Part shown: in pieces, positions 1 through 64,000 of the stretch | Layout: the number at the start of each line of letters is the position of its first letter | How positions within the stretch are numbered: position 1 is the stretch's first letter | Assembly (NCBI RefSeq): GCF_002954265.1 | Contig: NZ_PPSL01000002.1 | Span: 682,001 to 746,000 of the forward strand | Reading direction: 5' to 3' | Length of the DNA: 64,000 nucleotides | Source: Flavipsychrobacter stenotrophus | GTDB taxonomy: Bacteria > Bacteroidota > Bacteroidia > Chitinophagales > Chitinophagaceae | Notes under the pieces: generated by a model | What the model saw: the letters and a program-made list of their open reading frames with translations, nothing else | Told to the model about the DNA's origin: nothing | Database searches by the model: none | Program-made: the position numbers and the translations under genes

Positions 1-276
1 GTAGAAGGTGTTATTGTTGAGAAAGAAGCTGTGCTGGGTGCCAATGTAGTATTGACACAATCGACCAAGATAATAGATGTGAGCGGACCTGAGCCGATAG
101 AATATAAGGGCCGTGTACCTGCACGCAGCGTAGTAATACCGGGCAGCTATACCAAGAAATTCCCCGCAGGAGATTACCAGGTAAGTTGTGCGCTGATCAT
201 TGGTACGCGTAAGGCATCTACCGACCTGAAGACAAGTCTGAATGATGCGCTGAGAGAGTTTAATGTTGCCGTATAA
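1..276 (+). CDS. dapD: 2,3,4,5-tetrahydropyridine-2,6-dicarboxylate N-succinyltransferase (C-terminal part)
   Basis: This is the 3' end of a gene that begins before the window; about 91 residues are visible and the reading frame is open from base 1. DapD transfers succinyl from succinyl-CoA to tetrahydrodipicolinate in the cytoplasmic diaminopimelate/lysine pathway. What is seen is the end of the left-handed beta-helix (VEGVIVEKEAVLGANVVLTQ) followed by the typical C-terminal cap (RVPARSVVIPGSYTKKFPAG, then KTSLNDALREF). The next gene starts 15 bases after its stop, so the two may be co-transcribed. The missing N-terminus cannot be assessed. Confidence 0.9.
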   Translation, partial: VEGVIVEKEAVLGANVVLTQSTKIIDVSGPEPIEYKGRVPARSVVIPGSYTKKFPAGDYQVSCALIIGTRKASTDLKTSLNDALREFNVAV

Positions 277-291
277 TTGAGGAGGAACGAT

Positions 292-1419
292 ATGAGTGTG
301 TTATTACTGGATATAGATTGGGGCGTGTTTAACAGAACCTACAGCAATGTAAAGCTGTCGGACTATATCCTGTTTGCTGTAATTATACTGCTTACCATAG
401 TGCTAAAGAAGCCGTTGGCAGGGTTACTCACGAAGTTGAGTACAAGGATAGCCTCTAAGTATAGCTACATGAAGCACCGGGATACCATAAGAGAAATCCT
501 CTTTAAACCGGTGGAGCGACTGCTACAGATCATACTCTATTTTGTAGCCACTGAACAGATAGCACCTCTGTTGGATAGTGTAGACATACATAGGGCGGGT
601 GGAAGCAAAAAGGGTATGAACATAAACCTGGGCTCCCTTACCGATCACTTATTCCTGCTGATATTTATCCTGTTCCTTACGCAGGTAGTAACAAGAATAA
701 TAGATTTCCTGTACTACATAAGAATGGGAAAGGCCAACGAAGAGCATAACCTGTCTAACCAACAGATGCTGCCACTCATCAAGGAGATATCTAAGCTCAT
801 TACCTGGACCTTGAGTGCGTTCTGGATACTAGGGTCGGTGTTTCATGTGAATGTGCCGGCGTTGATAACCGGTTTGGGTATTGGTGGTGTGGCCATAGCA
901 TTGGCGGGTAAGGAAACAGTAGAGAACTTCTTCGCTGCATTTACTATTCTATCTGATAAGCCCTTTCAGACAGGTGATGTCATAAAGCTGGGTGAAATAG
1001 AGGCAACGGTTGAGCGTATTGGTTTCCGTAGTACAAGGTTGCGTAACACAGATGGCTCGGCATATATTATTCCTAACCAGAACCTGGTGAGCCAGAACCT
1101 GATCAATCTCTCTAATCGCAGTACACGCGGGCTAAAACTTACAGCCAACATTAAATATGGGATCAGTAATGATGGGCTGAATCAACTAATAGCAGAAGTA
1201 AAGAAGACGCTACATGAAATGGAGGTAGTGAAAGATCCGATAACAGTATCGCTTGACAATTTTGAGAAAGAAACTTTTCAGCTGGTGGTGGCCTATCACC
1301 TGCCGCACCCGTTGCCGGAAGACAGTACCCTTGCGGGACTTAAGCATGAGATCAACCTGAAGGTGTTTGAGATAGTGAATAAGTATGGGCAGATGGGTAC
1401 TGCTGTGGGAACGAGCTAA
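292..1419 (+). CDS. MscS-family mechanosensitive channel
   Basis: Inner-membrane channel of the small-conductance mechanosensitive family, which releases solutes on hypo-osmotic shock. The protein is about 375 residues with several hydrophobic segments in the first 200 residues, a Gly/Ala-rich pore helix (ITGLGIGGVAIALAGKETVE) and the following cytoplasmic beta domain (SDKPFQTGDVIKLGEIEATV, then TRLRNTDGSAYIIPNQNL). I chose ATG at 292 rather than the in-frame TTG at 277 because AGGAGG at 280-285 sits 6 bases upstream of it, an unusually good ribosome site for this genome. It follows dapD closely but has no known metabolic link to it. Confidence 0.88.
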   Translation: MSVLLLDIDWGVFNRTYSNVKLSDYILFAVIILLTIVLKKPLAGLLTKLSTRIASKYSYMKHRDTIREILFKPVERLLQIILYFVATEQIAPLLDSVDIHRAGGSKKGMNINLGSLTDHLFLLIFILFLTQVVTRIIDFLYYIRMGKANEEHNLSNQQMLPLIKEISKLITWTLSAFWILGSVFHVNVPALITGLGIGGVAIALAGKETVENFFAAFTILSDKPFQTGDVIKLGEIEATVERIGFRSTRLRNTDGSAYIIPNQNLVSQNLINLSNRSTRGLKLTANIKYGISNDGLNQLIAEVKKTLHEMEVVKDPITVSLDNFEKETFQLVVAYHLPHPLPEDSTLAGLKHEINLKVFEIVNKYGQMGTAVGTS

Positions 1420-1497
1420 AAAAATAATTGAAGACGATCAGTTACACTTCGAAGCGCTTCGGCCTCTAATTGATTTAATGCACTGGCTGGTGGAAAG

Positions 1498-2739
1498 TCA
1501 GATTTTAACGAGTTCATTCTGTAAGTCTCTGATGAATGCCTGAAGCTGATCGATGCTTACATGGTCCATTACAACTATCTTGTACCATGCTGCATCTCCA
1601 TGATGGTTGTTGGGTACAAGTTTGTACTTGTCGGCCAAAGCCGGAGCAATATGTGCGGCTCTTATGGTCACAATGTTCATTCTGGGGTGGCAATAATATG
1701 CGACGCCAAGTTTATCCAACTTATCACAGATCCATTGAGTGCGGTAGAGTAGTTTATTGATCTTTTCCAACCAGCCGAAGTGACCATATGTAAACAGGAT
1801 CATCCATATGGCAATAGCGTTGACACCACCGCGACTACCGCTTAGCGTCATATCCATACCGCTTACATAGCTTGCATGCTTGGTATATGCATGTTGCATT
1901 AACCCTTTGCGGGCCAGGAATATGCCTGTACCATATGGCGCCTGCAGCATTTTGTGGGCATCGAGGGTGATTGAGGAGACAACAGGGTTGGCAAAATTGA
2001 GCTGACTTTTCTTGTCGGTCATAGGATAAACAAAACCGCCGAATGCTCCGTCTACGTGCAACTTAAATAGTACATCATTTGCATCCAGTACTTGTTTGTA
2101 CAGATCAGGGCTGTCTACACTACCAAACATGGTGGTGCCCATGTTGCAGAAAACAATGAAGTAACTTATACCCGCTGCAATTGCCTGTTTCACTGTGCGG
2201 TCCAGCTGTATATATTCTATTTGCCTGTCATTGTCATTGACCGGCACGGTATACATTTCAATATTGAGTAGGTTAGCTGCTTTGGCAACTGAGTAGTGCG
2301 TATCTGCAGAGCTAAGTAAGGCTATCTGATTTTGAGCAGCGCTATGCTCAGAGACAAAATAGTTCCTGTAGATCCATGCCGCCTGAATATTGGCTTCTGT
2401 TCCGCCGGATGCTACATAGCCATCGCATGAATGATCTGCGGCCTTGAACATATCAACGCATAACAACTCAATCAGTTCTTTCTCCAACTCGTGAGTGCCT
2501 TCAAAAAACGGTTCGGAGTCGCCGAAGGTGTGGCAGCCGATGTGGTTGGGATTCTGGACATAGGCTCTTAAAAGTGGCGCATCTTTAAGAAAGGCAGCAT
2601 GCTCATAAAATACGTGCTGATCGAGCGTAGACGCAGGTACACCCAGGCATACATTTTGTGTGTAACTGACATTGCGGGCAAGTGCTTCAGTTATTTTCCT
2701 GTCCAGTTCGGCATGAGTGCGTTTTACCCAGTATTTCAT
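1498..2739 (-). CDS. Pyridoxal-phosphate-dependent group II amino acid decarboxylase
   Basis: A 413-residue cytoplasmic decarboxylase of the glutamate/histidine/aromatic amino acid decarboxylase fold. The PLP site is visible: the Schiff-base lysine K263 in SSITLDAHKMLQAPYGTG, the aspartate D230 in HVDGAFGG that contacts the pyridine nitrogen, and the substrate-side loop with H70-T71-F72-G73. GTEAN at 113-117 matches the cofactor phosphate-binding segment. The substrate cannot be told from sequence by eye; histidine, aspartate, glutamate or tyrosine are all possible. A TAGTTTTG box on the minus strand (2761-2768) lies just upstream of the start and could be its -7 element. It is a single-gene unit between a + strand channel and yicC. 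Confidence 0.85.
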   Translation of the reverse strand: MKYWVKRTHAELDRKITEALARNVSYTQNVCLGVPASTLDQHVFYEHAAFLKDAPLLRAYVQNPNHIGCHTFGDSEPFFEGTHELEKELIELLCVDMFKAADHSCDGYVASGGTEANIQAAWIYRNYFVSEHSAAQNQIALLSSADTHYSVAKAANLLNIEMYTVPVNDNDRQIEYIQLDRTVKQAIAAGISYFIVFCNMGTTMFGSVDSPDLYKQVLDANDVLFKLHVDGAFGGFVYPMTDKKSQLNFANPVVSSITLDAHKMLQAPYGTGIFLARKGLMQHAYTKHASYVSGMDMTLSGSRGGVNAIAIWMILFTYGHFGWLEKINKLLYRTQWICDKLDKLGVAYYCHPRMNIVTIRAAHIAPALADKYKLVPNNHHGDAAWYKIVVMDHVSIDQLQAFIRDLQNELVKI

Positions 2740-2891
2740 TCAATGACTCGTTATTGGCCGCAAAACTAGATCCATAGCTCGCAGGCAAAGCTAATGGCGA
2801 TCACTAACAATAGTGACGTATCTCATAGGATAGTATTAATGTGGCGGCATATACTGGCGTAGCTATTATTTAAACCTGTTTCTTAAAAACA

Positions 2892-2925
2892 AAAACACCA
2901 AAGACGGTGTTGTCTTTGGTGTTTT
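2892..2925 (-). terminator. Rho-independent terminator of yicC
   Basis: A perfect 14-bp stem (AAAACACCAAAGAC at 2892-2905, complement at 2912-2925) with a 6-base loop. On the minus strand it is followed by a T-rich run (complement of 2883-2896). It lies 44 bases past the yicC stop. Confidence 0.85.
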
Positions 2926-2968
2926 ATTTTGTAATGTCTGTTTTACCAGATATAAACCCTACAATAAC

Positions 2969-3844
2969 TTATAGTATGTTCAAAATTTGCTCCTTTGCTT
3001 TCTCCAGTTCGTCCTTCATATTGATAACGATCTGTTGAATTTCGGCATGATTAGCTTTCGACCCCAAAGTATTTACTTCACGACCTATTTCCTGTAGTAT
3101 GAAGTTGAGTTTGCGGCCTATGGCAGTGTCCTTATTGTCAACGGTTTCGTGGAAGTATACGCAATGCTGTTTGAGACGGGTCTTTTCTTCGCTGATGTCC
3201 ATACGCTCGAGGTAGTAGATCATTTCCTGCTCCAGACGATTCTCATCTATCTTTTGTTTGCCCACAACATCTATGAGCCACTGTTCAATTTTTGCCCTTA
3301 CGCGTGTGGTGCGCTCGCCTTCCAGAGGTATAACTTTTTCCAAAAGCTGCTCTATGTTGCTGATACGGGAGTGTATATCCTTATACAGCACCTCGCCTTC
3401 ATGTCTGCGGTGCTCCATCAGGTTAGCGGCTGCTTTTTCTACTACTATCTTCACCTTTTCCCAATCTTCAACGGCAAGTGCATCCTGATCGGGCGCTACT
3501 ACTTCCGGCATACGCATTAAAGTAGATATGATATTGTCTGTAGGAATACCTACCTGTTCAGCTATCTGCTTCATACCCTGGTAATAGAACATTGCCAGAT
3601 CGGTATTTACCACCATTGGCTTAGAGGCACCTTCCTGCTTTACCGTTATGGTTACATCTATAGTACCACGCATCAATGCGCTATTCAGCAGATTGCGGAT
3701 GTCCAGTTCATAGTTGCGAAGTATGGGTGGCAGCTTGGTCATCAATTCAAATTGCTTGCCGTTAAGCGCCTTCATTTCCACTACTACCTGGCGATTGCCA
3801 ATTGCGGCATCTGCCCGGCCAAAACCAGTCATTGAGTATAACAT
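2969..3844 (-). CDS. yicC: YicC/YloC family endoribonuclease
   Basis: A 291-residue protein that matches the YicC family end to end. The N-terminus MLYSMTGFGRADA is the family hallmark, followed by the YicC-like domain (VEMKALNGKQFELMTKLP). The C-terminal DUF1732 part ends REVNTLGSKANHAEIQQ and VINMKDELEKAKEQILNI. YicC proteins form a cytoplasmic oligomeric RNase implicated in decay of small RNAs and stress RNAs. Length is normal. It is transcribed alone with its own terminator. In many bacteria yicC precedes gmk; no gmk is seen here. Confidence 0.92.
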   Translation of the reverse strand: MLYSMTGFGRADAAIGNRQVVVEMKALNGKQFELMTKLPPILRNYELDIRNLLNSALMRGTIDVTITVKQEGASKPMVVNTDLAMFYYQGMKQIAEQVGIPTDNIISTLMRMPEVVAPDQDALAVEDWEKVKIVVEKAAANLMEHRRHEGEVLYKDIHSRISNIEQLLEKVIPLEGERTTRVRAKIEQWLIDVVGKQKIDENRLEQEMIYYLERMDISEEKTRLKQHCVYFHETVDNKDTAIGRKLNFILQEIGREVNTLGSKANHAEIQQIVINMKDELEKAKEQILNIL

Positions 3845-4053
3845 AACTTACTTATTTGCAACAAAAGAAAACAAAGTTTTACAATAAAACCAATTTATCA
3901 TGGTTTACGATAGCGAGGAGACGCCTGTACCATCGCTATTTACGAACTAATATTTATTCCCTCACGCCAGTAGCAACACCGTATTTTCTTCAGCACAATT
4001 GATAAAATTATCTAAAAACGAAGGGGCTGTTAACAATGACTTTAATAAATGGG

Positions 4054-4061
4054 TATATTTG
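4054..4061 (+). promoter_or_regulatory. Putative -7 box upstream of the EnvC-like gene
   Basis: TATATTTG fits the Bacteroidetes -7 consensus TAnnTTTG. It lies 20 bases before ATG 4082, so transcription would start inside the longer reading frame that opens at 4049. This supports ATG 4082 as the true start. No good TTTG -33 box is seen at 19-20 bases. Confidence 0.5.
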
Positions 4062-4081
4062 TTTCTCACTCACGGTTCCTC

Positions 4082-5452
4082 ATGCGTAAAAGTTGTTTAC
4101 TATTTTTGCTGGCTTTTTCTTTTGTTGCTACCGCGCAGCAAAAGGAGTATGTACCCCCTACCAAGGCTCAACTGGAAGCCAAACGTAAGGAGATACAGGA
4201 TGCCATCAATGATACAGAGCACCAACTGGAGGAGATAAAGAAGAATAAGAATGCCACAATGAGCCAGTTGAGGGCATTGCAATATAAGCTGGCACAAAGA
4301 CAGACGCTGATAGGCAATATCAATGAGGAAATAGGTAGCATTGACAATACGATAGTGTCTTCTTCTAAGGAAATAATGACGCTGAAGCAAAAGCTGGAAC
4401 TGCTGAAAGTACGGTATGCACAGTCTCTACGCTACGCTTACCAGACCCGTAGTTCTTATGACATGCTGGCATTTCTATTCTCATCGCAAGACTTTAATGA
4501 TGCCGTGCGCAGGATGAAGTACCTGAAAAAATTCAGGGAGTTCCGCAAGCAGCAGGTTGACCAGATACGCCAGACACAGAACCAGATAGAGCATAAGATA
4601 GGTGACCTGAATAAGGAAAAGCAAGAAAAAGACCAACTGTTACTGAACCAGAAGCAACAAACGGTAGCCCTACAGGGAGACGTGCAACAAACCAATACAG
4701 TAATACAAGGACTAAAGGGCAAGGAAGCAGAACTGGCAAAAGAAATAGAGAAGAACAGGATTGTTGCCAACAGGATAAACAAAGCAATTGGTGTAATTAT
4801 AGAACGTGAGATGGCTGCCGCATTGAAGAAGGCAGAAGATGAAGAAAAGAGAAGGCTTGCCGCGGCAGGTAAACCAGTTACTCCGGCATCTAATCCAAAG
4901 GACACAAGACCTGCGGGTAATGGCAAGCCAGACCCTTCGTTACCTTATATAGCACCCAAACCAAAACCTGCGAAAGCGGATGCACCACCATTGATGATGA
5001 CCCCAACGGAAGTAGCTCTTGCGGCAAACTTTGAGGGTAACCATGGTAAGCTTTACTGGCCTGTAGCACAGGGGTCTATATCTGACCACTTTGGTACACA
5101 CCCACACCCGCTTGCAAAGAGTGTAATGGTAGACCAGGCAGGTATAGATATACGCACATCGCCTAGTGCTGCTGTAAGAGCTGTATTTGAAGGAACTGTA
5201 AGCAGCGTGTTCTCTACTGGGGGCAGTGATCTTATTGTGATCATACAGCATGGTAACTACTTCACGGTTTATAACGGACTGGCAAGTGTGTCTGTAAAGA
5301 ACGGCCAGCACGTAGATACACGCCAGCCAATAGGTATAGTAGCCAATAATGATGAAGGTGAACCAACGGTGAACTTCCAGATATGGAAGTCTGCAGGTAA
5401 AGGGGCTAAGGTGAAACTTAATCCGGAGACTTGGATAGGGAAAGCACATTGA
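4082..5452 (+). CDS. EnvC-like murein hydrolase activator (coiled coil plus degenerate LytM domain)
   Basis: A 456-residue exported protein: signal peptide (MRKSCLLFLLAFSFVATAQ), a long charged coiled coil (about residues 20-255), a Pro/Lys-rich linker, then an M23/LytM domain near the C-terminus. EnvC-type proteins do not cut peptidoglycan themselves but activate N-acetylmuramoyl-L-alanine amidases at division. The sequence agrees: the HxGxD zinc motif reads QAGID, the HLHF motif reads TVNF, and the YxHL catalytic histidine is replaced (VYNGL). It is first of three tandem LytM genes on the same strand. ATG 4082 fits the signal peptide better than the upstream start at 4049. Confidence 0.85.
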   Translation: MRKSCLLFLLAFSFVATAQQKEYVPPTKAQLEAKRKEIQDAINDTEHQLEEIKKNKNATMSQLRALQYKLAQRQTLIGNINEEIGSIDNTIVSSSKEIMTLKQKLELLKVRYAQSLRYAYQTRSSYDMLAFLFSSQDFNDAVRRMKYLKKFREFRKQQVDQIRQTQNQIEHKIGDLNKEKQEKDQLLLNQKQQTVALQGDVQQTNTVIQGLKGKEAELAKEIEKNRIVANRINKAIGVIIEREMAAALKKAEDEEKRRLAAAGKPVTPASNPKDTRPAGNGKPDPSLPYIAPKPKPAKADAPPLMMTPTEVALAANFEGNHGKLYWPVAQGSISDHFGTHPHPLAKSVMVDQAGIDIRTSPSAAVRAVFEGTVSSVFSTGGSDLIVIIQHGNYFTVYNGLASVSVKNGQHVDTRQPIGIVANNDEGEPTVNFQIWKSAGKGAKVKLNPETWIGKAH

Positions 5453-5569
5453 TAAGTAAAAAGTAAAAACTTAAAAGTAAAAAGCACCCTGTTGCTGTAA
5501 TGTTTCTTTTGCCCTCAAGTGCAAAACGGTAACGTACATAAACGGCTCTTAAATTACTAACCAATATCA

Positions 5570-6187
5570 ATGCTTATGAGATACGCTGTAGCTATTATAT
5601 TGCTGTTTATCTGTGGCCCAAGTATGGCGAAACACCGCCATAAACACCACCATCGCAGTAGTCATCATCATTCCGTGGCACATAGGTCTCATCACAGTCG
5701 CCACCATAGTGCAGTAGTGCAGCACAGCAAACCCAAAGTGCTTACAGAAGAAGATATATTGTCTCAGCAATTTGAAGCACAAAAGGGAAATTTACGGTTA
5801 CCTGTGGAACGAGTTGTTGCAAAAGAAATACCGGTTGCTAAGTACCATATTCAATACCACCCTGTACCAGGCATTAGCATTAATTGTCATTCAGGATCAT
5901 GTGTACGGGCTGTCTACGATGGCGTGGTATCGAAAATTTTCAGTGTTGATGATAATGAGAATAAAGTTGTGATACTCCAGCATGGTAATTACTTTACGGT
6001 ATATAATGGTGTTACGCAAACAGCAGTAAAAACCGGAGACAAGATCACTGCCAACCAGGAAATAGGAACAGTAGCCGCTAATGATGACGGTGAGCCGAGC
6101 CTGAACTTTCAGATATGGAAGGCGGGACCTAAGAAGGCAGAGCGAACAAAGCTGGATCCTGAGGTATGGATCATTAAGCAGTATTGA
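5570..6187 (+). CDS. Secreted degenerate LytM-domain protein with a His-rich N-terminus
   Basis: A 205-residue paralogue of the LytM domain of the gene before it. A signal peptide (MLMRYAVAIILLFICGPSMA) is followed by a 33-residue stretch containing 14 histidines (starting KHRHKHHHRSSHHH), which could bind metal. The C-terminal domain keeps the fold signature (VILQHGNYFTVYNGV, EPSLNFQIWKAG) but both zinc motifs are gone: HxGxD reads VPGIS and HLHF reads SLNF. There is no coiled coil. It lies 117 bases after the EnvC-like gene and 33 bases before the third paralogue, so the three are probably one functional group. An alternative start is ATG 5576. The role of the histidines is inference only. 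Confidence 0.75.
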   Translation: MLMRYAVAIILLFICGPSMAKHRHKHHHRSSHHHSVAHRSHHSRHHSAVVQHSKPKVLTEEDILSQQFEAQKGNLRLPVERVVAKEIPVAKYHIQYHPVPGISINCHSGSCVRAVYDGVVSKIFSVDDNENKVVILQHGNYFTVYNGVTQTAVKTGDKITANQEIGTVAANDDGEPSLNFQIWKAGPKKAERTKLDPEVWIIKQY

Positions 6188-6220
6188 AATGACCGATTTT
6201 TAATCTTATAAATTTAAATT

Positions 6221-6769
6221 ATGAAGATAATTGTTACAATTGCTATTCTTGGTCTGTCGCTACCCTGCTTTGCACAGCGTCCCGTAAATCCAATGCAGCC
6301 GCAGATGGTTACAGAGACTGTAGCCCCGGCGAATGAAAACACAGTATTAACAAAAAAATTTGAAGAGAGTAAGGGCAAGCTTCAATACCCTGTCAATGGT
6401 GCAATAACCTCACATTTTGGAAAACAGCACCACCCTACAGCAAAGGGAGTAGAAGTTGACAATGCGGGGGTAGATTTCACGACTGCTGCAAATGCCCCGG
6501 TAAGATCGGTATTTAAAGGTAAGGTATCGTCTGTATTTATGACAGGCACAATGCAGGTAGTAGTTATACAACATGGTGCTTACTTTACTGTATATACCGG
6601 ACTTGCATCAATAGGTGTAAAAATTGGTCAGGAGGTAGTAGCCGGACAGGAATTGGGACTTGTAGCCAATGATGTTGATAAAAAGAAGCCATCATTTAAT
6701 TTCCAGGTATGGAGATCAAAGGGAGAAGGGGCTGCAAAGCTGAACCCTGAAGATTGGTTGAAAGGATAG
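6221..6769 (+). CDS. Secreted degenerate LytM-domain protein
   Basis: A 182-residue protein with signal peptide (MKIIVTIAILGLSLPCFAQ) and a LytM/M23 domain filling residues about 50-182. It resembles the domain of the EnvC-like gene two genes upstream (SHFGKQHHPTAKGVEV, AGVDFTTAA, VIQHGAYFTVYTGLAS). Zinc ligands are again lost: HxGxD reads NAGVD and HLHF reads SFNF. It is therefore expected to be a non-catalytic cell-wall or hydrolase-binding protein. It ends the three-gene LytM run and is followed by a strong terminator. Confidence 0.8.
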   Translation: MKIIVTIAILGLSLPCFAQRPVNPMQPQMVTETVAPANENTVLTKKFEESKGKLQYPVNGAITSHFGKQHHPTAKGVEVDNAGVDFTTAANAPVRSVFKGKVSSVFMTGTMQVVVIQHGAYFTVYTGLASIGVKIGQEVVAGQELGLVANDVDKKKPSFNFQVWRSKGEGAAKLNPEDWLKG

Positions 6770-6843
6770 TAGCTCAACCCTCAAAGTATTTTTTCGTTCC
6801 CCCGGGCTATAGCGAATAACTCTGATACAAAATACTATTAAGA

Positions 6844-6884
6844 AACGGGTGCCAACTATCAAGTTGACACCCGTTCATTTTTTT
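6844..6884. terminator. Bidirectional terminator between the LytM genes and porX
   Basis: A 14-bp stem with one mismatch (6844-6857 with 6862-6875), loop ATCA, then a run of seven T on the + strand. It sits between convergent genes and can serve both. Confidence 0.8.
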
Positions 6885-6897
6885 ATCTCTATTTAAC

Positions 6898-8457
6898 TTA
6901 CTTGCTCTCCATTCTTATTATAGGAATAACCATCTCCTCTATTGAAACGCCACCGTGCTGAAATGTATTGCGGTAGTAGTTGACGTAATGATTGTAGTTA
7001 TTAGGGTAACACAGGAATACGTCTTCCTTCGCAAAAATGAATGTGGAGCTAACATTAGGTGTGGGTAACCCTGCCAGCTTAGGGTCTTTAAATGCCAATA
7101 CATCGCGACTTTCAAACTGCAGGTTGCGGCCGTGCTTGTAGCGGAGGTTGGCGGTTGTCTGCCTGTCTCCCACACACTTGCTCGGGGTCTTTACCTTCGT
7201 GCTGCCATGATCGGTGGTCATAAACACCTGTATATTCTTCTCCGCTATTTTGCGCAGTGCCCTGTGCAATGGTGAGTGCTCGAACCAGCTGGTAACCAGA
7301 GAGCGGTAAGAGATCTCATCGCCTGCAAGCTCCTTCAGTACCTCCATTTCGGTGCGGGCGTGGGACAGCATATCTACAAAGTTGTACACCACAACGGTGA
7401 GGTCGTTAGTCAGGTAGTTGTGAATGTTATCTTCCAGCAACTTTGCATCATCATTGTTAGTGATCTTCACGTATTGCCACTTCAGCTTATCCATTTTCAA
7501 ATGCTTCAGCTGGTTGGCAAAGAAGAATTCTTCATAGAGATTCTTACCGCCGTCTTCATCATCGTTCTTCCACTCCAGCGGAAAGTGTTTTTCAATATCT
7601 ATCGGCATCATGCCTGCAAATATTGCATTGCGGCAATACTGTGTAGCCGTAGGTAATATACTGTAATAAAGATCTTCTTCTGTGATACGGAAAGACTCTG
7701 TAATGATAGACTGGAAAGCCTTCCAGTGATCATAACGGAGGTTATCGACCACAATCATAAATGTGGGTTGACCGGCCTTTATATGCGGCGCTATCTTGGT
7801 CTCAAACAATTTGTGAGAGAACAGTGGCCCTGTTTTGTTGTTGTCTTTTATCCATCCTGCATAATTCTTGCTGATGTACTTAAAGAACTCGCTGTTGGCT
7901 TCCGCTTTTTGTGTTTGCAATACTTCCATCATTTCAGAACTATCGCTCTTACCAATCTCCAGTTCCCAATACACCAGGCGCTTGTATAGCTCCTTCCATT
8001 CTTCGTGGTTGGGGTTGTCGTTCAGTGCCATAAACAGATTGCGGAAGTCCTGTTGGTAGGCCACAGTAGTTTTCTCAGAAACAAGGCGCTTGCCATCCAT
8101 TATTTTCTTCAATGAAAGCAACACCTGGTTAGGATTCACCGGCTTAATCAGATAGTCTGTGATCTGTGATCCAAGGGCTTCCTCCATTATGTTCTCCGCC
8201 TCATTTTTGGTGATCATCACCACCGGCAGCTGTGGCAGCATTTCTTTTATTTTCCCAAGCGTTTCCAGCCCTGTAAGACCGGGCATACTCTCGTCCAGCA
8301 GCACCACATCTACGATCTTTTCTTTCAATAGTTCAAGGGCATCATAGCCATTGGAAAGCGGGGTAACAATATATCCTTTATTGGTAAGGAACATGATCTG
8401 CGACTTGAGCGAATCAATTTCATCGTCTACCCATAGTATCTCCCCTTGTGTACTCAT
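6898..8457 (-). CDS. porX: PorX: T9SS response regulator fused to a PglZ/alkaline-phosphatase domain
   Basis: A 519-residue protein, the same size as characterised PorX. An N-terminal CheY-like receiver has D11/D12, phospho-acceptor D55 (VVLLDESMPG) and K105 (DYLIKP). The C-terminal PglZ domain shows IVVDNLRYDHW, SILPTATQYCRNA and TTDHGST, the metal-binding phosphatase-fold motifs. In Porphyromonas and Flavobacterium PorX acts with the kinase PorY to control type IX secretion and gliding, and hydrolyses cyclic oligonucleotides. No porY lies next to it here. It is monocistronic and divergent from the acetyltransferase gene at 8612. Confidence 0.93.
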   Translation of the reverse strand: MSTQGEILWVDDEIDSLKSQIMFLTNKGYIVTPLSNGYDALELLKEKIVDVVLLDESMPGLTGLETLGKIKEMLPQLPVVMITKNEAENIMEEALGSQITDYLIKPVNPNQVLLSLKKIMDGKRLVSEKTTVAYQQDFRNLFMALNDNPNHEEWKELYKRLVYWELEIGKSDSSEMMEVLQTQKAEANSEFFKYISKNYAGWIKDNNKTGPLFSHKLFETKIAPHIKAGQPTFMIVVDNLRYDHWKAFQSIITESFRITEEDLYYSILPTATQYCRNAIFAGMMPIDIEKHFPLEWKNDDEDGGKNLYEEFFFANQLKHLKMDKLKWQYVKITNNDDAKLLEDNIHNYLTNDLTVVVYNFVDMLSHARTEMEVLKELAGDEISYRSLVTSWFEHSPLHRALRKIAEKNIQVFMTTDHGSTKVKTPSKCVGDRQTTANLRYKHGRNLQFESRDVLAFKDPKLAGLPTPNVSSTFIFAKEDVFLCYPNNYNHYVNYYRNTFQHGGVSIEEMVIPIIRMESK

Positions 8458-8611
8458 TTTTCGGTGTGTGTTTTAAGATCAGATAAATTTATTGAAATTA
8501 TTGGGGAAGCCTGCATTTAAAAATTAGTTTAACGCAAGTTTGACAGGAGGAATACTTGGAATAACGCCCACACGTGTTTAGTATTGCATTCAGTAATAAC
8601 ACATTAACATT

Positions 8612-9067
8612 ATGCCAACGCCCATAGTAAGAAGAGCTATAGTTGAAGATTGCCCACGTATGCTGGAATTGGTGCGGGAACTGGCGCTATATGAGCGTGC
8701 TCCTGACGAAGTAACGGTAACGCTGGAGCATTTTATAACAAGTGGTTTTGGCGCTAACCCCGTGTGGTGGGCATTTGTTGTGGAAGAAGATGGCATGATA
8801 CAGGGATTTGCGCTCTACTATATCCGCTACAGCACCTGGAAGGGACAGCGTATGTATCTGGAAGACATTATAGTTACTGAAGCAGCACGTGGCCGCAAAC
8901 TGGGCAAGATGCTGATGGATGCACTGATAGAAGAGGCTAAAGAAAAGAAATTCAGCGGAATAGTGTGGCAGGTGCTGGAATGGAATGAACCCGCGCTCAA
9001 TTTCTACAAAAAGTTTGATGCCAGCTTTGATCCTGAATGGGTGAATGCAGTGCTGAACCTTGGTTAG
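8612..9067 (+). CDS. GNAT-family N-acetyltransferase (diamine acetyltransferase-like)
   Basis: A 151-residue cytoplasmic acetyltransferase. The acetyl-CoA-binding motif A is present (LEDIIVTEAARGRKLGKMLM), then motif B (WNEPALNFYKKFDA). Overall layout (RRAIVEDCPRMLELVRELA, YERAPDEVT, GFALYYIRYSTWKGQRMYLE) is very like the spermidine/thialysine acetyltransferase (SSAT) subgroup, so a polyamine or lysine analogue is the likely substrate. Substrate choice is inference. Confidence 0.85.
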   Translation: MPTPIVRRAIVEDCPRMLELVRELALYERAPDEVTVTLEHFITSGFGANPVWWAFVVEEDGMIQGFALYYIRYSTWKGQRMYLEDIIVTEAARGRKLGKMLMDALIEEAKEKKFSGIVWQVLEWNEPALNFYKKFDASFDPEWVNAVLNLG

Positions 9068-9107
9068 TTGTCAAAATTTGCCAAGGTCAGAAATAAAGGA
9101 GAACATT

Positions 9108-9977
9108 CTAATATGTCTTTATCAGATCCCTGCCCATAAATGCCGGGCACTTGTAGGTGGTAAAGTTGAAAGACAGGCTAATTACGGCCATAAGGTATTG
9201 ATCGCGGCTGCTTGAGTTGCCACGTTGCTTACCTGTGCGACCCAGTTCGGGATTACCTGCAATTTCAATGCTACGGTCCTGGAGGGATTTGGCGGGGTTT
9301 AATGCTGTGCTACGCGGGAATTTATCTACACCCACGTAGGTCTGGCTTACATCATCGAGGTAGTCGGTAGCGGTAAGTCGGTCTGCAATTTCAAAGGTAA
9401 AGTTGACCCCGGGAGCTATCCAGTATTTAATACCGGCACCAATGGGGAAACAAACACCTATACTGTTATACTTACGACTGTCGTATAACCCGGTATTCTG
9501 ACCTTCAGTACCCAAAGGACGTAGATCGTAGGTATAACCATTGTAAGTAGTATATGGATTGTAGTAAAATGCCCCTATGCCACCTGTAAGATAGGGTGTA
9601 AACCGGAAGCTCTTGTCGCCGGTAACAAATCTGAAGAAGTTAAACTCAGCCTGGAAAGTAGCTTCTATGACCTTGCTTTTGAAATTGAGATTACGGGATA
9701 CTTTGTAGGGAATGGTATTGTACTTGTCGTCATAACCCACCTGCGTATAATTGGCAGAGAGTTTCAATGCTATATATGAATTCATGCGCCTGCGGCCGTA
9801 AAGTCCGTAAGCCATGTTAATAGTATGAAAACCATAATTTTCGTTGAGGTCTCCAAAGTACTGGCTGCCACCAAACGAAATGCCGTATTCATTGGCGGTG
9901 AAATAAGACTGCGCAAACGAGGACTTACCCGCAAGAAGAAAGGTTATTAATATAACAGGTACCAGTAATTTACGCAT
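9108..9977 (-). CDS. Outer-membrane beta-barrel protein, DUF6089/PorG-like
   Basis: A 289-residue exported protein: signal peptide (MRKLLVPVILITFLLAGKSSFAQ) and alternating hydrophobic/aromatic strands typical of an eight-stranded barrel. The mature start (FTANEYGISFGGSQYFGDLN) and AYGLYGRRRMNSYIALKL match the DUF6089 family to which the T9SS component PorG belongs. If it is PorG it would sit in the outer membrane with the PorK/N ring. Its location about 650 bases from porX fits but does not prove this. Terminal aromatic residue is not clear, and other DUF6089 members of unknown role exist. Confidence 0.7.
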   Translation of the reverse strand: MRKLLVPVILITFLLAGKSSFAQSYFTANEYGISFGGSQYFGDLNENYGFHTINMAYGLYGRRRMNSYIALKLSANYTQVGYDDKYNTIPYKVSRNLNFKSKVIEATFQAEFNFFRFVTGDKSFRFTPYLTGGIGAFYYNPYTTYNGYTYDLRPLGTEGQNTGLYDSRKYNSIGVCFPIGAGIKYWIAPGVNFTFEIADRLTATDYLDDVSQTYVGVDKFPRSTALNPAKSLQDRSIEIAGNPELGRTGKQRGNSSSRDQYLMAVISLSFNFTTYKCPAFMGRDLIKTY

Positions 9978-10102
9978 ATCTTAAATACTCAAAATTCGAA
10001 CCACCAACAGATGTGGCAACAATACAAAACGCGAATGTCTGACTTTTATTGCTAACAGTCAATCCTATACCGCAGAAATCATCAGTTTCTCTCTTCTAAA
10101 AT

Positions 10103-10134
10103 AAAAAGAGCATTGGTATTACGCCAATGCTCTT
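10103..10134 (-). terminator. Terminator of the isc gene group
   Basis: Perfect 11-bp stem (AAGAGCATTGG at 10106-10116 with 10124-10134), 7-base loop, T-rich on the minus strand after the stem. Lies 29 bases beyond the iscA stop. Confidence 0.8.
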
Positions 10135-10162
10135 CAAAATATTATCCAAGATTGCTATTCAT

Positions 10163-10489
10163 CTATACAGCAAAGCTCTCACCACAACCGCAACTGCGGC
10201 TGGCATTAGGATTGCTGAAATGGAAGCCCTTTCCGTTCAACCCATCAGAAAAATCGAGGGTAGTATCGCAGAGGTATAAAAAACTCTTCAGATCGGTAAC
10301 CAGCTTTACGCCCTGGTCTTCAAAGGTCTGATCTTTGGGCTGCGATTCGTTATCGAAATCCAGCTTATAAGACAAACCGGAACAACCACCGCCTACCACG
10401 CTCACACGAAGAAAATAGTCGTCACCCAGGTCAGCATCGCGCCTGAGCTGTTCTACTTTTTCCTTTGCTTTATCACTTACGTAGATCAT
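10163..10489 (-). CDS. iscA: HesB/IscA-type iron-sulfur cluster assembly protein
   Basis: A 108-residue A-type carrier that takes Fe-S clusters from the scaffold to target proteins. The three family cysteines are all present: C36 in GGGCSGLSY, and C100 and C102 in SCGCGESF at the C-terminus. The start at 10489 (MIYVSDKAKEKVEQ) matches the family; an in-frame upstream ATG at 10516 would add nine residues that encode part of a repeat. It is the third gene of an iscS-iscU-iscA order, all on the minus strand. Confidence 0.9.
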   Translation of the reverse strand: MIYVSDKAKEKVEQLRRDADLGDDYFLRVSVVGGGCSGLSYKLDFDNESQPKDQTFEDQGVKLVTDLKSFLYLCDTTLDFSDGLNGKGFHFSNPNASRSCGCGESFAV

Positions 10490-10496
10490 TTTATTT

Positions 10497-10590
10497 AGTC
10501 GTAAGTCGTAAGTCATAAGTTGTAAGTACTACCTACATGTTATGAAATCGTACTATTTTAGTCGTAAGTCTTAGGTCATAAGTTGTAAGG
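10497..10590. repeat. Short imperfect direct repeats between iscA and iscU
   Basis: Two 31-base copies beginning AGTCGTAAGTC at 10497 and 10560, each ending CATAAGTTGTAAG, plus internal GTCGTAA repetition. They fill the 150-base gap between iscU and iscA. No coding content is seen; function unknown. Confidence 0.7.
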
Positions 10591-10639
10591 GTTGCTTACC
10601 GCTAATGATTCAGACAATTTTTTTGAATTTAGTTTAATA

Positions 10640-11056
10640 TTAGTGAGCTGCAGCTACTGTTTCCAATTCCGCCAATCCGTTCTTAACACGGTAGTCGTTG
10701 ATGGCAGCTTTGATAGCATCTTCGGCCAATACCGAGCAATGTATTTTTACCGGTGGCAGGTTCAGTTCTTCAACAATATCCATATTGTCGATAGCCAAAG
10801 CCTGGTCTACAGTCTTGCCTTTCAGCCACTCAGTAGCCAAAGAAGAAGAAGCGATAGCCGATCCGCAACCGAAAGTCTTGAACTTTGCATCGCTGATCAA
10901 ACCACTTTCCTGGTCTACTTCTATCTGCAGGCGCATAACGTCGCCGCACTCTGGTGCGCCAACAAGTCCTGTACCTACGTTTGTCTTAGATTTATCTAAA
11001 GTACCAACGTTTTTAGGGTTGGTATAATGGTCGATCACTTTATCTGAATATGCCAT
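10640..11056 (-). CDS. iscU: Iron-sulfur cluster scaffold protein IscU
   Basis: A 138-residue scaffold on which IscS-derived sulfur and iron are built into clusters. The ligands are in place: C37 and D39 (GAPECGDVM), C64 (TFGCGSAIASSS) and C107 (IHCSVLAEDA). The LPPVK sequence recognised by the HscA chaperone is present at 100-104, although hscA/hscB are not in this window. Start MAYSDKVIDHYTNPKNVGTL is standard. It lies between iscS and iscA in the same direction. Confidence 0.95.
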   Translation of the reverse strand: MAYSDKVIDHYTNPKNVGTLDKSKTNVGTGLVGAPECGDVMRLQIEVDQESGLISDAKFKTFGCGSAIASSSLATEWLKGKTVDQALAIDNMDIVEELNLPPVKIHCSVLAEDAIKAAINDYRVKNGLAELETVAAAH

Positions 11057-11061
11057 GATGG

Positions 11062-11182
11062 TAATTTGTCAATTTGACAATTCGGCAATTTGACAATTAA
11101 CTGTCAAACCAAACGAATTGAGTTAATATTTTTATTTAAAGCAAACAATTGGCAAATTGTCTCATTGCCTAATTGCCTAATT
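11062..11182. repeat. AATTTGACAATT-type repeat patch between iscS and iscU
   Basis: The 127-base gap between iscS and iscU is built largely of short inverted and direct copies of CAATTTGACAATT and AATTGCC/GGCAATT (for example 11068-11099 and 11146-11182). They can form small hairpins in the isc transcript. No function can be assigned. Confidence 0.55.
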
Positions 11183-11183
11183 A

Positions 11184-12404
11184 TTAGTGGTGCGCCCACT
11201 CAATAGCGTCGATATCTACACCTTCTTTATACATTTCCCACAGCGGGCTCATTTCGCGGAGCTTCAATACGCTGGTGGTGATGGCATTGATGGTGAAGTC
11301 TATCTGCTCATCGGTAGTGAAACGGCCAAGACCGAAACGCAATGAACTGTGAGCCAGATCATCTCCTAAACCTAAAGCCTTCAATACATAAGATGGTTCC
11401 AAAGAAGCAGAGGTACAAGCAGAACCGCTTGATAATGCTATATTCTTATTGAAACCCATCATCAGACCTTCGCCTTCTACATATTTGAAAGAGATATTTG
11501 TTGTGTGCGGTAAGCGATGTTCACGATTTCCGTTCACGTATGCTTCTTCTACCTGCATCAGCGCTGCTTCCAGCCTGTCACGCATAGCACTGAGGCGCGT
11601 TCCTTCGCTTTCCATTTCGTTCATGCACAGTTCGCAAGCCTTACCCAGGCCCACGATACCCGGTACGTTGAGTGTGCCGCTACGCATGCCACGTTCGTGC
11701 CCGCCACCGTCCATCTGGGCAGTAACTTTTACACGTGGGTTCTTGCGACGAACGTACAAAACACCAACACCCTTAGGGCCATACATTTTGTGTCCGCTGA
11801 AAGACATCAGGTCAATGCCGTCTGCAATTACATCAACAGGTACTTTTCCTACGGCCTGTGTACCATCTGTGAAGAAAAGCACACCATGCTTGCGGGCGAT
11901 AGCGCTGATCTCACGAACAGGCTGAATAACACCTATCTCATTATTGCCATACATGATGGAAATAAGAACAGTTTTATCTGTAATCGCATTTTCCAGCTCA
12001 CCAAGGTCTATTAGTCCGTCGCTTTTTACTTCAAGGTAAGTAACCTGTCCGCCCATTTTCTCAATGTGCTTGCAGGCATCCAGCACAGCTTTATGCTCGG
12101 TAGTGCAGGTAATGATATGATTACCCTTAGAAGCATACATTTCAAAAACGCCTTTCAGCGCCAGATTGTTTGCTTCAGTTGCACCTGAAGTGAATATGAT
12201 TTCCTTTGCATCTGCACCGATGAGCTTAGCCACCTGTTCACGTGCATAATCCACCGCCTCTTCTGCTACCCAACCAAATGAGTGGTTCCTGCTGGCTGCA
12301 TTACCAAATTTTTCAACAAAATAAGGTAACATAGCTTCCAGTACACGCGGATCCATAGGCGTGGTGGCATTATTGTCTAAGTATATCGGTAAGTTCAATT
12401 CCAT
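11184..12404 (-). CDS. iscS: Cysteine desulfurase
   Basis: A 406-residue PLP enzyme that takes sulfur from cysteine for Fe-S cluster and thio-cofactor synthesis. It opens [19 protein letters not shown], has the PLP lysine in [14 protein letters not shown], and the sulfur-carrying cysteine in the long loop [17 protein letters not shown] typical of the IscS (group I) branch. Start at 12404 is preferred over 12434 because a TACTTTTG -7 box lies at 12432-12439 on the minus strand. First gene of iscS-iscU-iscA. Confidence 0.95.
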
Positions 12405-12431
12405 GGTCTTTCTTCTCGTAGATATTTGAGA

Positions 12432-12439
12432 CAAAAGTA
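12432..12439 (-). promoter_or_regulatory. Putative -7 box of the isc operon
   Basis: TACTTTTG on the minus strand fits TAnnTTTG and lies 28 bases before the iscS ATG. A matching -33 TTTG is not evident. No IscR site could be recognised. Confidence 0.45.
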
Positions 12440-12514
12440 CGCAGTTTATGCTATTTTTAGACCCTTATATTAAACTATACTATAAATGAACCTATTTATA
12501 AAAACTATACAACA

Positions 12515-12919
12515 ATGTCGAAAATAGAACACTTAGGTATTGCAGTAAAGGATCTGAGCGTATCGATTCCGTTATTTGAACAACTATTGAACACCCCATG
12601 CTATAAGACAGAAGCAGTAGCCAGCGAAGGTGTAGAGACTGCTTTTTTCAAAACAGGAGATTCTAAAATAGAGCTGGTATGTGCATCGAACGAGTCGAGC
12701 ACTATAGCCAAATTCATAGCTAAAAAAGGAGAAGGGATACACCATATTGCTTTTGAAGTGGAGAATATTGAAGCGGAAATGAAACGACTTCAGGCACTCG
12801 ACTTTGAACTGATCCATAAAGAACCGTTCAAAGGCGCTGACAATAAGATGGTGTGCTTTCTGCATCCAAAGAGTACAAATGGGGTGCTGATAGAGTTGTG
12901 TATGGAGATAAAGGATTAA
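12515..12919 (+). CDS. mce: Methylmalonyl-CoA epimerase
   Basis: A 134-residue VOC-fold metalloenzyme that interconverts (S)- and (R)-methylmalonyl-CoA in the propionate/succinate route. The sequence IEHLGIAVKDL gives the first metal histidine, GIHHIAFEVENIE the central histidines, and GVLIELC the terminal glutamate. Length is that of the family. It is divergent from iscS with about 110 bases between them; the mutase subunits are not in the window. Confidence 0.92.
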   Translation: MSKIEHLGIAVKDLSVSIPLFEQLLNTPCYKTEAVASEGVETAFFKTGDSKIELVCASNESSTIAKFIAKKGEGIHHIAFEVENIEAEMKRLQALDFELIHKEPFKGADNKMVCFLHPKSTNGVLIELCMEIKD

Positions 12920-13047
12920 AAATATCTTAGGAGACGGTATTGATTGCAAACGCAGAATAATGTCACATACCCACCTCCACCAACATTAACTCTAGATCCT
13001 TGATTTAGACAAATAAAGTATTTAATTTTAGGAAGAATAATTTTATA

Positions 13048-13254
13048 ATGAAGTTACTACTTGACATAAAGGATAGCAAAGCCGATTTCATACTAGAACT
13101 ACTAGGTAGTTTCTCCTACGTAAAAACAAAGCCGCTCACAGATTCAAAAGCGCAGCTCATGGATGAGATAAGAGAGGCAGTAGAGGAAATGAAACTTATT
13201 AAAGCTGGTAAAAAAACTGCACGTAACGCCGAAGATTTCTTAAATGAGCTATAG
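13048..13254 (+). CDS. Putative antitoxin of a RelE/ParE-type pair
   Basis: A 68-residue acidic protein (MKLLLDIKDSKADFILELLG) with an amphipathic helical C-terminus (EIREAVEEMKLIKAGKKTAR) that looks like a toxin-wrapping tail. No DNA-binding domain is obvious. Its last 11 bases overlap the toxin gene, a common arrangement for translationally coupled type II pairs. The assignment depends mostly on this neighbour. Confidence 0.65.
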   Translation: MKLLLDIKDSKADFILELLGSFSYVKTKPLTDSKAQLMDEIREAVEEMKLIKAGKKTARNAEDFLNEL

Positions 13255-13573
13255 CGTAAAGACAATCGATGTTTTTGAAAGACAGGCTAAGCGGTTGGTC
13301 AAAAAATACCCATCATTAAAAACTGAATTATTTCAGCTCATTACCGAATTGAGACAAAATCCTCATTTGGGTATTTCTATTGGTAATAGTTGTTTCAAAA
13401 TTCGCATCAGTGTTGCATCTAAGGGAAAAGGGAAATCTGGCGGGGCCCGGGTTATAACCAACATAACAATATCGGGAATGAAAGTTTACCTCCTTTCTAT
13501 ATATGATAAATCTGAAAAGGAGAATCTAACAGATAATGAGCTGAAAGGTCTACTAGAGTTCATTCCTGAATAA
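13244..13573 (+). CDS. RelE/ParE-family toxin
   Basis: A 109-residue basic protein with the RelE/ParE shape: VFERQAKRLVKKYPSLKTEL, then LRQNPHLG, FKIRISVASKGKGKSGGARV and the final strand VYLLSIYDKSEKENLT. RelE members cut mRNA on the ribosome and ParE members poison gyrase; which applies cannot be read from sequence. It overlaps its putative antitoxin by 11 bases. Confidence 0.8.
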   Translation: MSYSVKTIDVFERQAKRLVKKYPSLKTELFQLITELRQNPHLGISIGNSCFKIRISVASKGKGKSGGARVITNITISGMKVYLLSIYDKSEKENLTDNELKGLLEFIPE

Positions 13574-13591
13574 CAGACAGTGATGAAGATT

Positions 13592-14011
13592 TTATGCCAA
13601 ACAAAACCACCAAAACCACCCTATATATACAGGCTGAAAAAACAAACGGAATATTCTGCTAAAATTGGGTTTGCGCTGAGCTATAGCTATGTTCATAGGG
13701 AAGATAACAACAAGTAACACGATAAGACCCCATGCGGCCGATATGCGGAACTGAGGTAATAATACGCCTATTCCACCTGCTATTTCTGCCAGCCCGCTTA
13801 TGTAATTCATGGCCTTTTTATAGGGCCAGTTACGAGGGATGGCATCTTCAAATTTCTTTGCCATAGCAAAGTGCATAATGCCCACTATAACAAACATGAT
13901 ACCCAGGGCGACTATGCCGGGCATCTTTCCGGTTAACACATCATGAAAGGCAAAAAAGGAAACGCCCCATGTGAGCAGGTAGAAGCTGATAAGTCCGGCG
14001 AGAAATTCCAT
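13592..14011 (-). CDS. DoxX-like integral membrane protein
   Basis: A 139-residue protein with four hydrophobic segments (about residues 3-20, 30-50, 67-86 and 91-110). The pattern GIVALGIMFVIVGIMHFAMA, then YISGLAEIAGGIGVLLPQ followed by GLIVLLVVIFPMNIAIA matches the DoxX/DoxD-like membrane family. These are often linked to redox or respiratory functions but are mostly uncharacterised. It is convergent with the toxin gene and only 18 bases away. Confidence 0.75.
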   Translation of the reverse strand: MEFLAGLISFYLLTWGVSFFAFHDVLTGKMPGIVALGIMFVIVGIMHFAMAKKFEDAIPRNWPYKKAMNYISGLAEIAGGIGVLLPQFRISAAWGLIVLLVVIFPMNIAIAQRKPNFSRIFRLFFQPVYIGWFWWFCLA

Positions 14012-14051
14012 GTATTAAAGATAGACAAACTAAATAGGATACATCGCAACC

Positions 14052-16118
14052 TTATTGCTCTCCATCCGGCATCTTACTGCCTATGTCGAACAACCGGTAA
14101 GCCAGCGATTGACCCGCTTCATCAGCTTTTCTCCACGAAAAACCTTGTTTCTGCACAATGTAGTTGCCGTTGCGGTCTACAACATAATAGGTAATGGTCT
14201 TTTTATCGCCGGTGCCGGAAAAAGAGATGTAGGCATTGGCGGTAGGGACACTACTGTTTGTGATCCAGTTGATGTTACATCCCTTTAGCTTTTCCACTAC
14301 GGTATTATCTGCATTACCGCTAACATGCAGTGTCATATTCATTGGTATACCACTGAAGGGCACCAGTTGCGGATAGATCATATACAGCTTGTACAGCCAG
14401 TCGTTCTGCTCTTCAGTATATTTTAGTTCTTTACACACCTCTGCCTCTGCCTGGTAGAGCCTGGCAGTAAACATCTTTTCATATTCAGGCTCTATATCTC
14501 CTGTGCGGAGCAACGCATCCAATTCGTTTTTCGCTTCTTTATACTTGCCTTGCTTTATTTTTAACCGTGCGCTGAAAAGTTTGAAATATTTGCGGATGTA
14601 CTTGCGTGTATCGGTCTGTGCTTCGCGCTCAAAACGTTTTACAAAGTACTGTGTGCTATAATCGTGTATCAAGTACCAGATCTCGTCCCACGATACCGTG
14701 CTCTCGTTAGAGAATAACTTATAGATAACCCTGTCGCGCTCGGGGTTTTGAGCAAACTGGTTGATGATAAGGAACTGCTGCATGTAGCGCTCAGACACCT
14801 TGCCCGACATAGCAAACAGCACGGCGGGATTATACCACCAGTTGTTATGTTCAAACTGCTGCATGCTCCATTCGCGTTCCTTCGCTATCAGTTTCAGTAA
14901 CTGCACACTAAACTCATAATGGCTTTGTCCGAGTGTAGTGCCAATATGCGTCTCTTTAAAGTCAGCTGCCCTGTCTATATATTTCTGTGCTTCTGTTACC
15001 TGCCCGTCGTAGAGCAGACAGCGAGCCAGTGCAATATTATACCAGCCATAACCGGGTGTGGTGCCCGCAGCCTTTATCATGTCTTTAGCCAGCTGAATGC
15101 CTTCGCGTGGCTTGGACTTATAGATATCAAGTATGGTAGTATAGTACGCCCATTCCTGTAGCCGCTTGTCGCCATTGTCTATCTGCGAGGCAATTTTGTA
15201 TTCTGCTTCTGCCGTTTTAAAATCACCACTTACTGCCTTGAAAGTAGCATAGTTATTATGCGGCAATCTGCCCGCATCGCGCATCAATCCGAAGTAGTGT
15301 TCCGCAGAATCCTGTTGGAAAGCATAGCTATAGAGCATGTTCCTGTAGTGGTATACGCTCATCTTCTCGCCTCGCTCTACGTTGGGCTGAAATTTTTCAT
15401 TGAGCGGTTTGTTGCGGGCTATCACCCTCATCGCGGTATCCAGGTAGCGCATAGCCAGGGCCTCGTTCTCGTCGATAGAGTTGCGCAAAAAACGGTACTT
15501 AGTACTGGTAAAAAACCTGTTACGGTGCACTGTCCAGGCCATGTAGTCATACACATCCAGATAATACTGGTTCTGGAAATTGTACTTCTTTGCTCTGAGC
15601 AATAGCTTAAATACCTGGTCGGGCTGGTCGGTATTGCTGTAGCAGTTCATCAGGTAATTAGCTATAAGCGTGTAGTCTATCTGCAGCTTGTAAACGGGTA
15701 TGTAAATGAGCACCTCATCGGTGCGCACGCGCAAGGCCTTATCATAGTCCTTCTCCAGCAGATCAAGCGCATGGGCTAAAGGGTAAATGGCATTTTTAAA
15801 ACCGAGGTAGTCGGCAGCATGGTTGTACTTATATGCGCCTTCATACAGCCAGCTTACGTAGTAGGTACTATCAATTCTTTTGAATTCTCTTGATCGCAGT
15901 AAAGCGTCTTCGCCATTTACGTCTTCGGTAGCCCGCTTGGGGTCTATACGAAAATATCGGTCTACCATCTTAGCCGCAGGGTGCGGCGGGCGGTATTGGG
16001 GTGGTATATCTTCAGGCTTCATCTGCCGGGGAGCATTGCTCTGCCCTATAGCTGTGCCCGCCAGCAGCATAGCCGCTACTACGAGACCCGAAAAACTATG
16101 GAGTGAAAACCTGGCCAA
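14052..16118 (-). CDS. Large exported TPR-like protein of unknown function
   Basis: A 688-residue protein with a signal peptide (LHSFSGLVVAAMLLAGTAIGQ). The middle, roughly residues 100-450, is helical with repeating short-helix patterns such as YYTTILDIYKSKPREGIQLA, GWYNIALARCLLYDGQVTEA and QKYIDRAADF, suggesting tetratricopeptide-like repeats. A tail of beta character follows (residues 600-688). No enzyme motif was found. It could be a scaffold in the periplasm or at the outer membrane. The next gene upstream encodes a small membrane protein in the same direction. Confidence 0.65.
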   Translation of the reverse strand: MARFSLHSFSGLVVAAMLLAGTAIGQSNAPRQMKPEDIPPQYRPPHPAAKMVDRYFRIDPKRATEDVNGEDALLRSREFKRIDSTYYVSWLYEGAYKYNHAADYLGFKNAIYPLAHALDLLEKDYDKALRVRTDEVLIYIPVYKLQIDYTLIANYLMNCYSNTDQPDQVFKLLLRAKKYNFQNQYYLDVYDYMAWTVHRNRFFTSTKYRFLRNSIDENEALAMRYLDTAMRVIARNKPLNEKFQPNVERGEKMSVYHYRNMLYSYAFQQDSAEHYFGLMRDAGRLPHNNYATFKAVSGDFKTAEAEYKIASQIDNGDKRLQEWAYYTTILDIYKSKPREGIQLAKDMIKAAGTTPGYGWYNIALARCLLYDGQVTEAQKYIDRAADFKETHIGTTLGQSHYEFSVQLLKLIAKEREWSMQQFEHNNWWYNPAVLFAMSGKVSERYMQQFLIINQFAQNPERDRVIYKLFSNESTVSWDEIWYLIHDYSTQYFVKRFEREAQTDTRKYIRKYFKLFSARLKIKQGKYKEAKNELDALLRTGDIEPEYEKMFTARLYQAEAEVCKELKYTEEQNDWLYKLYMIYPQLVPFSGIPMNMTLHVSGNADNTVVEKLKGCNINWITNSSVPTANAYISFSGTGDKKTITYYVVDRNGNYIVQKQGFSWRKADEAGQSLAYRLFDIGSKMPDGEQ

Positions 16119-16152
16119 AGTGATGATAGATTATATTTTTGTTGTGAGCAAG

Positions 16153-16377
16153 CTACTTTATTTCCTCGTAATCTATATAATCACCCTCTCTTTTGCTCTT
16201 TTTAGGCGTGTTGTTATTCTTACTCATTTTCTTATCCATTTCTTTCAGTTGCGCCTGCATCTGCTTCAACTGATCGTTGGTAGATACATTGATACGGAAC
16301 AAAGAGAATACATAACGGCTCAGCAGGCTATATATAACCCACACAGCTATTATCCACGTGATGACCCTTATTATCAT
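16153..16377 (-). CDS. Small membrane protein, DUF4834-like
   Basis: A 74-residue protein: one transmembrane helix (MIIRVITWIIAVWVIYSLLS), a charged linker (QMQAQLKEMDKKMSKNNN) and the C-terminal GDYIDYEEIK that is characteristic of the DUF4834 family of Bacteroidota. ATG 16377 is preferred over 16386. Function unknown. It precedes the TPR-like gene by 34 bases on the same strand and may be co-transcribed with it. Confidence 0.65.
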   Translation of the reverse strand: MIIRVITWIIAVWVIYSLLSRYVFSLFRINVSTNDQLKQMQAQLKEMDKKMSKNNNTPKKSKREGDYIDYEEIK

Positions 16378-16463
16378 ATAACACAAAGATAGAAAATAGC
16401 CGTTGATGCTGCGTTAATGAAATTGTAAATGAAATATCTTTACATATTATATCTGCCAAGAAA

Positions 16464-16997
16464 TTGTTTGTTTTAAACCTTAGTCTTTGGAAGGTCTTCG
16501 CTACAGCCATTATTATGTTCATTTCAACGTATGCGAATGCACAGATTACTAGTTTCAACTGTGAGCGGAAAAAAAAGAACCGGGCCCCGATCCCGAAAAC
16601 GATATTGGCTATTTTACAAAAAGTGGAACAGATAAACGTTTCGGACAGGTATGGGTTTAGCGATAAAGAGGTAAATGGATTTGCTTCTGCCGAAGGTGCA
16701 TTTGTCACTCTACAGCAAAATGGGGCAAAAGCAATGATAGTGCAGGGTGTAGATGGCGCAGATAATGTAGGCGTGTGGCTGTTTGAGGAGCAGCACGGGC
16801 AGTGGAAACTAATATTTCACGACAGAGGGCTAAAAATTACACTTATGAAAATGCCAGTCCACGGACATCGAAAAGTTGTATTTTCCGCATGCTGGGCAAA
16901 TGGTTGCCATGAGCGTAGTTATAAGTACATAAATGGCACGTACCAACAATATTCATGTACGGAAATAACGGATGCCGGCCGGAAACCTTGTAAATAG
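16464..16997 (+). CDS. Hypothetical secreted protein
   Basis: A 177-residue protein with signal peptide ending TYANAQ, then an unrecognised domain with the strands GAFVTLQQNGAKAMIVQGV, VWLFEEQHGQWKLIFHD and VVFSACWANGCHERSYKY. Five cysteines in the mature part could form disulfides. The start is uncertain: TTG 16464 gives a full signal peptide, whereas the first in-frame ATG (16515) would remove most of it; the frame is open further upstream without an ATG. Confidence 0.6.
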   Translation: MFVLNLSLWKVFATAIIMFISTYANAQITSFNCERKKKNRAPIPKTILAILQKVEQINVSDRYGFSDKEVNGFASAEGAFVTLQQNGAKAMIVQGVDGADNVGVWLFEEQHGQWKLIFHDRGLKITLMKMPVHGHRKVVFSACWANGCHERSYKYINGTYQQYSCTEITDAGRKPCK

Positions 16998-17001
16998 AAG
17001 T

Positions 17002-17397
17002 CTACTTCGCCTTCTTCATCTGCTTATCAATAAAAGGTGATGAAGTGTGAAATCTGAAAGTGCCGACTTTCTTATCGTTTTCCAGCCACACCCCCATGGC
17101 GTGAATCGATTTTGTAAAAGTCACTTTATATATCATTACGCTATCCTCCGGTTCCATGGCCAGGAACTTGTAACCGGTCATCTTTCCGTATTTCTTAGTG
17201 AGTTCATCATTGGTCTCCTTGCTCCATAGCTTGCTCTTATGTTCTCCCCATGTATCTGAATACATGTTGATGAGGCTGTCTATCATACCTCCATTATAAT
17301 ATTTCTGAAAATTGGCTACGGTACGGTCATAGTCCGTCTTAGACTGGGCCTGGGCCATAGCAGGTGACAATAACAGAATGAAGAAGATCTTTTTCAT
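17002..17397 (-). CDS. Hypothetical secreted protein (NTF2/DUF3887-like appearance)
   Basis: A 131-residue protein with signal peptide (MKKIFFILLLSPAMAQAQ) followed by DRTVANFQKYYNGGMIDSLI and NMYSDTWGEH, a pattern seen in small NTF2-like fold proteins of the DUF3887/DUF4878 sort. The rest (YKVTFTKSIHAMGVWLENDK) fits a beta-sheet half. No catalytic residues recognised. It is convergent with the + strand gene at 16464, four bases apart. Confidence 0.6.
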   Translation of the reverse strand: MKKIFFILLLSPAMAQAQSKTDYDRTVANFQKYYNGGMIDSLINMYSDTWGEHKSKLWSKETNDELTKKYGKMTGYKFLAMEPEDSVMIYKVTFTKSIHAMGVWLENDKKVGTFRFHTSSPFIDKQMKKAK

Positions 17398-17429
17398 ATT
17401 TCCGATAGTCTTAAGTTCCAATATACAAA

Positions 17430-17651
17430 TTATTCTAAATGGCAGTTGTAAAATGCATCGTTGCCAACACCGTTATAAGAACTGCATCTTGATGCTGCCT
17501 CGGTGTGCGAAAGGCTATCCATGCCCTGTGTCATCCCTCCCCCAAGCCCACCCTGGCATTTGCAGGTTTGGCCGCTGCTGGCTGCGCTTTTGCTACAGGA
17601 AGAGATCAGCATTACTGTAAAAGCCAACAATGAAAAGGTAGTCCATGTTCT
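17430..17651 (-). CDS. Small cysteine-rich lipoprotein
   Basis: A 73-residue product. The signal peptide ends in a lipobox (LISSC), so the mature protein is probably anchored to a membrane. The mature part is Gly/Ser-rich (CKCQGGLGGGMTQG) with four further cysteines and no recognised domain. It is transcribed toward the DUF3887-like gene at 17002 with a 32-base gap. Small lipoproteins of this sort are common in Bacteroidota. Confidence 0.6.
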   Translation of the reverse strand, partial: RTWTTFSLLAFTVMLISSCSKSAASSGQTCKCQGGLGGGMTQGMDSLSHTEAASRCSSYNGVGNDAFYNCHLE

Positions 17652-17735
17652 CATTTCACACATTTAGATAAAAATACTAATTGTTTGGATATCAATAACC
17701 GGAAATCATTATTTTTATTGCCAGCCACGGCATCT

Positions 17736-18290
17736 ATGAACAAGAAGATTATCTATCTGGCAATTCTATCATTGCTCACTTTTTCCAGATCTTCTCATGC
17801 ACAATTGATTGCATGGCAGCCGGATATAAAGTTGACCTGGAGTGATTTCGTAGCAACACCCGACCCAAAAAGCTACTACTGGGCATATACATATACCCTT
17901 CTCAACTATGAATGGACCTGTGATGCATATGGCAATGTTACTGTAACTGTTGATTGTTCCCTTGATTTGAACAAGTCATGGAAAAGAACCGACAAAAATC
18001 TCACTCCCGCGTTATTGCAACATGAGCAACTTCACTTTGATATTGCGGAGTTACACGCACGGAAACTGCGGCAAGCATTTAATCTGTATGCCGCTTTCCA
18101 TAAATGTAACCCTGCATTGGCAAGCGACTTGAAAAAGATATTTGACATAATAATAATAGAGAGTAATGACTATAACGTGCTTTACGACAATGAAAGCGAT
18201 CATTCGCTAAATAAACTCCAGCAGTGGGAATGGAATAAGAAAATAACTGCTGAGTTATGGAGCCTTAGCATTTTTGCAAGCAAAAAATGA
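17736..18290 (+). CDS. Exported DUF922-type putative zinc protease
   Basis: A 184-residue protein with a signal peptide (MNKKIIYLAILSLLTFSRSS, then HAQ). The mature N-terminus IKLTWSDFVATP and the HExxH motif H96-E97-Q-L-H100 (LLQHEQLHFDIAELHARKL) match DUF922, a family of predicted secreted zinc-dependent proteases. H107 in the same helix is a candidate third ligand. ATG 17736 is chosen because it gives a clean signal peptide; the frame is open to 17685. Substrate unknown. Confidence 0.75.
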   Translation: MNKKIIYLAILSLLTFSRSSHAQLIAWQPDIKLTWSDFVATPDPKSYYWAYTYTLLNYEWTCDAYGNVTVTVDCSLDLNKSWKRTDKNLTPALLQHEQLHFDIAELHARKLRQAFNLYAAFHKCNPALASDLKKIFDIIIIESNDYNVLYDNESDHSLNKLQQWEWNKKITAELWSLSIFASKK

Positions 18291-18324
18291 TCAATAATCA
18301 CCAAACAAAAACACACCTGTCTTT

Positions 18325-19029
18325 TTATTGCTCTTGAAGTGTTTTTTCTTGCGGTATTGATCTCTGATATCCTCCTCCCAGCTTCACACCCAAAACAAAA
18401 TTGGGTACCATTGCTATCTGGAAGTAATTATAAGGAGCTTTAGGGTTAGCTACGGTAAACTCATCCTGCTCATAATACACCTTCTTGTCTCTGAATTTCA
18501 CAGACGCCTGGGCGCCAATATAGTAGTCGAAACAGATGTGTTTTGAATAGCGTTTCTGGCCAATGTAGAACTGAGGAACAAGCGCCAGGCACTTTTCAGA
18601 CTGCAACCTGAATGACGGATTGGGGATGACAGGGTCTGTATTCACCTGCATTTTATCGTACCAGAGATATTTGATACCCAAGGTAGGTGAAAAGTAGTTT
18701 TTCCATTTTCTGTCTACCCATTTTGTGAAGAAAGTATAGCCAACCTTTACACCAGGCCGCTGATATACACCTACACTTACGAAGTCGAACTTGTTTTTCT
18801 TAATGCCAAACTTATCATTGTAGTGGTACTGGTACTCCAGGTCTACATGCCAGCTGCGCATATGGTTATTTTTTATGGAAAACCACTCTATCCCCAGCAT
18901 GGGCATTTTCTGCACGGCATAGCCAATGTCGGCATTGATAAAGTAGTTGGGCATTCTGCTCTGTGCATGGATAGATGACGAACCAACGAGCAAAGCAATA
19001 ATTATAGTGAGTGGCCTAAAGAAAGTCAT
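18325..19029 (-). CDS. Putative outer-membrane protein
   Basis: A 234-residue protein with a signal peptide (FFRPLTIIIALLVGSSSIHA) and a mature part rich in alternating aromatic strands (YFINADIGYAVQKMPMLGIE, WHVDLEYQYHYN, VSVGVYQRPGVKVGYTFF), which suggests a beta-barrel or lipocalin-like fold. No family is recognised. TATATTTG on the minus strand at 19033-19040 could be its -7 box, which would leave almost no leader. It is convergent with the DUF922 gene. Confidence 0.6.
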   Translation of the reverse strand: MTFFRPLTIIIALLVGSSSIHAQSRMPNYFINADIGYAVQKMPMLGIEWFSIKNNHMRSWHVDLEYQYHYNDKFGIKKNKFDFVSVGVYQRPGVKVGYTFFTKWVDRKWKNYFSPTLGIKYLWYDKMQVNTDPVIPNPSFRLQSEKCLALVPQFYIGQKRYSKHICFDYYIGAQASVKFRDKKVYYEQDEFTVANPKAPYNYFQIAMVPNFVLGVKLGGGYQRSIPQEKTLQEQ

Positions 19030-19203
19030 GGTCAAATATACAAAAATATGACAGTCAGCTGTACATGCATAAACTGAATTTATATAGCATCAAATAGCCC
19101 GCTGTTTCAAATATAACGCCAGTTTTATTTGTAGTTCATCTTATTCATTTGTATTTTACAAAACCGCTAACAGTGGTCATTTACTTAATACCACACAAAC
19201 CAA

Positions 19204-19211
19204 TACCTTTG
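19204..19211 (+). promoter_or_regulatory. Putative -7 box of the cystathionine gamma-synthase-type gene
   Basis: TACCTTTG matches the Bacteroidetes -7 consensus and lies 21 bases before ATG 19233. No clear TTTG is seen at the expected -33 distance. Confidence 0.5.
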
Positions 19212-19232
19212 CAACCGCAATAACACACATTT

Positions 19233-20387
19233 ATGGCAGACAATAATTATAAATTAGATACTAAGTTAATACATGCAGGTGTAGTTCCAGACCCTACAAC
19301 GGGAGCGATAATGACCCCGATCTATCAGACCTCTACCTATGTACAGGCTGCCCCCGGCGATCATAAAGGATATGAATATGCCCGTACGCAAAACCCTACA
19401 CGTACTGTGCTCCAAAATGCACTAGCAGCAATAGAAAATGGCACTCATGGCCTTTCTTTTGGTAGCGGCATGGCAGCAACCGATGCTGTAATGAAATTAT
19501 TGCAACCTGGCGATGAAGTGATCGTATCTAACGACCTGTATGGTGGTACTTACCGCATTATGACCAAGGTCTTCGCTAACTATGGCATCAGGTTCCAGTT
19601 CATAGACATGCACGATGCTCAGAACATCAACAACTTTATCACTGCCAATACCAAGATGATATGGATAGAAACACCAACTAATCCATTATTGAATGTTATA
19701 GACATTGAAGCATGCGCCAAAATAGCTAAGGCTAATAACTGCCTGCTCATCTGTGATAATACTTTTGCTTCACCATATTTACAAACCCCGCTTGATCTGG
19801 GAGCTGATATAGTGTTGCACTCTGCTACAAAATATCTTGGCGGGCACTCTGACGTAGTGCATGGTGCGCTGATCGTGAAGGATGCGGCTCTTGACGAAAA
19901 ACTTCGTTTTATACAAAATAGCTGCGGTGCAGTACCTGGTCCGCATGATTGCTGGCTGGTACTTCGTGGAATCAAAACACTACACGTGCGCATGCAGCGC
20001 CACTGCGAAAACGGTGAGGCTATTGCTAAATACCTACGTAATCACCCCAAGGTGGGCAAAGTGCTGTGGGTTGGTTTCGAAGATCATCCTAACCATGCTA
20101 TTGCAAAGAAGCAAATGCGCGGTTATGGTGGTATGATATCGTTCACATTGAAAGATGACAGTATGGACGCTGCATTGTCTGTGTTGAAGAAGACACAGCT
20201 GTTTGCATTGGCTGAATCTTTGGGCGGTGTTGAGTCATTGATAGGCCACCCTGCCAGCATGACACATGGTTCTATTCCTCGCGAGGAGCGTATAAAGAAC
20301 GGTCTGGTTGATTCATTGATAAGGCTGAGCGTAGGTATAGAAGACATCAGTGATCTGATCAAAGACCTGGAACAAGCTATTGGATAA
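19233..20387 (+). CDS. Cys/Met metabolism PLP enzyme (cystathionine gamma-synthase/lyase type)
   Basis: A 384-residue cytoplasmic PLP enzyme of the trans-sulfuration family. Hallmarks: LDTKLIHAGVVPDPTTGAIM, YEYARTQNPTR, the cofactor loop SFGSGMAATDAV, the active lysine in LHSATKYLGGHSDVVHGA, and the C-terminal SLGGVESLIGHPASMTH. Family members include cystathionine gamma-synthase, gamma-lyase and methionine gamma-lyase, and these cannot be separated by eye; gene neighbours do not decide. It is followed 50 bases later by phosphosulfolactate synthase on the same strand. Confidence 0.88.
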   Translation: MADNNYKLDTKLIHAGVVPDPTTGAIMTPIYQTSTYVQAAPGDHKGYEYARTQNPTRTVLQNALAAIENGTHGLSFGSGMAATDAVMKLLQPGDEVIVSNDLYGGTYRIMTKVFANYGIRFQFIDMHDAQNINNFITANTKMIWIETPTNPLLNVIDIEACAKIAKANNCLLICDNTFASPYLQTPLDLGADIVLHSATKYLGGHSDVVHGALIVKDAALDEKLRFIQNSCGAVPGPHDCWLVLRGIKTLHVRMQRHCENGEAIAKYLRNHPKVGKVLWVGFEDHPNHAIAKKQMRGYGGMISFTLKDDSMDAALSVLKKTQLFALAESLGGVESLIGHPASMTHGSIPREERIKNGLVDSLIRLSVGIEDISDLIKDLEQAIG

Positions 20388-20437
20388 TTGCTCAGGGCAC
20401 GGTTTTAACCATATTCTTTATTTGAAAATACACACAC

Positions 20438-21199
20438 ATGAATTTTAAACTGAACAATATACCGGAGCGTACCCAACGCCCCCGTAACTATGGACTGACA
20501 ATGGTAATGGACAAGGGCATGGGACTGGATGGCGTGAGAGATTTCCTTTCGGTTGCTGCCCCTTATGTAGATATAGTGAAGCTCGGATTTGGTACAAGTT
20601 ACATTACTAACAACCTGAAGGAAAAGATAGCAATTTACAGAGAACATGATATCCCTGTTTACTTCGGCGGTACATTGTTTGAAGCATTTTTAGTACGCAA
20701 CCAGTTTGATGATTACCTGAATGTGATCAAAGAATTTGGCCTGGAGCATGTAGAAGTATCTGACGGATCAATAACAATTCCGCATATTGAAAAATGTGGT
20801 TACATAGAGAAGCTGGCAAAGCATGTTACTGTACACTCTGAAGTAGGGTCTAAAGATGCCACACACATCATGGCTCCTTACAAGTGGATAGAGCTGATGA
20901 AGGCAGAACTGGAAGCAGGTGCTACATACGTTATAGCCGAAGCACGCGAAGCAGGCAATGTAGGTATCTATCGCGGATCGGGAGAGGTAAGAGAAGGGCT
21001 GGTGCAGGAAATATTGACGCAGATCCCTTATGAAAAGATAATATGGGAAGCACCACAGAAAGCACAGCAGGTATACTTTCTGGAACTACTGGGTGCCAAT
21101 GTGAATCTGGGTAACATTGCGCCTAATGAAGTAATACCATTGGAAGCAACACGCGTAGGACTACGTGGAGATACATTCCATATGTTTTTGAACAAGTAA
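20438..21199 (+). CDS. comA: Phosphosulfolactate synthase
   Basis: A 253-residue TIM-barrel enzyme that adds sulfite to phosphoenolpyruvate to give phosphosulfolactate. The family is recognised from RPRNYGLTMVMDKGMGLD, VDIVKLGFGTSYI, YFGGTLFEAFL, VEVSDGSITIP, VIAEAREAGNVGIYRGSGEV and IIWEAPQKAQQVYFL. Archaea use it for coenzyme M; in Bacteroidota it is more plausibly a source of sulfolactate/cysteate for sulfonolipids, but no other gene of that route is in the window. It may share a transcript with the PLP enzyme before it. Confidence 0.9.
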   Translation: MNFKLNNIPERTQRPRNYGLTMVMDKGMGLDGVRDFLSVAAPYVDIVKLGFGTSYITNNLKEKIAIYREHDIPVYFGGTLFEAFLVRNQFDDYLNVIKEFGLEHVEVSDGSITIPHIEKCGYIEKLAKHVTVHSEVGSKDATHIMAPYKWIELMKAELEAGATYVIAEAREAGNVGIYRGSGEVREGLVQEILTQIPYEKIIWEAPQKAQQVYFLELLGANVNLGNIAPNEVIPLEATRVGLRGDTFHMFLNK

Positions 21200-21220
21200 T
21201 ATCCAGGATACTATAACAAC

Positions 21221-21262
21221 AAAAGAGAGAGGGAGCACATATATGTGCTCCCTCTCTCTTTT
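21221..21262 (+). terminator. Terminator of comA
   Basis: A perfect 42-base palindrome: AAAAGAGAGAGGGAGCACAT and the next base form one arm (21221-21241), the complement fills 21242-21262 and ends in TTTT. It lies 21 bases after the comA stop. Confidence 0.85.
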
Positions 21263-21265
21263 GCA

Positions 21266-21302
21266 TTAAAAAAGCGGGTTGAATGTATCATTCAACCCGC
21301 TT
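21266..21302 (-). terminator. Terminator of the minus-strand T9SS cargo gene
   Basis: 14-bp perfect stem (21272-21285 with 21289-21302), 3-base loop, and a run of T on the minus strand (complement of 21268-21273). It is next to the comA terminator, so the convergent genes each have their own. Confidence 0.85.
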
Positions 21303-21327
21303 GTAGATTATTAAAACAAACTAATGA

Positions 21328-22284
21328 TTACTTACTTACACTCACCTTTCCACGCTGGGTAGTTACACCATTTTCAGTAATGGTGTAGAAGTAAAGGCCT
21401 GCAGACAATGCAGAAAGATCAATTGAACTCTTGCCATTGAATGATTTTGTAGCAACTACCTGTCCGTTTACAGAAACCAGGCTGCATTCCATTGTTGCCG
21501 CGCCACCTTCAAGGTAAAGTACATCGCTGGCAGGGTTAGGGTAAACACTTACCTTCTGTGCATTTACAGCATTTACAGCATTTACCTGCGCTACACCTGT
21601 CATAGTTACATCATCAACCCACATAGTACTACCTACAAATGCAGTATCTGAGCTACTTGCAAAAGTGATGCGTACATTATTTACATACAAAGCCGGGTTA
21701 GCATAAACTACATTGGCAGTGAACTGTGTGAATGCAGGAGTAGCACCAATTCTCACCGTGCCTACGCCCAGCAATGAATCAGGATTACCCGCAACGTCGC
21801 CGTAAGTCTGAACCAGAATATTAGCGCTATCCAGCGTATTTGTTGGTGCATACTTGATCCATGCACTTACTGACGTGGTGCGCAATGTAGTTGCCTGTCC
21901 GCCTGAGAAAGTTACCGCAAATGTGGTAAGGTCTACGCTTACTACTGCGTTCGTCAATAAACCAGGGAAGATACCAAGTGTATCCTGATCTTCAGTAACC
22001 AGTTTGGCAGCATAAGAACCACCATGAGCGTTGGCGGCAGAATCTTTAAATACCTGCTGCTGCCATACTGTATCTGGTATACCCAAAAGGCTGCCCAATA
22101 GCTGGCCATCAGCAATGATCAAAGAGTCAACTCCATACCAGTTATTTGGGGCGCGCACTACTTTAGGGTACGTTGATCCTGCAGATCCTACATGCCATGC
22201 TTCCATATCGCCGCCGGTTACAGTTTGTGCGTCAACAGAAAATGCAAGCGCAAGTGCACTGAATAAAAAGTAAATTTTTTTCAT
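21328..22284 (-). CDS. Secreted protein with T9SS type A sorting domain
   Basis: A 318-residue exported protein: signal peptide (MKKIYFLFSALALAFSVDAQ), a beta-rich domain (residues 20-230) with WYGVDSLIIADG and MWVDDVTMTG that resembles carbohydrate-binding/PCMD-like jelly-roll domains, a short NAVNAVNAQ linker repeat, and a C-terminal sorting domain beginning KVSVYPNPASDVLYLEG and ending GLYFYTITENGVTTQRGKV. The PNPASD and GLYxY-type motifs mark transport by the type IX system and surface attachment. Ligand unknown. Confidence 0.8.
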   Translation of the reverse strand: MKKIYFLFSALALAFSVDAQTVTGGDMEAWHVGSAGSTYPKVVRAPNNWYGVDSLIIADGQLLGSLLGIPDTVWQQQVFKDSAANAHGGSYAAKLVTEDQDTLGIFPGLLTNAVVSVDLTTFAVTFSGGQATTLRTTSVSAWIKYAPTNTLDSANILVQTYGDVAGNPDSLLGVGTVRIGATPAFTQFTANVVYANPALYVNNVRITFASSSDTAFVGSTMWVDDVTMTGVAQVNAVNAVNAQKVSVYPNPASDVLYLEGGAATMECSLVSVNGQVVATKSFNGKSSIDLSALSAGLYFYTITENGVTTQRGKVSVSK

Positions 22285-22319
22285 GATATTATTTGTTTAA
22301 TATTTTTTTCGAAACAAAA

Positions 22320-22799
22320 TTAAGAATTAATTCTATCTAAACATATTTTTATTGCTTCAAAATCAGGCACTTCACCCGCATTTTCAAGCACTTCGGCGTA
22401 CTGTACAATACCCTCTTTATCTATTACAAAAGCAGATCTTTTAGACACGCCTTCCATTTCCATAACAAATTTGTCATAGATAGTGCCATAGGCAGTTGAT
22501 GCCACTTTGTTGAAATCACTGAGTAGCGGGAAGTTTAAATTTTGTTCTGTTTTGAACTTGTCTAAGGAGAAAAGAGAGTCTACAGATATTCCATATACCT
22601 GCACGTTCAGCTGGTTGTACATAGCAAGATTATCTCGTACAGAGCATAATTCTTTTGTACAAGTGCTTGTAAAGGCCAAAGGGAAGAACAAAAGCAGCAC
22701 ATTCTTACCGCGTTGCTCGTTAAGAGTTACTACATTCTTTTCGTTATCGCGCAGGGTAAAATCCGGAGCCTGCATTCCTGTTTGTATGTTCATATTCAT
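22320..22799 (-). CDS. Peroxiredoxin (AhpC/TSA, PrxQ/AhpE-like)
   Basis: A 159-residue thiol peroxidase. The peroxidatic cysteine is C47 in LAFTSTCTKELC, with a second cysteine C52 five residues later, the spacing of the PrxQ/BCP branch where it is the resolving cysteine. APDFTLRD, LLLFFPLAFT and ISVDSLFSLDKFK are as expected, and R at the end of KRSAFVIDKEG region supports the fold. Its minus-strand -7 box TACTTTTG lies at 22811-22818. It reduces peroxides in the cytoplasm. Confidence 0.88.
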   Translation of the reverse strand: MNMNIQTGMQAPDFTLRDNEKNVVTLNEQRGKNVLLLFFPLAFTSTCTKELCSVRDNLAMYNQLNVQVYGISVDSLFSLDKFKTEQNLNFPLLSDFNKVASTAYGTIYDKFVMEMEGVSKRSAFVIDKEGIVQYAEVLENAGEVPDFEAIKICLDRINS

Positions 22800-22854
22800 G
22801 TTTATACATGCAAAAGTATGGATAAGGGTAAGATAAATCAGCGCACCTGCAAAT

Positions 22855-22884
22855 AAAAAACGGTTGGCACTTTCGTACCAACCG
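22855..22884 (-). terminator. Terminator of the Ig-repeat T9SS gene
   Basis: 10-bp stem with one mismatch (CGGTTGGCAC at 22861-22870 with 22875-22884), TTTC loop, and six T on the minus strand from 22855-22860. Confidence 0.7.
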
Positions 22885-22908
22885 TCATGAAATTATTTAA
22901 TAGACCAA

Positions 22909-24567
22909 TTAATTGTGCTCCAATACTATTTTGTAGCTATTATACTGTCCACTCTCATCTCTTACCTGTAAGTAGTAATTACCATTAGGCAACGCTGAGA
23001 GATCAATATCTGCATGAGACTGATTATTGATAGTCTGATTAACGACATTCTGACCCAATGCATTGTACACATTTAATGTCACATTTACCGGCTGGCTATT
23101 CCAGTCAAGAGTAACTATACCTGTGGTAGGATTAGGGTAAATATTAGCATGTGCCTTATTGATATCAGCTACATCCAACAATGAAATATAGATAACATTA
23201 GACTGTATTGAAGGGCAGTTGATATTATTAGCAATGATGTAGTAATATCCAAGCGCTGTAGGATGGTAGAAAGTATCTGTGGCTCCAGGTATCAATGTTC
23301 CGCTGCCTGGTGTTGATATATTGCTACGATACCATTGCATAGTTCCAGAGCTGTAAGTAGACAACATATCACCTATCAAATTGAGTACAGGTGCAACTGG
23401 CGTAGTGTCTCTTATCATTACAACGCCGGGAACTATGATAGTGTCATGGGCATAGCAGCCGCCATCGGTTTGTCTTACTTCCAGACTTACCACATCTGTA
23501 TTAGCAAACAATGCCGAATACGTAGGCGTACCAACCGAGATAAGGCCTCCATTCAGGTACCATGCAAAATATGGGGCTGTTCCAAAAGAATCAAAGACCG
23601 CCGTAAACGTTACCGGATCTGAAAGACACCCGGGATTGGTACCCGCTGTAAGGGCTATTGTAGCATAGTTGCTAAATACATGTTTAACCTTTGTATAGAT
23701 AACGTTAGACATCACCACAGGGTTGAGCACGCATGTATCTGTTGTTGTCATTACCACATAAACACTGTCGCTGTCATTGAGCGCAGTAGTCACAAAGTCA
23801 AACCCGTTGGCACCGGTTACAGGAACACCTTGTATGTACCACTGATAGGTGATGTTGTTACCAAAGCCATTGGCTACAGAACGGAAAGTATCACTGCCAC
23901 CCTGGCAAATAGAATCAAATACTGCAGTAATTCCAATTGTTGCGGTAAGATGAATATGGATGATAGGAACCGGAATAGAGTATGCTGTATCATAAGATCT
24001 GCATGACGCATTAGATAGCATACGGCAGGTAACAGTATCTGCACCGCCAAACACCCGTGTTATGCGCATACTGTCCTCACCCGGAAGCTCTACATTATTA
24101 ATGAACCACTGATACTGCGGGGTGATACCACCAATGATAGGATACGCCTCGAATGTAAGCGGAGAACCGGCACAATCGGGGTTGCTACCAACAATAAGAG
24201 AAGTAAGTACCCTTGGCGGGATACTCGGTAAATGGTGTATAGTAATACTGTTTGAACGTGAACTGTCAAATATGCCGAAGCTGTTAGTGAAAGTAAGCCA
24301 GCAATGAACACTATCTCCGTCATTCAATGCCGTTGTAAAAAATGTATCCAGCATAATACCGGTAAATACATTGTTTACATACCAGTGATATGCAACAGGG
24401 TTAAAAGAGGTGTCGCTCTGTACTGCGGTAAATTTCAGCTGCGTACCAACGCAGGTCGTATCAGTATAGGGAGGTATATATATCCTTACTGAGTCACGTA
24501 CCTGTGCGTTTGTAACTGATTGAGATCCGATGAATAACAGGAAGACAAGTATAAGTTTACGTATCAT
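22909..24567 (-). CDS. Secreted multi-domain protein with Ig/PKD-like repeats and T9SS sorting domain
   Basis: A 552-residue exported protein. After a signal peptide (MIRKLILVFLLFIGSQSVTN) come four to five repeats of about 90-100 residues with the shared pattern of a Cys, a V-T-F-T/A strand, a Y-x-W-Y/F-I/L core (YHWYVNNVF, YQWFINNVEL, YQWYIQGVPV, FAWYLNGGLI) and NDxDSV, as in Ig-like/PKD-like adhesin modules. The C-terminus (ANIYPNPTTGIVTLDW to LPNGNYYLQVRDE) is a T9SS type A sorting domain. It is probably a surface adhesin or structural protein. ATG 24567 gives the best signal peptide. Confidence 0.8.
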   Translation of the reverse strand: MIRKLILVFLLFIGSQSVTNAQVRDSVRIYIPPYTDTTCVGTQLKFTAVQSDTSFNPVAYHWYVNNVFTGIMLDTFFTTALNDGDSVHCWLTFTNSFGIFDSSRSNSITIHHLPSIPPRVLTSLIVGSNPDCAGSPLTFEAYPIIGGITPQYQWFINNVELPGEDSMRITRVFGGADTVTCRMLSNASCRSYDTAYSIPVPIIHIHLTATIGITAVFDSICQGGSDTFRSVANGFGNNITYQWYIQGVPVTGANGFDFVTTALNDSDSVYVVMTTTDTCVLNPVVMSNVIYTKVKHVFSNYATIALTAGTNPGCLSDPVTFTAVFDSFGTAPYFAWYLNGGLISVGTPTYSALFANTDVVSLEVRQTDGGCYAHDTIIVPGVVMIRDTTPVAPVLNLIGDMLSTYSSGTMQWYRSNISTPGSGTLIPGATDTFYHPTALGYYYIIANNINCPSIQSNVIYISLLDVADINKAHANIYPNPTTGIVTLDWNSQPVNVTLNVYNALGQNVVNQTINNQSHADIDLSALPNGNYYLQVRDESGQYNSYKIVLEHN

Positions 24568-24579
24568 ATGCATATACAA

Positions 24580-24779
24580 TTTTCAATCACGCATTTGGGC
24601 GTGACACACTTTGTTTGGGTAAAAATAAGAAATCATTTAAATAATCAGCAACATTTTTAGCATATCAACAGTAACGGTAAAATAATTGAGTGATAACCCT
24701 TTGTGGTAAACCCATTATTCGGCACCTTTTCTCTCCGTTCCGGCCATTATTTTATTTAATGCAGAGGTGCTAACTTATA
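24580..24779. other. Host intergenic DNA left of the mobile element
   Basis: About 200 AT-rich bases between the T9SS gene start and the proposed left end of the Mu-like element. No coding or clear promoter signal. It ends with ACTTATA (24773-24779), which recurs at 35478-35484 just past the proposed right end. Confidence 0.5.
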
Positions 24780-24790
24780 TGGGGGGTAAT

Positions 24791-24960
24791 TTAAAAAGTA
24801 AAACTAAAAGAATTGTATATATAGCGCAAAATCTGCGCTAGTAGCGGAATACAGCCGTATTTGTGTTTTTTGCATTGGCACTTTAAAAGGTAAAACACTT
24901 TAATTCTGCTTTAATTCTGCTTTAACCGGAAGGGGTGAAACTGGCTGTTTTACCCCTTTT
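24791..24960. repeat. Left-end transposase-binding-like sites
   Basis: TTAAAAAGTAAAAC at 24791-24804 (+), TTAAAAGGTAAAAC at 24883-24896 (+, preceded by TTGGCAC at 24875-24881) and a related GTTTTACCCCTTTT at 24947-24960 (inverted). They mirror sites at the right end. Between them are two direct copies of TAATTCTGCTT (from 24901) and a small hairpin TAGCGCA/TGCGCTA (24826-24844). Confidence 0.6.
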
Positions 24961-25033
24961 GCTTTAACTGGATGGTGAATATACGCCAATAGTGACTTAC
25001 AGACGATACAGCAGCGCACTTTTATGCTAAAAA

Positions 25034-25340
25034 CAGGCTGTTTTAAAGGTATTTAAACGCTTTTATTCTCTCTGATCTCTGCCATACTACCGTTTTCCCT
25101 ATTTGCATTGATTATCAATAGTATATAATTGTAAAATATTTTATTGATTACACGATAGATTACAGTGAGATTACAGAAAAGATTACACAGTGCTGTAATC
25201 TGCAATGACGTGGAAAGGCTCAAAAATGCCGATTTAGATATAGGGCTAAGGCAATATTTATGGCTAAAACGGCAAAATAACAGCACTTGCAAAGGGGGGT
25301 ATAAGCAAAAAAAGCATAGTTGCATTGGTGGTAAAAACGA
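25034..25340. other. Gene-free left part of the element with a GATTACA array
   Basis: No convincing gene is seen between the left-end sites and the terminator at 25341; reading frames here have improbable composition. The stretch has four GATTACA copies at 25146, 25158, 25169 and 25181 and an inverted TGTAATC at 25194-25200, spaced 11-13 bases. Confidence 0.55.
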
Positions 25341-25367
25341 CAAAACCCGCTATAGTGGCGGGTTTTG
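25341..25367. terminator. Terminator downstream of the small membrane protein gene
   Basis: Perfect 10-bp stem CAAAACCCGC (25341-25350) with GCGGGTTTTG (25358-25367), 7-base loop. A T-rich tail is present on the minus strand (complement of 25333-25337), fitting the end of the repressor-side transcript. Confidence 0.75.
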
Positions 25368-25406
25368 TGTATGGATGATTTAATAAAGCTTAAAACAGCA
25401 CAAAAT

Positions 25407-25631
25407 TTACTGTTTATATCGGGTTGGAATGGTCTTTCCAATAATAAGAACTGCTATAATAGCTAAGTACCCTGCTACATTGATAGTATTTGATTTAGCG
25501 GCAATAAGACCAGTGTTGTAGACACTATCCCCGCCATTTGTCATAACTGTAGTATCCATTGAAACACCAACGCAACCAAGAAAAGTGGCTATCAATAAGA
25601 TGGCTATTCCTAATACTCGTAATATTTTCAT
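25407..25631 (-). CDS. Small two-helix membrane protein or lipoprotein of the element
   Basis: A 74-residue protein with hydrophobic segments at about residues 5-22 and 50-66. A cysteine at position 20 (FLGC) is close to, but not a canonical, lipobox. The middle VSMDTTVMTNGGDSVYNTGL resembles a widespread family of small bacterial membrane proteins of unknown function. It lies 9 bases after the repressor stop and shares its transcript, so it would be expressed in the dormant element. A role in excluding related phages is a guess from position only. Confidence 0.6.
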   Translation of the reverse strand: MKILRVLGIAILLIATFLGCVGVSMDTTVMTNGGDSVYNTGLIAAKSNTINVAGYLAIIAVLIIGKTIPTRYKQ

Positions 25632-25640
25632 AAGCTATTT

Positions 25641-26330
25641 CTATTCTGAAAGGTAAATAATATCTTCTTTGTCTAATGGCTTGATGTCTTTCAAAAAATT
25701 ACTAATTGCAGTGTGCAATTTATCAATTCTGCCTTGGTATGGTTTTAACTCTTCAATTTTATTCAAAGTGTGTTTTTTATACTGATTGTATGTAGGTAAT
25801 GAAGGATTTGGATCGAGAAAATTAGGGAAAAAGCTTTGTTGAGTTGGATCATAAAAATTTAGATACTCTGATGTTGCAAGCTCTAATAGTTCGACCATCT
25901 CAGCAAATTTCTTAACCGACTGGAATAATTTAATGTGATTACTATCGTCTTTTTCCAATTCGTACTGAAGACGAGACTTAAGTAAATTAGCGTCTCTTTC
26001 CAACCCCTTGATCGTCTTGCTTCTTTCGTCAATTTCGTTTTCCTGAGCAGGTGTAAGAGGCCTTCTAAGCTGAACTGGTTTCTCCTTAAAGGTCACATGG
26101 GGTTCCTCCGAATAATTCTCAATTGATGGTTCTGCATCGTCAAAAAAGAAAGCAGGCTTTATACTAAATGTGTCGCACACCTTCTTTAGTGTGTCGTATC
26201 CAGGCATTGACTTATCGGTTTCTATTAAAGCCAACGTAGACCGGCTGACACCAATTTTTTCAGCAAATTTCTCTTGAGATAATTTAACATGGTTGCGGAT
26301 ACTCTTTATCCTGCTTGACAAACTAATCAT
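25641..26330 (-). CDS. XRE-family (CI-like) repressor
   Basis: A 229-residue protein. The N-terminal helix-turn-helix covers about residues 5-60 (SSRIKSIRNHVKLSQEKFAE, IGVSRSTLALIETDKSMPGY). The rest is helical and charged (KTIKGLERDANLLKSRLQYE) with no S24 peptidase-like domain, so it is not a LexA/CI autocleaving type. It is divergent from a Cro-like gene with an 80-base shared control region full of palindromes. It probably keeps the transposase genes off. ATG 26330 is chosen over 26378, which would overlap the operators and the neighbouring gene. Confidence 0.8.
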   Translation of the reverse strand: MISLSSRIKSIRNHVKLSQEKFAEKIGVSRSTLALIETDKSMPGYDTLKKVCDTFSIKPAFFFDDAEPSIENYSEEPHVTFKEKPVQLRRPLTPAQENEIDERSKTIKGLERDANLLKSRLQYELEKDDSNHIKLFQSVKKFAEMVELLELATSEYLNFYDPTQQSFFPNFLDPNPSLPTYNQYKKHTLNKIEELKPYQGRIDKLHTAISNFLKDIKPLDKEDIIYLSE

Positions 26331-26350
26331 AAAAATGTTTAAAAAACGAT

Positions 26351-26404
26351 ACAAATTGTTTGTTTTATAAACAAACATTGTTTTATTTTGCTACAAATAT
26401 TGTA
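26351..26404. promoter_or_regulatory. Three-site operator between repressor and Cro-like genes
   Basis: Three ACAA-N1/3-TTGT palindromes at 26351-26359, 26371-26381 and 26393-26403, about two helical turns apart. The first two also border a larger inverted repeat TGTTTGTT-TTATA-AACAAACA at 26357-26377. The layout resembles lambdoid OR regions and the Mu early operator. Sites overlap where both promoters must lie. Confidence 0.6.
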
Positions 26405-26410
26405 CAAGAT

Positions 26411-26635
26411 ATGCAACAAGTTGTCAAAAAACAAAACGAAATCAAGGCTTCTATTCCGTACGGAGGGTTTAAAGAAATCGCAGCATCTGCAAATACTAGT
26501 GTTTACACGGTGAGCAGAGTAGTAAATGGTAAAAGCCGTAATCGAAAGGTATTGGCGGAAATCAATAACTATTTGGCGGGGCTAAGGAATGATAAAGAAA
26601 CTCTACAGGATAACCTGAAAGCTGTAAACGAATAA
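26411..26635 (+). CDS. Cro/Ner-like small DNA-binding protein
   Basis: A 74-residue basic protein. A helix-turn-helix is visible at about residues 20-45 (FKEIAASANTSVYTVSRVVN, then GKSRNRKV), with a short helical tail. It is first in the rightward early transcript, directly before the transposase gene, the position held by ner in Mu and cro in lambda. It probably damps the early promoter or the repressor promoter. ATG 26411 is preferred to 26360, which lies inside the operator region. Confidence 0.7.
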   Translation: MQQVVKKQNEIKASIPYGGFKEIAASANTSVYTVSRVVNGKSRNRKVLAEINNYLAGLRNDKETLQDNLKAVNE

Positions 26636-26689
26636 CAGCCTATGAGTTGATTACTACCTGACACATCAAATACTATTAAATACGCTGAT

Positions 26690-28777
26690 ATGCTGCAAAC
26701 AATAACCATAGATGAACTGAATATTCTTTCCCCTGTTTTCAGCAAGGGTAATAAAGAATATAATGCACTGGTGACAAATCTTTGCCGGAATAGAAATTCA
26801 TCAAAGAAGGTGTGGCAGTCTTATGAGCATCCCGACAATAAGCGGAAGGTGCTTATTATCTATAATACCATTCCGCAAGAGTTTAAAAGTAAGTATGGCT
26901 TGCCTGTTGACTTTAAAGAAGCGAAAAGGCTTATTAAAGAGCGAAATGCTGCCATTGAAGCCCAAACCAAGGATGTTGCAGCCTTGCCTGCCAATAAGAA
27001 CATTTTAAGGGAACTGGATAGGCAAAGAGACAGTAATAGCGGTAAATATATGCCGCTGTATTCAACCTACTGCAAAAAAGATCTTGCAGCGACTACCAAA
27101 CTAGCAAAGGAACATGCATTGCGGGTAGCAGTGGTGGAATATAAGGACGTAGCAGGCGTGAAGATAAAGCAGCTTCATCAGGCTTACCTGCAACTATCGC
27201 AGGCAGGCACACAGAACAATTACTACAAGTTTAGCAGCGTTATAAAGCACCAGTGGACGACAGAGCAAGGCATAAGCCTTACACACGGCCATGCAGGTAG
27301 GGAGCGTGAAGACCTAAAAAAGCTAACTGATACGCATTTAGCCATAATTGAAGAACTGTATAAGCATAGCAACCAGTGGAGCCATAACCACATTACAGAA
27401 CAGCTAAACAAGTATTGCAAAGCTAATGGCTTGCCAGAAGTAAGCAGGCGCACAGTGGGCAACCATCTGCAACAATCGGAGGTATATAACCGCCTGCTTA
27501 GTATCAGAAACAAAGAAGCATTTAATAAGAAAGTAGCACCATTTTCAAGGCGTACTGGTGCGCTTAATGCGGGTGATCTGTACTATATGGATGGTAGCCC
27601 TACACAGATACCCTGTTGGAACAATGACCGGACAAAGGTTATTCGCCATACACTGTTTGTAGTGCTTGACAGCTACAGCCGTAAAATTGTTGGCTTCCAT
27701 ATTGCTGAAACAGAAGACCGCTTTACATGGCTTAGTGCAATGAAAATGGCCTTTAGCATGGCGGGAGCATTGCCCGCTGAAATAGTATATGATAACGGCA
27801 GTGCAACAACATCAGCGGAGTTTATACAGCTAAAAGATAAGGTCAAATTGATGGGCTGCAACATGAGGGCGGCACTACCAGGAGAGCCAACAGCAAAAGC
27901 ACAGGTGGAAAGGTGGTTTGGCAGTTTTCAAAGCCAATATGAGCGAATGATAGAGGGCTTTGTAGGTGAAGGTATAAGGAGCAAAAGAGAGACAGGGCGC
28001 ATAGATGCGGAGTTTCTTAAAAAGGTTCACAAGGATAACGGCTACCTGACATATGACAGCCTTGTAGAGACATTGAGCATATTGGTAAATGCGTATAATC
28101 AGAAATCGACACCTAAGAAGGCCGCACCATCGGTAAAGTTTGCAGACAATGAAAAGCCAAACATGAGGGCTGTAGCGTCTGACCAATTGGCATTCTTATT
28201 CTGGAAAAACAGGGAAATAAAGGTGAGCCGGAGCGAGGTAAAAATAGCAGTAAGGAATGTGCCTTACTACTATGGCATAACTGACTTTAATATGCAAATG
28301 CAACTGAACGGGCAAACGGTAAAAGTGTACTACGATGAATGCGATATGTCGAGCGTTCACCTGTTTGATCTGCACGATGAACCACTTTGTGAAGTAAGGC
28401 AAAAGTTTATGTTCCATGAAGCGCAGGTAAATCAAACGCAAACAGACGTTAACAATATAATGGGACAAAGCAGCCATAAGAAAGCATTTGAGCGCAAACT
28501 GAAAGCAGATAGCAGGGCTAAGACGGCTACAGCACAGGCGGCACTTGGTGACAGCCTAAGCAAACTACTGAACCCGCTTGAAATGTTGAAAGAAGATTAC
28601 AACAATGCAGAAACGGAACAATTGATGGACTACATAAGGCAGGAGCATAGAGTAAACCCGCTGAACGTAGACACCTATAAACCAGTGACAGACAATCTAC
28701 CTGTTGAAAAAAGATATGCTAAAAAGCACCTGCCTAAGAAAGAACTTGAATTAGTAGTGGTGGGTAGCATGCAATAA
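26690..28777 (+). CDS. MuA-type DDE transposase
   Basis: A 695-residue transposase of the Mu A family. N-terminal DNA-binding domains are followed by a HTH region (residues 210-265: HSNQWSHNHITEQLNKYC, VSRRTVGNHLQQS). The RNase H-like core has D301 (DLYYMDGSPTQIP), D368 (AEIVYDNGSATT) and E407 (TAKAQVERWFGSFQ), so all three catalytic acids are intact. A beta-barrel region follows (ITDFNMQMQLNGQTVKVYYD) and a charged C-terminal tail that in Mu contacts MuB. Length is close to Mu A (663). No frameshift or stop is seen, so the element may still transpose. Confidence 0.92.
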   Translation: MLQTITIDELNILSPVFSKGNKEYNALVTNLCRNRNSSKKVWQSYEHPDNKRKVLIIYNTIPQEFKSKYGLPVDFKEAKRLIKERNAAIEAQTKDVAALPANKNILRELDRQRDSNSGKYMPLYSTYCKKDLAATTKLAKEHALRVAVVEYKDVAGVKIKQLHQAYLQLSQAGTQNNYYKFSSVIKHQWTTEQGISLTHGHAGREREDLKKLTDTHLAIIEELYKHSNQWSHNHITEQLNKYCKANGLPEVSRRTVGNHLQQSEVYNRLLSIRNKEAFNKKVAPFSRRTGALNAGDLYYMDGSPTQIPCWNNDRTKVIRHTLFVVLDSYSRKIVGFHIAETEDRFTWLSAMKMAFSMAGALPAEIVYDNGSATTSAEFIQLKDKVKLMGCNMRAALPGEPTAKAQVERWFGSFQSQYERMIEGFVGEGIRSKRETGRIDAEFLKKVHKDNGYLTYDSLVETLSILVNAYNQKSTPKKAAPSVKFADNEKPNMRAVASDQLAFLFWKNREIKVSRSEVKIAVRNVPYYYGITDFNMQMQLNGQTVKVYYDECDMSSVHLFDLHDEPLCEVRQKFMFHEAQVNQTQTDVNNIMGQSSHKKAFERKLKADSRAKTATAQAALGDSLSKLLNPLEMLKEDYNNAETEQLMDYIRQEHRVNPLNVDTYKPVTDNLPVEKRYAKKHLPKKELELVVVGSMQ

Positions 28778-28873
28778 AAAAATGGCGGGGGCTATGTCCA
28801 GTAGCACCCGCCAAACCAAATGTAACGTGAATTACAAATATCAAACAATAACCATTAAAAAACAACAACCAGT

Positions 28874-29707
28874 ATGGAACGTGAACAATTAGTAACAATG
28901 GCACAAACTCTAGTCCAAGAGTTTACCACTAAGAAAAACCAAAAGCAAAGCACGCTTGCACGGCAGCTTGAAATTAGCCAGTCACGGCTAACACAGCTAT
29001 TCAATAACCCTGAAATGCTATCTGAAGAATTGCTTCTGAAGATAATAAACAGGCTAAAAGAAAAGACCGACTTTAAAATAGTTGGCACTGCAAATTTTAC
29101 TGCTGTGCAAAGCATATGTAAAGAAGCCCAACAGAAACATAAGCTAGTTGCCATTATTGGCTATCCTGGTGCGGGTAAAACGGTGGGACTTGATAGTTAC
29201 TACAGGAACAGCGGGAACACGTACTACATGGAAGCAAAGAACACCATGAACCGCAAACAGTTTTTTGCAAAGGTTCTGATAGAGTTGGGAGTTAATTTTC
29301 AGGGAACGGTATATGATATGGTGAATGCAATAGCTAACGAATTAAACACTCGTGAAAGCCCGCTATTGATAATAGATGAAGCGGGTAAGATCAACCATAA
29401 TGTATTACTTGACCTGCATGACCTTAGAAACGCTACAATAGGCAATGCAGGCATTGTAATGGCAGGGTGTGAATACTTTCATGATAACATGAGGATAGCT
29501 GCACAGAAGCAAAAACAGGGCATCCCAGAGTTTTACAGCCGTGTGCAGAACTGGAATGAACTAAACCCGCCAACCCGCAAGGAAATAGCCGCTATATGCC
29601 AAAGCAACGGGGTAAGTGATGCAGAGGTGATAAAGGAAATGCAGCGGATAAAGAACTTCAGGGAATTGTATAACTCCATCACTAACGAAACCACAACCGA
29701 CAACTAA
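28874..29707 (+). CDS. MuB-type AAA+ ATPase (target selection)
   Basis: A 277-residue protein. Residues 25-45 form a HTH (STLARQLEISQSRLTQLFNN), then an AAA+ domain with Walker A G96-YPGAGK-T103 and Walker B LLIIDEAG (164-171). In Mu, MuB binds target DNA with ATP, stimulates the transposase and gives target immunity. It follows the transposase by 96 bases and ends three bases before the next start. The N-terminal HTH plus AAA+ layout is the same as in Mu B. Confidence 0.9.
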   Translation: MEREQLVTMAQTLVQEFTTKKNQKQSTLARQLEISQSRLTQLFNNPEMLSEELLLKIINRLKEKTDFKIVGTANFTAVQSICKEAQQKHKLVAIIGYPGAGKTVGLDSYYRNSGNTYYMEAKNTMNRKQFFAKVLIELGVNFQGTVYDMVNAIANELNTRESPLLIIDEAGKINHNVLLDLHDLRNATIGNAGIVMAGCEYFHDNMRIAAQKQKQGIPEFYSRVQNWNELNPPTRKEIAAICQSNGVSDAEVIKEMQRIKNFRELYNSITNETTTDN

Positions 29708-29710
29708 ACT

Positions 29711-30040
29711 ATGGGCAGGGAAAATTTTGATAACCAGGGCGTGAAGTGGAAAGCTGAAAAGCTGGCAGAAGTAATGTTTCATATGATAGATGGAAAAACA
29801 CAGGCAGAAGCTGCTACACTAGCAGGAATAACAGCAAAAACGGTTTGCGTCTGGCTATCAAAGCAACCTGAACTAAAGGGCAGAATAAAAGCGGCAAGGA
29901 ATAAAGAAATTGCAAACCCCTTTAAGTCAGGTGAAAGTTTTCCCGCCATTAAGGCATTTACAAGAGTGCATATGCCGGATAAGTATACAACAATAGAAGA
30001 GATTGAGCGGAAATTTTGCAGCCATTTAAAAGGGCTTTAA
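29711..30040 (+). CDS. Small HTH-containing protein of the element
   Basis: A 109-residue protein with a helix-turn-helix at about residues 28-52 (DGKTQAEAATLAGITAKTVC, VWLSK), similar in style to phage terminase small subunits or homeodomain-like transposase subunits. The C-terminal half (KAFTRVHMPDKYTTIEEIE) is unassigned. Its start is three bases after the MuB stop, so translation is probably coupled to MuB. A role in DNA recognition is likely; nothing more can be said. Confidence 0.6.
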   Translation: MGRENFDNQGVKWKAEKLAEVMFHMIDGKTQAEAATLAGITAKTVCVWLSKQPELKGRIKAARNKEIANPFKSGESFPAIKAFTRVHMPDKYTTIEEIERKFCSHLKGL

Positions 30041-30071
30041 ATATTAACTAACGACTACCTAAAACACTTAT

Positions 30072-30401
30072 ATGATAGACTTTACAAACACATCAAAAGG
30101 AGGGGAAATAAGCAGGTTTGTACCTGATAGTGCTATATGTCTGAATGCTGTTGACACAGATGGTAATGTAAGACAGCTAGTTTTGTTACACAGTAGTGCT
30201 GATATGTGGCTTAACAGCAGATCGGCATCATATAGCGACGAAGAACTTGGGGCAAGACTTTCGAGAATGGTATATGAGGACAATAGCTTAACAATGTATA
30301 ACCGAGAAAGCTATAAACTTGAAAATGGTATATTCCGCTTGATGCATAGGACAGTACCGATGATAAAGGGTAGAGAAAGAGAAATTGAAAAGAACTTATA
30401 G
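30072..30401 (+). CDS. Hypothetical protein of the element
   Basis: A 109-residue protein (MIDFTNTSKGGEISRFVPDS) with mixed alpha/beta character: VDTDGNVRQLVLLHSSADMW, then YSDEELGARLSRMVYEDNS. No recognised domain, signal peptide or membrane segment. It lies 31 bases after the HTH gene and reads as the last gene of the early transcript before a 430-base gap. Confidence 0.5.
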   Translation: MIDFTNTSKGGEISRFVPDSAICLNAVDTDGNVRQLVLLHSSADMWLNSRSASYSDEELGARLSRMVYEDNSLTMYNRESYKLENGIFRLMHRTVPMIKGREREIEKNL

Positions 30402-30834
30402 CACTACTAAGGGAGGTAGTCGGGCAAGAGAGGGGTATGTGTAATGCATATCCCTTTTGCTTTTTATACCCTTGGAGAACCTGTAAATACACTACTTATT
30501 TACCGTCTATTATCTTGTAGATAGTTTATGCGCACTTTTGGGTCATGATACTGTTCAAACAAATCGCCCCGCCTCATGTAGGCAAGCCACACAGCCGCAT
30601 ACGTGGTGAACCTGCATTGCCGTTAGACCGTTCCATCCTTCGTCTCTAACGGTTAAGTTCTAATTGGATCATTCATATCTGTAAGTTTTAATTCGGGAAA
30701 GGGAATAGGTCGGCACGCCTATTCCTTTTTTCGTTTATGATACTGATAGCAGAGTGGTATTATACACCTGCAATTTACTGTGCATTGACTAAGGGGTATA
30801 AGTGGTGGAATTTTGATGTAATAAAATAACAAAA
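30402..30834. other. 433-base gap in the element, no supported gene
   Basis: Contains an inverted repeat CCGTTAGA/TCTAACGG (30620-30651) and a terminator at 30702-30731. A minus-strand 40-codon frame (30500-30622) reads like protein (WLAYMRRGDLFEQYHDPK) but lacks a start and is cut by an upstream stop, with in-sense fragments in other frames, so it may be a decayed gene. Confidence 0.5.
30702..30731 (+). terminator. Terminator after the early genes of the element
   Basis: 8-bp perfect stem GGAATAGG (30702-30709) with CCTATTCC (30718-30725), 8-base loop, six T. It separates the transposition block from the later genes. Confidence 0.75.
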
Positions 30835-31779
30835 ATGAAATACAAACCAACAATAGAAGCTGTTGCAGCATGGGATGAAGCAATGAGCAGCGGTAAAATG
30901 GCGGAATTGAAACGCAATAGCCCAACAGCGTATGCTAGCATGTACAAGGAACGTTTTGGCAACCTTCCTAAAGGCGCAGAGCAAAAGAGTACAAACCAGC
31001 CTGTAACAACTATCAGACATCAACCAATCACATCAATACAAGCTGAGATGTCTTGGGATGCGCTGATGCGTAGCGGTAAAATGGCTGAATTGAAAGAGAG
31101 TAGCCCAACAGCCTATGCTACCATGTTCAAAGAGCGTTTTGGTCATCTTCCTAAAGGTGCTGAGCAGATCATAGCAGCCAACAGGTCTGCGATAATGAGC
31201 CAGCGTGTCAATGCAGATTTACCAAAGGAGTTGTTTATGCCTTGGGTTGTCCTTGCGCAGGGTAGAACTCTTTCCAATCTTAAAGCCAAAGATTACACGG
31301 CCTATGCAGTGATATACAATAAACATCATGGACATCCACCAAGTGGGCATGAAGGGCTAATAGATGGGGAAAAGCTGATGGTGTATGCAATGGCTCTACA
31401 AGAAGGCAACCAAGAAAAGAAAGGCAAAATACCGTATGATAATCTGCCGCCGGAAATCTTTGTTCCTTACGCTGACCTAGCAAGTGATGGAAGGCTGAAA
31501 GATATGATGGAAACAAACTATGAACTGTATCTGGCAAAGTATGAAGAAGAGTTTGGGGCATTGCCATCATACGATAAGAATACAGCGAATGCCAGCGTAT
31601 TGAGTTTGTATCGCAGTGTGTTAAAGCAATTTCTGGTAGAAAAGGCAGATAAAATGACTTTTGCAGACTTGCAAAAACATAAGCTGGACAAGAAGTATGA
31701 AGAAATGAACCCAGAAGGCTACGCTGCAAAGTTCAAAGAACACTTTGGGGTATTGCCTTACGAAACTCAATTTAAATAG
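30835..31779 (+). CDS. Five-repeat protein of unknown function
   Basis: A 314-residue soluble protein made of five imperfect repeats of about 40-45 residues (near 9-49, 71-110, 132-172, 205-245 and 263-309). The shared pattern is W/Y-x2-L/A-M, a GKM/GRL turn, ELK/DM, an AYA-x-M/Y-x-KE core and an FG-x-LP end (FGNLP, FGHLP, HGHPP, FGALP, FGVLP). Repeats 1 and 2 are nearly identical even in DNA, so they duplicated recently. No catalytic motif, signal peptide or membrane segment. I do not recognise the family. It starts a second gene block after a terminator, just ahead of late-type genes. Confidence 0.7.
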   Translation: MKYKPTIEAVAAWDEAMSSGKMAELKRNSPTAYASMYKERFGNLPKGAEQKSTNQPVTTIRHQPITSIQAEMSWDALMRSGKMAELKESSPTAYATMFKERFGHLPKGAEQIIAANRSAIMSQRVNADLPKELFMPWVVLAQGRTLSNLKAKDYTAYAVIYNKHHGHPPSGHEGLIDGEKLMVYAMALQEGNQEKKGKIPYDNLPPEIFVPYADLASDGRLKDMMETNYELYLAKYEEEFGALPSYDKNTANASVLSLYRSVLKQFLVEKADKMTFADLQKHKLDKKYEEMNPEGYAAKFKEHFGVLPYETQFK

Positions 31780-31792
31780 TTAAAATATTTAC

Positions 31793-32191
31793 ATGGCAAA
31801 GAAAAAAGGTATAAAGCTGTTTGAGCAAATGTCTGAAACAGATACTGAAAAAAAGGAGTCGGTTACCGATGTAGTCCGTAAGCCTGGAAGGCGTTCTGAA
31901 CTAGCCAATAACAGAAATAGGAAAATGGCATGTCGATATTATTACTATACCTCCATTCTGAAGTATAGCTATGAAAATACCATGCAAGCATTGGAAAACG
32001 ACTTTGATCTTTCAAAGATCACTATCATAGAGATAGTAGAGCGATTAACCGATAACCTTAAAGAACTAAAGGTAAAAAAGGTAAATCGTGAAGAGTTGGA
32101 AGAAGCCTTTCCAAGCTTCAACTGGCGGCATAAAGCGGTTGTTTTAACTCCGCAAATTCCTAAGCAGAGAGAGGTATTTATTTTATCGTAG
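31793..32191 (+). CDS. Hypothetical basic protein of the element
   Basis: A 132-residue basic protein. The core KPGRRSELANNRNRKMACRY, then YYYTSILKYSYENTMQALEN and ITIIEIVERLTDNLKELK looks like a helical DNA-binding protein of a kind seen in Bacteroidota mobile elements (tyrosine-rich RxYYYY segment followed by a HTH-like pair). The ending SFNWRHKAVVLTPQ is also seen in that kind of protein. This is an impression, not a family match. It is 13 bases after the repeat-protein gene. Confidence 0.5.
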   Translation: MAKKKGIKLFEQMSETDTEKKESVTDVVRKPGRRSELANNRNRKMACRYYYYTSILKYSYENTMQALENDFDLSKITIIEIVERLTDNLKELKVKKVNREELEEAFPSFNWRHKAVVLTPQIPKQREVFILS

Positions 32192-32227
32192 CAGAAACAA
32201 AATTATTAACAACAACACGTTAAGAAT

Positions 32228-32929
32228 ATGGCAGAAAGAATGTTAGTGTCAACAAGGCACTGGATAAAAAGAGGGTATGCACGCAATTGTAATGCAGCAA
32301 AAGAAGATTTGCAAAAAGTGATAGATGCTTACAACCTAATAGGCGTTGCAGACCTTACGGGAATAGACGAGGTGTATCAGCTTATTTGCGATGCAGATTT
32401 GTTGATTTTTGAAAAACAGACAGGTGGCGGAGCCAAGGTAATGACTGCCAAAGATGAGCGGCTACCAGTTAACAAACAGGTTGCAAAAAGCTTGTTTCAA
32501 AAGCCGGCAGGATATGAAGCTTTGAAATCAGCAATATTAGAGTTTGTTCGGGCTAGTAAACGGGGTTACGGTTCAGTAGGTATGCCCGATTGTCTTTCGC
32601 TTGGCGTGGAAAGGCTAAGGTCGTTTTACTCTTTTGAAAACAATATGTTAGATTTTTCAGCCCAACAAAAAGTAATAATAGAAGAGATTGCCAACGTGTA
32701 TGCTTATACAGAAATAGGGCAAGCGCGTCTAATGTTTTTTCAAGATTTGGCTAAGAGCCTGCAAAAACATGGTAAAAAGATGAAACTCCCCTACGCACCT
32801 TCTCTTATGGAAATACCAGTGGAAGCATTTACGCAGCTAATGGAAAGGTGCATGAATTCTTTCAATATGGAAACGGGCGAAATGCAGGCTAAAGGCGATC
32901 TGCAGTTTGCCGGAGATCAACGTGAATAG
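32228..32929 (+). CDS. Hypothetical protein of the element
   Basis: A 233-residue protein, mostly helical, without recognised motifs. The central part reads YEALKSAILEFVRASKRGYG and FSAQQKVIIEEIANVYAYTE. Position between the repeat gene and the tape measure would suit a virion, tail-assembly or late regulatory protein, but nothing in the sequence shows which. A terminator follows its stop. Confidence 0.5.
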   Translation: MAERMLVSTRHWIKRGYARNCNAAKEDLQKVIDAYNLIGVADLTGIDEVYQLICDADLLIFEKQTGGGAKVMTAKDERLPVNKQVAKSLFQKPAGYEALKSAILEFVRASKRGYGSVGMPDCLSLGVERLRSFYSFENNMLDFSAQQKVIIEEIANVYAYTEIGQARLMFFQDLAKSLQKHGKKMKLPYAPSLMEIPVEAFTQLMERCMNSFNMETGEMQAKGDLQFAGDQRE

Positions 32930-32947
32930 TAGTATTTAAACATAACT

Positions 32948-32978
32948 AAAGGGAGTGGTTAGTAGCCACTCCCTTTTT
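32948..32978 (+). terminator. Terminator inside the late block of the element
   Basis: 11-bp stem AAAGGGAGTGG (32948-32958) with 32966-32976, 7-base loop, T run to 32978. It lies between the 233-residue protein gene and the tape measure unit, so the latter needs readthrough or its own promoter. Confidence 0.75.
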
Positions 32979-32995
32979 AAAAAACAGAATAGTAT

Positions 32996-33244
32996 ATGAC
33001 TGAACAGCAAAAGGCTTGCGTTGAGAACTATCAAAAACAAATAGATGTGATAGTGGATAAATTCAGGGAAATGAGCCATGATGAATTATTGCGGGAAATT
33101 GCGGAATTGCATTTTAATCTGTTGTTTCAAGCAGGTGTAATTACATCGATTGCAAATGATGTAAAACTGCTAAAAGAAGGGAACAGGCAAGAGGTAAAGA
33201 ATGAGTCTGTTTACCCAGTAATTAACACACCAGCGGAAGCATAA
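32996..33244 (+). CDS. Hypothetical small helical protein before the tape measure gene
   Basis: An 82-residue acidic protein (KQIDVIVDKFREMSHDELLR, then IAELHFNLLFQAGVI). It directly precedes the tape measure gene by 12 bases. In many tailed phages this position is taken by the tail assembly chaperone, often with a frameshift product, but this protein is smaller than usual and no slippery sequence is evident. Function unassigned. Confidence 0.5.
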   Translation: MTEQQKACVENYQKQIDVIVDKFREMSHDELLREIAELHFNLLFQAGVITSIANDVKLLKEGNRQEVKNESVYPVINTPAEA

Positions 33245-33256
33245 AAAAACGTGGAT

Positions 33257-35215
33257 ATGTCGAACAACATTATAGATTTCGTTATAAAGTTTAACGAGCA
33301 AGGGCTTGCATCCGTTACAAGAGATACAAATAGCTTGTTAAGTACTGTCAATAAGACTATTGGCATGACTGAAACGAAAAGCAAATTTGCAACACAAAGT
33401 ATCAATGCTTTAAATAGCCAACTTGATAACCTGAAGAAAAGAAGAGATTTGTCGATTGATACCCGGCAGATCACAGCCGCTAACAGGGAAATAACAGCAC
33501 TGGAGCATAAGGTAAATAACTTGTCAGGGCATGGCTCTGGTGGTTCGGGTGGCCTTGCGGGTTGGATGAAAGGCGGGCTAATGGCGGGAGGTGTAATGGC
33601 CGCTGCATATGCCGCTAAAAAAGTAGCATTTGATGGCATTGAAGCTGCCATGAGTTACGGCACGAGGGTAAAGAGTTTTGAGGTGCTAATGGGGAGTGCT
33701 GACAAAGGCCGCAATATGGCTAATAGCCTTCGTGACATGAAAATGAACACTCTTGTAGGTGGTGGTGTGTATCAGAATGCACAAACTCTATTAGGATTCG
33801 GGGTTAATGAAAATACTATAGTAAAAAAAATACGTGAAATTGGTGATGTGGGGATGGGAGATACTGACAAAATGAGTTCTCTTACACTAGCCAGGGCGCA
33901 AACCACAGCAGCGGGTAAGCTGATGGGTCAAGACCTTCTACAATATGTGAATGCAGGCTTTAACCCATTGCAGGTGATGTCGGAAAAATGGAAGGAATTT
34001 GGCTTCACAGGTAAAAAAACAATTGGTGACCTTAAAAGCCTAATGGAAGACGGTGGCATTACTTCTGGGATGGTTGATAAGGCTTTTACACTTGCTACAG
34101 GTAAGGGTGGCCGCTTCCATAACATGATGGAGCAGATAGGCGGCACAGCAGGTGGCCAATTCCTGAAAATGAAGGGTTCGTGGGCTGCAACACAGATAGA
34201 TATAGGCAATAGCCTTATGCCAGTGGCAACGAGCGCAATGGAAGCAGCGAGCGGACTTATGCACTTTATGAATATCAGTAAGACAGTGCCAGAATCATTG
34301 AGAAGCGAGAAAGCGGAGGTAAATACACTTGTCGATAGTATTTCCCATTTGAATCAGGGGAATGAAATAAGGGCTAAACTCATTGACAATCTAAAGAGTA
34401 AGTACTCTGATATTTTTGGCAGCCTGGACACGGAAAAGGTAAAGAATGAAGACCTTTTGAAAATGCTTGATAAGGTAAATGTTAGTTATGAAAGAAGGAT
34501 TAACTTATCCAGTTTGGACATTGCTTTACAACAGAAAAAAGGCAATGTAAGCGACCTAATTGACTACGCATCGAAAGCGGCTGCTGTAAAATCGGGTTAT
34601 GATCTTGGGAACTGGGATAGAATAAAAATGACATTTAGCGGTCAGATGCCGATCTCTGACTATTTTAAATACTTCAATGATGACAAGGGTTTTTATAATC
34701 AGTATGCAAAAAATGCCAATAGTAGCCTACCAAATGCGCAAAGGGAATTGCATATTGCAGAAATAAACTCAAAAGGTGGGAATATTGAGAGTTTCCTCGA
34801 TGAAGTGCAGGGCATGTCCGGTAACCCCAAGGGATTGCATGAGTTATGGGGTAAAAATTATGGTAAAAATATTGTCACCTGGAATGCAGAACTAGCTAAA
34901 TTGAAAAAACTGCAAAGCGGAGGTCTAACCAATATAGCTAACGGTAGTTTCCTGAACTACGACTATAGCAAGTTGGAAGGCCTGCTGCACCCAAATGGGA
35001 GCGGGAGTGAAGATGAATTGAGAAAACAGCTAGAAGAGAGTGGTAAGCGCATAGCTGGGGGAGGCGGTAGGCAGATTGTTATTAATTTGAATGCGCCTAT
35101 GATTAAAGACCAGACTTTCAACGTTAGTAGCATGGCTGAGGCAAAACAATACAGTAGGCGTGATCAAGAGGAAATATGGGCTAGTATCATTCATTCGATA
35201 AAGCAAGCGTTATAA
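33257..35215 (+). CDS. Phage tape measure protein
   Basis: A 652-residue protein with the tape-measure N-terminal domain: IIDFVIKFNEQGLASVTRDT, a coiled region to residue 90, a Gly/Ala-rich helix (GGLMAGGVMAAAYAAKKVAF), then MSYGTRVKSFEVLMGSADKG, MKMNTLVGGGVYQNAQTLLG and GKLMGQDLLQYVNAGFNPLQ. These match the TIGR02675-type domain. Tape measure proteins set tail length and are ejected into the host membrane. The C-terminus (IVINLNAPMIKDQTFNVSSM, REEIWASI-like end) looks complete. Tail genes normally surround it; here none do. ATG 33257 is used rather than GTG 33251. Confidence 0.82.
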   Translation: MSNNIIDFVIKFNEQGLASVTRDTNSLLSTVNKTIGMTETKSKFATQSINALNSQLDNLKKRRDLSIDTRQITAANREITALEHKVNNLSGHGSGGSGGLAGWMKGGLMAGGVMAAAYAAKKVAFDGIEAAMSYGTRVKSFEVLMGSADKGRNMANSLRDMKMNTLVGGGVYQNAQTLLGFGVNENTIVKKIREIGDVGMGDTDKMSSLTLARAQTTAAGKLMGQDLLQYVNAGFNPLQVMSEKWKEFGFTGKKTIGDLKSLMEDGGITSGMVDKAFTLATGKGGRFHNMMEQIGGTAGGQFLKMKGSWAATQIDIGNSLMPVATSAMEAASGLMHFMNISKTVPESLRSEKAEVNTLVDSISHLNQGNEIRAKLIDNLKSKYSDIFGSLDTEKVKNEDLLKMLDKVNVSYERRINLSSLDIALQQKKGNVSDLIDYASKAAAVKSGYDLGNWDRIKMTFSGQMPISDYFKYFNDDKGFYNQYAKNANSSLPNAQRELHIAEINSKGGNIESFLDEVQGMSGNPKGLHELWGKNYGKNIVTWNAELAKLKKLQSGGLTNIANGSFLNYDYSKLEGLLHPNGSGSEDELRKQLEESGKRIAGGGGRQIVINLNAPMIKDQTFNVSSMAEAKQYSRRDQEEIWASIIHSIKQAL

Positions 35216-35216
35216 A

Positions 35217-35275
35217 ATAAGCCACCGTGAATCCAAGCTTACACCTCTTCGAGGTGTCCTGGCACAATGGCTTAT
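35217..35275 (+). other. Nested hairpin after the tape measure gene
   Basis: Outer arms ATAAGCCA (35217-35224) and TGGCTTAT (35268-35275) enclose GTG/CAC pairing and an inner hairpin ACACCTC-TTC-GAGGTGT (35241-35257). It starts right after the tape measure stop. It may be a structured RNA end, a protein-binding site or an mRNA stabiliser; no T run follows. Confidence 0.5.
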
Positions 35276-35305
35276 CAATATCAAAGTTAGCTTTCAAATC
35301 AATTT

Positions 35306-35331
35306 AAACAGCGTTTAAACGCTGTTTTTTT
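35306..35331 (+). terminator. Terminator near the right end of the element
   Basis: A 22-base perfect palindrome AAACAGCGTTT/AAACGCTGTTT (35306-35327) followed by a T run to 35331. Confidence 0.8.
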
Positions 35332-35383
35332 ATGTACGTTTGTATCGAATTTTAATACAAGAATAAAATACGCACCCCTAAAA

Positions 35384-35465
35384 GTTTTACTTTTTAATGT
35401 GCCAACTATTTGAAATTCTCCATTTTAAGTTTAACTATTTGCTTTGCCTTTGTTTAACTTTTTGG
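35384..35465. repeat. Right-end transposase-binding-like sites
   Basis: GTTTTACTTTTTAA at 35384-35397 is the exact inverse of the left site at 24791-24804; with the adjoining GTGCCAA (35399-35405) it matches the left site at 24875-24896 at 20 of 22 positions. Two weaker inverted copies follow: GTTTAACTATTT at 35429-35440 and GTTTAACTTTTT at 35452-35463. Confidence 0.6.
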
Positions 35466-35484
35466 ATTTCCGATTATACTTATA

Positions 35485-35590
35485 CGCTGCAGCATCACCA
35501 AAAAGAAAATGGCACCCCATTGTCATTTGGTTATGTTTTATCCTTATTTTTGCATCCGTTTTGAGGGTGTATTAATTTATACCTGAAAAA
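35485..35590. other. Host intergenic DNA right of the element
   Basis: About 105 bases between the proposed element end and the rpmH promoter. No gene or repeat recognised; ATGGCACCCC and similar short words carry no known signal. Confidence 0.4.
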
Positions 35591-35622
35591 TTTGTCTGTT
35601 TACAGATAATCTTTTACCTTTG
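35591..35622 (+). promoter_or_regulatory. rpmH promoter
   Basis: TTTG (35591-35594), 20 bases, TACCTTTG (35615-35622): a near-ideal Bacteroidetes housekeeping promoter. Start of transcription would be about 35628, 30 bases before rpmH. It lies outside the mobile element. Confidence 0.75.
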
Positions 35623-35657
35623 CACTCCCTTTTAAAAATAAGATTAAAAATTAACGT

Positions 35658-35813
35658 ATGAAACGTACATATCAACCAAGCCGCCGTCGTCGTAAATCTG
35701 TTCATGGTTTCCGTAAGCGTATGGAATCTGCTAACGGCCGGAAAGTATTGGCATCTCGCCGCGCAAAAGGCCGCCACAAACTTACAGTATCAAGCGAAAG
35801 CCGTCTTAAGTAA
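35658..35813 (+). CDS. rpmH: 50S ribosomal protein L34
   Basis: A 51-residue, highly basic ribosomal protein: [20 protein letters not shown], then [20 protein letters not shown]. The length and sequence match bacterial L34 with the usual Bacteroidota Ser/Leu tail (VSSESRLK). It starts the conserved rpmH-rnpA-yidD order. The promoter with TACCTTTG box is 36 bases upstream. Confidence 0.95.
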
Positions 35814-35832
35814 TTAATTAAATCTTTCAGCC

Positions 35833-36240
35833 ATTCGTAATACTTTCAAAGTATATGAGCGGCTCAAACGAGAGCAGCATATTAACACGCTTTTCCTTAA
35901 GGGGAAAGCGTTTTCTGTTTTTCCGTTAAGAGTGGTTTATATTGCTGTTGCCCGCACCTCTGAAAAGGAGAGTCCTGTTAAAGCTGGATTTTCAGTTCCC
36001 AAAAAGAAATTTCGTAGTTCTGTTGATCGCCACCGCATTCGTCGCCTGATGGTAGAATCATGGCGGCTGAGTAAGGGCTCATTTTATCCTGAGATACCGT
36101 CCGGAATACAACTTCATATTTTCTTTATTTTCACAAATAATGAAATGCCGTCTTACGAGATAGTAGATAAGGCATTACAAGCTGGGATAGGAAAACTCAA
36201 AACTGTATTGCCAGCATTAGTCATGAGTGGTGACCAGTAA
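35833..36240 (+). CDS. rnpA: Ribonuclease P protein component (apparent AUU start)
   Basis: The protein subunit of RNase P, which with the RNA subunit matures the 5' ends of tRNAs. The frame reads IRNTFKVYERLKREQHINTL, FLKGKAFSVFPLRVVYIAVA, then AGFSVPKKKFRSSVDRHRIR, RLMVESWRL, which is RnpA throughout, including the basic RNR-like helix (here RHR). The conserved N-terminus RNTFKxxERLK is only reached if translation starts at ATT 35833: between the in-frame stop at 35815 and GTG 35932 there is no ATG, GTG or TTG. A GTG start would remove 33 conserved residues. The gap to rpmH is 19 bases. A base substitution of ATG to ATT (real or a sequencing error) is the alternative. Confidence 0.8.
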   Translation: MRNTFKVYERLKREQHINTLFLKGKAFSVFPLRVVYIAVARTSEKESPVKAGFSVPKKKFRSSVDRHRIRRLMVESWRLSKGSFYPEIPSGIQLHIFFIFTNNEMPSYEIVDKALQAGIGKLKTVLPALVMSGDQ

Positions 36241-36275
36241 CATGTTTCCTTATCTAAACAGAGCCGGTGATCAAT

Positions 36276-36497
36276 ATGAATAAACTATTTTCCATATTAT
36301 TTATCGCCTTCATCCGCTTTTATCAGGGAGCTATTTCTCCTTTCCTGGGAGCCAAATGCAGATTTACGCCTACCTGCAGCTCTTATGGAGTGGAAGCAAT
36401 TAAAAAACATGGGCCTTTCAAAGGCGGCTGGCTAACTTTCAAAAGATTTCTGAGTTGCCATCAATGGGGAAAAAGCGGCTATGATCCGGTACCATAG
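36276..36497 (+). CDS. yidD: Membrane protein insertion efficiency factor YidD
   Basis: A 73-residue protein: hydrophobic start ([20 protein letters not shown]), then [37 protein letters not shown] and [13 protein letters not shown]. The conserved three cysteines ([10 protein letters not shown] and CHQWG) mark YidD, which assists YidC-mediated membrane insertion at the inner membrane. ATG 36276 is used rather than GTG 36267. It follows rnpA in the conserved order; yidC is not in the window. Confidence 0.93.
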
Positions 36498-36665
36498 TTT
36501 ATATTTGTCTGTCAAAACACGATGGACCTGTTAACCGGTACTTAAAAAGCATAAAACTAACTATTAGTTAAACTTATTGCTTTTATGTCATATAATAGCA
36601 CCCATTTGTAATAAGTCCTATTTTTAGACAAACAATCACTGCTCCATAACCAAGAATTTATACCT

Positions 36666-37262
36666 ATGTTTTATTCTTTTAAAGGATTCGTACCCGTTGT
36701 AGATCCATCGTCTTTCGTTCATCCGCAAGCCGCCGTTACGGGAAATGTCACTATCGGGAAAAATGTATATGTTGGTCCGGGAGCCGCAATCCGCGGCGAC
36801 TGGGGCGGTATTATAATAGAAGATGGCTGTAACGTACAGGAAAACTGTACCATACACATGTTCCCCGGAATTACACTTACACTGAGGGAAGGGGCTCATA
36901 TTGGCCACGGAGCTATAATACACGGTGCAAGTATAGGCCGCAACGTATTGGTAGGTATGAACTCGGTTATAATGGATGATGTAGAGATAGGAGATGAGTG
37001 TATTATTGGCGCTATGACATTCATTAATACCAATACAAAAATACCAGCCCGATCGCTTGTTGTGGGCAATCCGGGAAAGATAATAAACGAAGTTAGCGAT
37101 GAGATGATAGCCTGGAAAACCAAGGGAACAGCACTATACCAAAGCCTACCAAAAGACTGTTTTGATAGCCTGATAGCCTGCGAGCCGCTCACCGAAATTC
37201 CTACTTACAGACCTACTCAGGAATCCCTTTTTGATACCTGGGAGAAAATAAAAAAAGGATAA
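36666..37262 (+). CDS. Gamma-carbonic-anhydrase-like hexapeptide protein (PaaY/YrdA family)
   Basis: A 198-residue left-handed beta-helix protein with hexapeptide repeats (GNVTIGKNVYVGPGAAIRGD, VQENCTIHMFPG, HIGHGAIIHGASIGRNVLVG). The three zinc histidines of gamma carbonic anhydrases correspond to the H in CTIH and the two in HIGHGAIIHG, all present. A C-terminal helix (DTWEKIKKG) follows. PaaY-type members have thioesterase or anhydrase activity; the exact substrate is not readable. Confidence 0.85.
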   Translation: MFYSFKGFVPVVDPSSFVHPQAAVTGNVTIGKNVYVGPGAAIRGDWGGIIIEDGCNVQENCTIHMFPGITLTLREGAHIGHGAIIHGASIGRNVLVGMNSVIMDDVEIGDECIIGAMTFINTNTKIPARSLVVGNPGKIINEVSDEMIAWKTKGTALYQSLPKDCFDSLIACEPLTEIPTYRPTQESLFDTWEKIKKG

Positions 37263-37302
37263 ATTTACTGTTGTAAATTATTGACTTGCAAATAATTATA
37301 TT

Positions 37303-37335
37303 AAAAAAGCCTCGTATTTCATACGAGGCTTTTTT
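37303..37335. terminator. Bidirectional terminator
   Basis: Perfect 15-bp stem AAAAAAGCCTCGTAT (37303-37317) and its complement (37321-37335), loop TTC. A/T runs at both sides let it serve the convergent genes. Confidence 0.9.
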
Positions 37336-37358
37336 AATTTCAAAATTTCTATTGAAAA

Positions 37359-37727
37359 TTAGTTAGCAGAATCATCAGAATGAACCAATTCATTTACAAA
37401 CTTAGCTACAGAAGCAATACGCGCATGATTCAATGCATAATGGATGAACTTACCATCACGCTCAGTGATCACGATATTTGCACGACGTAATATAGCCAAA
37501 TGCTGAGATGCTACAGACTGCTCAAGACGTAATTTTACATAAATGTCAGTTACATTCATGCGTTTGTTTTCTTCAAGCAATTTCACGATCTGCTGACGCA
37601 ATTTGTGATTGATAGCCCTAAGAGTCATAGCTGCGTTTTTAACAGCTACGTAATCCAACTTAATGTGTTCACTTGATCCTTCGTTTTTGCGAATAACCAA
37701 AGTGTTTGCGGATACCGTCGTTTCCAT
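37359..37727 (-). CDS. ArsR-family winged-helix regulator
   Basis: A 122-residue DNA-binding protein. The winged helix spans about residues 35-105: LRQQIVKLLEENKRMNVTDI, YVKLRLEQSVASQHLAILRR (recognition helix) and ANIVITERDGKFIHYALNH (wing). No ArsR metal-site cysteine (CVC-type) is present, so it is probably not a metal sensor of the classic kind. It is monocistronic; its targets are unknown. The upstream 190 bases are AT-rich without a clear operator. Confidence 0.85.
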   Translation of the reverse strand: METTVSANTLVIRKNEGSSEHIKLDYVAVKNAAMTLRAINHKLRQQIVKLLEENKRMNVTDIYVKLRLEQSVASQHLAILRRANIVITERDGKFIHYALNHARIASVAKFVNELVHSDDSAN

Positions 37728-37923
37728 TAATTAAAATTTACGATGTTAATTGAAAATAAATATGAACTATTTCACTACCGTTAGATATTCACTAAACGAA
37801 TATTATGCAAACATACGCAATTGCAAAGATATGACTGCTCTTAGATATTCTAAAAATGTGTTAACTCAGCGTTAAAATGTGGATAAAAAAATGATTTATA
37901 ACTTATAAATCATTCATTTTCAT

Positions 37924-38592
37924 TTACTTATGAGTGTAAACTTGTTTAAGATAAAATGGCTCTGCTGTGGATAAATTTACAATATTATTACATTTATATT
38001 CTTCAAAAGAATAAAAAACCCACTCTTTAATGTCAATATTTACATTAGGATGCACATAGATATTTTCTGAATATTTTTCATGATTCTCTAATGCAAAGTT
38101 ATCACTTATCAAACATATATCACTATTATTGCCAATGTACTCTCCAAGTTCTGATTCCATTATGTGTTTTGCAATAACAGTATTCTGGAAACCATTATCG
38201 AAGCAGCTAATAAAATATTCCCTCTCCCTTGCTAATAATAGAGGTACATACATCTTATATTTTGTGCCTAGTTGACGATAAGCCTGATAGGCCAATAAAG
38301 TGAGTTTATTATCTAACAACAGAGGAATATTTAATGCATAACAAAGCCCTTTAGCTGTAGCTACGCCTATTCTAAGCCCAGTGTAAGACCCCGGTCCCGC
38401 ACACACTACTATTCCCGACAACTGAGTCATTATTATACCCGCTTCCGCCAACACGGCATCTATCATAATATTAATAGCACTTGCATGATTTCTAGACTCT
38501 GAGTTAAGCCTGGTGCAGATCAGTTGGCCATCAAGGGCAAGAGAAACACTGCTTGTGTCTCCCGACGTATCGATATGTAAAAGATATTTCAT
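37924..38592 (-). CDS. tsaB: tRNA threonylcarbamoyladenosine biosynthesis protein TsaB
   Basis: A 222-residue ASKHA-fold protein needed with TsaD, TsaE and TsaC for t6A37 in tRNAs reading ANN codons. Recognised from YLLHIDTSGDTSSVSLALDG, LSGIVVCAGPGSYTGLRIGV and ATAKGLCYALNIPLLLDNKL. A minus-strand TACCTTTG box at 38604-38611 lies just before the start. The 3' half is more divergent and AT-rich than usual but the length is normal. Confidence 0.9.
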   Translation of the reverse strand: MKYLLHIDTSGDTSSVSLALDGQLICTRLNSESRNHASAINIMIDAVLAEAGIIMTQLSGIVVCAGPGSYTGLRIGVATAKGLCYALNIPLLLDNKLTLLAYQAYRQLGTKYKMYVPLLLAREREYFISCFDNGFQNTVIAKHIMESELGEYIGNNSDICLISDNFALENHEKYSENIYVHPNVNIDIKEWVFYSFEEYKCNNIVNLSTAEPFYLKQVYTHK

Positions 38593-38716
38593 TTTCTGAG
38601 CTGCAAAGGTAAGTGATGAAACAAGTTAAAAGTAAAAACTGACAACCTAAAAATAGGCCGCAGGCCAACATTGATGATGAGGTGATATCACAAAGACAAT
38701 TTTATTAGCTTTACAC

Positions 38717-39097
38717 ATGGAAAAGAAAATCATCAGAACAGCTAACGCACCCGCACCAATAGGCCCATATAATCAGGCAGTAAGTTTTGGCAATATGTTA
38801 TTCATCTCAGGCCAAATAGCACTGGATCCTGCTACAGGAAATTTGGTGCAAGATAGCATTGCTGCAGAAACAACACTGGTAATGAAAAATCTGGAAGCCA
38901 TACTCAAAGAAGCCGGTATGGATTTTTCAAATGTGCTGAAAACAACCATATTTCTTATGGATATGGGACAATTCGGTGCAGTTAACGAGATCTACGGCAG
39001 CTATTTTACAGCTGATCCTCCAGCCCGGGAAACCGTACAGGTATCTGGATTACCAAAAGGAGTACAGGTGGAAATTAGTATGATTGCCGCTAAATAA
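38717..39097 (+). CDS. ridA: RidA family reactive-intermediate deaminase
   Basis: A 126-residue trimeric enzyme that hydrolyses reactive enamine/imine intermediates made by PLP enzymes such as threonine dehydratase. Family marks: APAPIGPYNQAV (Y18), LFISGQIALDPATGNLV, and the catalytic arginine R104 in PPARETVQVSGLPKG, with E119 at the end. Full length with no oddities. It is divergent from tsaB and ends at a strong terminator. Confidence 0.93.
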   Translation: MEKKIIRTANAPAPIGPYNQAVSFGNMLFISGQIALDPATGNLVQDSIAAETTLVMKNLEAILKEAGMDFSNVLKTTIFLMDMGQFGAVNEIYGSYFTADPPARETVQVSGLPKGVQVEISMIAAK

Positions 39098-39170
39098 TCG
39101 GACATTACGGGTATAAAATCAACAAAACATTCTCCCTGATAACAAGGCGGGAAGCTATAAGTATTGATTC

Positions 39171-39212
39171 ACAGTGCCACTCTCCCTTACCGGTAGAGTG
39201 GCACTGTTTTTT
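39171..39212 (+). terminator. Terminator of ridA
   Basis: 13-bp perfect stem ACAGTGCCACTCT (39171-39183) with 39195-39207, 11-base loop, T run to 39212. Confidence 0.85.
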
Positions 39213-39243
39213 ATTGTTGCTTACCTGACAAAATATATATGAT

Positions 39244-39828
39244 ATGAAAAGTAAGCTACTAGTATTCGCACTAATAAGTTTTATGTCGGTAAAAAGCTAC
39301 GCCACCATGGTTGTAGTTACTATTAGCGGCACAACATTTTCTCCTGCAACTTTCGTTGTAGATCCCGGGGATACCATAAAATGGGTGGCGGGAACAGGTT
39401 CCCACAGCACAATAAGTGCCACTATCCCTTCAGGTGCCGCACCGTGGAATAGCTTGCTCGATGGCTCTACTCCCTTCTTTCTATATATACCATCGGTTTC
39501 CGGTGACTACACTTATAGGTGTGGCACTCATGGTGAGGAAGGGGCGTTTACTGTAACCACGCCCGCAGAAGTGGGCTATGTTGACCGTAATTTATTTTCC
39601 ATTTCACCCAATCCTGCTTCGGGAAAGATCCAAATTCAATTTGTCGAAACAAACAACCCGGCAACCGTAACCATTCTTGACTTTACAGGTCGCCAATTAT
39701 TATCAGAGAAGTTGGCTACCGGAGCTCAGGCAGAAATTGATATATCTATAATACCAAACGGCAACTACATTGTTGGTATTATACAAAATGGAAAAACAAC
39801 TTCGAGTCTTCTGTGTATTACCAAGTAG
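39244..39828 (+). CDS. Secreted cupredoxin-like protein with T9SS sorting domain
   Basis: A 194-residue protein: signal peptide (MKSKLLVFALISFMSVKSYA), a cupredoxin/plastocyanin domain (residues 21-106) and a T9SS type A domain (LFSISPNPASGKIQIQF to IPNGNYIVGIIQNG). Copper ligands H54 (GTGSHST), C93 and H96 (YRCGTH) are present, but the axial Met expected a few residues after H96 is replaced (GEEGAF). It probably sits on the cell surface and binds copper or shuttles electrons; this is inference from fold. Confidence 0.82.
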   Translation: MKSKLLVFALISFMSVKSYATMVVVTISGTTFSPATFVVDPGDTIKWVAGTGSHSTISATIPSGAAPWNSLLDGSTPFFLYIPSVSGDYTYRCGTHGEEGAFTVTTPAEVGYVDRNLFSISPNPASGKIQIQFVETNNPATVTILDFTGRQLLSEKLATGAQAEIDISIIPNGNYIVGIIQNGKTTSSLLCITK

Positions 39829-39916
39829 AGTGCAATGATTGTCTGTACGACCCACCCTTCGAATAACATGATGGGTTTATCTGCAATTATTAGCCAATTT
39901 GGGATTAGGGAAATAT

Positions 39917-39961
39917 TTTTAAAATTCGGACAAATGTTGTAATTTTGTTGGACAAATGTCC
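39917..39961 (+). promoter_or_regulatory. parS promoter with flanking operator repeats
   Basis: TAATTTTG (39940-39947) is a -7 box with TTTT (39917-39920) at the -33 distance of 19. Two direct copies of GGACAAATGT (39928-39937 and 39950-39959), 22 bases apart, bracket the -7 box; the second continues to GGACAAATGTCC. They fit antitoxin autoregulation sites. Confidence 0.55.
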
Positions 39962-39965
39962 GGTT

Positions 39966-40499
39966 ATGGCAACTCAGAGAAAAGAAAAAAGCTACACCAC
40001 TCCCGAAGCAAGCGAATCTCAACAGCTCCATGAGCCAATGATCGCATATACAATAAGCAGCAATAGTGCGGCATCCCGCACTATTGGCATGATGGGTATG
40101 GCCGGAAAAAAAGATTTTGACTCCATTAAAAATGAAAATGATTTTATAAGCATAATAAGAAGCGGTATACCCAAGCAGGCAATGACGCACTTGATGGATG
40201 TTGCGGATCTTACACTTTTAGAAATGGCTATTATTACACACACCTCCGATAGAACTCTGCACAGGTATAAGCCACAGCAAAAGCTCTCTCAGGAGCAATC
40301 TGAAAGAATGATAGAACTGGCAAGGCTGTATAGCAGGGGTGAAGAAGTTTTTGGTTCTATTGAAGCGTTTCGCCAATGGATGGATGCTGTATTGCTTCCG
40401 TTGGGTAATAAAAAGCCTAAGGCTTTTTTAGACACATCATTAGGCATAAATATGCTGCTTGATGAGATTGGCAGAATAGAAAATGGGATATTCGCATGA
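39966..40499 (+). CDS. parS: Xre/ParS-type antitoxin (DUF2384)
   Basis: A 177-residue antitoxin. The N-terminal Xre-like part (residues 50-110: IIRSGIPKQAMTHLMDVADL, THTSDRTLHRYKPQQKLS) binds DNA, and the C-terminal DUF2384 toxin-binding part reads ARLYSRGEEVFGSIEAFRQW and LDTSLGINMLLDEIGRIENG. It overlaps the RES toxin gene by four bases (ATGA). Start ATG 39966 lies directly after the putative operator; an upstream ATG at 39945... is in the promoter. Confidence 0.88.
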   Translation: MATQRKEKSYTTPEASESQQLHEPMIAYTISSNSAASRTIGMMGMAGKKDFDSIKNENDFISIIRSGIPKQAMTHLMDVADLTLLEMAIITHTSDRTLHRYKPQQKLSQEQSERMIELARLYSRGEEVFGSIEAFRQWMDAVLLPLGNKKPKAFLDTSLGINMLLDEIGRIENGIFA

Positions 40500-40966
40500 T
40501 GCTGGTATATAGAATTGCCAGTTGCCAGCATATAAATGACCTTTCAGGCAAGGGAGCTGCACTGTATGGTGGCAGGTGGAATAGCAAAGACATCCATATG
40601 GTATATACCGCTGAAAGTGCTGCACTGGCGCTGCTGGAAACTGTAGTACACATTGGTAAAATACCTGAACGTGGTTATTGCATGATAACGATAAAGATCC
40701 CTTCAGACAAAATACTTAGAACTAAACCTGACAAACTTCCGGCTGATTGGCATAAAAATCCTGCACCAGATATTTTAAAAACGTTCGGCGACCAATATAT
40801 TGATGAAGGGAAATACGTTGCAATGCAAGTGCCGTCTGTAATTATGCCCGAGGGGCATAATTTTCTCCTCAACCCTGCCCATGCTGATTTTAAAAAAGTA
40901 AAAATAACTGCACAACGTACTTTGACAATAGACGAAAGGCTACTGCATGCCAGGGGCATACAGTAG
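40496..40966 (+). CDS. RES-domain toxin
   Basis: A 156-residue toxin of the RES family, which degrades cellular NAD+. The family is named for conserved Arg, Glu and Ser, here R6 (LVYRIAS), E48 (ALLETVVH) and S114 (MQVPSVIMP), with YGGRWNS and NFLLNPAHADF also typical. It overlaps the antitoxin stop by four bases, giving coupled translation. Length is standard. Confidence 0.9.
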   Translation: MMLVYRIASCQHINDLSGKGAALYGGRWNSKDIHMVYTAESAALALLETVVHIGKIPERGYCMITIKIPSDKILRTKPDKLPADWHKNPAPDILKTFGDQYIDEGKYVAMQVPSVIMPEGHNFLLNPAHADFKKVKITAQRTLTIDERLLHARGIQ

Positions 40967-40974
40967 CCTTTTAA
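40935..40974. terminator. Terminator overlapping the RES toxin stop codon
   Basis: Stem AAAGGCTACTG (40935-40945) with CAGTAGCCTTT (40961-40971), 15-base loop, T-rich tail. The right arm contains the toxin stop codon. It lies between convergent genes, so it may also stop glnS transcription. Confidence 0.65.
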
Positions 40975-40988
40975 TTTTCATTGATCAA

Positions 40989-42650
40989 TTATCCCTTTTT
41001 TGTTTCCTTAGCCCATGTGTCTTTAAGCCCTACAGTACGATTAAACACTATCTTACCGGCAGTGCTATCCTTATCCACACAGTAATAGCCCTTTCTCATA
41101 AACTGGTAACATTCTCCCGGTTTTGCTTTGGCAAGAGACGGCTCTATATACACCGACGGTACCACCTGCAATGCATCGGGATTAATGTATTCTTTAAAAT
41201 CACCCTCTTCGCTGGATGGATCTTCCACTTTGAATAAACGATCATAGTTGCGCACTTCTGCTGTAAGCGCATGTGCCACACTGATCCAATGGATAGTACC
41301 CTTAACGGTCAATCCGCTGATATCATTACCACTCTTGCTCTCAGGCAGGTAAGTGCAATGAACTTCTATTACATTTCCCTGTTCATCTTTTTTACAACCT
41401 TCACATTTTACTATATAAGCACCCTTCAGACGAACCATATTGCCGGGAGTAAGGCGGAAGAATTTCTTAGGCGCATCTTCCATAAAATCATCGCGCTCTA
41501 TCCACAATTCTTTACTGAACGGAACAGAACGAGTACCATTAGGTGTCTCGGGATTATTCTCAATCTCAAATACATCACCGCTTTCTTCATAGTTAGTAAT
41601 GATCATTTTCACAGGGTCAAGCACTGCCATTACGCGATCTGTAACCTTGTTCAGATGTTCTCTTACGCAAAACTCCAGCAAGCTCAGGTCTATCATGTTC
41701 TCACGCTTGGCGATACCTACCGTTTCGCAAAGGTTACGGATAGCCTCAGGAGGGTAACCACGGCGGCGCATACCACTGATAGTAGGCATGCGCGGGTCGT
41801 CCCATGAGGTAACGTAACCCTCGTTGACCAACTTCAGCAACTTGCGCTTGCTCATTACCGTGTAAGTAAGATTAAGGCGTGCAAACTCGTACTGCTTTGA
41901 CGGGAATATACCCAGCTGCTCAATGAACCAGTTGTATAAAGGACGGTGATGAATAAATTCCAGCGTGCAGATAGAGTGTGTGATCTCCTCTATGCTATCA
42001 CTTTCACCGTGTGCAAAGTCATACATCGGGTACAGACACCACTTGTCACCAGTACGGTGATGGTGAGCATGCTTGATACGGTAAATAACAGGGTCGCGAA
42101 GCAATAGGTTAGGGTGTGCCATATCTATCTTGGCGCGCAAAACCTTGGCACCATCTTCATACTTACCATCGCGCATCTCTTCAAATATCCGCAGGTTATC
42201 TTCTATACTACGGCCACGGAACGGGCTATCTGAACCCGCCTGAAAAGTAGACCCTTTTGTTGCCGCTATTTCTTCAGGCGTCCTGTCATCTACATACGCA
42301 GCACCCTTCTCAATTAGAGTTACAGCAAAATTATAGATCTTATCAAAATAGTCTGATGCGTAGAACTCATTATCCCATTTGAACCCCAACCACTCTATAT
42401 CTTTCTTTATGCTCTCTACATATTCAGTTTCTTCGGTAGTTGGGTTGGTGTCATCAAAACGAAGATTACACTTACCATTGTATTTCTTAGCCAATCCAAA
42501 ATTGAGGCAGATGGATTTTGCATGGCCGATATGGAGATAACCATTGGGCTCAGGAGGAAAACGTGTTTGCACGCGACCGCCATTTACGCCTTCAGCAATA
42601 TCTTTTTCTATTATTTCTTCAATAAAATTGAGCGATTTCTCTTCTGCCAT
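40989..42650 (-). CDS. glnS: Glutaminyl-tRNA synthetase
   Basis: A 553-residue class I synthetase that charges tRNA-Gln. HIGH occurs at residues 40-43 ([20 protein letters not shown]), the KMSKS equivalent is [10 protein letters not shown] near residue 263, and the catalytic region has [20 protein letters not shown]. The C-terminal anticodon-binding beta-barrels are present. [20 protein letters not shown] is a typical start. A minus-strand TATATTTG box at 42671-42678 precedes it. Length normal. Confidence 0.95.
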
Positions 42651-42800
42651 TATATTATCTGTTGTAGCTGCAAATATACGCCGTAGAATTTATGGTTATA
42701 GCGGCATAGCAAAACACCCGCCAACAAAGAGATTGACAACTCAAAACTAAAAAATCGCTCCCCGTAGTCTTTTATAACATTCTATTAAATGAATGCCTAG

Positions 42801-42831
42801 TTTGAGGTTACCTAGGTTAAACGTATTTTTG
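42801..42831 (+). promoter_or_regulatory. Promoter of the glucosaminidase-hpt operon
   Basis: TTTG (42801-42804), 19 bases, TATTTTTG (42824-42831) is an exact match to the Bacteroidetes consensus. A dyad CCTAG/CTAGG region (42796-42814) overlaps the -33 box. Confidence 0.7.
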
Positions 42832-42878
42832 CAGCATTCCCATATAAATAAATTTACTTTCAATATAAATATTGTTCA

Positions 42879-44915
42879 ATGAATAAACATATACTATTCT
42901 GCTTATCCTTTCTTTTGCTGACAACAGTAAAGGCAGGTGCACAGGACAGCTTTTCCGTAAGGGCACAAAGGTATATTGAACAATACTACTCCCTGGCTAT
43001 GGCAGAGCAGCAACGCTCGGGTATTCCTGCATCAGTAACATTGGCGCAGGGTGTGCTGGAGACCGAAGCCGGCAGAAGCGAATTGGCCTGCAGCGCCAAC
43101 AATCACTTTGGCATTAAATGCAAGGCCGACTACCAGGGTGCCAAGTTCTTTCATGATGACGACGCTCCAAAAGAATGTTTCAAAATGTATCGCTGTGCGG
43201 AAGATTCTTATAAGGATCACTCAGATTATTTGAAACGCAATCAACGTTATTCTCCATTATTTGCTCTTTCGCAGACAGACTACGCTTCATGGGCAATATG
43301 TCTCAGGAAGTGTGGCTATGCTACAAATCCGCAATATGCACAACGGCTTATTAAAATTATCGAAGACTTCAAGCTACAGCAGTATACCTATGCGGCTATG
43401 GATTCTTCATTTATGCCTAATCAGCCGGTAATAGCAAGGTCTACCTCTCCGTTTAAAGAACGCGCTAAAGCAGCTCCGGCAGCCGATACAGCGGTAAAAG
43501 GCATAGTACTGACAACATTCGACCCGGTAGATAAGCCAGTTGCTATAACAAAGCCAAAAGTAAAACCAGTACTGACCGATAGAGAAAAACCTGTTGTAAC
43601 CCCTGTGCCCACGCCGGTTGCAGAAGTAACAACTCCTTCGGTTGAGACTCCAAAACCCGCACCGGCAATAGTTGCGGCTCCAGATACCAGGAAGGAAGAT
43701 CCTAAACCAACTGCAACAACTTCATTCAAAGAAATAAAAGCAACCGCCGACAGCAGTCATCAGATAATTGCTCACGATGGACCTATGCACCTGCAGGCAA
43801 CTCCGGGAGCTAAGTCAGATACGCCAACAGCTCAAACGCCGCAGCAATTACAGCCGACACAGGCAACTGTAGATACTAAATTCGATAGTGGCAAAGTGAT
43901 CACTGTAAATGGCCTGAAAGCATTTTATGCTTACAAGGGCGATATGCTACTTCAATATGCGGTGAAGTATAACATTCGCTACCCGCACCTGCTGGAGATC
44001 AACGACCTTGAAGATGGTCCGCTGGAATCTAATATGCCCATCTACCTGGAAAAGAAACTATCGTCAGGCACTCATGCACGTCACACGGTAAAGGAAGGTG
44101 AGACAATGTTCCTTATTGCGCAGGCTGAAGGCATGCAATTGAAACGCTTACTGGCATTGAATATGATGGACATTGGCGATGAACCTGCAATTGGTGTTAT
44201 TCTGGAATTACAAAATGGTGTGTTCAAAAAGCCGGGACTAAGGACAGTAACCAAAGAGCCTAAAAGCAATACGACAGTTATGCTGGGTAAGAGCACCCCG
44301 CCATCTGAAATGATCACTATAAACCGCACTAAGCCTGAAGTAAAAACACCGGAGATCAAAAAAGAAGAACCTGCACAATATGTAGAAACAATACAAGCGC
44401 CAAAAACACCGGTTGCAGAAACTACAACAGTTGCCACTCCGCCATCGGCAAGTGTGCCAACACCTTCTGTCACAATTACTGCTGTGCCACAACCAGCAGC
44501 TTCAAATCCCGCTGTCGCTGTACAACCAAAACATGATACTGTTATTGCCAAGGTTGCGCCTCAAATGAAAGAAGACACTACGGTTGATGAATTAGCATCT
44601 CTTAAAGCTGAATTGGATAAAGTAGTCTACACAGATGATTCTAAGCTCACACCTGCACCACCCGTAAAACCATCTAAGCCTGTGACCAATGTAAAGTCTG
44701 AGCCTAAGAAGCCTACTAAAGACCATAAAGGAAAGAAGAGTGATGACGACGACGAGGACGAAGACAAGAAGGGATCTAACATGTACACTATTAAGAATGG
44801 CGAAACATTGGGCGGTATAGCCAACAGGCATAACACCACAGTGAAAAAATTAATACAGCTCAATCACATAAAGGCAGACGAGATAAGGGCCGGTAAAAAA
44901 ATACGCGTAAAATAA
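42879..44915 (+). CDS. LysM glucosaminidase (peptidoglycan hydrolase)
   Basis: A 678-residue exported cell-wall enzyme. A signal peptide (HILFCLSFLLLTTVKAGAQ) is followed by a mannosyl-glycoprotein endo-beta-N-acetylglucosaminidase-type domain at residues 30-165 (GIPASVTLAQGVLETEAGRS, NNHFGIKCK, LKRNQRYSPLF); the glutamates of LETEAGRSE include the likely catalytic acid. A long Pro/Thr/Lys linker contains two divergent LysM modules (residues 345-395 and 400-445), and the C-terminal LysM is clear (YTIKNGETLGGIANRHNTTV). The linker has an acidic run DDDDEDEDKK. It is the first gene of an operon with hpt, which starts four bases after its stop. Confidence 0.88.
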   Translation: MNKHILFCLSFLLLTTVKAGAQDSFSVRAQRYIEQYYSLAMAEQQRSGIPASVTLAQGVLETEAGRSELACSANNHFGIKCKADYQGAKFFHDDDAPKECFKMYRCAEDSYKDHSDYLKRNQRYSPLFALSQTDYASWAICLRKCGYATNPQYAQRLIKIIEDFKLQQYTYAAMDSSFMPNQPVIARSTSPFKERAKAAPAADTAVKGIVLTTFDPVDKPVAITKPKVKPVLTDREKPVVTPVPTPVAEVTTPSVETPKPAPAIVAAPDTRKEDPKPTATTSFKEIKATADSSHQIIAHDGPMHLQATPGAKSDTPTAQTPQQLQPTQATVDTKFDSGKVITVNGLKAFYAYKGDMLLQYAVKYNIRYPHLLEINDLEDGPLESNMPIYLEKKLSSGTHARHTVKEGETMFLIAQAEGMQLKRLLALNMMDIGDEPAIGVILELQNGVFKKPGLRTVTKEPKSNTTVMLGKSTPPSEMITINRTKPEVKTPEIKKEEPAQYVETIQAPKTPVAETTTVATPPSASVPTPSVTITAVPQPAASNPAVAVQPKHDTVIAKVAPQMKEDTTVDELASLKAELDKVVYTDDSKLTPAPPVKPSKPVTNVKSEPKKPTKDHKGKKSDDDDEDEDKKGSNMYTIKNGETLGGIANRHNTTVKKLIQLNHIKADEIRAGKKIRVK

Positions 44916-44919
44916 ACAC

Positions 44920-45456
44920 ATGGACATACACATCATAGACAAAACTTTTGTTCCTTTCATATCGGCAGCAAAGATAAATGAGCGCGTAAGCGAGCTGGCT
45001 GCAACCATCAACCGGGACTATGCAGGTAAGAAGCCTCTGGTTATTGGTATTCTTAATGGCTCTTTCATTTTCGCGGCTGATCTTTTCCGTTTGCTGACAA
45101 TTGAAGCGGAGATATCTTTCATTAAACTGGCTTCTTACAAGGGCACTTCTTCTACAGGCAATGTTGTAACGGCAATAGGCATGGAAGAAAACCTTAAGGA
45201 CAGGCACGTGATCATTGTTGAAGACATCATTGATACCGGCAAAACCCTTCACGCATTCATGCCGGAGATCATGAACAGGCAACCGGCTTCCGTAAAGATC
45301 GCTACTTTCTTGTCTAAACCAGATGCCCTGAAGTATGATGTGAAAGCAGACTACTGTGCGTTTGAAATAGAGAACAAGTTTGTGTTAGGCTATGGTATGG
45401 ATTATGATGGATTAGGTCGTAACATTCCGGAACTGTACGTGCTTAAGGAAAACTAG
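44920..45456 (+). CDS. hpt: Hypoxanthine phosphoribosyltransferase
   Basis: A 178-residue purine salvage enzyme that joins hypoxanthine/guanine to PRPP. The PRPP-binding motif HVIIVEDIIDTGKTLHAF is intact, together with LVIGILNGSFIFAADLFR and the base-binding C-terminus FVLGYGMDYDGLGRNIPELY. It follows the LysM glucosaminidase by four bases and shares its promoter; there is no obvious functional link. Confidence 0.93.
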   Translation: MDIHIIDKTFVPFISAAKINERVSELAATINRDYAGKKPLVIGILNGSFIFAADLFRLLTIEAEISFIKLASYKGTSSTGNVVTAIGMEENLKDRHVIIVEDIIDTGKTLHAFMPEIMNRQPASVKIATFLSKPDALKYDVKADYCAFEIENKFVLGYGMDYDGLGRNIPELYVLKEN

Positions 45457-45520
45457 CAAGTAACGCAACCGTCACCATTTCTTACTTTACAGATCATTTA
45501 CTCATTGTTTGAATGGCGTT

Positions 45521-47269
45521 ATGAAAAAAGCCTTGTTGTTCTTTATTGTCTGGAGTGGTGCCTTGTCTATGTTCACTGCCGGTGCGCAAAGCTGGCAATG
45601 GGCACGTAGCAGCATGTGTAGCTCATTTCTGGGTGGCAGTGAAGGCTTTCTGGTAAAGGCCGATCCATACAACAATGTATACATGGCAGGCTTCTATTAT
45701 GGCGATAGTGTATGCGTTGGCACTACTACTTATTACAACCCTATCAACCCTACCAACAACGTTCAAACCCTGATAGTAAAGTATGATAGCACCGGCAATG
45801 TACTATGGAGTAAGGCCGGCAAACATGGTCAATCGAGACCCATTGCTATCACTACCGACCATAAGGGCAATATGTACGTGTTCGGATACTTTACTACAGA
45901 TAGTATTCGCTTTGACGAACAATTACTCATCAATACCGGTTTCGATCACCTACACCCCCTCGCCAATGCTTGTTACTACTTGTTGAAGTTTGATGAGGAA
46001 GGCACATTGTTGTGGAGCGATAATGGCAATGGCAGCATTCACCCCGATGGCGACTACCTTAAAGCAGGCGGTATGGCTGCAGATGCCTCAGGTGATATAT
46101 ATATAGCCTCTACATTCAACTCCGATACACTTAAAATTGGCACTAACAGGCTTATCAACACTAATGCAATAGATAGTACCGATGACATATTTATTGCCAA
46201 GTATAATACCTCAGGCAACGTGCTGTGGGCCAAATCATTTGGTGGCTCTAAAGATGATTTTGTACTCGATGTGGCCAGCAATGGCAGTAAGATATTCCTT
46301 GGTGGTTATTTCACGTCAGGGTTCATCAATTTTGGAGGCAACATACTCTACAACAGCCGTAAGAAAGGGTATGTCGCAAGTATGGACATTAACGGCAATG
46401 TGCTGTGGGCAAGGAACACCGGATCTAAAGGCAAAACCCGATGTGTGGCTCCCGACAAAAAAGGTAACGTTTATGTGTCAGGCGGATTTACAGACACCCT
46501 TGGCTTCGACACTTACAACATCATCAACAATTATGGCGGCTATTATCTTACCCGATTCGACTCTACAGGTAATATGCAGACACCTAAAATACTTAAACCG
46601 GTTAACCAGTTGGTATCTTGCTGCGATGTGTACAGTATGACCACCGATGCCTGTAACGATGTATGGATCTCAATAAATATGGAAGCAGGTAAGGGCGTTA
46701 GTATTGATAACAGTACTACTGTCTATCCTCCCAACGGAAGTCAGGATCCGACTATGTTTGTGGGGTATAATGCAGCAGGCACATTAATAGATCATGTGGA
46801 GCTGAAATCGGGGGGAGGGTATAATACGGGCTTGTCTAATACAGGACTATCAGCCGACAGCAGGGGCAATATCTTCTTTACCGGCGATTTCAGAATATTG
46901 GATCCGTTTGTTGTAGGAGCGGATTCTCTTCATCTTTATGGCGGACAACAAACCAACATATTTGTGGGTAAGTATAAACCCCTTACTGATTGTGTTGATC
47001 CGGAACAACCGGTTTATCCTTCAGTTCCGGTAATAAAAATATATCCTGATCCTGCCCGTTCTGAAACTGTACTTAGTTATACCGGCGACCTCGGTGTTGG
47101 CGCGACTATGACGCTGCGCGACATAACAGGACGAATGATACATGTATACCCGCTAACAACACAATTAACACCTTTCTCGGTAGCCGACCTGGCACAAGGC
47201 ACCTACCTGTGTATGATACACGTAACAGGCAGGGAGATATATACACTCAGGTTGGTGGTGGTAAGGTAG
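45521..47269 (+). CDS. Secreted beta-propeller-repeat protein with T9SS sorting domain
   Basis: A 582-residue exported protein: signal peptide (KKALLFFIVWSGALSMFTAG), then six to seven repeats with the pattern D-x-x-G-N-x-Y-x-x-G-x-F and YDSTGNVLWSKAG, YNTSGNVLWAKSFGG, MDINGNVLWARNTG, typical of SBBP beta-propeller repeats. The C-terminus (VIKIYPDPARSETVLSYTGD to LAQGTYLCMIHVTG) is a T9SS type A sorting domain. ATG 45521 gives a clean signal peptide; a TTG at 45509 is possible. Function beyond surface location unknown. Confidence 0.8.
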   Translation: MKKALLFFIVWSGALSMFTAGAQSWQWARSSMCSSFLGGSEGFLVKADPYNNVYMAGFYYGDSVCVGTTTYYNPINPTNNVQTLIVKYDSTGNVLWSKAGKHGQSRPIAITTDHKGNMYVFGYFTTDSIRFDEQLLINTGFDHLHPLANACYYLLKFDEEGTLLWSDNGNGSIHPDGDYLKAGGMAADASGDIYIASTFNSDTLKIGTNRLINTNAIDSTDDIFIAKYNTSGNVLWAKSFGGSKDDFVLDVASNGSKIFLGGYFTSGFINFGGNILYNSRKKGYVASMDINGNVLWARNTGSKGKTRCVAPDKKGNVYVSGGFTDTLGFDTYNIINNYGGYYLTRFDSTGNMQTPKILKPVNQLVSCCDVYSMTTDACNDVWISINMEAGKGVSIDNSTTVYPPNGSQDPTMFVGYNAAGTLIDHVELKSGGGYNTGLSNTGLSADSRGNIFFTGDFRILDPFVVGADSLHLYGGQQTNIFVGKYKPLTDCVDPEQPVYPSVPVIKIYPDPARSETVLSYTGDLGVGATMTLRDITGRMIHVYPLTTQLTPFSVADLAQGTYLCMIHVTGREIYTLRLVVVR

Positions 47270-47309
47270 GCTGCCAGAGGGTATCCGGCAACCTACCTGT
47301 CCCGAAATA

Positions 47310-47927
47310 TTAATAGAAGTCCATTCTCAGTGCTACACCTAACCTCAGCATATTGTGGCTTACATTATTGCCCGATGGATTGTTGGTTGTGGTAAACTTG
47401 CTTGCCGGCATTGCTGTGTATTCTGCAAAAAACAGACCGTTATCGTTTAAAATAACTGTGGTCTTGGCGCCGTAGCAAATACCAAATACATTGGCTCCTT
47501 TTATCGCTGCGTTTTCTACTCCACCGGTGTAAATATAGGGGTCGGAAGTGTTGACGTACTTTATACCGATCATCGGCCCCGCTGTCCAGGCCAGGCGCTT
47601 GTGGTTCACTATGGTTGCCATAGGGCTCACTTCCATATCTACGCTCAGCCCCAGGCTTGCGCCGTCTACTTCGCTTGCAGATGCATTATACGTTTTAGTG
47701 TACCATGCAGTGTTCTGGCCAAAAATGAAATCTGTGTTTATAGCAAAATCAAGTACCATTTTCTTATCGGCTAGTGGGAAACCCATGCCCACATTCAATC
47801 CTGTACCGGTTTTGTAAGGATTATCTTTACCATTTGTAGGTGTTGAATAGGTTAGTCCCAGGCAGAGGTAAGTGCTCAGTATATCGTGTCTCTTTTTGCT
47901 TTTCTTAGTTGTGGGCAGTATTGGCAT
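47310..47927 (-). CDS. Putative outer-membrane barrel protein without its own signal peptide
   Basis: A 205-residue protein with barrel-like strands (STYLCLGLTYSTPTNG, LNVGMGFPLADKKMVLDFAI, RLAWTAGPMIGIKYV) and a terminal aromatic (LRMDFY), typical of outer-membrane proteins. The N-terminus MPILPTTKKSKKRHD is not a signal peptide. It overlaps the end of the exported TPR-like gene by 23 bases, so a frameshift fusion of the two or a missed start is possible. Third gene of a minus-strand run. Confidence 0.6.
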   Translation of the reverse strand: MPILPTTKKSKKRHDILSTYLCLGLTYSTPTNGKDNPYKTGTGLNVGMGFPLADKKMVLDFAINTDFIFGQNTAWYTKTYNASASEVDGASLGLSVDMEVSPMATIVNHKRLAWTAGPMIGIKYVNTSDPYIYTGGVENAAIKGANVFGICYGAKTTVILNDNGLFFAEYTAMPASKFTTTNNPSGNNVSHNMLRLGVALRMDFY

Positions 47928-48294
47928 ACACCTCTTTAGCTACGCGCTCTTCGTTGGCAGCACGCGCCTGTTGTGTTTTGCTATCGCTCAGTTCAGCTAC
48001 TCTTTTCCTTATAGAGTCATTCTTTGGCTGCAGCTCCAGGTATTTGTTGTAGTAATATAATGCCTGCTCATTGTTGGCCTTGCAATCCTGCGCATTAGCC
48101 ATACACATAAAGTAGGCTGCCGTAGTTTTTCCTTCAGCCGATACATTGCTTAAGAAGCGCATTGCATCATCGCAACTCTTCGTAACGTTAATGGCGTTGC
48201 GGGCGTGCTCCAGTTCTTCTTTGTCGGTTTGCGCGTATAGCGTGCTGGCGGCCATCATAGTGGCTACTGTAAAAAGGGAATTAAGAAATTTCAT
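47905..48294 (-). CDS. Exported TPR-like small protein
   Basis: A 129-residue protein with signal peptide (FLNSLFTVATMMAASTLYAQ), followed by a short helical repeat domain (DAMRFLSNVSAEGKTTAAYF, then NEQALYYYNKYLELQPKNDS) that fits one to two TPR motifs, and a charged tail. It lies between the 533-residue exported protein and the barrel protein, overlapping the latter. Probably an envelope protein; partner unknown. Confidence 0.65.
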   Translation of the reverse strand: MKFLNSLFTVATMMAASTLYAQTDKEELEHARNAINVTKSCDDAMRFLSNVSAEGKTTAAYFMCMANAQDCKANNEQALYYYNKYLELQPKNDSIRKRVAELSDSKTQQARAANEERVAKEVYANTAHN

Positions 48295-48324
48295 TTTGAT
48301 ACTGTAAAGTGTTAGGAATGATTT

Positions 48325-49926
48325 TTATTGAAACGTTATCCATGCCATGCGCACCTGCCTGTCGTGGCCATCGCGCTCTATAAGCAATGTAGCATACGTA
48401 TTTGTTGCTGCCATGTAGTCCGATGCATCGATGTAGCAGGTATTAGACTGGTCTTTCTCTTCGGTAGCGCCAAACAGATAAAACTTGTTCACATCGTTGC
48501 CTTTTAATGCATAGCACACAGTATTCAACTTATTCGGATTATTCACCAATGCCCTTCTGCGGTCATCTTCATCCTTGCCAAAATTTTTGGTGTTGTCATT
48601 AAAGATGATGTACCTGTTGTTGTCTGTGCCTATATAGTCGTAAGAAATGTAGCTATTGTAATCGTTGTAACCCAATAGAGACATCCATTTGCCTTTTCTT
48701 CTTGATGACATGTATAGTGGGTTGATGATACCACCTGCCATCTGGTTCTTCATCAACACGTAGCCGCTTTTCTCTGTACCATCTTCTTTCAGTTCAGATA
48801 CACCTATACCACCCAGCAATGTGCTCGCAGAAACCACTGCACCGTACTGGTTCACAGTTGTCTGCTGGGTCATTTCTTCAGATAGTACGGTAGTGCTGTT
48901 GTCCTTGTTCACGATCATGGTCTGCGGCATACCCTGGTAGTTCTTTTCTATCTGCAATACGTTATGTATGTACTCATTGGTCTTTTCGCCTGTGAGCAAT
49001 TTCACGCTCTTCAGTCCCATAGTCTCAGGATCTATGTAGCTCATGAAAGATAAATAATATGCGCCACCACCTTTGCTTTTGGTCAGGGCAAGTGCCAGCA
49101 TTTGAATGGTATTGCTGGTGCGGTTATAGTGCATTACCGATTTTGTATCTCTGAAATCTTCTGTGAAATCGAGTGGTTTGCTGTAGAATGTAGAATCAGT
49201 AGCATTAAGCCTGGAGACAAACACATGTCCGTTCTCACCCTTCAGGTTAGATGCGGCATACGTGCTGATGAATACCCTTTTATTGCCATCTACTACCGCA
49301 CCTATATAGTTGAGGTAACGCAGTGATTCGTCAGCAAGCTCATAGTAGCCTACATTGATCGGTTTGTGTGTGCCATCATAGTGTACCACCTTTATTCTGT
49401 CTTCGGTGCCACGGCCATAAGCATTGAAGTAAATGACCACATAACAATCCGAATTAGCATCCTTCTCTATATAAAATTTGTCTGCAGATGCTACATCAAA
49501 TGCTTTTATCTTAGGCATGCTGCCAATTTGCTCTTCTTTTACAATATTCCCTGTGAACGGATCGAAACGCAAACGATAAAGTGTTGGTTCACGGCCATCA
49601 AACTGTGCAAGAAATAGCACAGGTTCGCCGTTTATTTCATACAGGCCTTCTACAATAGATGAGATGAGTCTCTTCGGGTTCCAGAGTTCGCTGGTAACTG
49701 TCTGGCTAGCTATCATCTTTCTGCTCTTGTCGTAGATCTTTACCTCTATACCTTCCTTTTTGGTAAAGTGGAAGAAAGCAGTGTTGCCATTTTTCAGCAA
49801 TAGCACTTTACTAAAGCCGGCAGTAGGTATTTCAAAGCTCTCGCTTTTTTCAATCTTGGGTTGCTGCGCAAATACGCAAGGCAGGCTCAATATCATAGTG
49901 AGCAGTAACAGGCTTACTTTTTTCAT
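48325..49926 (-). CDS. Large exported protein of unknown function
   Basis: A 533-residue protein with signal peptide (KKVSLLLLTMILSLPCVFAQ) and a beta-rich body with strand patterns of a propeller (FHFTKKEGIEVKIYDKSRKM, YEINGEPVLFLAQFDGREPT, CYVVIYFNAYGRG). No T9SS domain at its C-terminus and no catalytic motif. First gene of an apparent three-gene minus-strand unit (30 bases to the next). An inverted repeat CTTTCGCT/AGCGAAAG (49931-49954) lies just upstream of the start and may regulate it. Confidence 0.65.
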   Translation of the reverse strand: MKKVSLLLLTMILSLPCVFAQQPKIEKSESFEIPTAGFSKVLLLKNGNTAFFHFTKKEGIEVKIYDKSRKMIASQTVTSELWNPKRLISSIVEGLYEINGEPVLFLAQFDGREPTLYRLRFDPFTGNIVKEEQIGSMPKIKAFDVASADKFYIEKDANSDCYVVIYFNAYGRGTEDRIKVVHYDGTHKPINVGYYELADESLRYLNYIGAVVDGNKRVFISTYAASNLKGENGHVFVSRLNATDSTFYSKPLDFTEDFRDTKSVMHYNRTSNTIQMLALALTKSKGGGAYYLSFMSYIDPETMGLKSVKLLTGEKTNEYIHNVLQIEKNYQGMPQTMIVNKDNSTTVLSEEMTQQTTVNQYGAVVSASTLLGGIGVSELKEDGTEKSGYVLMKNQMAGGIINPLYMSSRRKGKWMSLLGYNDYNSYISYDYIGTDNNRYIIFNDNTKNFGKDEDDRRRALVNNPNKLNTVCYALKGNDVNKFYLFGATEEKDQSNTCYIDASDYMAATNTYATLLIERDGHDRQVRMAWITFQ

Positions 49927-50066
49927 TGGTCTTTCGCTTTTTTGTGAGCGAAAGTATGATTATTCTCTCGTATATCTCACTTTTTAGTATGAGAATACTA
50001 TGTTTAATTCCCTGTATTACAGCATTATCGGGTCAAAGAGAGGAAATCGGAATCCAACCGTCCTCA

Positions 50067-50897
50067 CTAGTAAAATACAGACGCGGGCAGCTCCCCCTTT
50101 ATCAGCCCACCTGCTTTTGCTTTATCAAACAGGGTGATTATTGCATTCCTTCCCGTTTCTCCAAGGTCGGTGCTATAGTCGTTAACGTACAGGTCAATAT
50201 GCTTACGCATTACAGTTTCTTCCATCTCCTGCGCATTGGCGGTAACAAATGGAGCCAGGGCTGGATAGTTGGCCCATGAGTAAGCAATACTCTCTTTAAT
50301 GATCTTATCTATCGTCGCGCTTAGCTCTTTATCAAAACTGCGACGCACCACTATACCACCCAATGGAATAGCTGCATGTGTTGTTTGCTCCCACCAATCA
50401 CCAAGGTCCATAAGCTTGGTAAGTCCCTTTGCCTGGTAGGTAAATCTGCCTTCGTGGATGATCAGCCCGGCATCGTAACTGCCATCAAGCACAGCCGTCT
50501 CAATATCGCTGAAGATCATTTCGGACTTGTTCTTTGCAGTGGGATGTGCCAATGACAGCAAAAGGTTGGCAGTAGTATTAAACCCCGGAATAGCTATTTT
50601 ATATTCGCTGATCTTAGACATATCAAGCGCACTCTTAGCAACCAGCAATGGCCCTACGCCCACACCCAATGCGCTGCCACTATGCAGTAAAGCATAGTCA
50701 TTGACAGTATGCAGGAAGGTACTGTAGCTGAGTTTGGTAATATCCAGCTTACCCTGCTCTGCCCATGCATTAAGGGTGCCCACGTCTTCCATCACATAGT
50801 TAAAAGATAGACCATGAGTGTCTATTTTACCATTTACCATGGCGTCGAAAATAAACGTATCGTTGGGGCAGGGGCTAAAGCCTAAAGTAAGTTCCAT
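50067..50897 (-). CDS. mqnD: 1,4-dihydroxy-6-naphthoate synthase
   Basis: A 276-residue enzyme of the futalosine menaquinone pathway that cleaves cyclic de-hypoxanthine futalosine to 1,4-dihydroxy-6-naphthoate. Recognised from LTLGFSPCPNDTFIFDAMVN, KLDITKLSYSTFLH, GVGPLLVAK and PLGGIVVRRSF of the MqnA/MqnD fold; overall it fits MqnD rather than MqnA. ATG 50897 (MELTLGFS) is chosen. It is downstream of mqnB by 40 bases on the same strand, which supports the pathway. Confidence 0.88.
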   Translation of the reverse strand: MELTLGFSPCPNDTFIFDAMVNGKIDTHGLSFNYVMEDVGTLNAWAEQGKLDITKLSYSTFLHTVNDYALLHSGSALGVGVGPLLVAKSALDMSKISEYKIAIPGFNTTANLLLSLAHPTAKNKSEMIFSDIETAVLDGSYDAGLIIHEGRFTYQAKGLTKLMDLGDWWEQTTHAAIPLGGIVVRRSFDKELSATIDKIIKESIAYSWANYPALAPFVTANAQEMEETVMRKHIDLYVNDYSTDLGETGRNAIITLFDKAKAGGLIKGELPASVFY

Positions 50898-50937
50898 ATA
50901 AATTACGGTATTAGGATGCAAAGGTCAACCCTATTTA

Positions 50938-51588
50938 TTATTCGGCGTTCTCTAAAAAATTTATCAGCCAATTGTTCAGATTAATAATGGCATCCTTCAT
51001 CTGCCATTTGCTTTTGTCGCGCGGTATTACATAGTTAGATATGCCACGTACCTGCATAAATGGCACTCCCATTTGCAGGCATACGTAATGAAACGCAGTA
51101 CCTTCCATACTTTCTACCTGGCAGTGAAACAACTCCTTTCTACGGGCTATAGTTTGTTCATTACCGCTCACAGTATTCACTGTCAATCCGGTCACTTTCT
51201 TTAGTCCGGTATTATCTGTTATGGCATTGGGTATAGTGCCGAGTATTTTATGGGTATGCGGTTGCACATCAGGCTCAATAAGGCCCATCTCAAAGATGTC
51301 TATATACTTGTCGTGATCCTCTGCACCCAGGTCGCCATAGCGCTCAGATATCACCTGCACTACTTCACCCAATTGAATATTTTCATCAAAACTACCTCCG
51401 ACACCGGCTTGTATCACCATATCATACTTATGTGTACTCAGCTCGCGGGTGAGCGCAAATGTGGTAGCAATAACACCTACACCGGCTACCACCATGGTAA
51501 TATTGTGCTGTGTACCGGGTGTTTTTTGCAGGTGGTCTTTAAGTATGCTTACCTCTCCTTCTGTAGCAGATAATATCAGCAGGTTCAT
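50938..51588 (-). CDS. mqnB: Futalosine hydrolase
   Basis: A 216-residue nucleosidase of the MTA/SAH-nucleosidase fold which releases hypoxanthine from futalosine. Evidence: NLLILSATEGEVSILKDHLQ, VIQAGVGGSFDENIQLGEVV, VESMEGTAFHYVCLQMGVPF (catalytic-site glutamates) and the end VRGISNYVIPRDKSKWQMKD, which is diagnostic for MqnB. It heads a mqnB-mqnD unit and is divergent from a PTPS/QueD gene. Confidence 0.9.
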   Translation of the reverse strand: MNLLILSATEGEVSILKDHLQKTPGTQHNITMVVAGVGVIATTFALTRELSTHKYDMVIQAGVGGSFDENIQLGEVVQVISERYGDLGAEDHDKYIDIFEMGLIEPDVQPHTHKILGTIPNAITDNTGLKKVTGLTVNTVSGNEQTIARRKELFHCQVESMEGTAFHYVCLQMGVPFMQVRGISNYVIPRDKSKWQMKDAIINLNNWLINFLENAE

Positions 51589-51607
51589 ACTGCAAAGAAC
51601 CGCTTTT

Positions 51608-51638
51608 TTTGCTAAACCATTATGTAGTGCTAACTTTG
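51608..51638 (+). promoter_or_regulatory. Promoter of the first QueD/PTPS gene
   Basis: TTTG (51608-51611), 19 bases, TAACTTTG (51631-51638), an exact consensus match 15 bases before ATG 51654. It supports that start over the upstream ATG 51609, which would lie in the promoter. Confidence 0.75.
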
Positions 51639-51653
51639 CACCAAATTAAAGAA

Positions 51654-52064
51654 ATGATTTATTTGACTCGTGTGGAACATTTTAATGCAGCGCACAAGCT
51701 GTATAACCCTAACTGGACGGAAGAAAAGAACAAAGAAGTTTTTGGCAAATGTTCGAACACCAACTGGCATGGGCATAATTATGAACTACACGTTACAGTA
51801 AAGGGAAATCCACACCCCGAAACCGGTTTTGTATATAATGCCAAAACACTGGGCAACCTTATAAAAGACGTGATCATAGAAAAAGTAGACCATAGTAACC
51901 TGAACATGGATGTAGACTTTATGAAGGATAAGTTTACAAGTGCCGAAAACCTTGCCATTGGTATCTGGAATGAATTAAGACCACATATTGACTCGGAAGA
52001 AACGAAGCTGCATTGCGTGAAACTGGTGGAGACGAAGAGCATTTTTGTAGAATATTTCGGGTAA
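51654..52064 (+). CDS. 6-pyruvoyl-tetrahydropterin synthase/QueD family protein (copy 1)
   Basis: A 136-residue T-fold enzyme acting on dihydroneopterin triphosphate. Zinc ligands H14 (FNAAHKLYNP), H39 and H41 (WHGHNYE), catalytic C33 (FGKCSNTN), D79-H80 (KVDHSNLN) and the terminal E (VETKSIFVEY) are all seen. The GKCxNxNxHGHNY form resembles 6-pyruvoyl-tetrahydropterin synthases as well as QueD (queuosine). It is 113 bases ahead of a GTP cyclohydrolase I gene that supplies its substrate. Confidence 0.88.
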   Translation: MIYLTRVEHFNAAHKLYNPNWTEEKNKEVFGKCSNTNWHGHNYELHVTVKGNPHPETGFVYNAKTLGNLIKDVIIEKVDHSNLNMDVDFMKDKFTSAENLAIGIWNELRPHIDSEETKLHCVKLVETKSIFVEYFG

Positions 52065-52177
52065 CCATTATAAATTTTTCCTATAGTCACTAAAGTAATC
52101 TTTACACGCCGATCAGCAGGAATGAGGGTCTCTACCGCTATCTTCGTTTAATCATTACTTAATAAACTTAAGCAAAA

Positions 52178-52774
52178 TTGAGCTACAAGAAGATAGAAGC
52201 ATACGACGAGCAAGCTACTGAGCAATTGAAAGGCAGTTATAAGGGCATCATTCAGGCAATAGGCGAAGATCCGGAAAGGGAAGGATTGCTGAAAACCCCA
52301 GAACGAATGGCTAAAGCCATGCAGTTCCTCACGCAGGGCTACCAGTTGGATGCCCATGAGATACTCAACTCAGCCAAGTTTGCAGAAGATTATAGCGAGA
52401 TGGTGATTGTAAAGAACATAGAGCTCTACTCTATGTGCGAACATCACCTTTTACCCTTCTTTGGCAAGGCACATATAGCATACATACCCAATGGCTATAT
52501 TACCGGATTGAGCAAGCTCGCCCGCGTGGTAGATACTTTTGCCCGGCGCCTGCAGGTGCAGGAGCGCCTTACCCACCAGATACTCGATGCTATACAAGAT
52601 ACCCTGCAGCCACTTGGTGTAGGCGTGGTTATAGAAGCCCAGCACCTATGTATGATGATGCGCGGCGTACAAAAGCAAAACAGCAACACCACCACATCAG
52701 CCTTCAGCGGGCAATTTATGAAGAACGAAACAAGGAGTGAATTTCTGAGATTGATTGCGGCTGACTTGAGCTAA
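52178..52774 (+). CDS. folE: GTP cyclohydrolase I (copy 1)
   Basis: A 198-residue enzyme converting GTP to dihydroneopterin triphosphate. Zinc ligands C87 and H90 ([11 protein letters not shown]) and C158 ([11 protein letters not shown]), and catalytic H89, are intact; [13 protein letters not shown] is the typical helix. TTG 52178 is the only possible start: an in-frame stop lies at 52169 and the sequence [11 protein letters not shown] begins directly at TTG. It is downstream of QueD copy 1. It ends before a terminator at 52827. Confidence 0.92.
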
Positions 52775-52826
52775 AAAGCCATTCGAAAATGGCCTTGTTG
52801 CAAAAGAATTCCTGAATTATATTTGT

Positions 52827-52857
52827 GTCCCGATTTTACAGATCGGGACATTTTTTT
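52827..52857 (+). terminator. Terminator after folE copy 1
   Basis: 8-bp stem GTCCCGAT (52827-52834) with ATCGGGAC (52842-52849), 7-base loop, seven T. It lies only eight bases before the tRNA gene, so the tRNA promoter is unclear: TATATTTG at 52818-52825 would start inside this hairpin. Confidence 0.75.
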
Positions 52858-52864
52858 GTGCGCT

Positions 52865-52938
52865 CGGGAAGTAGCGCAGCCCGGTAGCGTACATGGCTGG
52901 GGGTCATGTGGTCGCAGGTTCGAATCCTGTCTTCCCTA
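52865..52938 (+). tRNA. tRNA-Pro (GGG anticodon)
   Basis: A 74-base cloverleaf: acceptor CGGGAAG/CTTCCCT, D arm GCGC/GCGT, anticodon stem CATGG/TCATG with loop CTGGGGG (anticodon GGG, T33 present), T arm GCAGG-TTCGAAT-CCTGT. The GCGCAGCCCGGTAGCG D arm is typical of bacterial proline tRNAs. CCA is not encoded, as is common in this phylum. The first acceptor pair is C1-U72, a mismatch where proline tRNAs normally have C-G. A terminator follows. Confidence 0.9.
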
Positions 52939-52944
52939 CTCTTT

Positions 52945-52974
52945 AAAAGCCTCACAGCAATGTGAGGCTTTTTT
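52945..52974 (+). terminator. Terminator of tRNA-Pro
   Basis: 12-bp perfect stem AAAAGCCTCACA (52945-52956) with 52961-52972, GCAA loop, T run. Confidence 0.85.
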
Positions 52975-53024
52975 GTTTTGGATTTGCCGATTACTTGTAC
53001 GATGAGTGTCGGCGTCCCAACGGT

Positions 53025-53513
53025 CTATCTTTGCGGAGCCAATTCGACATTATATTTCTCAGGGCTAAAATGAAGATCAGTATTAAAATCTTCAGGACTG
53101 AGTTTTTCTTTTTGCATAAATGGACTTGAACCTTTTTCAAGCAATTCCGAATCACTTATATATTGATGTAACTTAAATGGAGCTTTAAGCCACCAATGAA
53201 TAAGGATAAAGCTAGAATCGTGCTTGTTGTAATATCCATAAACTTTAATAGTCCCATTGGAATTGGGATACAAAACATTCCATTTTAGTCCAAATAAACT
53301 TGACAAAGCGTCTTTATTAGAAGAGTCCATATTAAATGTAATTGCGTGCTGCACATTATTGACTTCAATAAATATATTATCCCCTGTAGATTCATAAAAA
53401 TAAAAATCAAAACACTCAAAATGGGATTTGTCGATTTGTTTTTTATTATTTTTCAAACTGCATGCTGTGAGAGTTAATAATATTATTAGGACTAATACTG
53501 GTTTCATTTTCAT
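53025..53513 (-). CDS. Hypothetical lipoprotein
   Basis: A 162-residue protein with a lipoprotein signal (KPVLVLIILLTLTACS, lipobox LTAC) and an unrecognised beta-rich body (FECFDFYFYESTGDNIFIEV, then VYGYYNKHDSSFILIHWW). The codon use is AT-rich compared with the genes before the tRNA, fitting an acquired segment. It lies immediately past the tRNA-Pro terminator, transcribed toward it. Confidence 0.65.
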   Translation of the reverse strand: MKMKPVLVLIILLTLTACSLKNNKKQIDKSHFECFDFYFYESTGDNIFIEVNNVQHAITFNMDSSNKDALSSLFGLKWNVLYPNSNGTIKVYGYYNKHDSSFILIHWWLKAPFKLHQYISDSELLEKGSSPFMQKEKLSPEDFNTDLHFSPEKYNVELAPQR

Positions 53514-53757
53514 TTTTTTTCACGGTATTTCATCGAATTTAGTAATGTCCACTAAGTCTTTCAGATAAAAGTTAGAACATTTTCCAGCCGCCCCGACTTT
53601 AAATTAAACGGGGATAAACTTGCCAATTGTTGCTAGTTTATTCCCGTTTTTGTTAGTTTGTTCCCAAAATTTCCTGTTTTTCGGTTCGAATTCATCTAAA
53701 CAAAATCCCTCTCTTGGCCTTTCCTTATCCTACATATGAATAAACTAGGGAATTGAA

Positions 53758-53765
53758 TATATTTG
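53758..53765 (+). promoter_or_regulatory. Putative -7 box of the SIR2 gene
   Basis: TATATTTG, 20 bases before ATG 53786. It lies inside the longer frame opening with TTG 53753, so it favours the ATG start. The gap 53514-53757 holds no other feature I can support beyond two related words (AGTTTATTCCCGTTTTTGTT, then AGTTTGTTCCC). Confidence 0.45.
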
Positions 53766-53785
53766 GGATTGATAATAGATTAGAT

Positions 53786-55111
53786 ATGGATTGTGAATGC
53801 GAATTTTGTAAAAATAAGCTCCCATTTGATGTGCCGTCCGAAATTGTTGATGCGGCTGTCACCGGTAATTTAGTAATTTTTGCTGGAGCCGGTATAAGCA
53901 CCGAAACAAATCACGTCTTCAAAGAAACGCTCTACCAAGATATTCGGCACGATTTAAATGTCGCAGACAACCAAACTATAGATTTTCCAAATCTAATGTC
54001 CCAGTATTGCAAACAAAGAAATGGGCGAAAGTTACTATTAGAAAAGATCAGGAAGCGTTTTGAATATTGTTTGCAATTCAAGGAATTATACAGAACAGCT
54101 ACAAGCTTTCACGAAGAACTCTCGTCAGTATACTCAATTGAAAGCATTTTTACCACAAATTGGGATGATTATTTTGAGCGTGAGTGTAACGCTATTCCTA
54201 TTGTCACGGCGCAAGATTTTGCTTTTTACAATACTGATGGAAGAAAAATATATAAATTACATGGCTCTATTGGTAATTACGGTAGTATCATAGCCACTAC
54301 AGAAGATTATTTAAGGTGTTATAAAAATTTGCGTAGCGGACTAATCGGAAGCCACTTGAAAACAATTTTAGCTACAAAAGTTGTTGTGTTTATTGGATTT
54401 TCTTTTTCCGATTTTGATTTCAATAAGATATACTCATATCTCAAAAAGGAGATGCAGCAGGTAATTCCCCACTGTTATATTGTGACACTTGATGAAACGT
54501 TTAGTAATAAGTTTTCAAAAGAGAAAGCAACAATTATTAATACAGATGGAACATATTTTGTTAGCACTATCAGAAAACACCTTGAAGGGATAAAATTTTT
54601 GATTCCTAAGGAAAGGTTGCAAACCGTAAGAGCACTTAGTGATATGCGCTCAGAAATTCATGAAAAATCTGTTGACTTTTTTTTAAGTACTAAAACACCG
54701 ACGGCTGTTTACAACTTGTTTTATCAAGATGGACTTCAACACGCCTTTGACTTCCTAGAATATCATTCTAAATCTGGACGCACGTTTAACCCTACGAGAA
54801 TAATAAATGCAATAAAGTCTTATGAGAATTTAAAATCAGAGTATCTAAAATGGAAAAACTATCCAGACTATGTCTATGTTGAGGGATATATTTCAGGATT
54901 GTATTCGATTCTCGCCGATGAAAAATTAAAGGAATTTCCCTTTTTCTATATTATGGGATTAGGTATGATAGGAACTGAAAAGCAATTTAAATCGCTTTTG
55001 AAGAAGCAGCATACTTACCACAAAACAGCTGATATAGTTGGTAATAAACACTTCAATATCATTCTGCAAAAAGAGTCACAAGTGGTTCCACATCATAGGC
55101 CATTTATCTAA
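53786..55111 (+). CDS. SIR2-like domain protein (probable NAD-dependent defence effector)
   Basis: A 441-residue protein. After a short Cys-containing start (CECEFCKN) comes a SIR2_2-type domain: FAGAGIS (32-38), TTNWDDYF (123-130), KLHGS (157-161, H159) and VVVFIGFSFSDFDFNKIY. These are the NAD-binding and catalytic features of SIR2-like enzymes used in anti-phage systems that deplete NAD+. The C-terminal 190 residues are helical and not recognised; they may sense infection. It stands alone beside tRNA-Pro in AT-rich DNA, a typical defence-gene setting. Start 53786 is supported by a -7 box at 53758; TTG 53753 is an alternative. Confidence 0.82.
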   Translation: MDCECEFCKNKLPFDVPSEIVDAAVTGNLVIFAGAGISTETNHVFKETLYQDIRHDLNVADNQTIDFPNLMSQYCKQRNGRKLLLEKIRKRFEYCLQFKELYRTATSFHEELSSVYSIESIFTTNWDDYFERECNAIPIVTAQDFAFYNTDGRKIYKLHGSIGNYGSIIATTEDYLRCYKNLRSGLIGSHLKTILATKVVVFIGFSFSDFDFNKIYSYLKKEMQQVIPHCYIVTLDETFSNKFSKEKATIINTDGTYFVSTIRKHLEGIKFLIPKERLQTVRALSDMRSEIHEKSVDFFLSTKTPTAVYNLFYQDGLQHAFDFLEYHSKSGRTFNPTRIINAIKSYENLKSEYLKWKNYPDYVYVEGYISGLYSILADEKLKEFPFFYIMGLGMIGTEKQFKSLLKKQHTYHKTADIVGNKHFNIILQKESQVVPHHRPFI

Positions 55112-55421
55112 TAGGGGCATTCCCAAATGACCTTTTTGACCTGGTTATAGTTCGAAAGTTGCCCAGGAGAGTGTCGACAAGTATTTACCAGTCCTTACCA
55201 GTTCTTACTCATGCTTCCCAAATCATCCTCAAAAGTGCCTTTAACGCAAGCAAGTCCTTGATAAAAGGTTCGACATTTGCCCTGTCTTCCCGACATAACA
55301 AGACAAGGCACCGGAAATGGTGCCTTGTTATTTGTAGTATCTTTTAAATCCTTTTGCAGGCTTGCAAATCAATGATAACACTTCTATCAGCTATTTTTAA
55401 AAGATACGGGAGAACTCTGTA
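55112..55421. other. 310-base gap with tRNA-Pro 3'-end remnants
   Basis: No gene. AGGTTCGA (55266-55273) followed by CCTGTCTTCCC (55281-55291) repeats the end of tRNA-Pro (52917-52936) with a 5-base insertion, then GAC and a hairpin ACAAGGCACC/GGTGCCTTGT (55303-55328). A second fragment GTTCGAAAGTTGCCCAG is near 55150 and resembles the remnant at 56850. TTACCAGTCC/TTACCAGTTC is a short direct repeat at 55187-55208. Confidence 0.6.
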
Positions 55422-55796
55422 TTAACCCAATGAATGGAACCCTACCTTGTTTCCTTCTGTGTCGATAAAAAGTGCAATGAAGCCCCTGTTGGCACCAATA
55501 GCAGTTTTCGGCAGAATAACTTTTCCACCGGCACTTTCTACCCTGCTTAATGGAACAGAAAGGTCATTTCCGCCATCTAAGTAAACAGTTGTGCCGGTCA
55601 TTGCAGGAACAAAATTTTCACCACAAGCAATTGCTCCGCCAAATCCGCCTTTTTGTGGATCAGACGGTAAATATGCATATTGCATATTAGGACTAGGGTC
55701 GTTATGAATTTGAGCAGCTAACACTGTAGCATAAAATGCTGTTGCTCTAGCGAAATCTGTTGCTGGGATTTCAAACCAATTTAGCGTATTTACCAT
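55422..55796 (-). CDS. VOC-family (glyoxalase-like) protein
   Basis: A 124-residue protein of the vicinal oxygen chelate fold: LNWFEIPATDFARATAFYAT, then GGNDLSVPLSRVESAGGKVI and GFIALFIDTEGNKVGFHSLG. The usual metal positions are only partly kept, so catalysis is uncertain. Such proteins often act in detoxification or antibiotic resistance. It lies 50 bases after ohr on the same strand and probably shares its transcript. Confidence 0.8.
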   Translation of the reverse strand: MVNTLNWFEIPATDFARATAFYATVLAAQIHNDPSPNMQYAYLPSDPQKGGFGGAIACGENFVPAMTGTTVYLDGGNDLSVPLSRVESAGGKVILPKTAIGANRGFIALFIDTEGNKVGFHSLG

Positions 55797-55846
55797 GTTT
55801 ATTAAAATTTATATGGGTGTTTATTATTATTTTTTATGTTAAGGAA

Positions 55847-56263
55847 TTAGTTTGGTACAACTTCATAAATGGCGTTGATATTTCCCTTAGTTGCTTTTGA
55901 ATACGAACAAATCGATTTAGTGGCTTCTACCAGTTTTTTCGCAGTATCGTAGTCTACATCATTTATTTTAACCAGAAGATGGGCGCCAAGATCATAATTA
56001 CCGCTATCATGTAATACACCAATTTTAGCTGTTACAGTAACTTCTCCGATTTTAATTTTTTCGAGTCCTGCAGCAATTGTTACACTTGTACCTAAACAAG
56101 CCGACCAAGCTGCTGCGAAAAGTTGTTCCGGATTGGTTGCGCCACCAGCACCACCCATTTCTTTAGGAAATCTGATATCGACATCCAATAGACCATCAGA
56201 TGATCTTGCGTGACCGTTACGACCTGCTAAGGTTGTCACTTCTGCTTCATAAACTTTTTCCAT
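55847..56263 (-). CDS. ohr: Organic hydroperoxide resistance protein (Ohr/OsmC)
   Basis: A 138-residue thiol peroxidase for organic hydroperoxides. The redox cysteines C56 (AAWSACLGTSV) and C119 (ATKSICSYSKA) and the active-site R20 (HARSSDG) and E46 (NPEQLFAAA) are present. It is divergent from an hxlR gene with shared operators, so it is probably controlled by that regulator. It lies in the AT-rich segment between tRNA remnants. Confidence 0.9.
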   Translation of the reverse strand: MEKVYEAEVTTLAGRNGHARSSDGLLDVDIRFPKEMGGAGGATNPEQLFAAAWSACLGTSVTIAAGLEKIKIGEVTVTAKIGVLHDSGNYDLGAHLLVKINDVDYDTAKKLVEATKSICSYSKATKGNINAIYEVVPN

Positions 56264-56286
56264 TTTTAAATTGTTTTTAAATTGCC

Positions 56287-56350
56287 TACTTTTGTACTTG
56301 CAAATTACAAGTGCAAATATAAAGACATTTACTTGTTATTTGCAAGTAAA
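56287..56350. promoter_or_regulatory. Divergent ohr-hxlR promoters with two operators
   Basis: Two inverted repeats: ACTTG-N7-CAAGT at 56296-56312 and TTTACTTG-N7-CAAGTAAA at 56328-56350, centres about 35 bases apart. They overlap the -7 boxes TACTTTTG (+, 56287-56294) and TATATTTG (-, 56314-56321). TACTTGCAAATTACAAGT-type sites are what HxlR dimers bind. Confidence 0.65.
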
Positions 56351-56366
56351 TAAAAAAATATTTTTT

Positions 56367-56795
56367 ATGGAGGATAAAAAAAAGGCAAGATCGAGCTGTG
56401 GAGTATCCCTATCATTGGATATTATTGGGGATAAATGGTCTCTATTAATTGTTAGAGACTTAGCTTATTTAGGCAAGGACACCTACGGAGATTTATTAAA
56501 GATGGAAGAAGGAATAGCTACCAATGTTTTAGCGGATAGGTTAGTAGTTTTAGAAAAAGCAGAGATAATTACTAAGGAAATTTTTGTGGGGAGTAAGTCA
56601 AAATTTAAATATAGATTAACCGAAAAGGGAATTGATTTATATCCAATTATAATGGAGATTATGTTTTGGGGTAGCAAATACTGCGAAGTAAAGCCCGAAC
56701 AAATAGGGATTGCTAAAATGACTAAACAACAGCGGGACGCGTTTACGAAGGATGTTATGAAGAAGCGACACAAAGAGTTAACTGAAAGGAGTTAG
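56367..56795 (+). CDS. HxlR-family winged-helix regulator
   Basis: A 142-residue regulator: CGVSLSLDIIGDKWSLLIVR, DLAYLGKDTYGDLLKMEEGI, ATNVLADRLVVLEKAEIITK and the wing KSKFKYRLTEKGIDLYPII are all typical of HxlR. C11 sits at the conserved N-terminal cysteine used by redox-sensing members (HypR, QorR type). It is divergent from ohr, so it probably senses electrophiles or peroxides and controls ohr. ATG 56367 is preferred; an upstream TTG would run through the operators. Confidence 0.87.
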   Translation: MEDKKKARSSCGVSLSLDIIGDKWSLLIVRDLAYLGKDTYGDLLKMEEGIATNVLADRLVVLEKAEIITKEIFVGSKSKFKYRLTEKGIDLYPIIMEIMFWGSKYCEVKPEQIGIAKMTKQQRDAFTKDVMKKRHKELTERS

Positions 56796-56833
56796 CATTT
56801 TAGTCAATATAATTACCTGGTGAATTGTATAGC

Positions 56834-56915
56834 GGTCATGAGGTCGAAGGTTCAAAAGTTGTCCAGCCTTCCCAACTGAAATTGCAAAGCTCAACCGAAA
56901 TGTTGGGCTTTTTCA
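56834..56915 (+). pseudogene. Decayed 3' half of tRNA-Pro with a terminator
   Basis: GGTCATG-A-GGTCG-A-AGGTTC (56834-56853) matches the 3' half of tRNA-Pro from its anticodon arm, with later positions diverged (CAGCCTTCCCAAC). It is followed by a hairpin AAAGCTCAAC/GTTGGGCTTT (56886-56911) and T run like that of the intact tRNA. The 5' half is missing. Confidence 0.6.
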
Positions 56916-56999
56916 TTACCCAACCAAACTCGCTCTAACTCACCAAATTACTTTACAATTTCACTAGATTTGACCTCAACTATTTATCGTTGATGACCC

Positions 57000-57302
57000 A
57001 TGCCTTTTATCTGTACATTCCAGCTCAACAATGGAGCAATTAGCGCAAGCGATGAAGTAGTATTCAAGCGATATATCGATGGTTCTTTTGGCGCATATCA
57101 TAGTCACAATGTGCCAATAGCTGAGGTGGTGGTAAATGGTCGATCAGGGTTCATTTATAGTAATGGTCCGGGATTCCCGTCCACTCTGGGAAAATTGGAG
57201 CCGGGTGATGTCATTACTCCTGAAACAAAGATCGCCTACTTTGCAGCAGATGGCGATGACATACCTTATGGACGCCCATATGCCGTTATTCGTTTCGATT
57301 AA
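57000..57302 (+). CDS. Hypothetical protein with a biotinyl/lipoyl-like end
   Basis: A 100-residue protein without signal peptide. The C-terminal part LEPGDVITPETKIAYFAADG, then DDIPYGRPYAVIRF echoes the strand pattern of biotinyl/lipoyl domains (GDxVxxGxxL, then V-x-Y-G-Q-P-L), but the modified lysine region is absent. No other member of a carboxylase or dehydrogenase complex is nearby. I do not assign a function. Confidence 0.5.
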   Translation: MPFICTFQLNNGAISASDEVVFKRYIDGSFGAYHSHNVPIAEVVVNGRSGFIYSNGPGFPSTLGKLEPGDVITPETKIAYFAADGDDIPYGRPYAVIRFD

Positions 57303-57366
57303 ATTTATACGTCTCCAAATGTGCAACAAAGCTTCTTTATGCAGATAATGAAAAAGGTGCACTGAT

Positions 57367-57756
57367 TTAAAATGCCTGTCTTTCCACTGCCGCAATAGTA
57401 TCGGTCGGGTGCGTATTAAATCCTATTCTTGCATTGGGTGCTTGTTTGTGAACGACATTGATCATCTGTTCAAACAACAGGAAGTTCTTTTCAGGAATGC
57501 GTATGCCCGCACCTATCAATACAATGTCAAACTGCGTCTGCTGTAATTTTTTCTCAAGGATATTTGCAGCTGTCAGGCCAAAATCTGTCCAGCATATTTC
57601 TGCTTCATGGCCTTTATCGCCGAGCTGCTGCGCTGCACCTTTTATGCCGGCCTCTACTTTTTGTGCGGTAAGGCCTGGTAATGCGGCAAATTCCGGACCG
57701 TTAAAATCAATAATGTAAGGATCAATTCCTACCAACAGTATTTTTTTAGGCGTCAT
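57367..57756 (-). CDS. Hypothetical Rossmann-like protein
   Basis: A 129-residue cytoplasmic protein with alternating strands and helices (KKILLVGIDPYIIDF, KGHEAEICWTDFGLTAANIL, FDIVLIGAGIRIPEKNFLLF, ARIGFNTHPTDTIAAVERQ). The overall form is flavodoxin/receiver-like but no phosphoacceptor or FMN motif is clear. It is 75 bases after the Crp-type regulator on the same strand and may be its target or partner. Confidence 0.55.
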   Translation of the reverse strand: MTPKKILLVGIDPYIIDFNGPEFAALPGLTAQKVEAGIKGAAQQLGDKGHEAEICWTDFGLTAANILEKKLQQTQFDIVLIGAGIRIPEKNFLLFEQMINVVHKQAPNARIGFNTHPTDTIAAVERQAF

Positions 57757-57831
57757 AATTTTGTGTTTTATAATGAAGACACAAAACTATCGGCAGTTGG
57801 GCCGCCCACCATTGACTTTTGGTAAGTTTTA

Positions 57832-58434
57832 CTAACCGTTGGTAAGTTTTTTCCTGATGCGGCTTAACGTCTCCGGCGTAAGGCCAAGATAGGAAGCAAT
57901 ATAGTGCTGCGGCACCCGCTGAAATAATGCAGGCCTTCGTTTCAACAATTCAAGGTATCTTTCTTCGCCCGATTTTAACTGCATATCGGCAATCTGCTGC
58001 TGCATATTTATTGCCCATTTCTGGTAGCCTTTTATATGGGCTTCCATCCACCACGGAAACCGGATAGAGGACTGCTCCCAGTTATCTTTGGTCAAGACCA
58101 GCACACGGCAGGGCTCAATAGCCTGAAAATTAAAATCGCTGGGTACCTTATTTCTTAGTGCAGGCAGATCGCCAATAAAGTGCCGCTCTTCCGCAAAGTA
58201 AACAACCGACTCTCTGCCCTCATCACTTACCACATATTGACGAAGGCATCCATTCAGCACAAACATGGAGAACGCGGGGATCATGCCTGCTCTTAATATC
58301 AGCTCATTGCGCTTATACTCCCGAATCTCCCATAGGCTGAGGAATTGATCAACTTCCGCCACAGAGACATTGACTCGTTTATTAACTTCTTCAGCGAAGA
58401 TGACCAGATCATTATTTGGGGAGTTAGTATCCAT
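57832..58434 (-). CDS. Crp/Fnr-family transcriptional regulator
   Basis: A 200-residue protein with a cNMP-binding-like N-terminal beta-roll (REYKRNELILRAGMIPAFSM, FVLNGCLRQYV, VYFAEERHFIGDLPALR) and a C-terminal helix-turn-helix (VPQHYIASYLGLTPETLSRI, then RKKLTNG). The cAMP-contact residues of Crp are not conserved, as usual in Bacteroidota members. ATG 58434 is chosen; 58488 would add a hydrophobic stretch foreign to the family. It is upstream of the Rossmann-like gene. Confidence 0.85.
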   Translation of the reverse strand: MDTNSPNNDLVIFAEEVNKRVNVSVAEVDQFLSLWEIREYKRNELILRAGMIPAFSMFVLNGCLRQYVVSDEGRESVVYFAEERHFIGDLPALRNKVPSDFNFQAIEPCRVLVLTKDNWEQSSIRFPWWMEAHIKGYQKWAINMQQQIADMQLKSGEERYLELLKRRPALFQRVPQHYIASYLGLTPETLSRIRKKLTNG

Positions 58435-58616
58435 ACGTTTTACAATAGAGTATATTGCTACAAGGTAGTAATTAATACTTATGCCCACGGCAAATGGAAG
58501 AGCTTATAGGCGTTTAAGGAATGCTTGATTAGGTCCGGTAATTTATCTTCCAAACATATAAATGATTAAATTCGGTTGTTCCAACAACCAATTGATCAGC
58601 AACAAAACCTCTGTTT

Positions 58617-59141
58617 ATGAAATTGATCGCGCGCATTGCTCTTATTCTCCTTTCAACTGGTATCTTTCTTGTACCAGATGGATATTCCCAGTCTAAGTCC
58701 TCGACGGCTAAAAATGTTCACAGGCCGGACAGAACGAATAGATCCAATCATACGACTGACCATACCACGGCCTATGTAAATGCCATTAGTGAGTATATCA
58801 AAGCTGTATACGTAAATGGTGTTGTACGCCCTGACACTTTGTTCATCGGCAAGAATGTTGATATGCCCAACATTAAGCTACCCCATACTATAGAAGGCAT
58901 AACTACGGTATTAATAACCAGCGAGGCAGCACAAAACAAGTTGTCTTATCGTAAGACTCTGGTGTACCTGAACGTAGTAGGGTGGCCCGAGCGCGACAAA
59001 TCAGAATTCATTATTGTGAGGTTCAACGAGTTTAAGCCACAGCATAATTGTACTATTCATTTTAAACGGAATGCAAAAACCCGGCAAATGGATCTGGAAA
59101 GCCTGAAATTTGACTACCCCAACGGGCAGAAGACAAAGTAG
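58617..59141 (+). CDS. Hypothetical secreted protein
   Basis: A 174-residue protein with signal peptide (KLIARIALILLSTGIFLVPD), a His/Thr-rich linker (NRSNHTTDHTTAYVN) and a beta-rich domain (VNGVVRPDTLFIGKNVDMPN, LVYLNVVGWPERDKSEFIIV, FNEFKPQHNCTIHFKRN). No family recognised. Stands alone, divergent from the Crp-type gene, with about 180 bases between. Confidence 0.6.
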   Translation: MKLIARIALILLSTGIFLVPDGYSQSKSSTAKNVHRPDRTNRSNHTTDHTTAYVNAISEYIKAVYVNGVVRPDTLFIGKNVDMPNIKLPHTIEGITTVLITSEAAQNKLSYRKTLVYLNVVGWPERDKSEFIIVRFNEFKPQHNCTIHFKRNAKTRQMDLESLKFDYPNGQKTK

Positions 59142-59197
59142 AGTATGTGCCCTTGAAACGTGGTGGCTTTTTTGTTTACGGCAGTTTTATTTCACTG

Positions 59198-59718
59198 ATG
59201 CCCGATGAAAAATAAAATCTAATCGGGCATGGATTGGAGGTTAATTTATTGTTTTTCATGTGGTTGTGATTTTGGGTTATGCCCGATCGTGCCCGATAAA
59301 TGAGAGCGGGAGCGAAAGAGCGGAGAGCGGAGAGCGGTGTCTCAAAGAGAACCGGCCCGATGCGAGACTGCCAATAACAGGGCCTCAACCCCAGCCCTTC
59401 TCCAAAGGAGAAGGGAGCGCTAAAAGTCCACGCTATCGCGTGGTGACTGTCATTGGATAATGATTGCGGGGCAACCCGAATAACCCCTGCCAATGACGTC
59501 TTAGCGAAACTAAAGAGAGCCGGCCCGATGGTAGTCGGTCAGAGACCGACAACAGGCGTTTTCTGGAGTATGCCCGATGAAAAATAAAAACTAATCGGGC
59601 ATGGAGTTGGGGTTAATTGTTTGGCTTTCATGTGGTTGTGATTTTGGGTTATGCCCGATCGTGCCCGATAAGGTGAGAGCGAGAGCGGAAGGGCGGAGAG
59701 CGGTGTTTTCTCAAAGAT
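59198..59718. repeat. Two copies of a GCCCGAT-bracketed repeat (about 145 bases)
   Basis: Copy A (59198-about 59343) and copy B (59570-about 59718) share ATGCCCGATGAAAAATAAAA, the inverse ATCGGGCAT 15-16 bases later, TTTCATGTGGTTGTGATTTT, GGGTTATGCCCGATCGTGCC and a GAGAGCGG-rich tail. Part of the unit (CCGGCCCGATG) recurs at 59352 and 59520. Confidence 0.75.
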
Positions 59719-60220
59719 ATTTTTGTGTTTCCGCCAGTGGTGGTTTTTCTGTGTTTCCGGCAGTTTTTTTGGGCTCGTTTCCTCTGGATAGTTATCTGGT
59801 TAAGGGTTTTGGCGGTTTTTTAAAACCGCCAGTTTCCGCAGTTTTCCGCAGTTTTTCTGCACTTTTCCGCAGTGTTTCCGCCAATCGGTTGGCTGAACCA
59901 AGATCCATAGGATCAAAAGATCTCAAAGCATATTTCTGTAGACGGGCAGAAGCTGTTCTGCCCCTGCGTAAGGTGTTGATTAGGGTCCATATGTCAAAGA
60001 GCATACAGGAAATTTTCCTGAATTGAATGCAATTTAATGTGAGGAATTGAATCTTTAAAATAAAGATATTCACAAAATTTGAATAAAAAATGGCTGAAAT
60101 GCCCTGTGGGAAAGGGTTTGAGATGGGTGATTTTCTGTGGATATGTTTTTTCCAAGCGGGTGTCTGCATCACAAGTGTTCGAAACTTCATTATCTGTAAC
60201 AAACTCCCCATATAATGTAA

Positions 60221-60310
60221 CTTCTTTCGCCCCTTCAGGGCTAGGTCCACTTCCTTTTTTAATACCCGGGGCTACACCCCGGGCTATTATATTTCGGTCT
60301 TTCAGACCTG
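60221..60310. repeat. REP-like three-hairpin cluster
   Basis: Three adjacent hairpins: GCCC-CTTCA-GGGC (60229-60241), CCCGGGG-CTACA-CCCCGGG (60265-60283) and GGTCT-TTC-AGACC (60296-60308), embedded in TTTCGCCCCTTCAGGG and CTATTATATTTCGG. Such GC-rich units are dispersed in many Bacteroidota genomes. Confidence 0.6.
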
Positions 60311-60398
60311 TTTTATCACGTTTCAACACTTGAGGGTCTGCATTTACCCAGACGCAGCGGACGCTTCGGACCTGGTAGAAAAATGAGGTACTTCCGGC

Positions 60399-60725
60399 CT
60401 AATTCAACCCATCCTTGCCATAATTTACAGCCCAAATAGTTAACCAGATAACTGTGATGAGTAGCCCAACTATTGCTCGCCGACGGGCACTTCTGGATTG
60501 CTTGTAGGATGATAGTGTAAAGCGTCCCGGATATGTTTTATAAAAATAGACATCGCGACTACACAACACTAAGGCACATAAACCGGTAGCAAGGCTAATG
60601 AATATGCCTATAAAGAGCAATGCCAAAGTACACAGAGCAACCACAAGAGACGTGGTACCCAGAATATATGCCAACCGGGAATTACCCAGATCTGCTTGTT
60701 CATTTTCAATAGGTTCAATATGCAT
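60399..60725 (-). CDS. Small membrane protein, DUF4190-like
   Basis: A 108-residue protein with three hydrophobic segments (about residues 18-34, 35-56 and 87-101) and the pattern NSRLAYILGTTSLVVALCTL, then LFIGIFISLATGLCALVL seen in DUF4190/CCC-motif membrane proteins. SRSARRRAIVGLLITVIWLT precedes the last helix. Role unknown. Confidence 0.55.
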   Translation of the reverse strand: MHIEPIENEQADLGNSRLAYILGTTSLVVALCTLALLFIGIFISLATGLCALVLCSRDVYFYKTYPGRFTLSSYKQSRSARRRAIVGLLITVIWLTIWAVNYGKDGLN

Positions 60726-60936
60726 AATTTTTTTTTTAATCCTACCTCAATACCTTCTCAAAACAAACGCTGGTTTCAACACCGGCATATTGAGCATAGC
60801 TATGAATAATGATGTACCCATTCATTTTTATAGGGTTGTATGGCTTCGGGTTGTTTTTGCCTATCCGCAGCTGCACTCATTTTATTTTCTTTGCATTGGT
60901 TTTTCATGCGGCGTTCTTAAAACTGGAAATAATGGG

Positions 60937-61362
60937 TTATTGAACCGAAATTCTATTACCTACTACCGTTATAATAAAACCCAGGAACCCAACTGAAATA
61001 GCTGCCGCCGTAACATCGGCAGCAGCAACATATATATTATTATAAAAATTGCTTGATGCCAGCCAATATGAGTTGGCCATTATTGCTACTAAAACGCCTA
61101 TTACAGCACCCGTAATTATGCCCTTGATAACGTTTGTAGTCTTGGTCAAATATACCAGAACGAACACTATCAATGCAGAATAGGCCGCACAAGAAATTAC
61201 CAGATACGGCATACTGAACTGATCTGCAGTTTTCTTAAACCCGGGGATCTGAGTAGTATTCATATCTGTGTAGGCACCTAAGAGATAATCGAAGATGAAC
61301 CAACCGAAAGCCAAATAGGCAATTGTCCCTATTATAATAAGTATAATTATCTTTTTAGCCAT
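60937..61362 (-). CDS. Hypothetical four-helix membrane protein
   Basis: A 141-residue protein with four predicted membrane helices (KKIIILIIIGTIAYLAFGWF, YLVISCAAYSALIVFVLVYL, VIKGIITGAVIGVLVAIMA and ADVTAAAISVGFLGFIITVV). It resembles small DUF-type inner-membrane proteins of Bacteroidota but no family is certain. It is followed at distance by the DUF4190-like gene on the same strand. Confidence 0.6.
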   Translation of the reverse strand: MAKKIIILIIIGTIAYLAFGWFIFDYLLGAYTDMNTTQIPGFKKTADQFSMPYLVISCAAYSALIVFVLVYLTKTTNVIKGIITGAVIGVLVAIMANSYWLASSNFYNNIYVAAADVTAAAISVGFLGFIITVVGNRISVQ

Positions 61363-61582
61363 TGAGCTCCGTATTGTTTTAACCCTTCACCAAGATACTA
61401 AGAACTCTTGTAATGAAAAGCACATATACTCAGACTGTTCCGCTTCAGCGCTCCAATAACTTATAGAAAATTGCCCCACAGCGTAGAAAACTTGCACTCC
61501 CTAAGCATCTAATTATACTTTTTCCCTATAAGGCAATTGTTTTGTTTGATATTTGTTATAAAATATTAAACAAAATAGAACC

Positions 61583-61590
61583 TACTTTTG
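61583..61590 (+). promoter_or_regulatory. Putative -7 box of the second QueD-FolE unit
   Basis: TACTTTTG, 19 bases before ATG 61610. TTTG words lie further upstream (61541-61555) but not at the standard 19-base spacing. Confidence 0.45.
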
Positions 61591-61609
61591 TTGTGTAATA
61601 AATGAGCGC

Positions 61610-62023
61610 ATGGCAGAGAGAATAGCTATTTACCGAAAAGAGCACTTCAATTCTGCTCACAGATTGCATAACCCTGATCTGCCTGACGAAGAGAACAAGC
61701 GCCTGTATGGCAAGTGCAACAACGAAAACTACCACGGCCATAATTATGACCTGGTGGTAAAGGTAACAGGGGAAGTAGATAAGGTGACTGGATTTGTAAT
61801 AGATACCAAGCAGCTATCAGACATCATAAAGACCTTTGTCATAGAGGAATTTGATCATAGAAATATGAATCTGGATGTGGAGATGATGCAGGGCATTAAC
61901 CCAACTACCGAGAATGTGGCCATAGCCATTTATAATGTATTAAGACAAAAAATAGACGCCCGAGCTGAGGTGAAAATATTTCTTTATGAAACAGAACGAA
62001 ACTTTGTTGAGTATCCCGCGTAA
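61610..62023 (+). CDS. 6-pyruvoyl-tetrahydropterin synthase/QueD family protein (copy 2)
   Basis: A 137-residue T-fold enzyme with H17 (FNSAHRLHNP), C36 (YGKCNNEN), H42 and H44 (YHGHNYD), FDHRNMNLDV and the final E (YETERNFVEY). It is clearly paralogous to the protein at 51654 but distinct along its length. Its end overlaps the following folE gene by 38 bases, so the two are translationally coupled. One of the two copies probably feeds queuosine and the other another pterin product; sequence alone does not say which. Confidence 0.88.
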   Translation: MAERIAIYRKEHFNSAHRLHNPDLPDEENKRLYGKCNNENYHGHNYDLVVKVTGEVDKVTGFVIDTKQLSDIIKTFVIEEFDHRNMNLDVEMMQGINPTTENVAIAIYNVLRQKIDARAEVKIFLYETERNFVEYPA

Positions 62024-62687
62024 GGAGTTGGATGAAGATGATGAAGCCAACTACGACCAGATGGGCGACGACCATATCTACACAACCGTAGCAACCCCCA
62101 TGAGGGCTGATGCTTTTGAAATGAGCGAGCAGGAAAAGATAAGTACTATAGCATATCACTTCCGCGAAATAATGCATACGCTGGGTCTGGATCTTACGGA
62201 TGACAGCCTGAAAGGCACACCACACCGGGTAGCCAAGATGTATATCAAAGAGATATTCTCGGGACTGGACCCTGCTAACAAACCTGCCATAGCCCTGTTT
62301 GACAACAAGTATGGCTACAACCAGATGCTAATAGAGAAAGACATCACTTTCTTTAGTAACTGCGAGCATCATTTTGTGCCTATCTACGGACAGGCGCATG
62401 TGGCGTACTTCTCGTCGGGCAAGGTAGTAGGACTGTCTAAGCTGAACCGCATAGTACAGTATTTTGCCAAAAGGCCGCAGGTGCAGGAGCGCCTAACCAT
62501 GCAGATAGGTATGGAACTACAGGAAATGCTGGGCACGGAAGATGTAGCGGTGATCATAGACGCAAAGCATATGTGTGTATCATCTCGCGGTATCAAAGAT
62601 GCGGCATCTGCCACCATCACCTCGTTTTATGGCGGTCAATTCAATGAGGAAAAAGTAAGAAACGAATTTTTACATCACTTGAAATAA
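61986..62687 (+). CDS. folE: GTP cyclohydrolase I (copy 2)
   Basis: A 233-residue GTP cyclohydrolase I with zinc ligands C126, H129 (FSNCEHHFVPI) and C197 (DAKHMCVSSRG) and the family helix VQERLTMQIGMELQE. It is longer than copy 1 because of an acidic N-terminal extension of about 35 residues (RKELDEDDEANYDQMGDDH). The start overlaps the QueD gene; ATG 61986 is the first in frame. Likely forms an operon with it, providing its substrate. Confidence 0.92.
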   Translation: MKQNETLLSIPRKELDEDDEANYDQMGDDHIYTTVATPMRADAFEMSEQEKISTIAYHFREIMHTLGLDLTDDSLKGTPHRVAKMYIKEIFSGLDPANKPAIALFDNKYGYNQMLIEKDITFFSNCEHHFVPIYGQAHVAYFSSGKVVGLSKLNRIVQYFAKRPQVQERLTMQIGMELQEMLGTEDVAVIIDAKHMCVSSRGIKDAASATITSFYGGQFNEEKVRNEFLHHLK

Positions 62688-62714
62688 ATAATGGTGGACG
62701 GTAGAGAGGATGGA

Positions 62715-62740
62715 AAAGCCCGGCAGCAATGCCGGGCTTT
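62715..62740 (+). terminator. Terminator of the second QueD-FolE unit
   Basis: 11-bp perfect stem AAAGCCCGGCA (62715-62725) with 62730-62740, GCAA loop. Confidence 0.8.
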
Positions 62741-62774
62741 GTTGTTGGTAAGCTTGAGGGGCAATAAAACTACC

Positions 62775-63833
62775 CTACCTTATCAGATTAACCAGTTTCT
62801 TTTCGTCAACAATAATGATCTTACCGGTTTTGATGTCGATGAGGTTCTCGCTTTTGAAGTCGCTAAGTGTTCTTATGAGCGACTCTGTAGCGGTGCCGGC
62901 AATGGTGGCCAGCTCTTCGCGGCTGATGTCGATCGTAAAGGGTTCTTTTTTATCTGTATGGTATTTCTTCTGCATGGCTATCAATGCACCAGCTACCTTT
63001 TTGCGAAGTGTATTGTAGGCGATGCCCAAAAGGTGATCTTCTTTGGCTATGACGTTTTTAGAGAGCAATGATATAAGCTTGCGCGAAATAGCAGGATTGG
63101 TGTTCAACAGGTCCTCAAAATCTTTACGTGGTATGAGCGTAAGTTCTGTTTCTTCTATTGCCTCTGCGGTTTCGTTATAAACGGTGTTTTCTATAAGCGA
63201 CGTGTACCCAAAAAAGTCGCCCTCGTTGTACAGGTCTATTACCAGGTCTTTACCGTCTTCGTGAGTCTTGTAGGTCTTAACCTTACCCTTCATGATGTAG
63301 AAAAGGTAATGGGGATTATTGCCCTGCTTGTAGATAACCTGGCGTTTCCGGTAGTTATTGCTGTTGCTTTCTTCGGTAAGGCTTTCAAGTGTTTTGTTAT
63401 TATCCAGGCTTGCACGCAATTCATTCAAACCCTGCATATCTGCCGACAGTGTCTTCCTGATGATGTCATTTTTCTTTAACCTGCTTTCTATAGCATTCAG
63501 CAATTCATTACCAGAAAATGGCTTGGTGATGTAGTCATCAGCACCCATCTCCATAGCAGCCCTGAAGTCGCTGCGTTCACTTTTTGAGGTAAGAAAGATA
63601 AAAGGGATATTTTGAGTAGCAGGGTCTTTGTGGAGCACATGCAATACACCATAGCCGTCTATTCCCGGCATCATGATATCGCAGATGATGAGATCGGGCA
63701 TGTTCTTTTGTGCCACATCTACCCCTTCCTTGCCATTAGCAGCTGTAAGTACTTTGTAGTCTGAAAGCGTAAGGATCTCTTCTACATTTTCCCTGATGTC
63801 TTCGTTATCTTCTATTATGAGAATTGTTTTCAT
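62775..63833 (-). CDS. Response regulator with receiver and Crp-type output domains
   Basis: A 352-residue protein: a CheY-like receiver (residues 1-120: LIIEDNEDIRENV, DLIICDIMMPGIDGYG, FLTSKSERSD, ADDYITKPF) followed by a cNMP-binding-like roll (YRKRQVIYKQGNNPHYLFYI, NEGDFFGYTSLIEN) and a Crp-type winged helix (DISREELATIAGTATESLIR, TLSDFKSENLID). Fusion of a phospho-receiver to a Crp regulator is uncommon outside Bacteroidota. ATG 63833 is four bases after the upstream kinase stop (63838), so it is the cognate regulator of that kinase. The start at 63911 would overlap the kinase. Confidence 0.88.
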   Translation of the reverse strand: MKTILIIEDNEDIRENVEEILTLSDYKVLTAANGKEGVDVAQKNMPDLIICDIMMPGIDGYGVLHVLHKDPATQNIPFIFLTSKSERSDFRAAMEMGADDYITKPFSGNELLNAIESRLKKNDIIRKTLSADMQGLNELRASLDNNKTLESLTEESNSNNYRKRQVIYKQGNNPHYLFYIMKGKVKTYKTHEDGKDLVIDLYNEGDFFGYTSLIENTVYNETAEAIEETELTLIPRKDFEDLLNTNPAISRKLISLLSKNVIAKEDHLLGIAYNTLRKKVAGALIAMQKKYHTDKKEPFTIDISREELATIAGTATESLIRTLSDFKSENLIDIKTGKIIIVDEKKLVNLIR

Positions 63834-63837
63834 TTTT

Positions 63838-64000
63838 CTATTTATTATTAGGAAAAGTAATGGTGAATTTGGTACCCTCTCCGAGTTTACTTTCGCATAC
63901 CACCTTGCCATTCATCAACTCGGCATATTTACTTACTATATGCAACCCCAGACCGGTACCCTGTATATTGGTAACATTAGACGACCTGAAGAAGCGCTTA
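63838..64000 (-). CDS. Sensor histidine kinase, C-terminal fragment
   Basis: The last 53 codons of a kinase whose start lies beyond the window end. The minus strand reads FRSSNVTNIQGTGLGLHIVS, KYAELMNGKVVCESKLGEGT, then KFTITFPNNK and a stop. GTGLGLHIV is the G2 box of HATPase_c domains. It is four bases upstream of the receiver-Crp gene and is almost certainly its partner kinase. Confidence 0.88.
   Translation of the reverse strand, partial: KRFFRSSNVTNIQGTGLGLHIVSKYAELMNGKVVCESKLGEGTKFTITFPNNK

Follow-up and report, generated by a model that had tools for sequence, protein, structure and literature searches.

The window, i.e., the whole 64 kb stretch of DNA that was analysed, contains a Mu-like element of ~10.7 kb at about 24778-35478, coordinates that hold if the target duplication is of 4 bp, as in its relative L178. 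A compact Mu-like element had already been delimited at 24780-35477 in a sequence-only reading, and its limits are now refined by the ACTTATA repeats and the inverted end sites. The features are listed below from left to right, C13 being a contig of the same genome on which lies a full Mu-like prophage whose TerL, portal, protease, MCP and tape measure genes were identified by PHROG.

24778-35478, + strand: whole element, left terminus TATGGGGGG, right terminus CGATTATA
24773-24779: left copy of the 7-bp direct repeat ACTTATA, read from the sequence
24793-24804, + strand: MuA-type end site L1 (motif match)
24807-24842: 36-bp block identical to the C13 prophage left end, with the dyad TAGCGCA-N5-TGCGCTA; putative pac site
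24885-24896, + strand: MuA-type end site L2 (motif match)
24902-24929: second block, 28 bp, identical to the C13 prophage left end (sequence comparison)
25407-25631, - strand: 74-aa ORF, hydrophobic by eye, no Pfam match
25641-26378, - strand: repressor, HTH_3 (Pfam 1.4e-13)
26360-26635, + strand: Cro/Ner-like HTH protein, 91 aa (LacI HTH 3.9e-5, below the Pfam cut-off)
26690-28777, + strand: MuA-type DDE transposase, 695 aa, D301 D368 E407 (Pfam, PHROG, alignments)
28874-29707, + strand: MuB-type ATPase, 277 aa (Pfam, PHROG, MuB tree)
29711-30040, + strand: small-terminase-like HTH protein, 109 aa (PHROG TerS 9e-4)
30072-30401, + strand: 109-aa ORF, open frame
30835-31779, + strand: protein of five tandem scaffold C-terminal tails, two strong and three degenerate (PHROG, blastp, profile)
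31793-32191, + strand: putative late regulator, judged by where its relatives lie in full phages
32228-32929, + strand: 233-aa protein, relatives restricted to clade elements among the loci profiled
32996-33244, + strand: 82-aa ORF, open frame
33251-35215, + strand: tape measure protein, 654 aa (PHROG phrog_9959, 9e-25)
35384-35395, - strand: MuA-type end site R3 (motif match)
35429-35440, - strand: MuA-type end site R2 (motif match)
35452-35463, - strand: MuA-type end site R1 (motif match)
35478-35484: right copy of the direct repeat ACTTATA, read from the sequence

Inverted MuA-type sites are found at both ends of the element. When a motif composed from these same end sites, AAAWRGTWAAAC, was searched in the 64 kb, all five matches fell at the element ends (two at the left on the + strand, three at the right on the - strand), against a mean of 0.24 matches and a maximum of two in 100 shuffles. 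Additionally, the right terminus is common to the C13 prophage and L178, and the G-run at the left terminus is also present in relatives. Within the ACTTATA repeat, the target duplication is probably CTTA (24774-24777), and such a pattern of ends and duplication is that of transposition. The element was absent from this site in 10 of 10 other genomes of the same genus, where the exact empty sequence is unreadable because the intergenic flanks diverge.

The repressor, Cro-like, MuA and MuB genes, previously described as intact, were all verified as open frames, and homologs of the 91-aa Cro/Ner-like protein occur in the clade of related loci considered below. The MuA residues D301, D368 and E407, which their motifs indicate as the putative catalytic acids, were invariant across three MuA alignments, in agreement with the claim that all three acids are present; with regard to hidden inactivating changes in the transposase, which had been named as a possible refutation, these DDE residues are kept. 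The element combines, as a Mu-like phage does, a MuA DDE transposase and a MuB ATPase, and, by profile, it does not show the set of head, tail, portal and terminase genes of such a phage. No site-specific integrase was found among the 10 ORFs, of its 12, that were scanned with Pfam, the MuA rve core being the sole recombinase match.

It had been proposed that a complete-looking tape measure was the only virion gene present. The open 654-aa ORF and its PHROG tape-measure matches uphold the first part of this proposal; the second part fails, since 30835-31779 consists of scaffold tail repeats and 29711-30040 is weakly TerS-like. A scaffold-tail profile derived from five phages scored 61.9 bits on the repeat protein, versus 5.9 for the best of 200 shuffles, and this protein is regarded as a putative capsid-assembly decoy. 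The absence of the remaining virion genes was confirmed as far as profiles for TerL, portal, MuF, MCP, sheath, tube, hub and baseplate gave no match in the element (frames of at least 30 residues, E 0.01), with the small-terminase match as the exception. The latter reached 2.6e-5 with a TerS profile iterated over the fetched loci, and no direct blastp match to the C13 TerS was obtained; a match of the same protein to a 68-aa ORF in G461 was set aside as an overlapping frame. As for 31793-32191, its relatives lie at the end of the middle operon, adjoining the head genes, in 8 of the 9 non-clade loci where a homolog and also a late gene could be seen; in the C13 prophage, GemA and one more ORF separate the homolog from the head genes. 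The best PDB matches of its predicted fold had E values of 1.6 or worse, none significant, and the predicted fold of the 233-aa protein likewise gave no significant structural match.

The C13 prophage shares several of these features. The 36-bp block could act as a pac site, a role proposed here for the C13 phage too, and its place near the left end is the position of pac in Mu; its 19-bp dyad core occurs in exact form just twice across the 5.4-Mb genome. The tape measures of the element and C13 are 40% identical in the N-terminal and 73% in the C-terminal part, the regulator homologs are 40% identical (9e-17), the scaffold tails match at 3e-7, and the transposases are only ~20% identical. A 15-base pac core was searched in 394 genomes of the family and found in eight, ~3.7 being expected by a hand estimate, although a reversed pattern used as control matched none of the genomes listed. 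In the own genome and in G069 the core lies within phage left ends; in the other six it was taken as chance, the fetched stretches having no match to 54 reference phage proteins. Among viral contigs, no relative was found for the dyad with two more bases, nor for the tape measure, MuA or repeat protein as single-protein queries. Of 296 genomes of the phylum, the repeat protein had a match in none but its own; for MuA, 5 of 146 other genomes of the family gave matches, all of them weak.

A second pair was found in S. siyangense (Sphingobacterium), where an element shares genes of 82-86% identity with the resident Mu-like prophage (hub-like protein 82%, an 83-aa gene 86%), the TerS-like protein being 38% and MuA 24% identical; a shared left-end block was sought in this pair and not found. 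In two of four genomes, the virion gene tested had a resident relative; for the L098 capsid and the G922 tape measure, none was found in their genomes.

A search for related MuB genes yielded 26 further loci, many of them incomplete contigs. TerL, portal, MuF, sheath, tube and two baseplate profiles matched in none of the 26, many of these contigs being incomplete, and scaffold, capsid, tape-measure or baseplate-hub genes were found in 24. A tape measure was detected by profile in five other clade loci (L187, L190, L194, L195 and L206) and by PHROG match in the element of G922, and an MCP with a protease-scaffold or scaffold-tail protein occurs in L098, L177, L178 and seven other loci. In the MuB tree, which omits ORFs below 200 aa as well as L197, the same as L179, and L204, with a MuB identical to that of L203, the 26 elements and two plasmid transposons are separated from 85 rows with support 100/99; none of these 85 falls inside the clade, whose sole outsiders are the plasmid transposons L185 and L186, weakly placed within it (90/30). 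In the MuA tree, from which 4 of 86 loci were left out for want of a MuA ORF, one branch separates 7 compact elements from 76 (SH-aLRT 99, quick method). The MuA and MuB of these elements are thus set apart from those of other Mu-like elements, in trees rooted at the midpoint only and with two plasmid transposons inside the MuB clade. Of the non-clade MuA loci, 28 of 71 are likewise without a late gene in the stretch examined, so that compactness outside the clade is possible. The plasmid MuA relatives H49 and H50 were rejected, their surroundings being those of an ordinary transposon.

Compact copies at unrelated sites had been suggested as support for a satellite, and the 26 loci without TerL, portal, MuF, sheath and tube include such copies: L098 and L177 share 88.9% identity from one end to the other (7194 bp), and no similarity was seen in the flanks available, that on the left of L098 being partly masked. 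Between the two, dN/dS was 0.025 for MCP and 0.025-0.156 over MCP, MuB, MuA, protease-scaffold and GemA, indicating purifying selection; repressor and cro are less constrained (0.47 and 0.31). These data bear on the first alternative tested, that a Mu-like prophage lost most of its late genes by deletion and is now decaying. The tape measure and scaffold tail are indeed phage genes, GemA, present in 25 of the 26 clade loci, is missing from the window element, and a common left end could be inherited through phage mosaicism. However, the frames kept are open, the scaffold tail is multiplied rather than truncated, and the gene order is no subset of that of the C13 prophage, since the scaffold tail precedes the regulator. 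The insertion polymorphism, the selected L098/L177 pair, the lack of core virion genes in what is available of the 26 loci of the lineage, and a MuA/MuB clade that admits no other row except the two plasmid transposons argue against decay as well, and the element does not look like a decayed prophage, an origin we consider very unlikely.

It is also highly improbable that the element is a phage-defence island on a transposon, whose scaffold repeats and tape measure variant would only poison Mu-like phages with no transfer of the element. Scaffold and tail parts could be dominant inhibitors, and defence by inhibition of virion assembly has published precedents (PMC11364771, PMC10884400). However, the shared block at the position of Mu's pac suggests packaging instead, a late-activator homolog would help late expression rather than harm it, and related elements carry a complete MCP and protease under strong selection. 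A transposon that gained phage genes by chance and whose movement is confined to the cell, in the manner of the plasmid elements L185 and L186, can practically be dismissed. The presence of these two in the MuB clade, weakly placed inside it, speaks for this reading; against it, scaffold, capsid, tape-measure or hub genes recur in 24 of the 26 loci, and identity to a resident phage reaches 82-86% in one case.

The element is therefore very probably a parasite of Mu-like phages, namely a transposable phage satellite. Between the two options left by the sequence-only reading, a satellite or a prophage shorn of structural genes, the compact copies, the MuB clade, the kept DDE residues and the purifying selection in L098/L177 support the former. 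As in phage satellites, these elements are mobile and show no complete set of virion and packaging genes; they have virion genes in common with a potential helper (in two pairs) and a left-end block (in the C13 pair only). It is likely that a whole family of such satellites, propagated by MuA/MuB transposition and parasitic on Mu-like phages, exists in at least three Bacteroidota families. This family would combine a pac site stolen from the phages with a decoy of scaffold tails or a capsid module, and with an exchanged part of the tail, either the tape measure or the baseplate hub.

In the proposed mechanism, the element's own repressor and Cro would control MuA and MuB, which would insert it and, by analogy with Mu, multiply it by replicative transposition, no particles of its own being made. 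Late in the cycle of a helper phage of the Mu-like type, for instance the C13 prophage, the helper terminase would start packaging at the pac-like left-end block and fill the helper head with the element and adjoining host DNA. The tandem scaffold tails may compete for helper capsid protein and redirect the capsid, the variant tape measure may interfere with the helper tail or change it, and the element would contribute a DNA binder that resembles the small terminase, together with a homolog of the protein presumed to be the late activator of the helper; this homolog could promote late activation. Packaging in Mu-like phages begins at the left end, and more host DNA is taken up on the right side (PMC5977238, PMC5557969, PMC12135933).

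If this holds, headful packaging, the mode of Mu-like phages, implies that a full-size head would hold the satellite along with ~25 kb of the host DNA next to it, so that the satellite would serve as a natural cloning machine in vivo. For elements of 7-12 kb, long stretches of host DNA are thus predicted to be packaged along with them, a gene-transfer route possibly overlooked. The left-end block offers a concrete candidate pac site for Bacteroidota Mu-like phages, and the virion parts that differ among members (scaffold tails, protease plus capsid, tape measure, baseplate hub) form a natural series for asking what a parasite must control. To our knowledge, the phage satellites described so far either use site-specific integration or persist as episomes. 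This element moves by transposition of the Mu type, and its prey would be Mu-like phages. No satellite of Mu-like phages, nor a satellite family with this transposition and prey, was found described in the titles and abstract starts among the matches listed.

Compared with known systems, the repeat protein resembles CpmB of SaPI/PICI in that it appears to reuse the C-terminal capsid-binding motif of the helper scaffold, CpmB and the 80alpha scaffold having a RIIK C-terminus in common (PMC5644958), and Ccm is a satellite capsid homolog that redirects capsid size (PMC8569155). Unlike SaPI/PICI, the element moves by MuA/MuB, and the site-specific integrase with att sites that defines them was not found (Pfam, 10 of 12 ORFs). 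In P4 satellites, delta, versus Ogr of P2, and Sid would be the counterparts of the regulator and the scaffold repeats, and the same working would apply if the element's proteins mirror them; unlike in P4, the helper protein to which the repeats are related is its internal scaffold, and no Pfam match to a P4-type integrase or primase was obtained in the 10 ORFs, of 12, that were scanned. The cfPICI are capsid-forming satellites, which L098, L177, L178 and the seven loci resemble in their MCP with a protease-scaffold or scaffold-tail protein, and from which they differ in being transposable and showing no portal or TerL. With Mu, mini-Mu and Mu-like phages, including the Bacteroides hankyphage, the element shares the MuA/MuB module, the repressor/Cro switch, the end sites, the short target duplication and a block near the left end. 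It differs in that profiles find neither TerL nor portal, MCP, sheath or tube, and in that its MuA/MuB stand apart from the other phage rows of the trees. Mini-Mu can be packaged by helper Mu; unlike mini-Mu, this element is natural and carries helper-related scaffold and tail genes, and the family is best read as natural mini-Mus with capsid- and tail-manipulating genes, which a helper would package.

The window element is bordered on the left by a gene at 22909-24579 and on the right by rpmH (35658), these flanking genes being named by eye, and both of its sides carry the 7-bp direct repeat ACTTATA. We place its limits at 24778-35478 (10,701 bp), since L178, another element of the clade, shows a 4-bp duplication, read from the interrupted glycerate kinase gene (named by eye), together with the right terminus CGATTATA, which is common to L178, the window element and C13, a full Mu-like prophage on another contig of the same genome. 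The end-site motif AAAWRGTWAAAC, composed from the end sites themselves and then counted across the 64-kb window, occurs five times, two at the left end and three inverted at the right end, and nowhere else, with 0.24 expected on average in shuffled sequence. In a sample of relatives, 10 of 10 other same-genus genomes lack the element and have the left-flank gene within about 160 bp of the rpmH region; the exact empty-site junction is not readable because the intergenic sequence diverges. MuA of the element retains D301, D368 and E407.

Genes of the window element from left to right, all in open frames
Minus strand: 74-aa ORF
Minus strand: repressor
Plus strand: Cro
Plus strand: MuA
Plus strand: MuB
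29711-30040, plus strand: small-terminase-like (TerS-like) HTH protein
Plus strand: 109-aa ORF
30835-31779, plus strand: 314-aa repeat protein
31793-32191, plus strand: 132-aa protein
32228-32929, plus strand: 233-aa protein
Plus strand: 82-aa ORF
Plus strand: 654-aa tape measure

The sole relative of this tape measure elsewhere in the genome was located on contig C13, in a Mu-like prophage some 37 kb long where repressor, MuA, MuB, Gam-like and reverse-transcriptase-like genes were recognized by reading, and where PHROG matches comprise terminase large subunit, portal, head maturation protease, major head protein, tape measure and transposase. The two tape measures are 40% identical in residues 1-325 and 73% identical in the C-terminal 73 residues, and the stretch separating these gave no match; the 132-aa protein and its C13 relative share 40% (9e-17), and the repeat protein matches the C-terminus of the C13 protease-scaffold (20/44 identical, 3e-7). 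MuB is 26% identical, MuA 20% over 223 residues in a match obtained only without composition correction, and the TerS-like, 109-aa, 233-aa and 82-aa proteins had no match in this comparison. The reverse-transcriptase-like gene of C13 (by eye; L038, G000:C13:362055-363080), whose counterpart in the G838:C6 prophage is 53% identical, is possibly a diversity-generating element.

The left ends of the window element and the C13 prophage align at 72.8% over 180 columns (blastn, 1e-20) and contain identical blocks of 36 bp (24807-24842) and 28 bp (24902-24929) in otherwise diverged DNA; across the 5.4-Mb genome, these two ends are the only exact matches to a 19-bp dyad within the former. The 36-bp block begins about 30 bp inside the element, the position at which pac lies in Mu. 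Since the transposases differ while the block does not, its simplest use would be recognition by a shared terminase. The same 15-bp core is present in three copies near the left end of a diverged phage from another genus (G069; MuA 38% to the C13 phage), and no such block was found in the Sphingobacterium satellite and prophage. G069 contigs C19, C28 and C30 carry three left ends of nearly identical Mu-like phage DNA, at least two of them near the end of the contig, a pattern that several transposed copies would produce.

In five full Mu-like phages the protease-scaffold protein carries a related C-terminal tail of about 40 residues, and the profile built from these tails scores 61.9 bits on the repeat protein, where it finds two strong copies (5.8e-9 and 9.2e-10) and three degenerate copies, each with E above 1; some hit was obtained in 91 of 200 shuffles, the best at 5.9 bits. 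Additionally, PHROG family 11321 matches both the C-terminal part of the C13 protease-scaffold and the repeats. In G922 and L176, the counterpart of this protein combines a protease-like part with scaffold tails; in L179 it reads as a scaffold without protease, with a tail score of only 9 bits.

In 8 of 9 non-clade loci with a late gene in view, a relative of the 132-aa protein is encoded downstream of GemA, 440-1128 bp ahead of the convergent head operon, which is roughly the place of a late activator such as Mu Mor/C; in C13, GemA and one more ORF separate the homolog from the head genes. This position suggests a putative late regulator, a reading that stays positional because the predicted fold, helical with a mean pLDDT of 71, had no significant PDB match. 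The 233-aa family, with relatives in L179, L190, L192-L195, L200, L202, L205 and L206, is confined to clade elements among the loci profiled and gave no structural match.

A second satellite and resident Mu-like prophage pair was identified in Sphingobacterium siyangense, in which the satellite hub-like gene (phrog_5233) has a second copy within the full prophage (82% identical) and an 83-aa gene is 86% identical to the prophage gene just before the convergent head genes; dN/dS of these two genes is 0.07 and 0.05, with synonymous sites near saturation. The TerS-like protein is 38% identical to the prophage TerS (2e-8), and MuA only 24%. No resident relative of the tested gene was found in the L098 and G922 genomes.

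Scanning 84,980 species genomes with an MuA alignment yielded 73 loci, two of them compact: L097 (S. siyangense, 38%) and L098 (Hoylesella marshii, 34% over 291 residues). Among the other 71, some late gene lay in the stretch examined in 37 (TerL, portal or MuF in 25 of these) and none in 28 (13 with more than 8 kb downstream of MuB); these 28 and six loci without MuB, 34 in all, were not classed as compact or full. Scanned twice with clade alignments, IMG/VR gave 9 and 36 loci; the second set comprises 24 hits (E up to 1e-36) on contigs with a median length near 10 kb and 12 weaker hits on contigs whose median is near 35 kb (both medians by hand). The MuB profile exceeded 390 bits only in the own genome and G922 among 395 sampled genomes of the phylum (next 163), and the best MuA matches among 50,697 phage records were 24-26% identical.

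Profiles iterated over the fetched loci detected, in 26 clade loci, MuB (26), MuA (25), GemA (25), scaffold-tail protein (13), regulator (12), TerS (11, plus two TerS-like, the L177 hit being in its flank), MCP (10), 233-aa family (10), protease-scaffold (8), hub protein tailD (6), tape measure (5, two profiles), tailU (2) and gpG (1). TerL, portal, MuF, sheath, tube and two baseplate proteins were detected by profile in 0 of 26, and no structural gene in L191 and L207; the MuB proteins of L203 and L204 are identical. Six elements (window, L097, L098, L177, L178 and G922) are covered from the left G-run through to right-hand host DNA, and that of G922 (12-13 kb) has an intact tape measure of 1185 aa. 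The tape-measure-like and hub genes of L176 (7605-10945) and L178 (8749-9763) comprise two ORFs each, through frameshift or assembly error.

The trees, rooted at midpoint and with compact labels assigned to loci that had been retrieved through their similarity to this lineage, set seven compact elements apart from 76 other rows for MuA (SH-aLRT 99, quick method) and grouped 26 compact elements and two plasmid transposons for MuB (support 100/99), with 0 of 85 other rows inside. These transposons, L185 (Pedobacter plasmid pA27BH1) and L186 (Emticicia plasmid), carry a recombinase, a DDE transposase and an ATPase that falls with the satellite MuB proteins, a hint that the satellite module is linked to transposons. 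A small cassette seen in two genera (L040, G000:C15:14545-17796; L055, G069:C3, 13071-16270) contains h111, Gam, a MuB-like ATPase, a repressor with a LexA-like C-terminus (by eye) and a DnaA domain IV-like protein (by eye); its neighbourhood gave no transposase match, and it looks like a domesticated Mu early region.

The compact elements L098 and L177 are 88.9% identical end to end over 7194 bp, with no similarity in the flanks available. Their dN/dS was 0.025 for MCP, 0.056 for MuB, 0.089 for MuA, 0.139 for the protease-scaffold, 0.156 for GemA, 0.193 for the 80-aa ORF, 0.31 for cro and 0.47 for the repressor; the 72-aa ORF gave no value.

Beyond the observed anatomy, insertion, shared DNA and proteins, clade and selection, a life cycle can be proposed from Mu, in which the window element would multiply by replicative transposition and packaging would start at its left end, taking host DNA along on the right, as described for Mu-like phages in PMC5977238, PMC5557969 and PMC12135933. 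The shared left-end block would act as pac, the regulator homolog could switch on helper late genes, the scaffold repeats might redirect or poison helper capsids, and the tape measure and hub variants may alter helper tails.

Among the matches listed in a literature search judged on titles and abstract openings, with subscription journals mostly outside its scope, no satellite with Mu-type transposition or Mu-like prey was found, and 'Mu-like' does not occur in the available part of the review PMC11389934. In SaPI1, according to PMC5644958, the satellite protein CpmB and the helper scaffold have a C-terminal motif in common, through which CpmB binds capsid protein; since the window repeat protein likewise shares helper-related scaffold tails, our best mechanistic guess, by analogy, is a putative capsid-assembly decoy.
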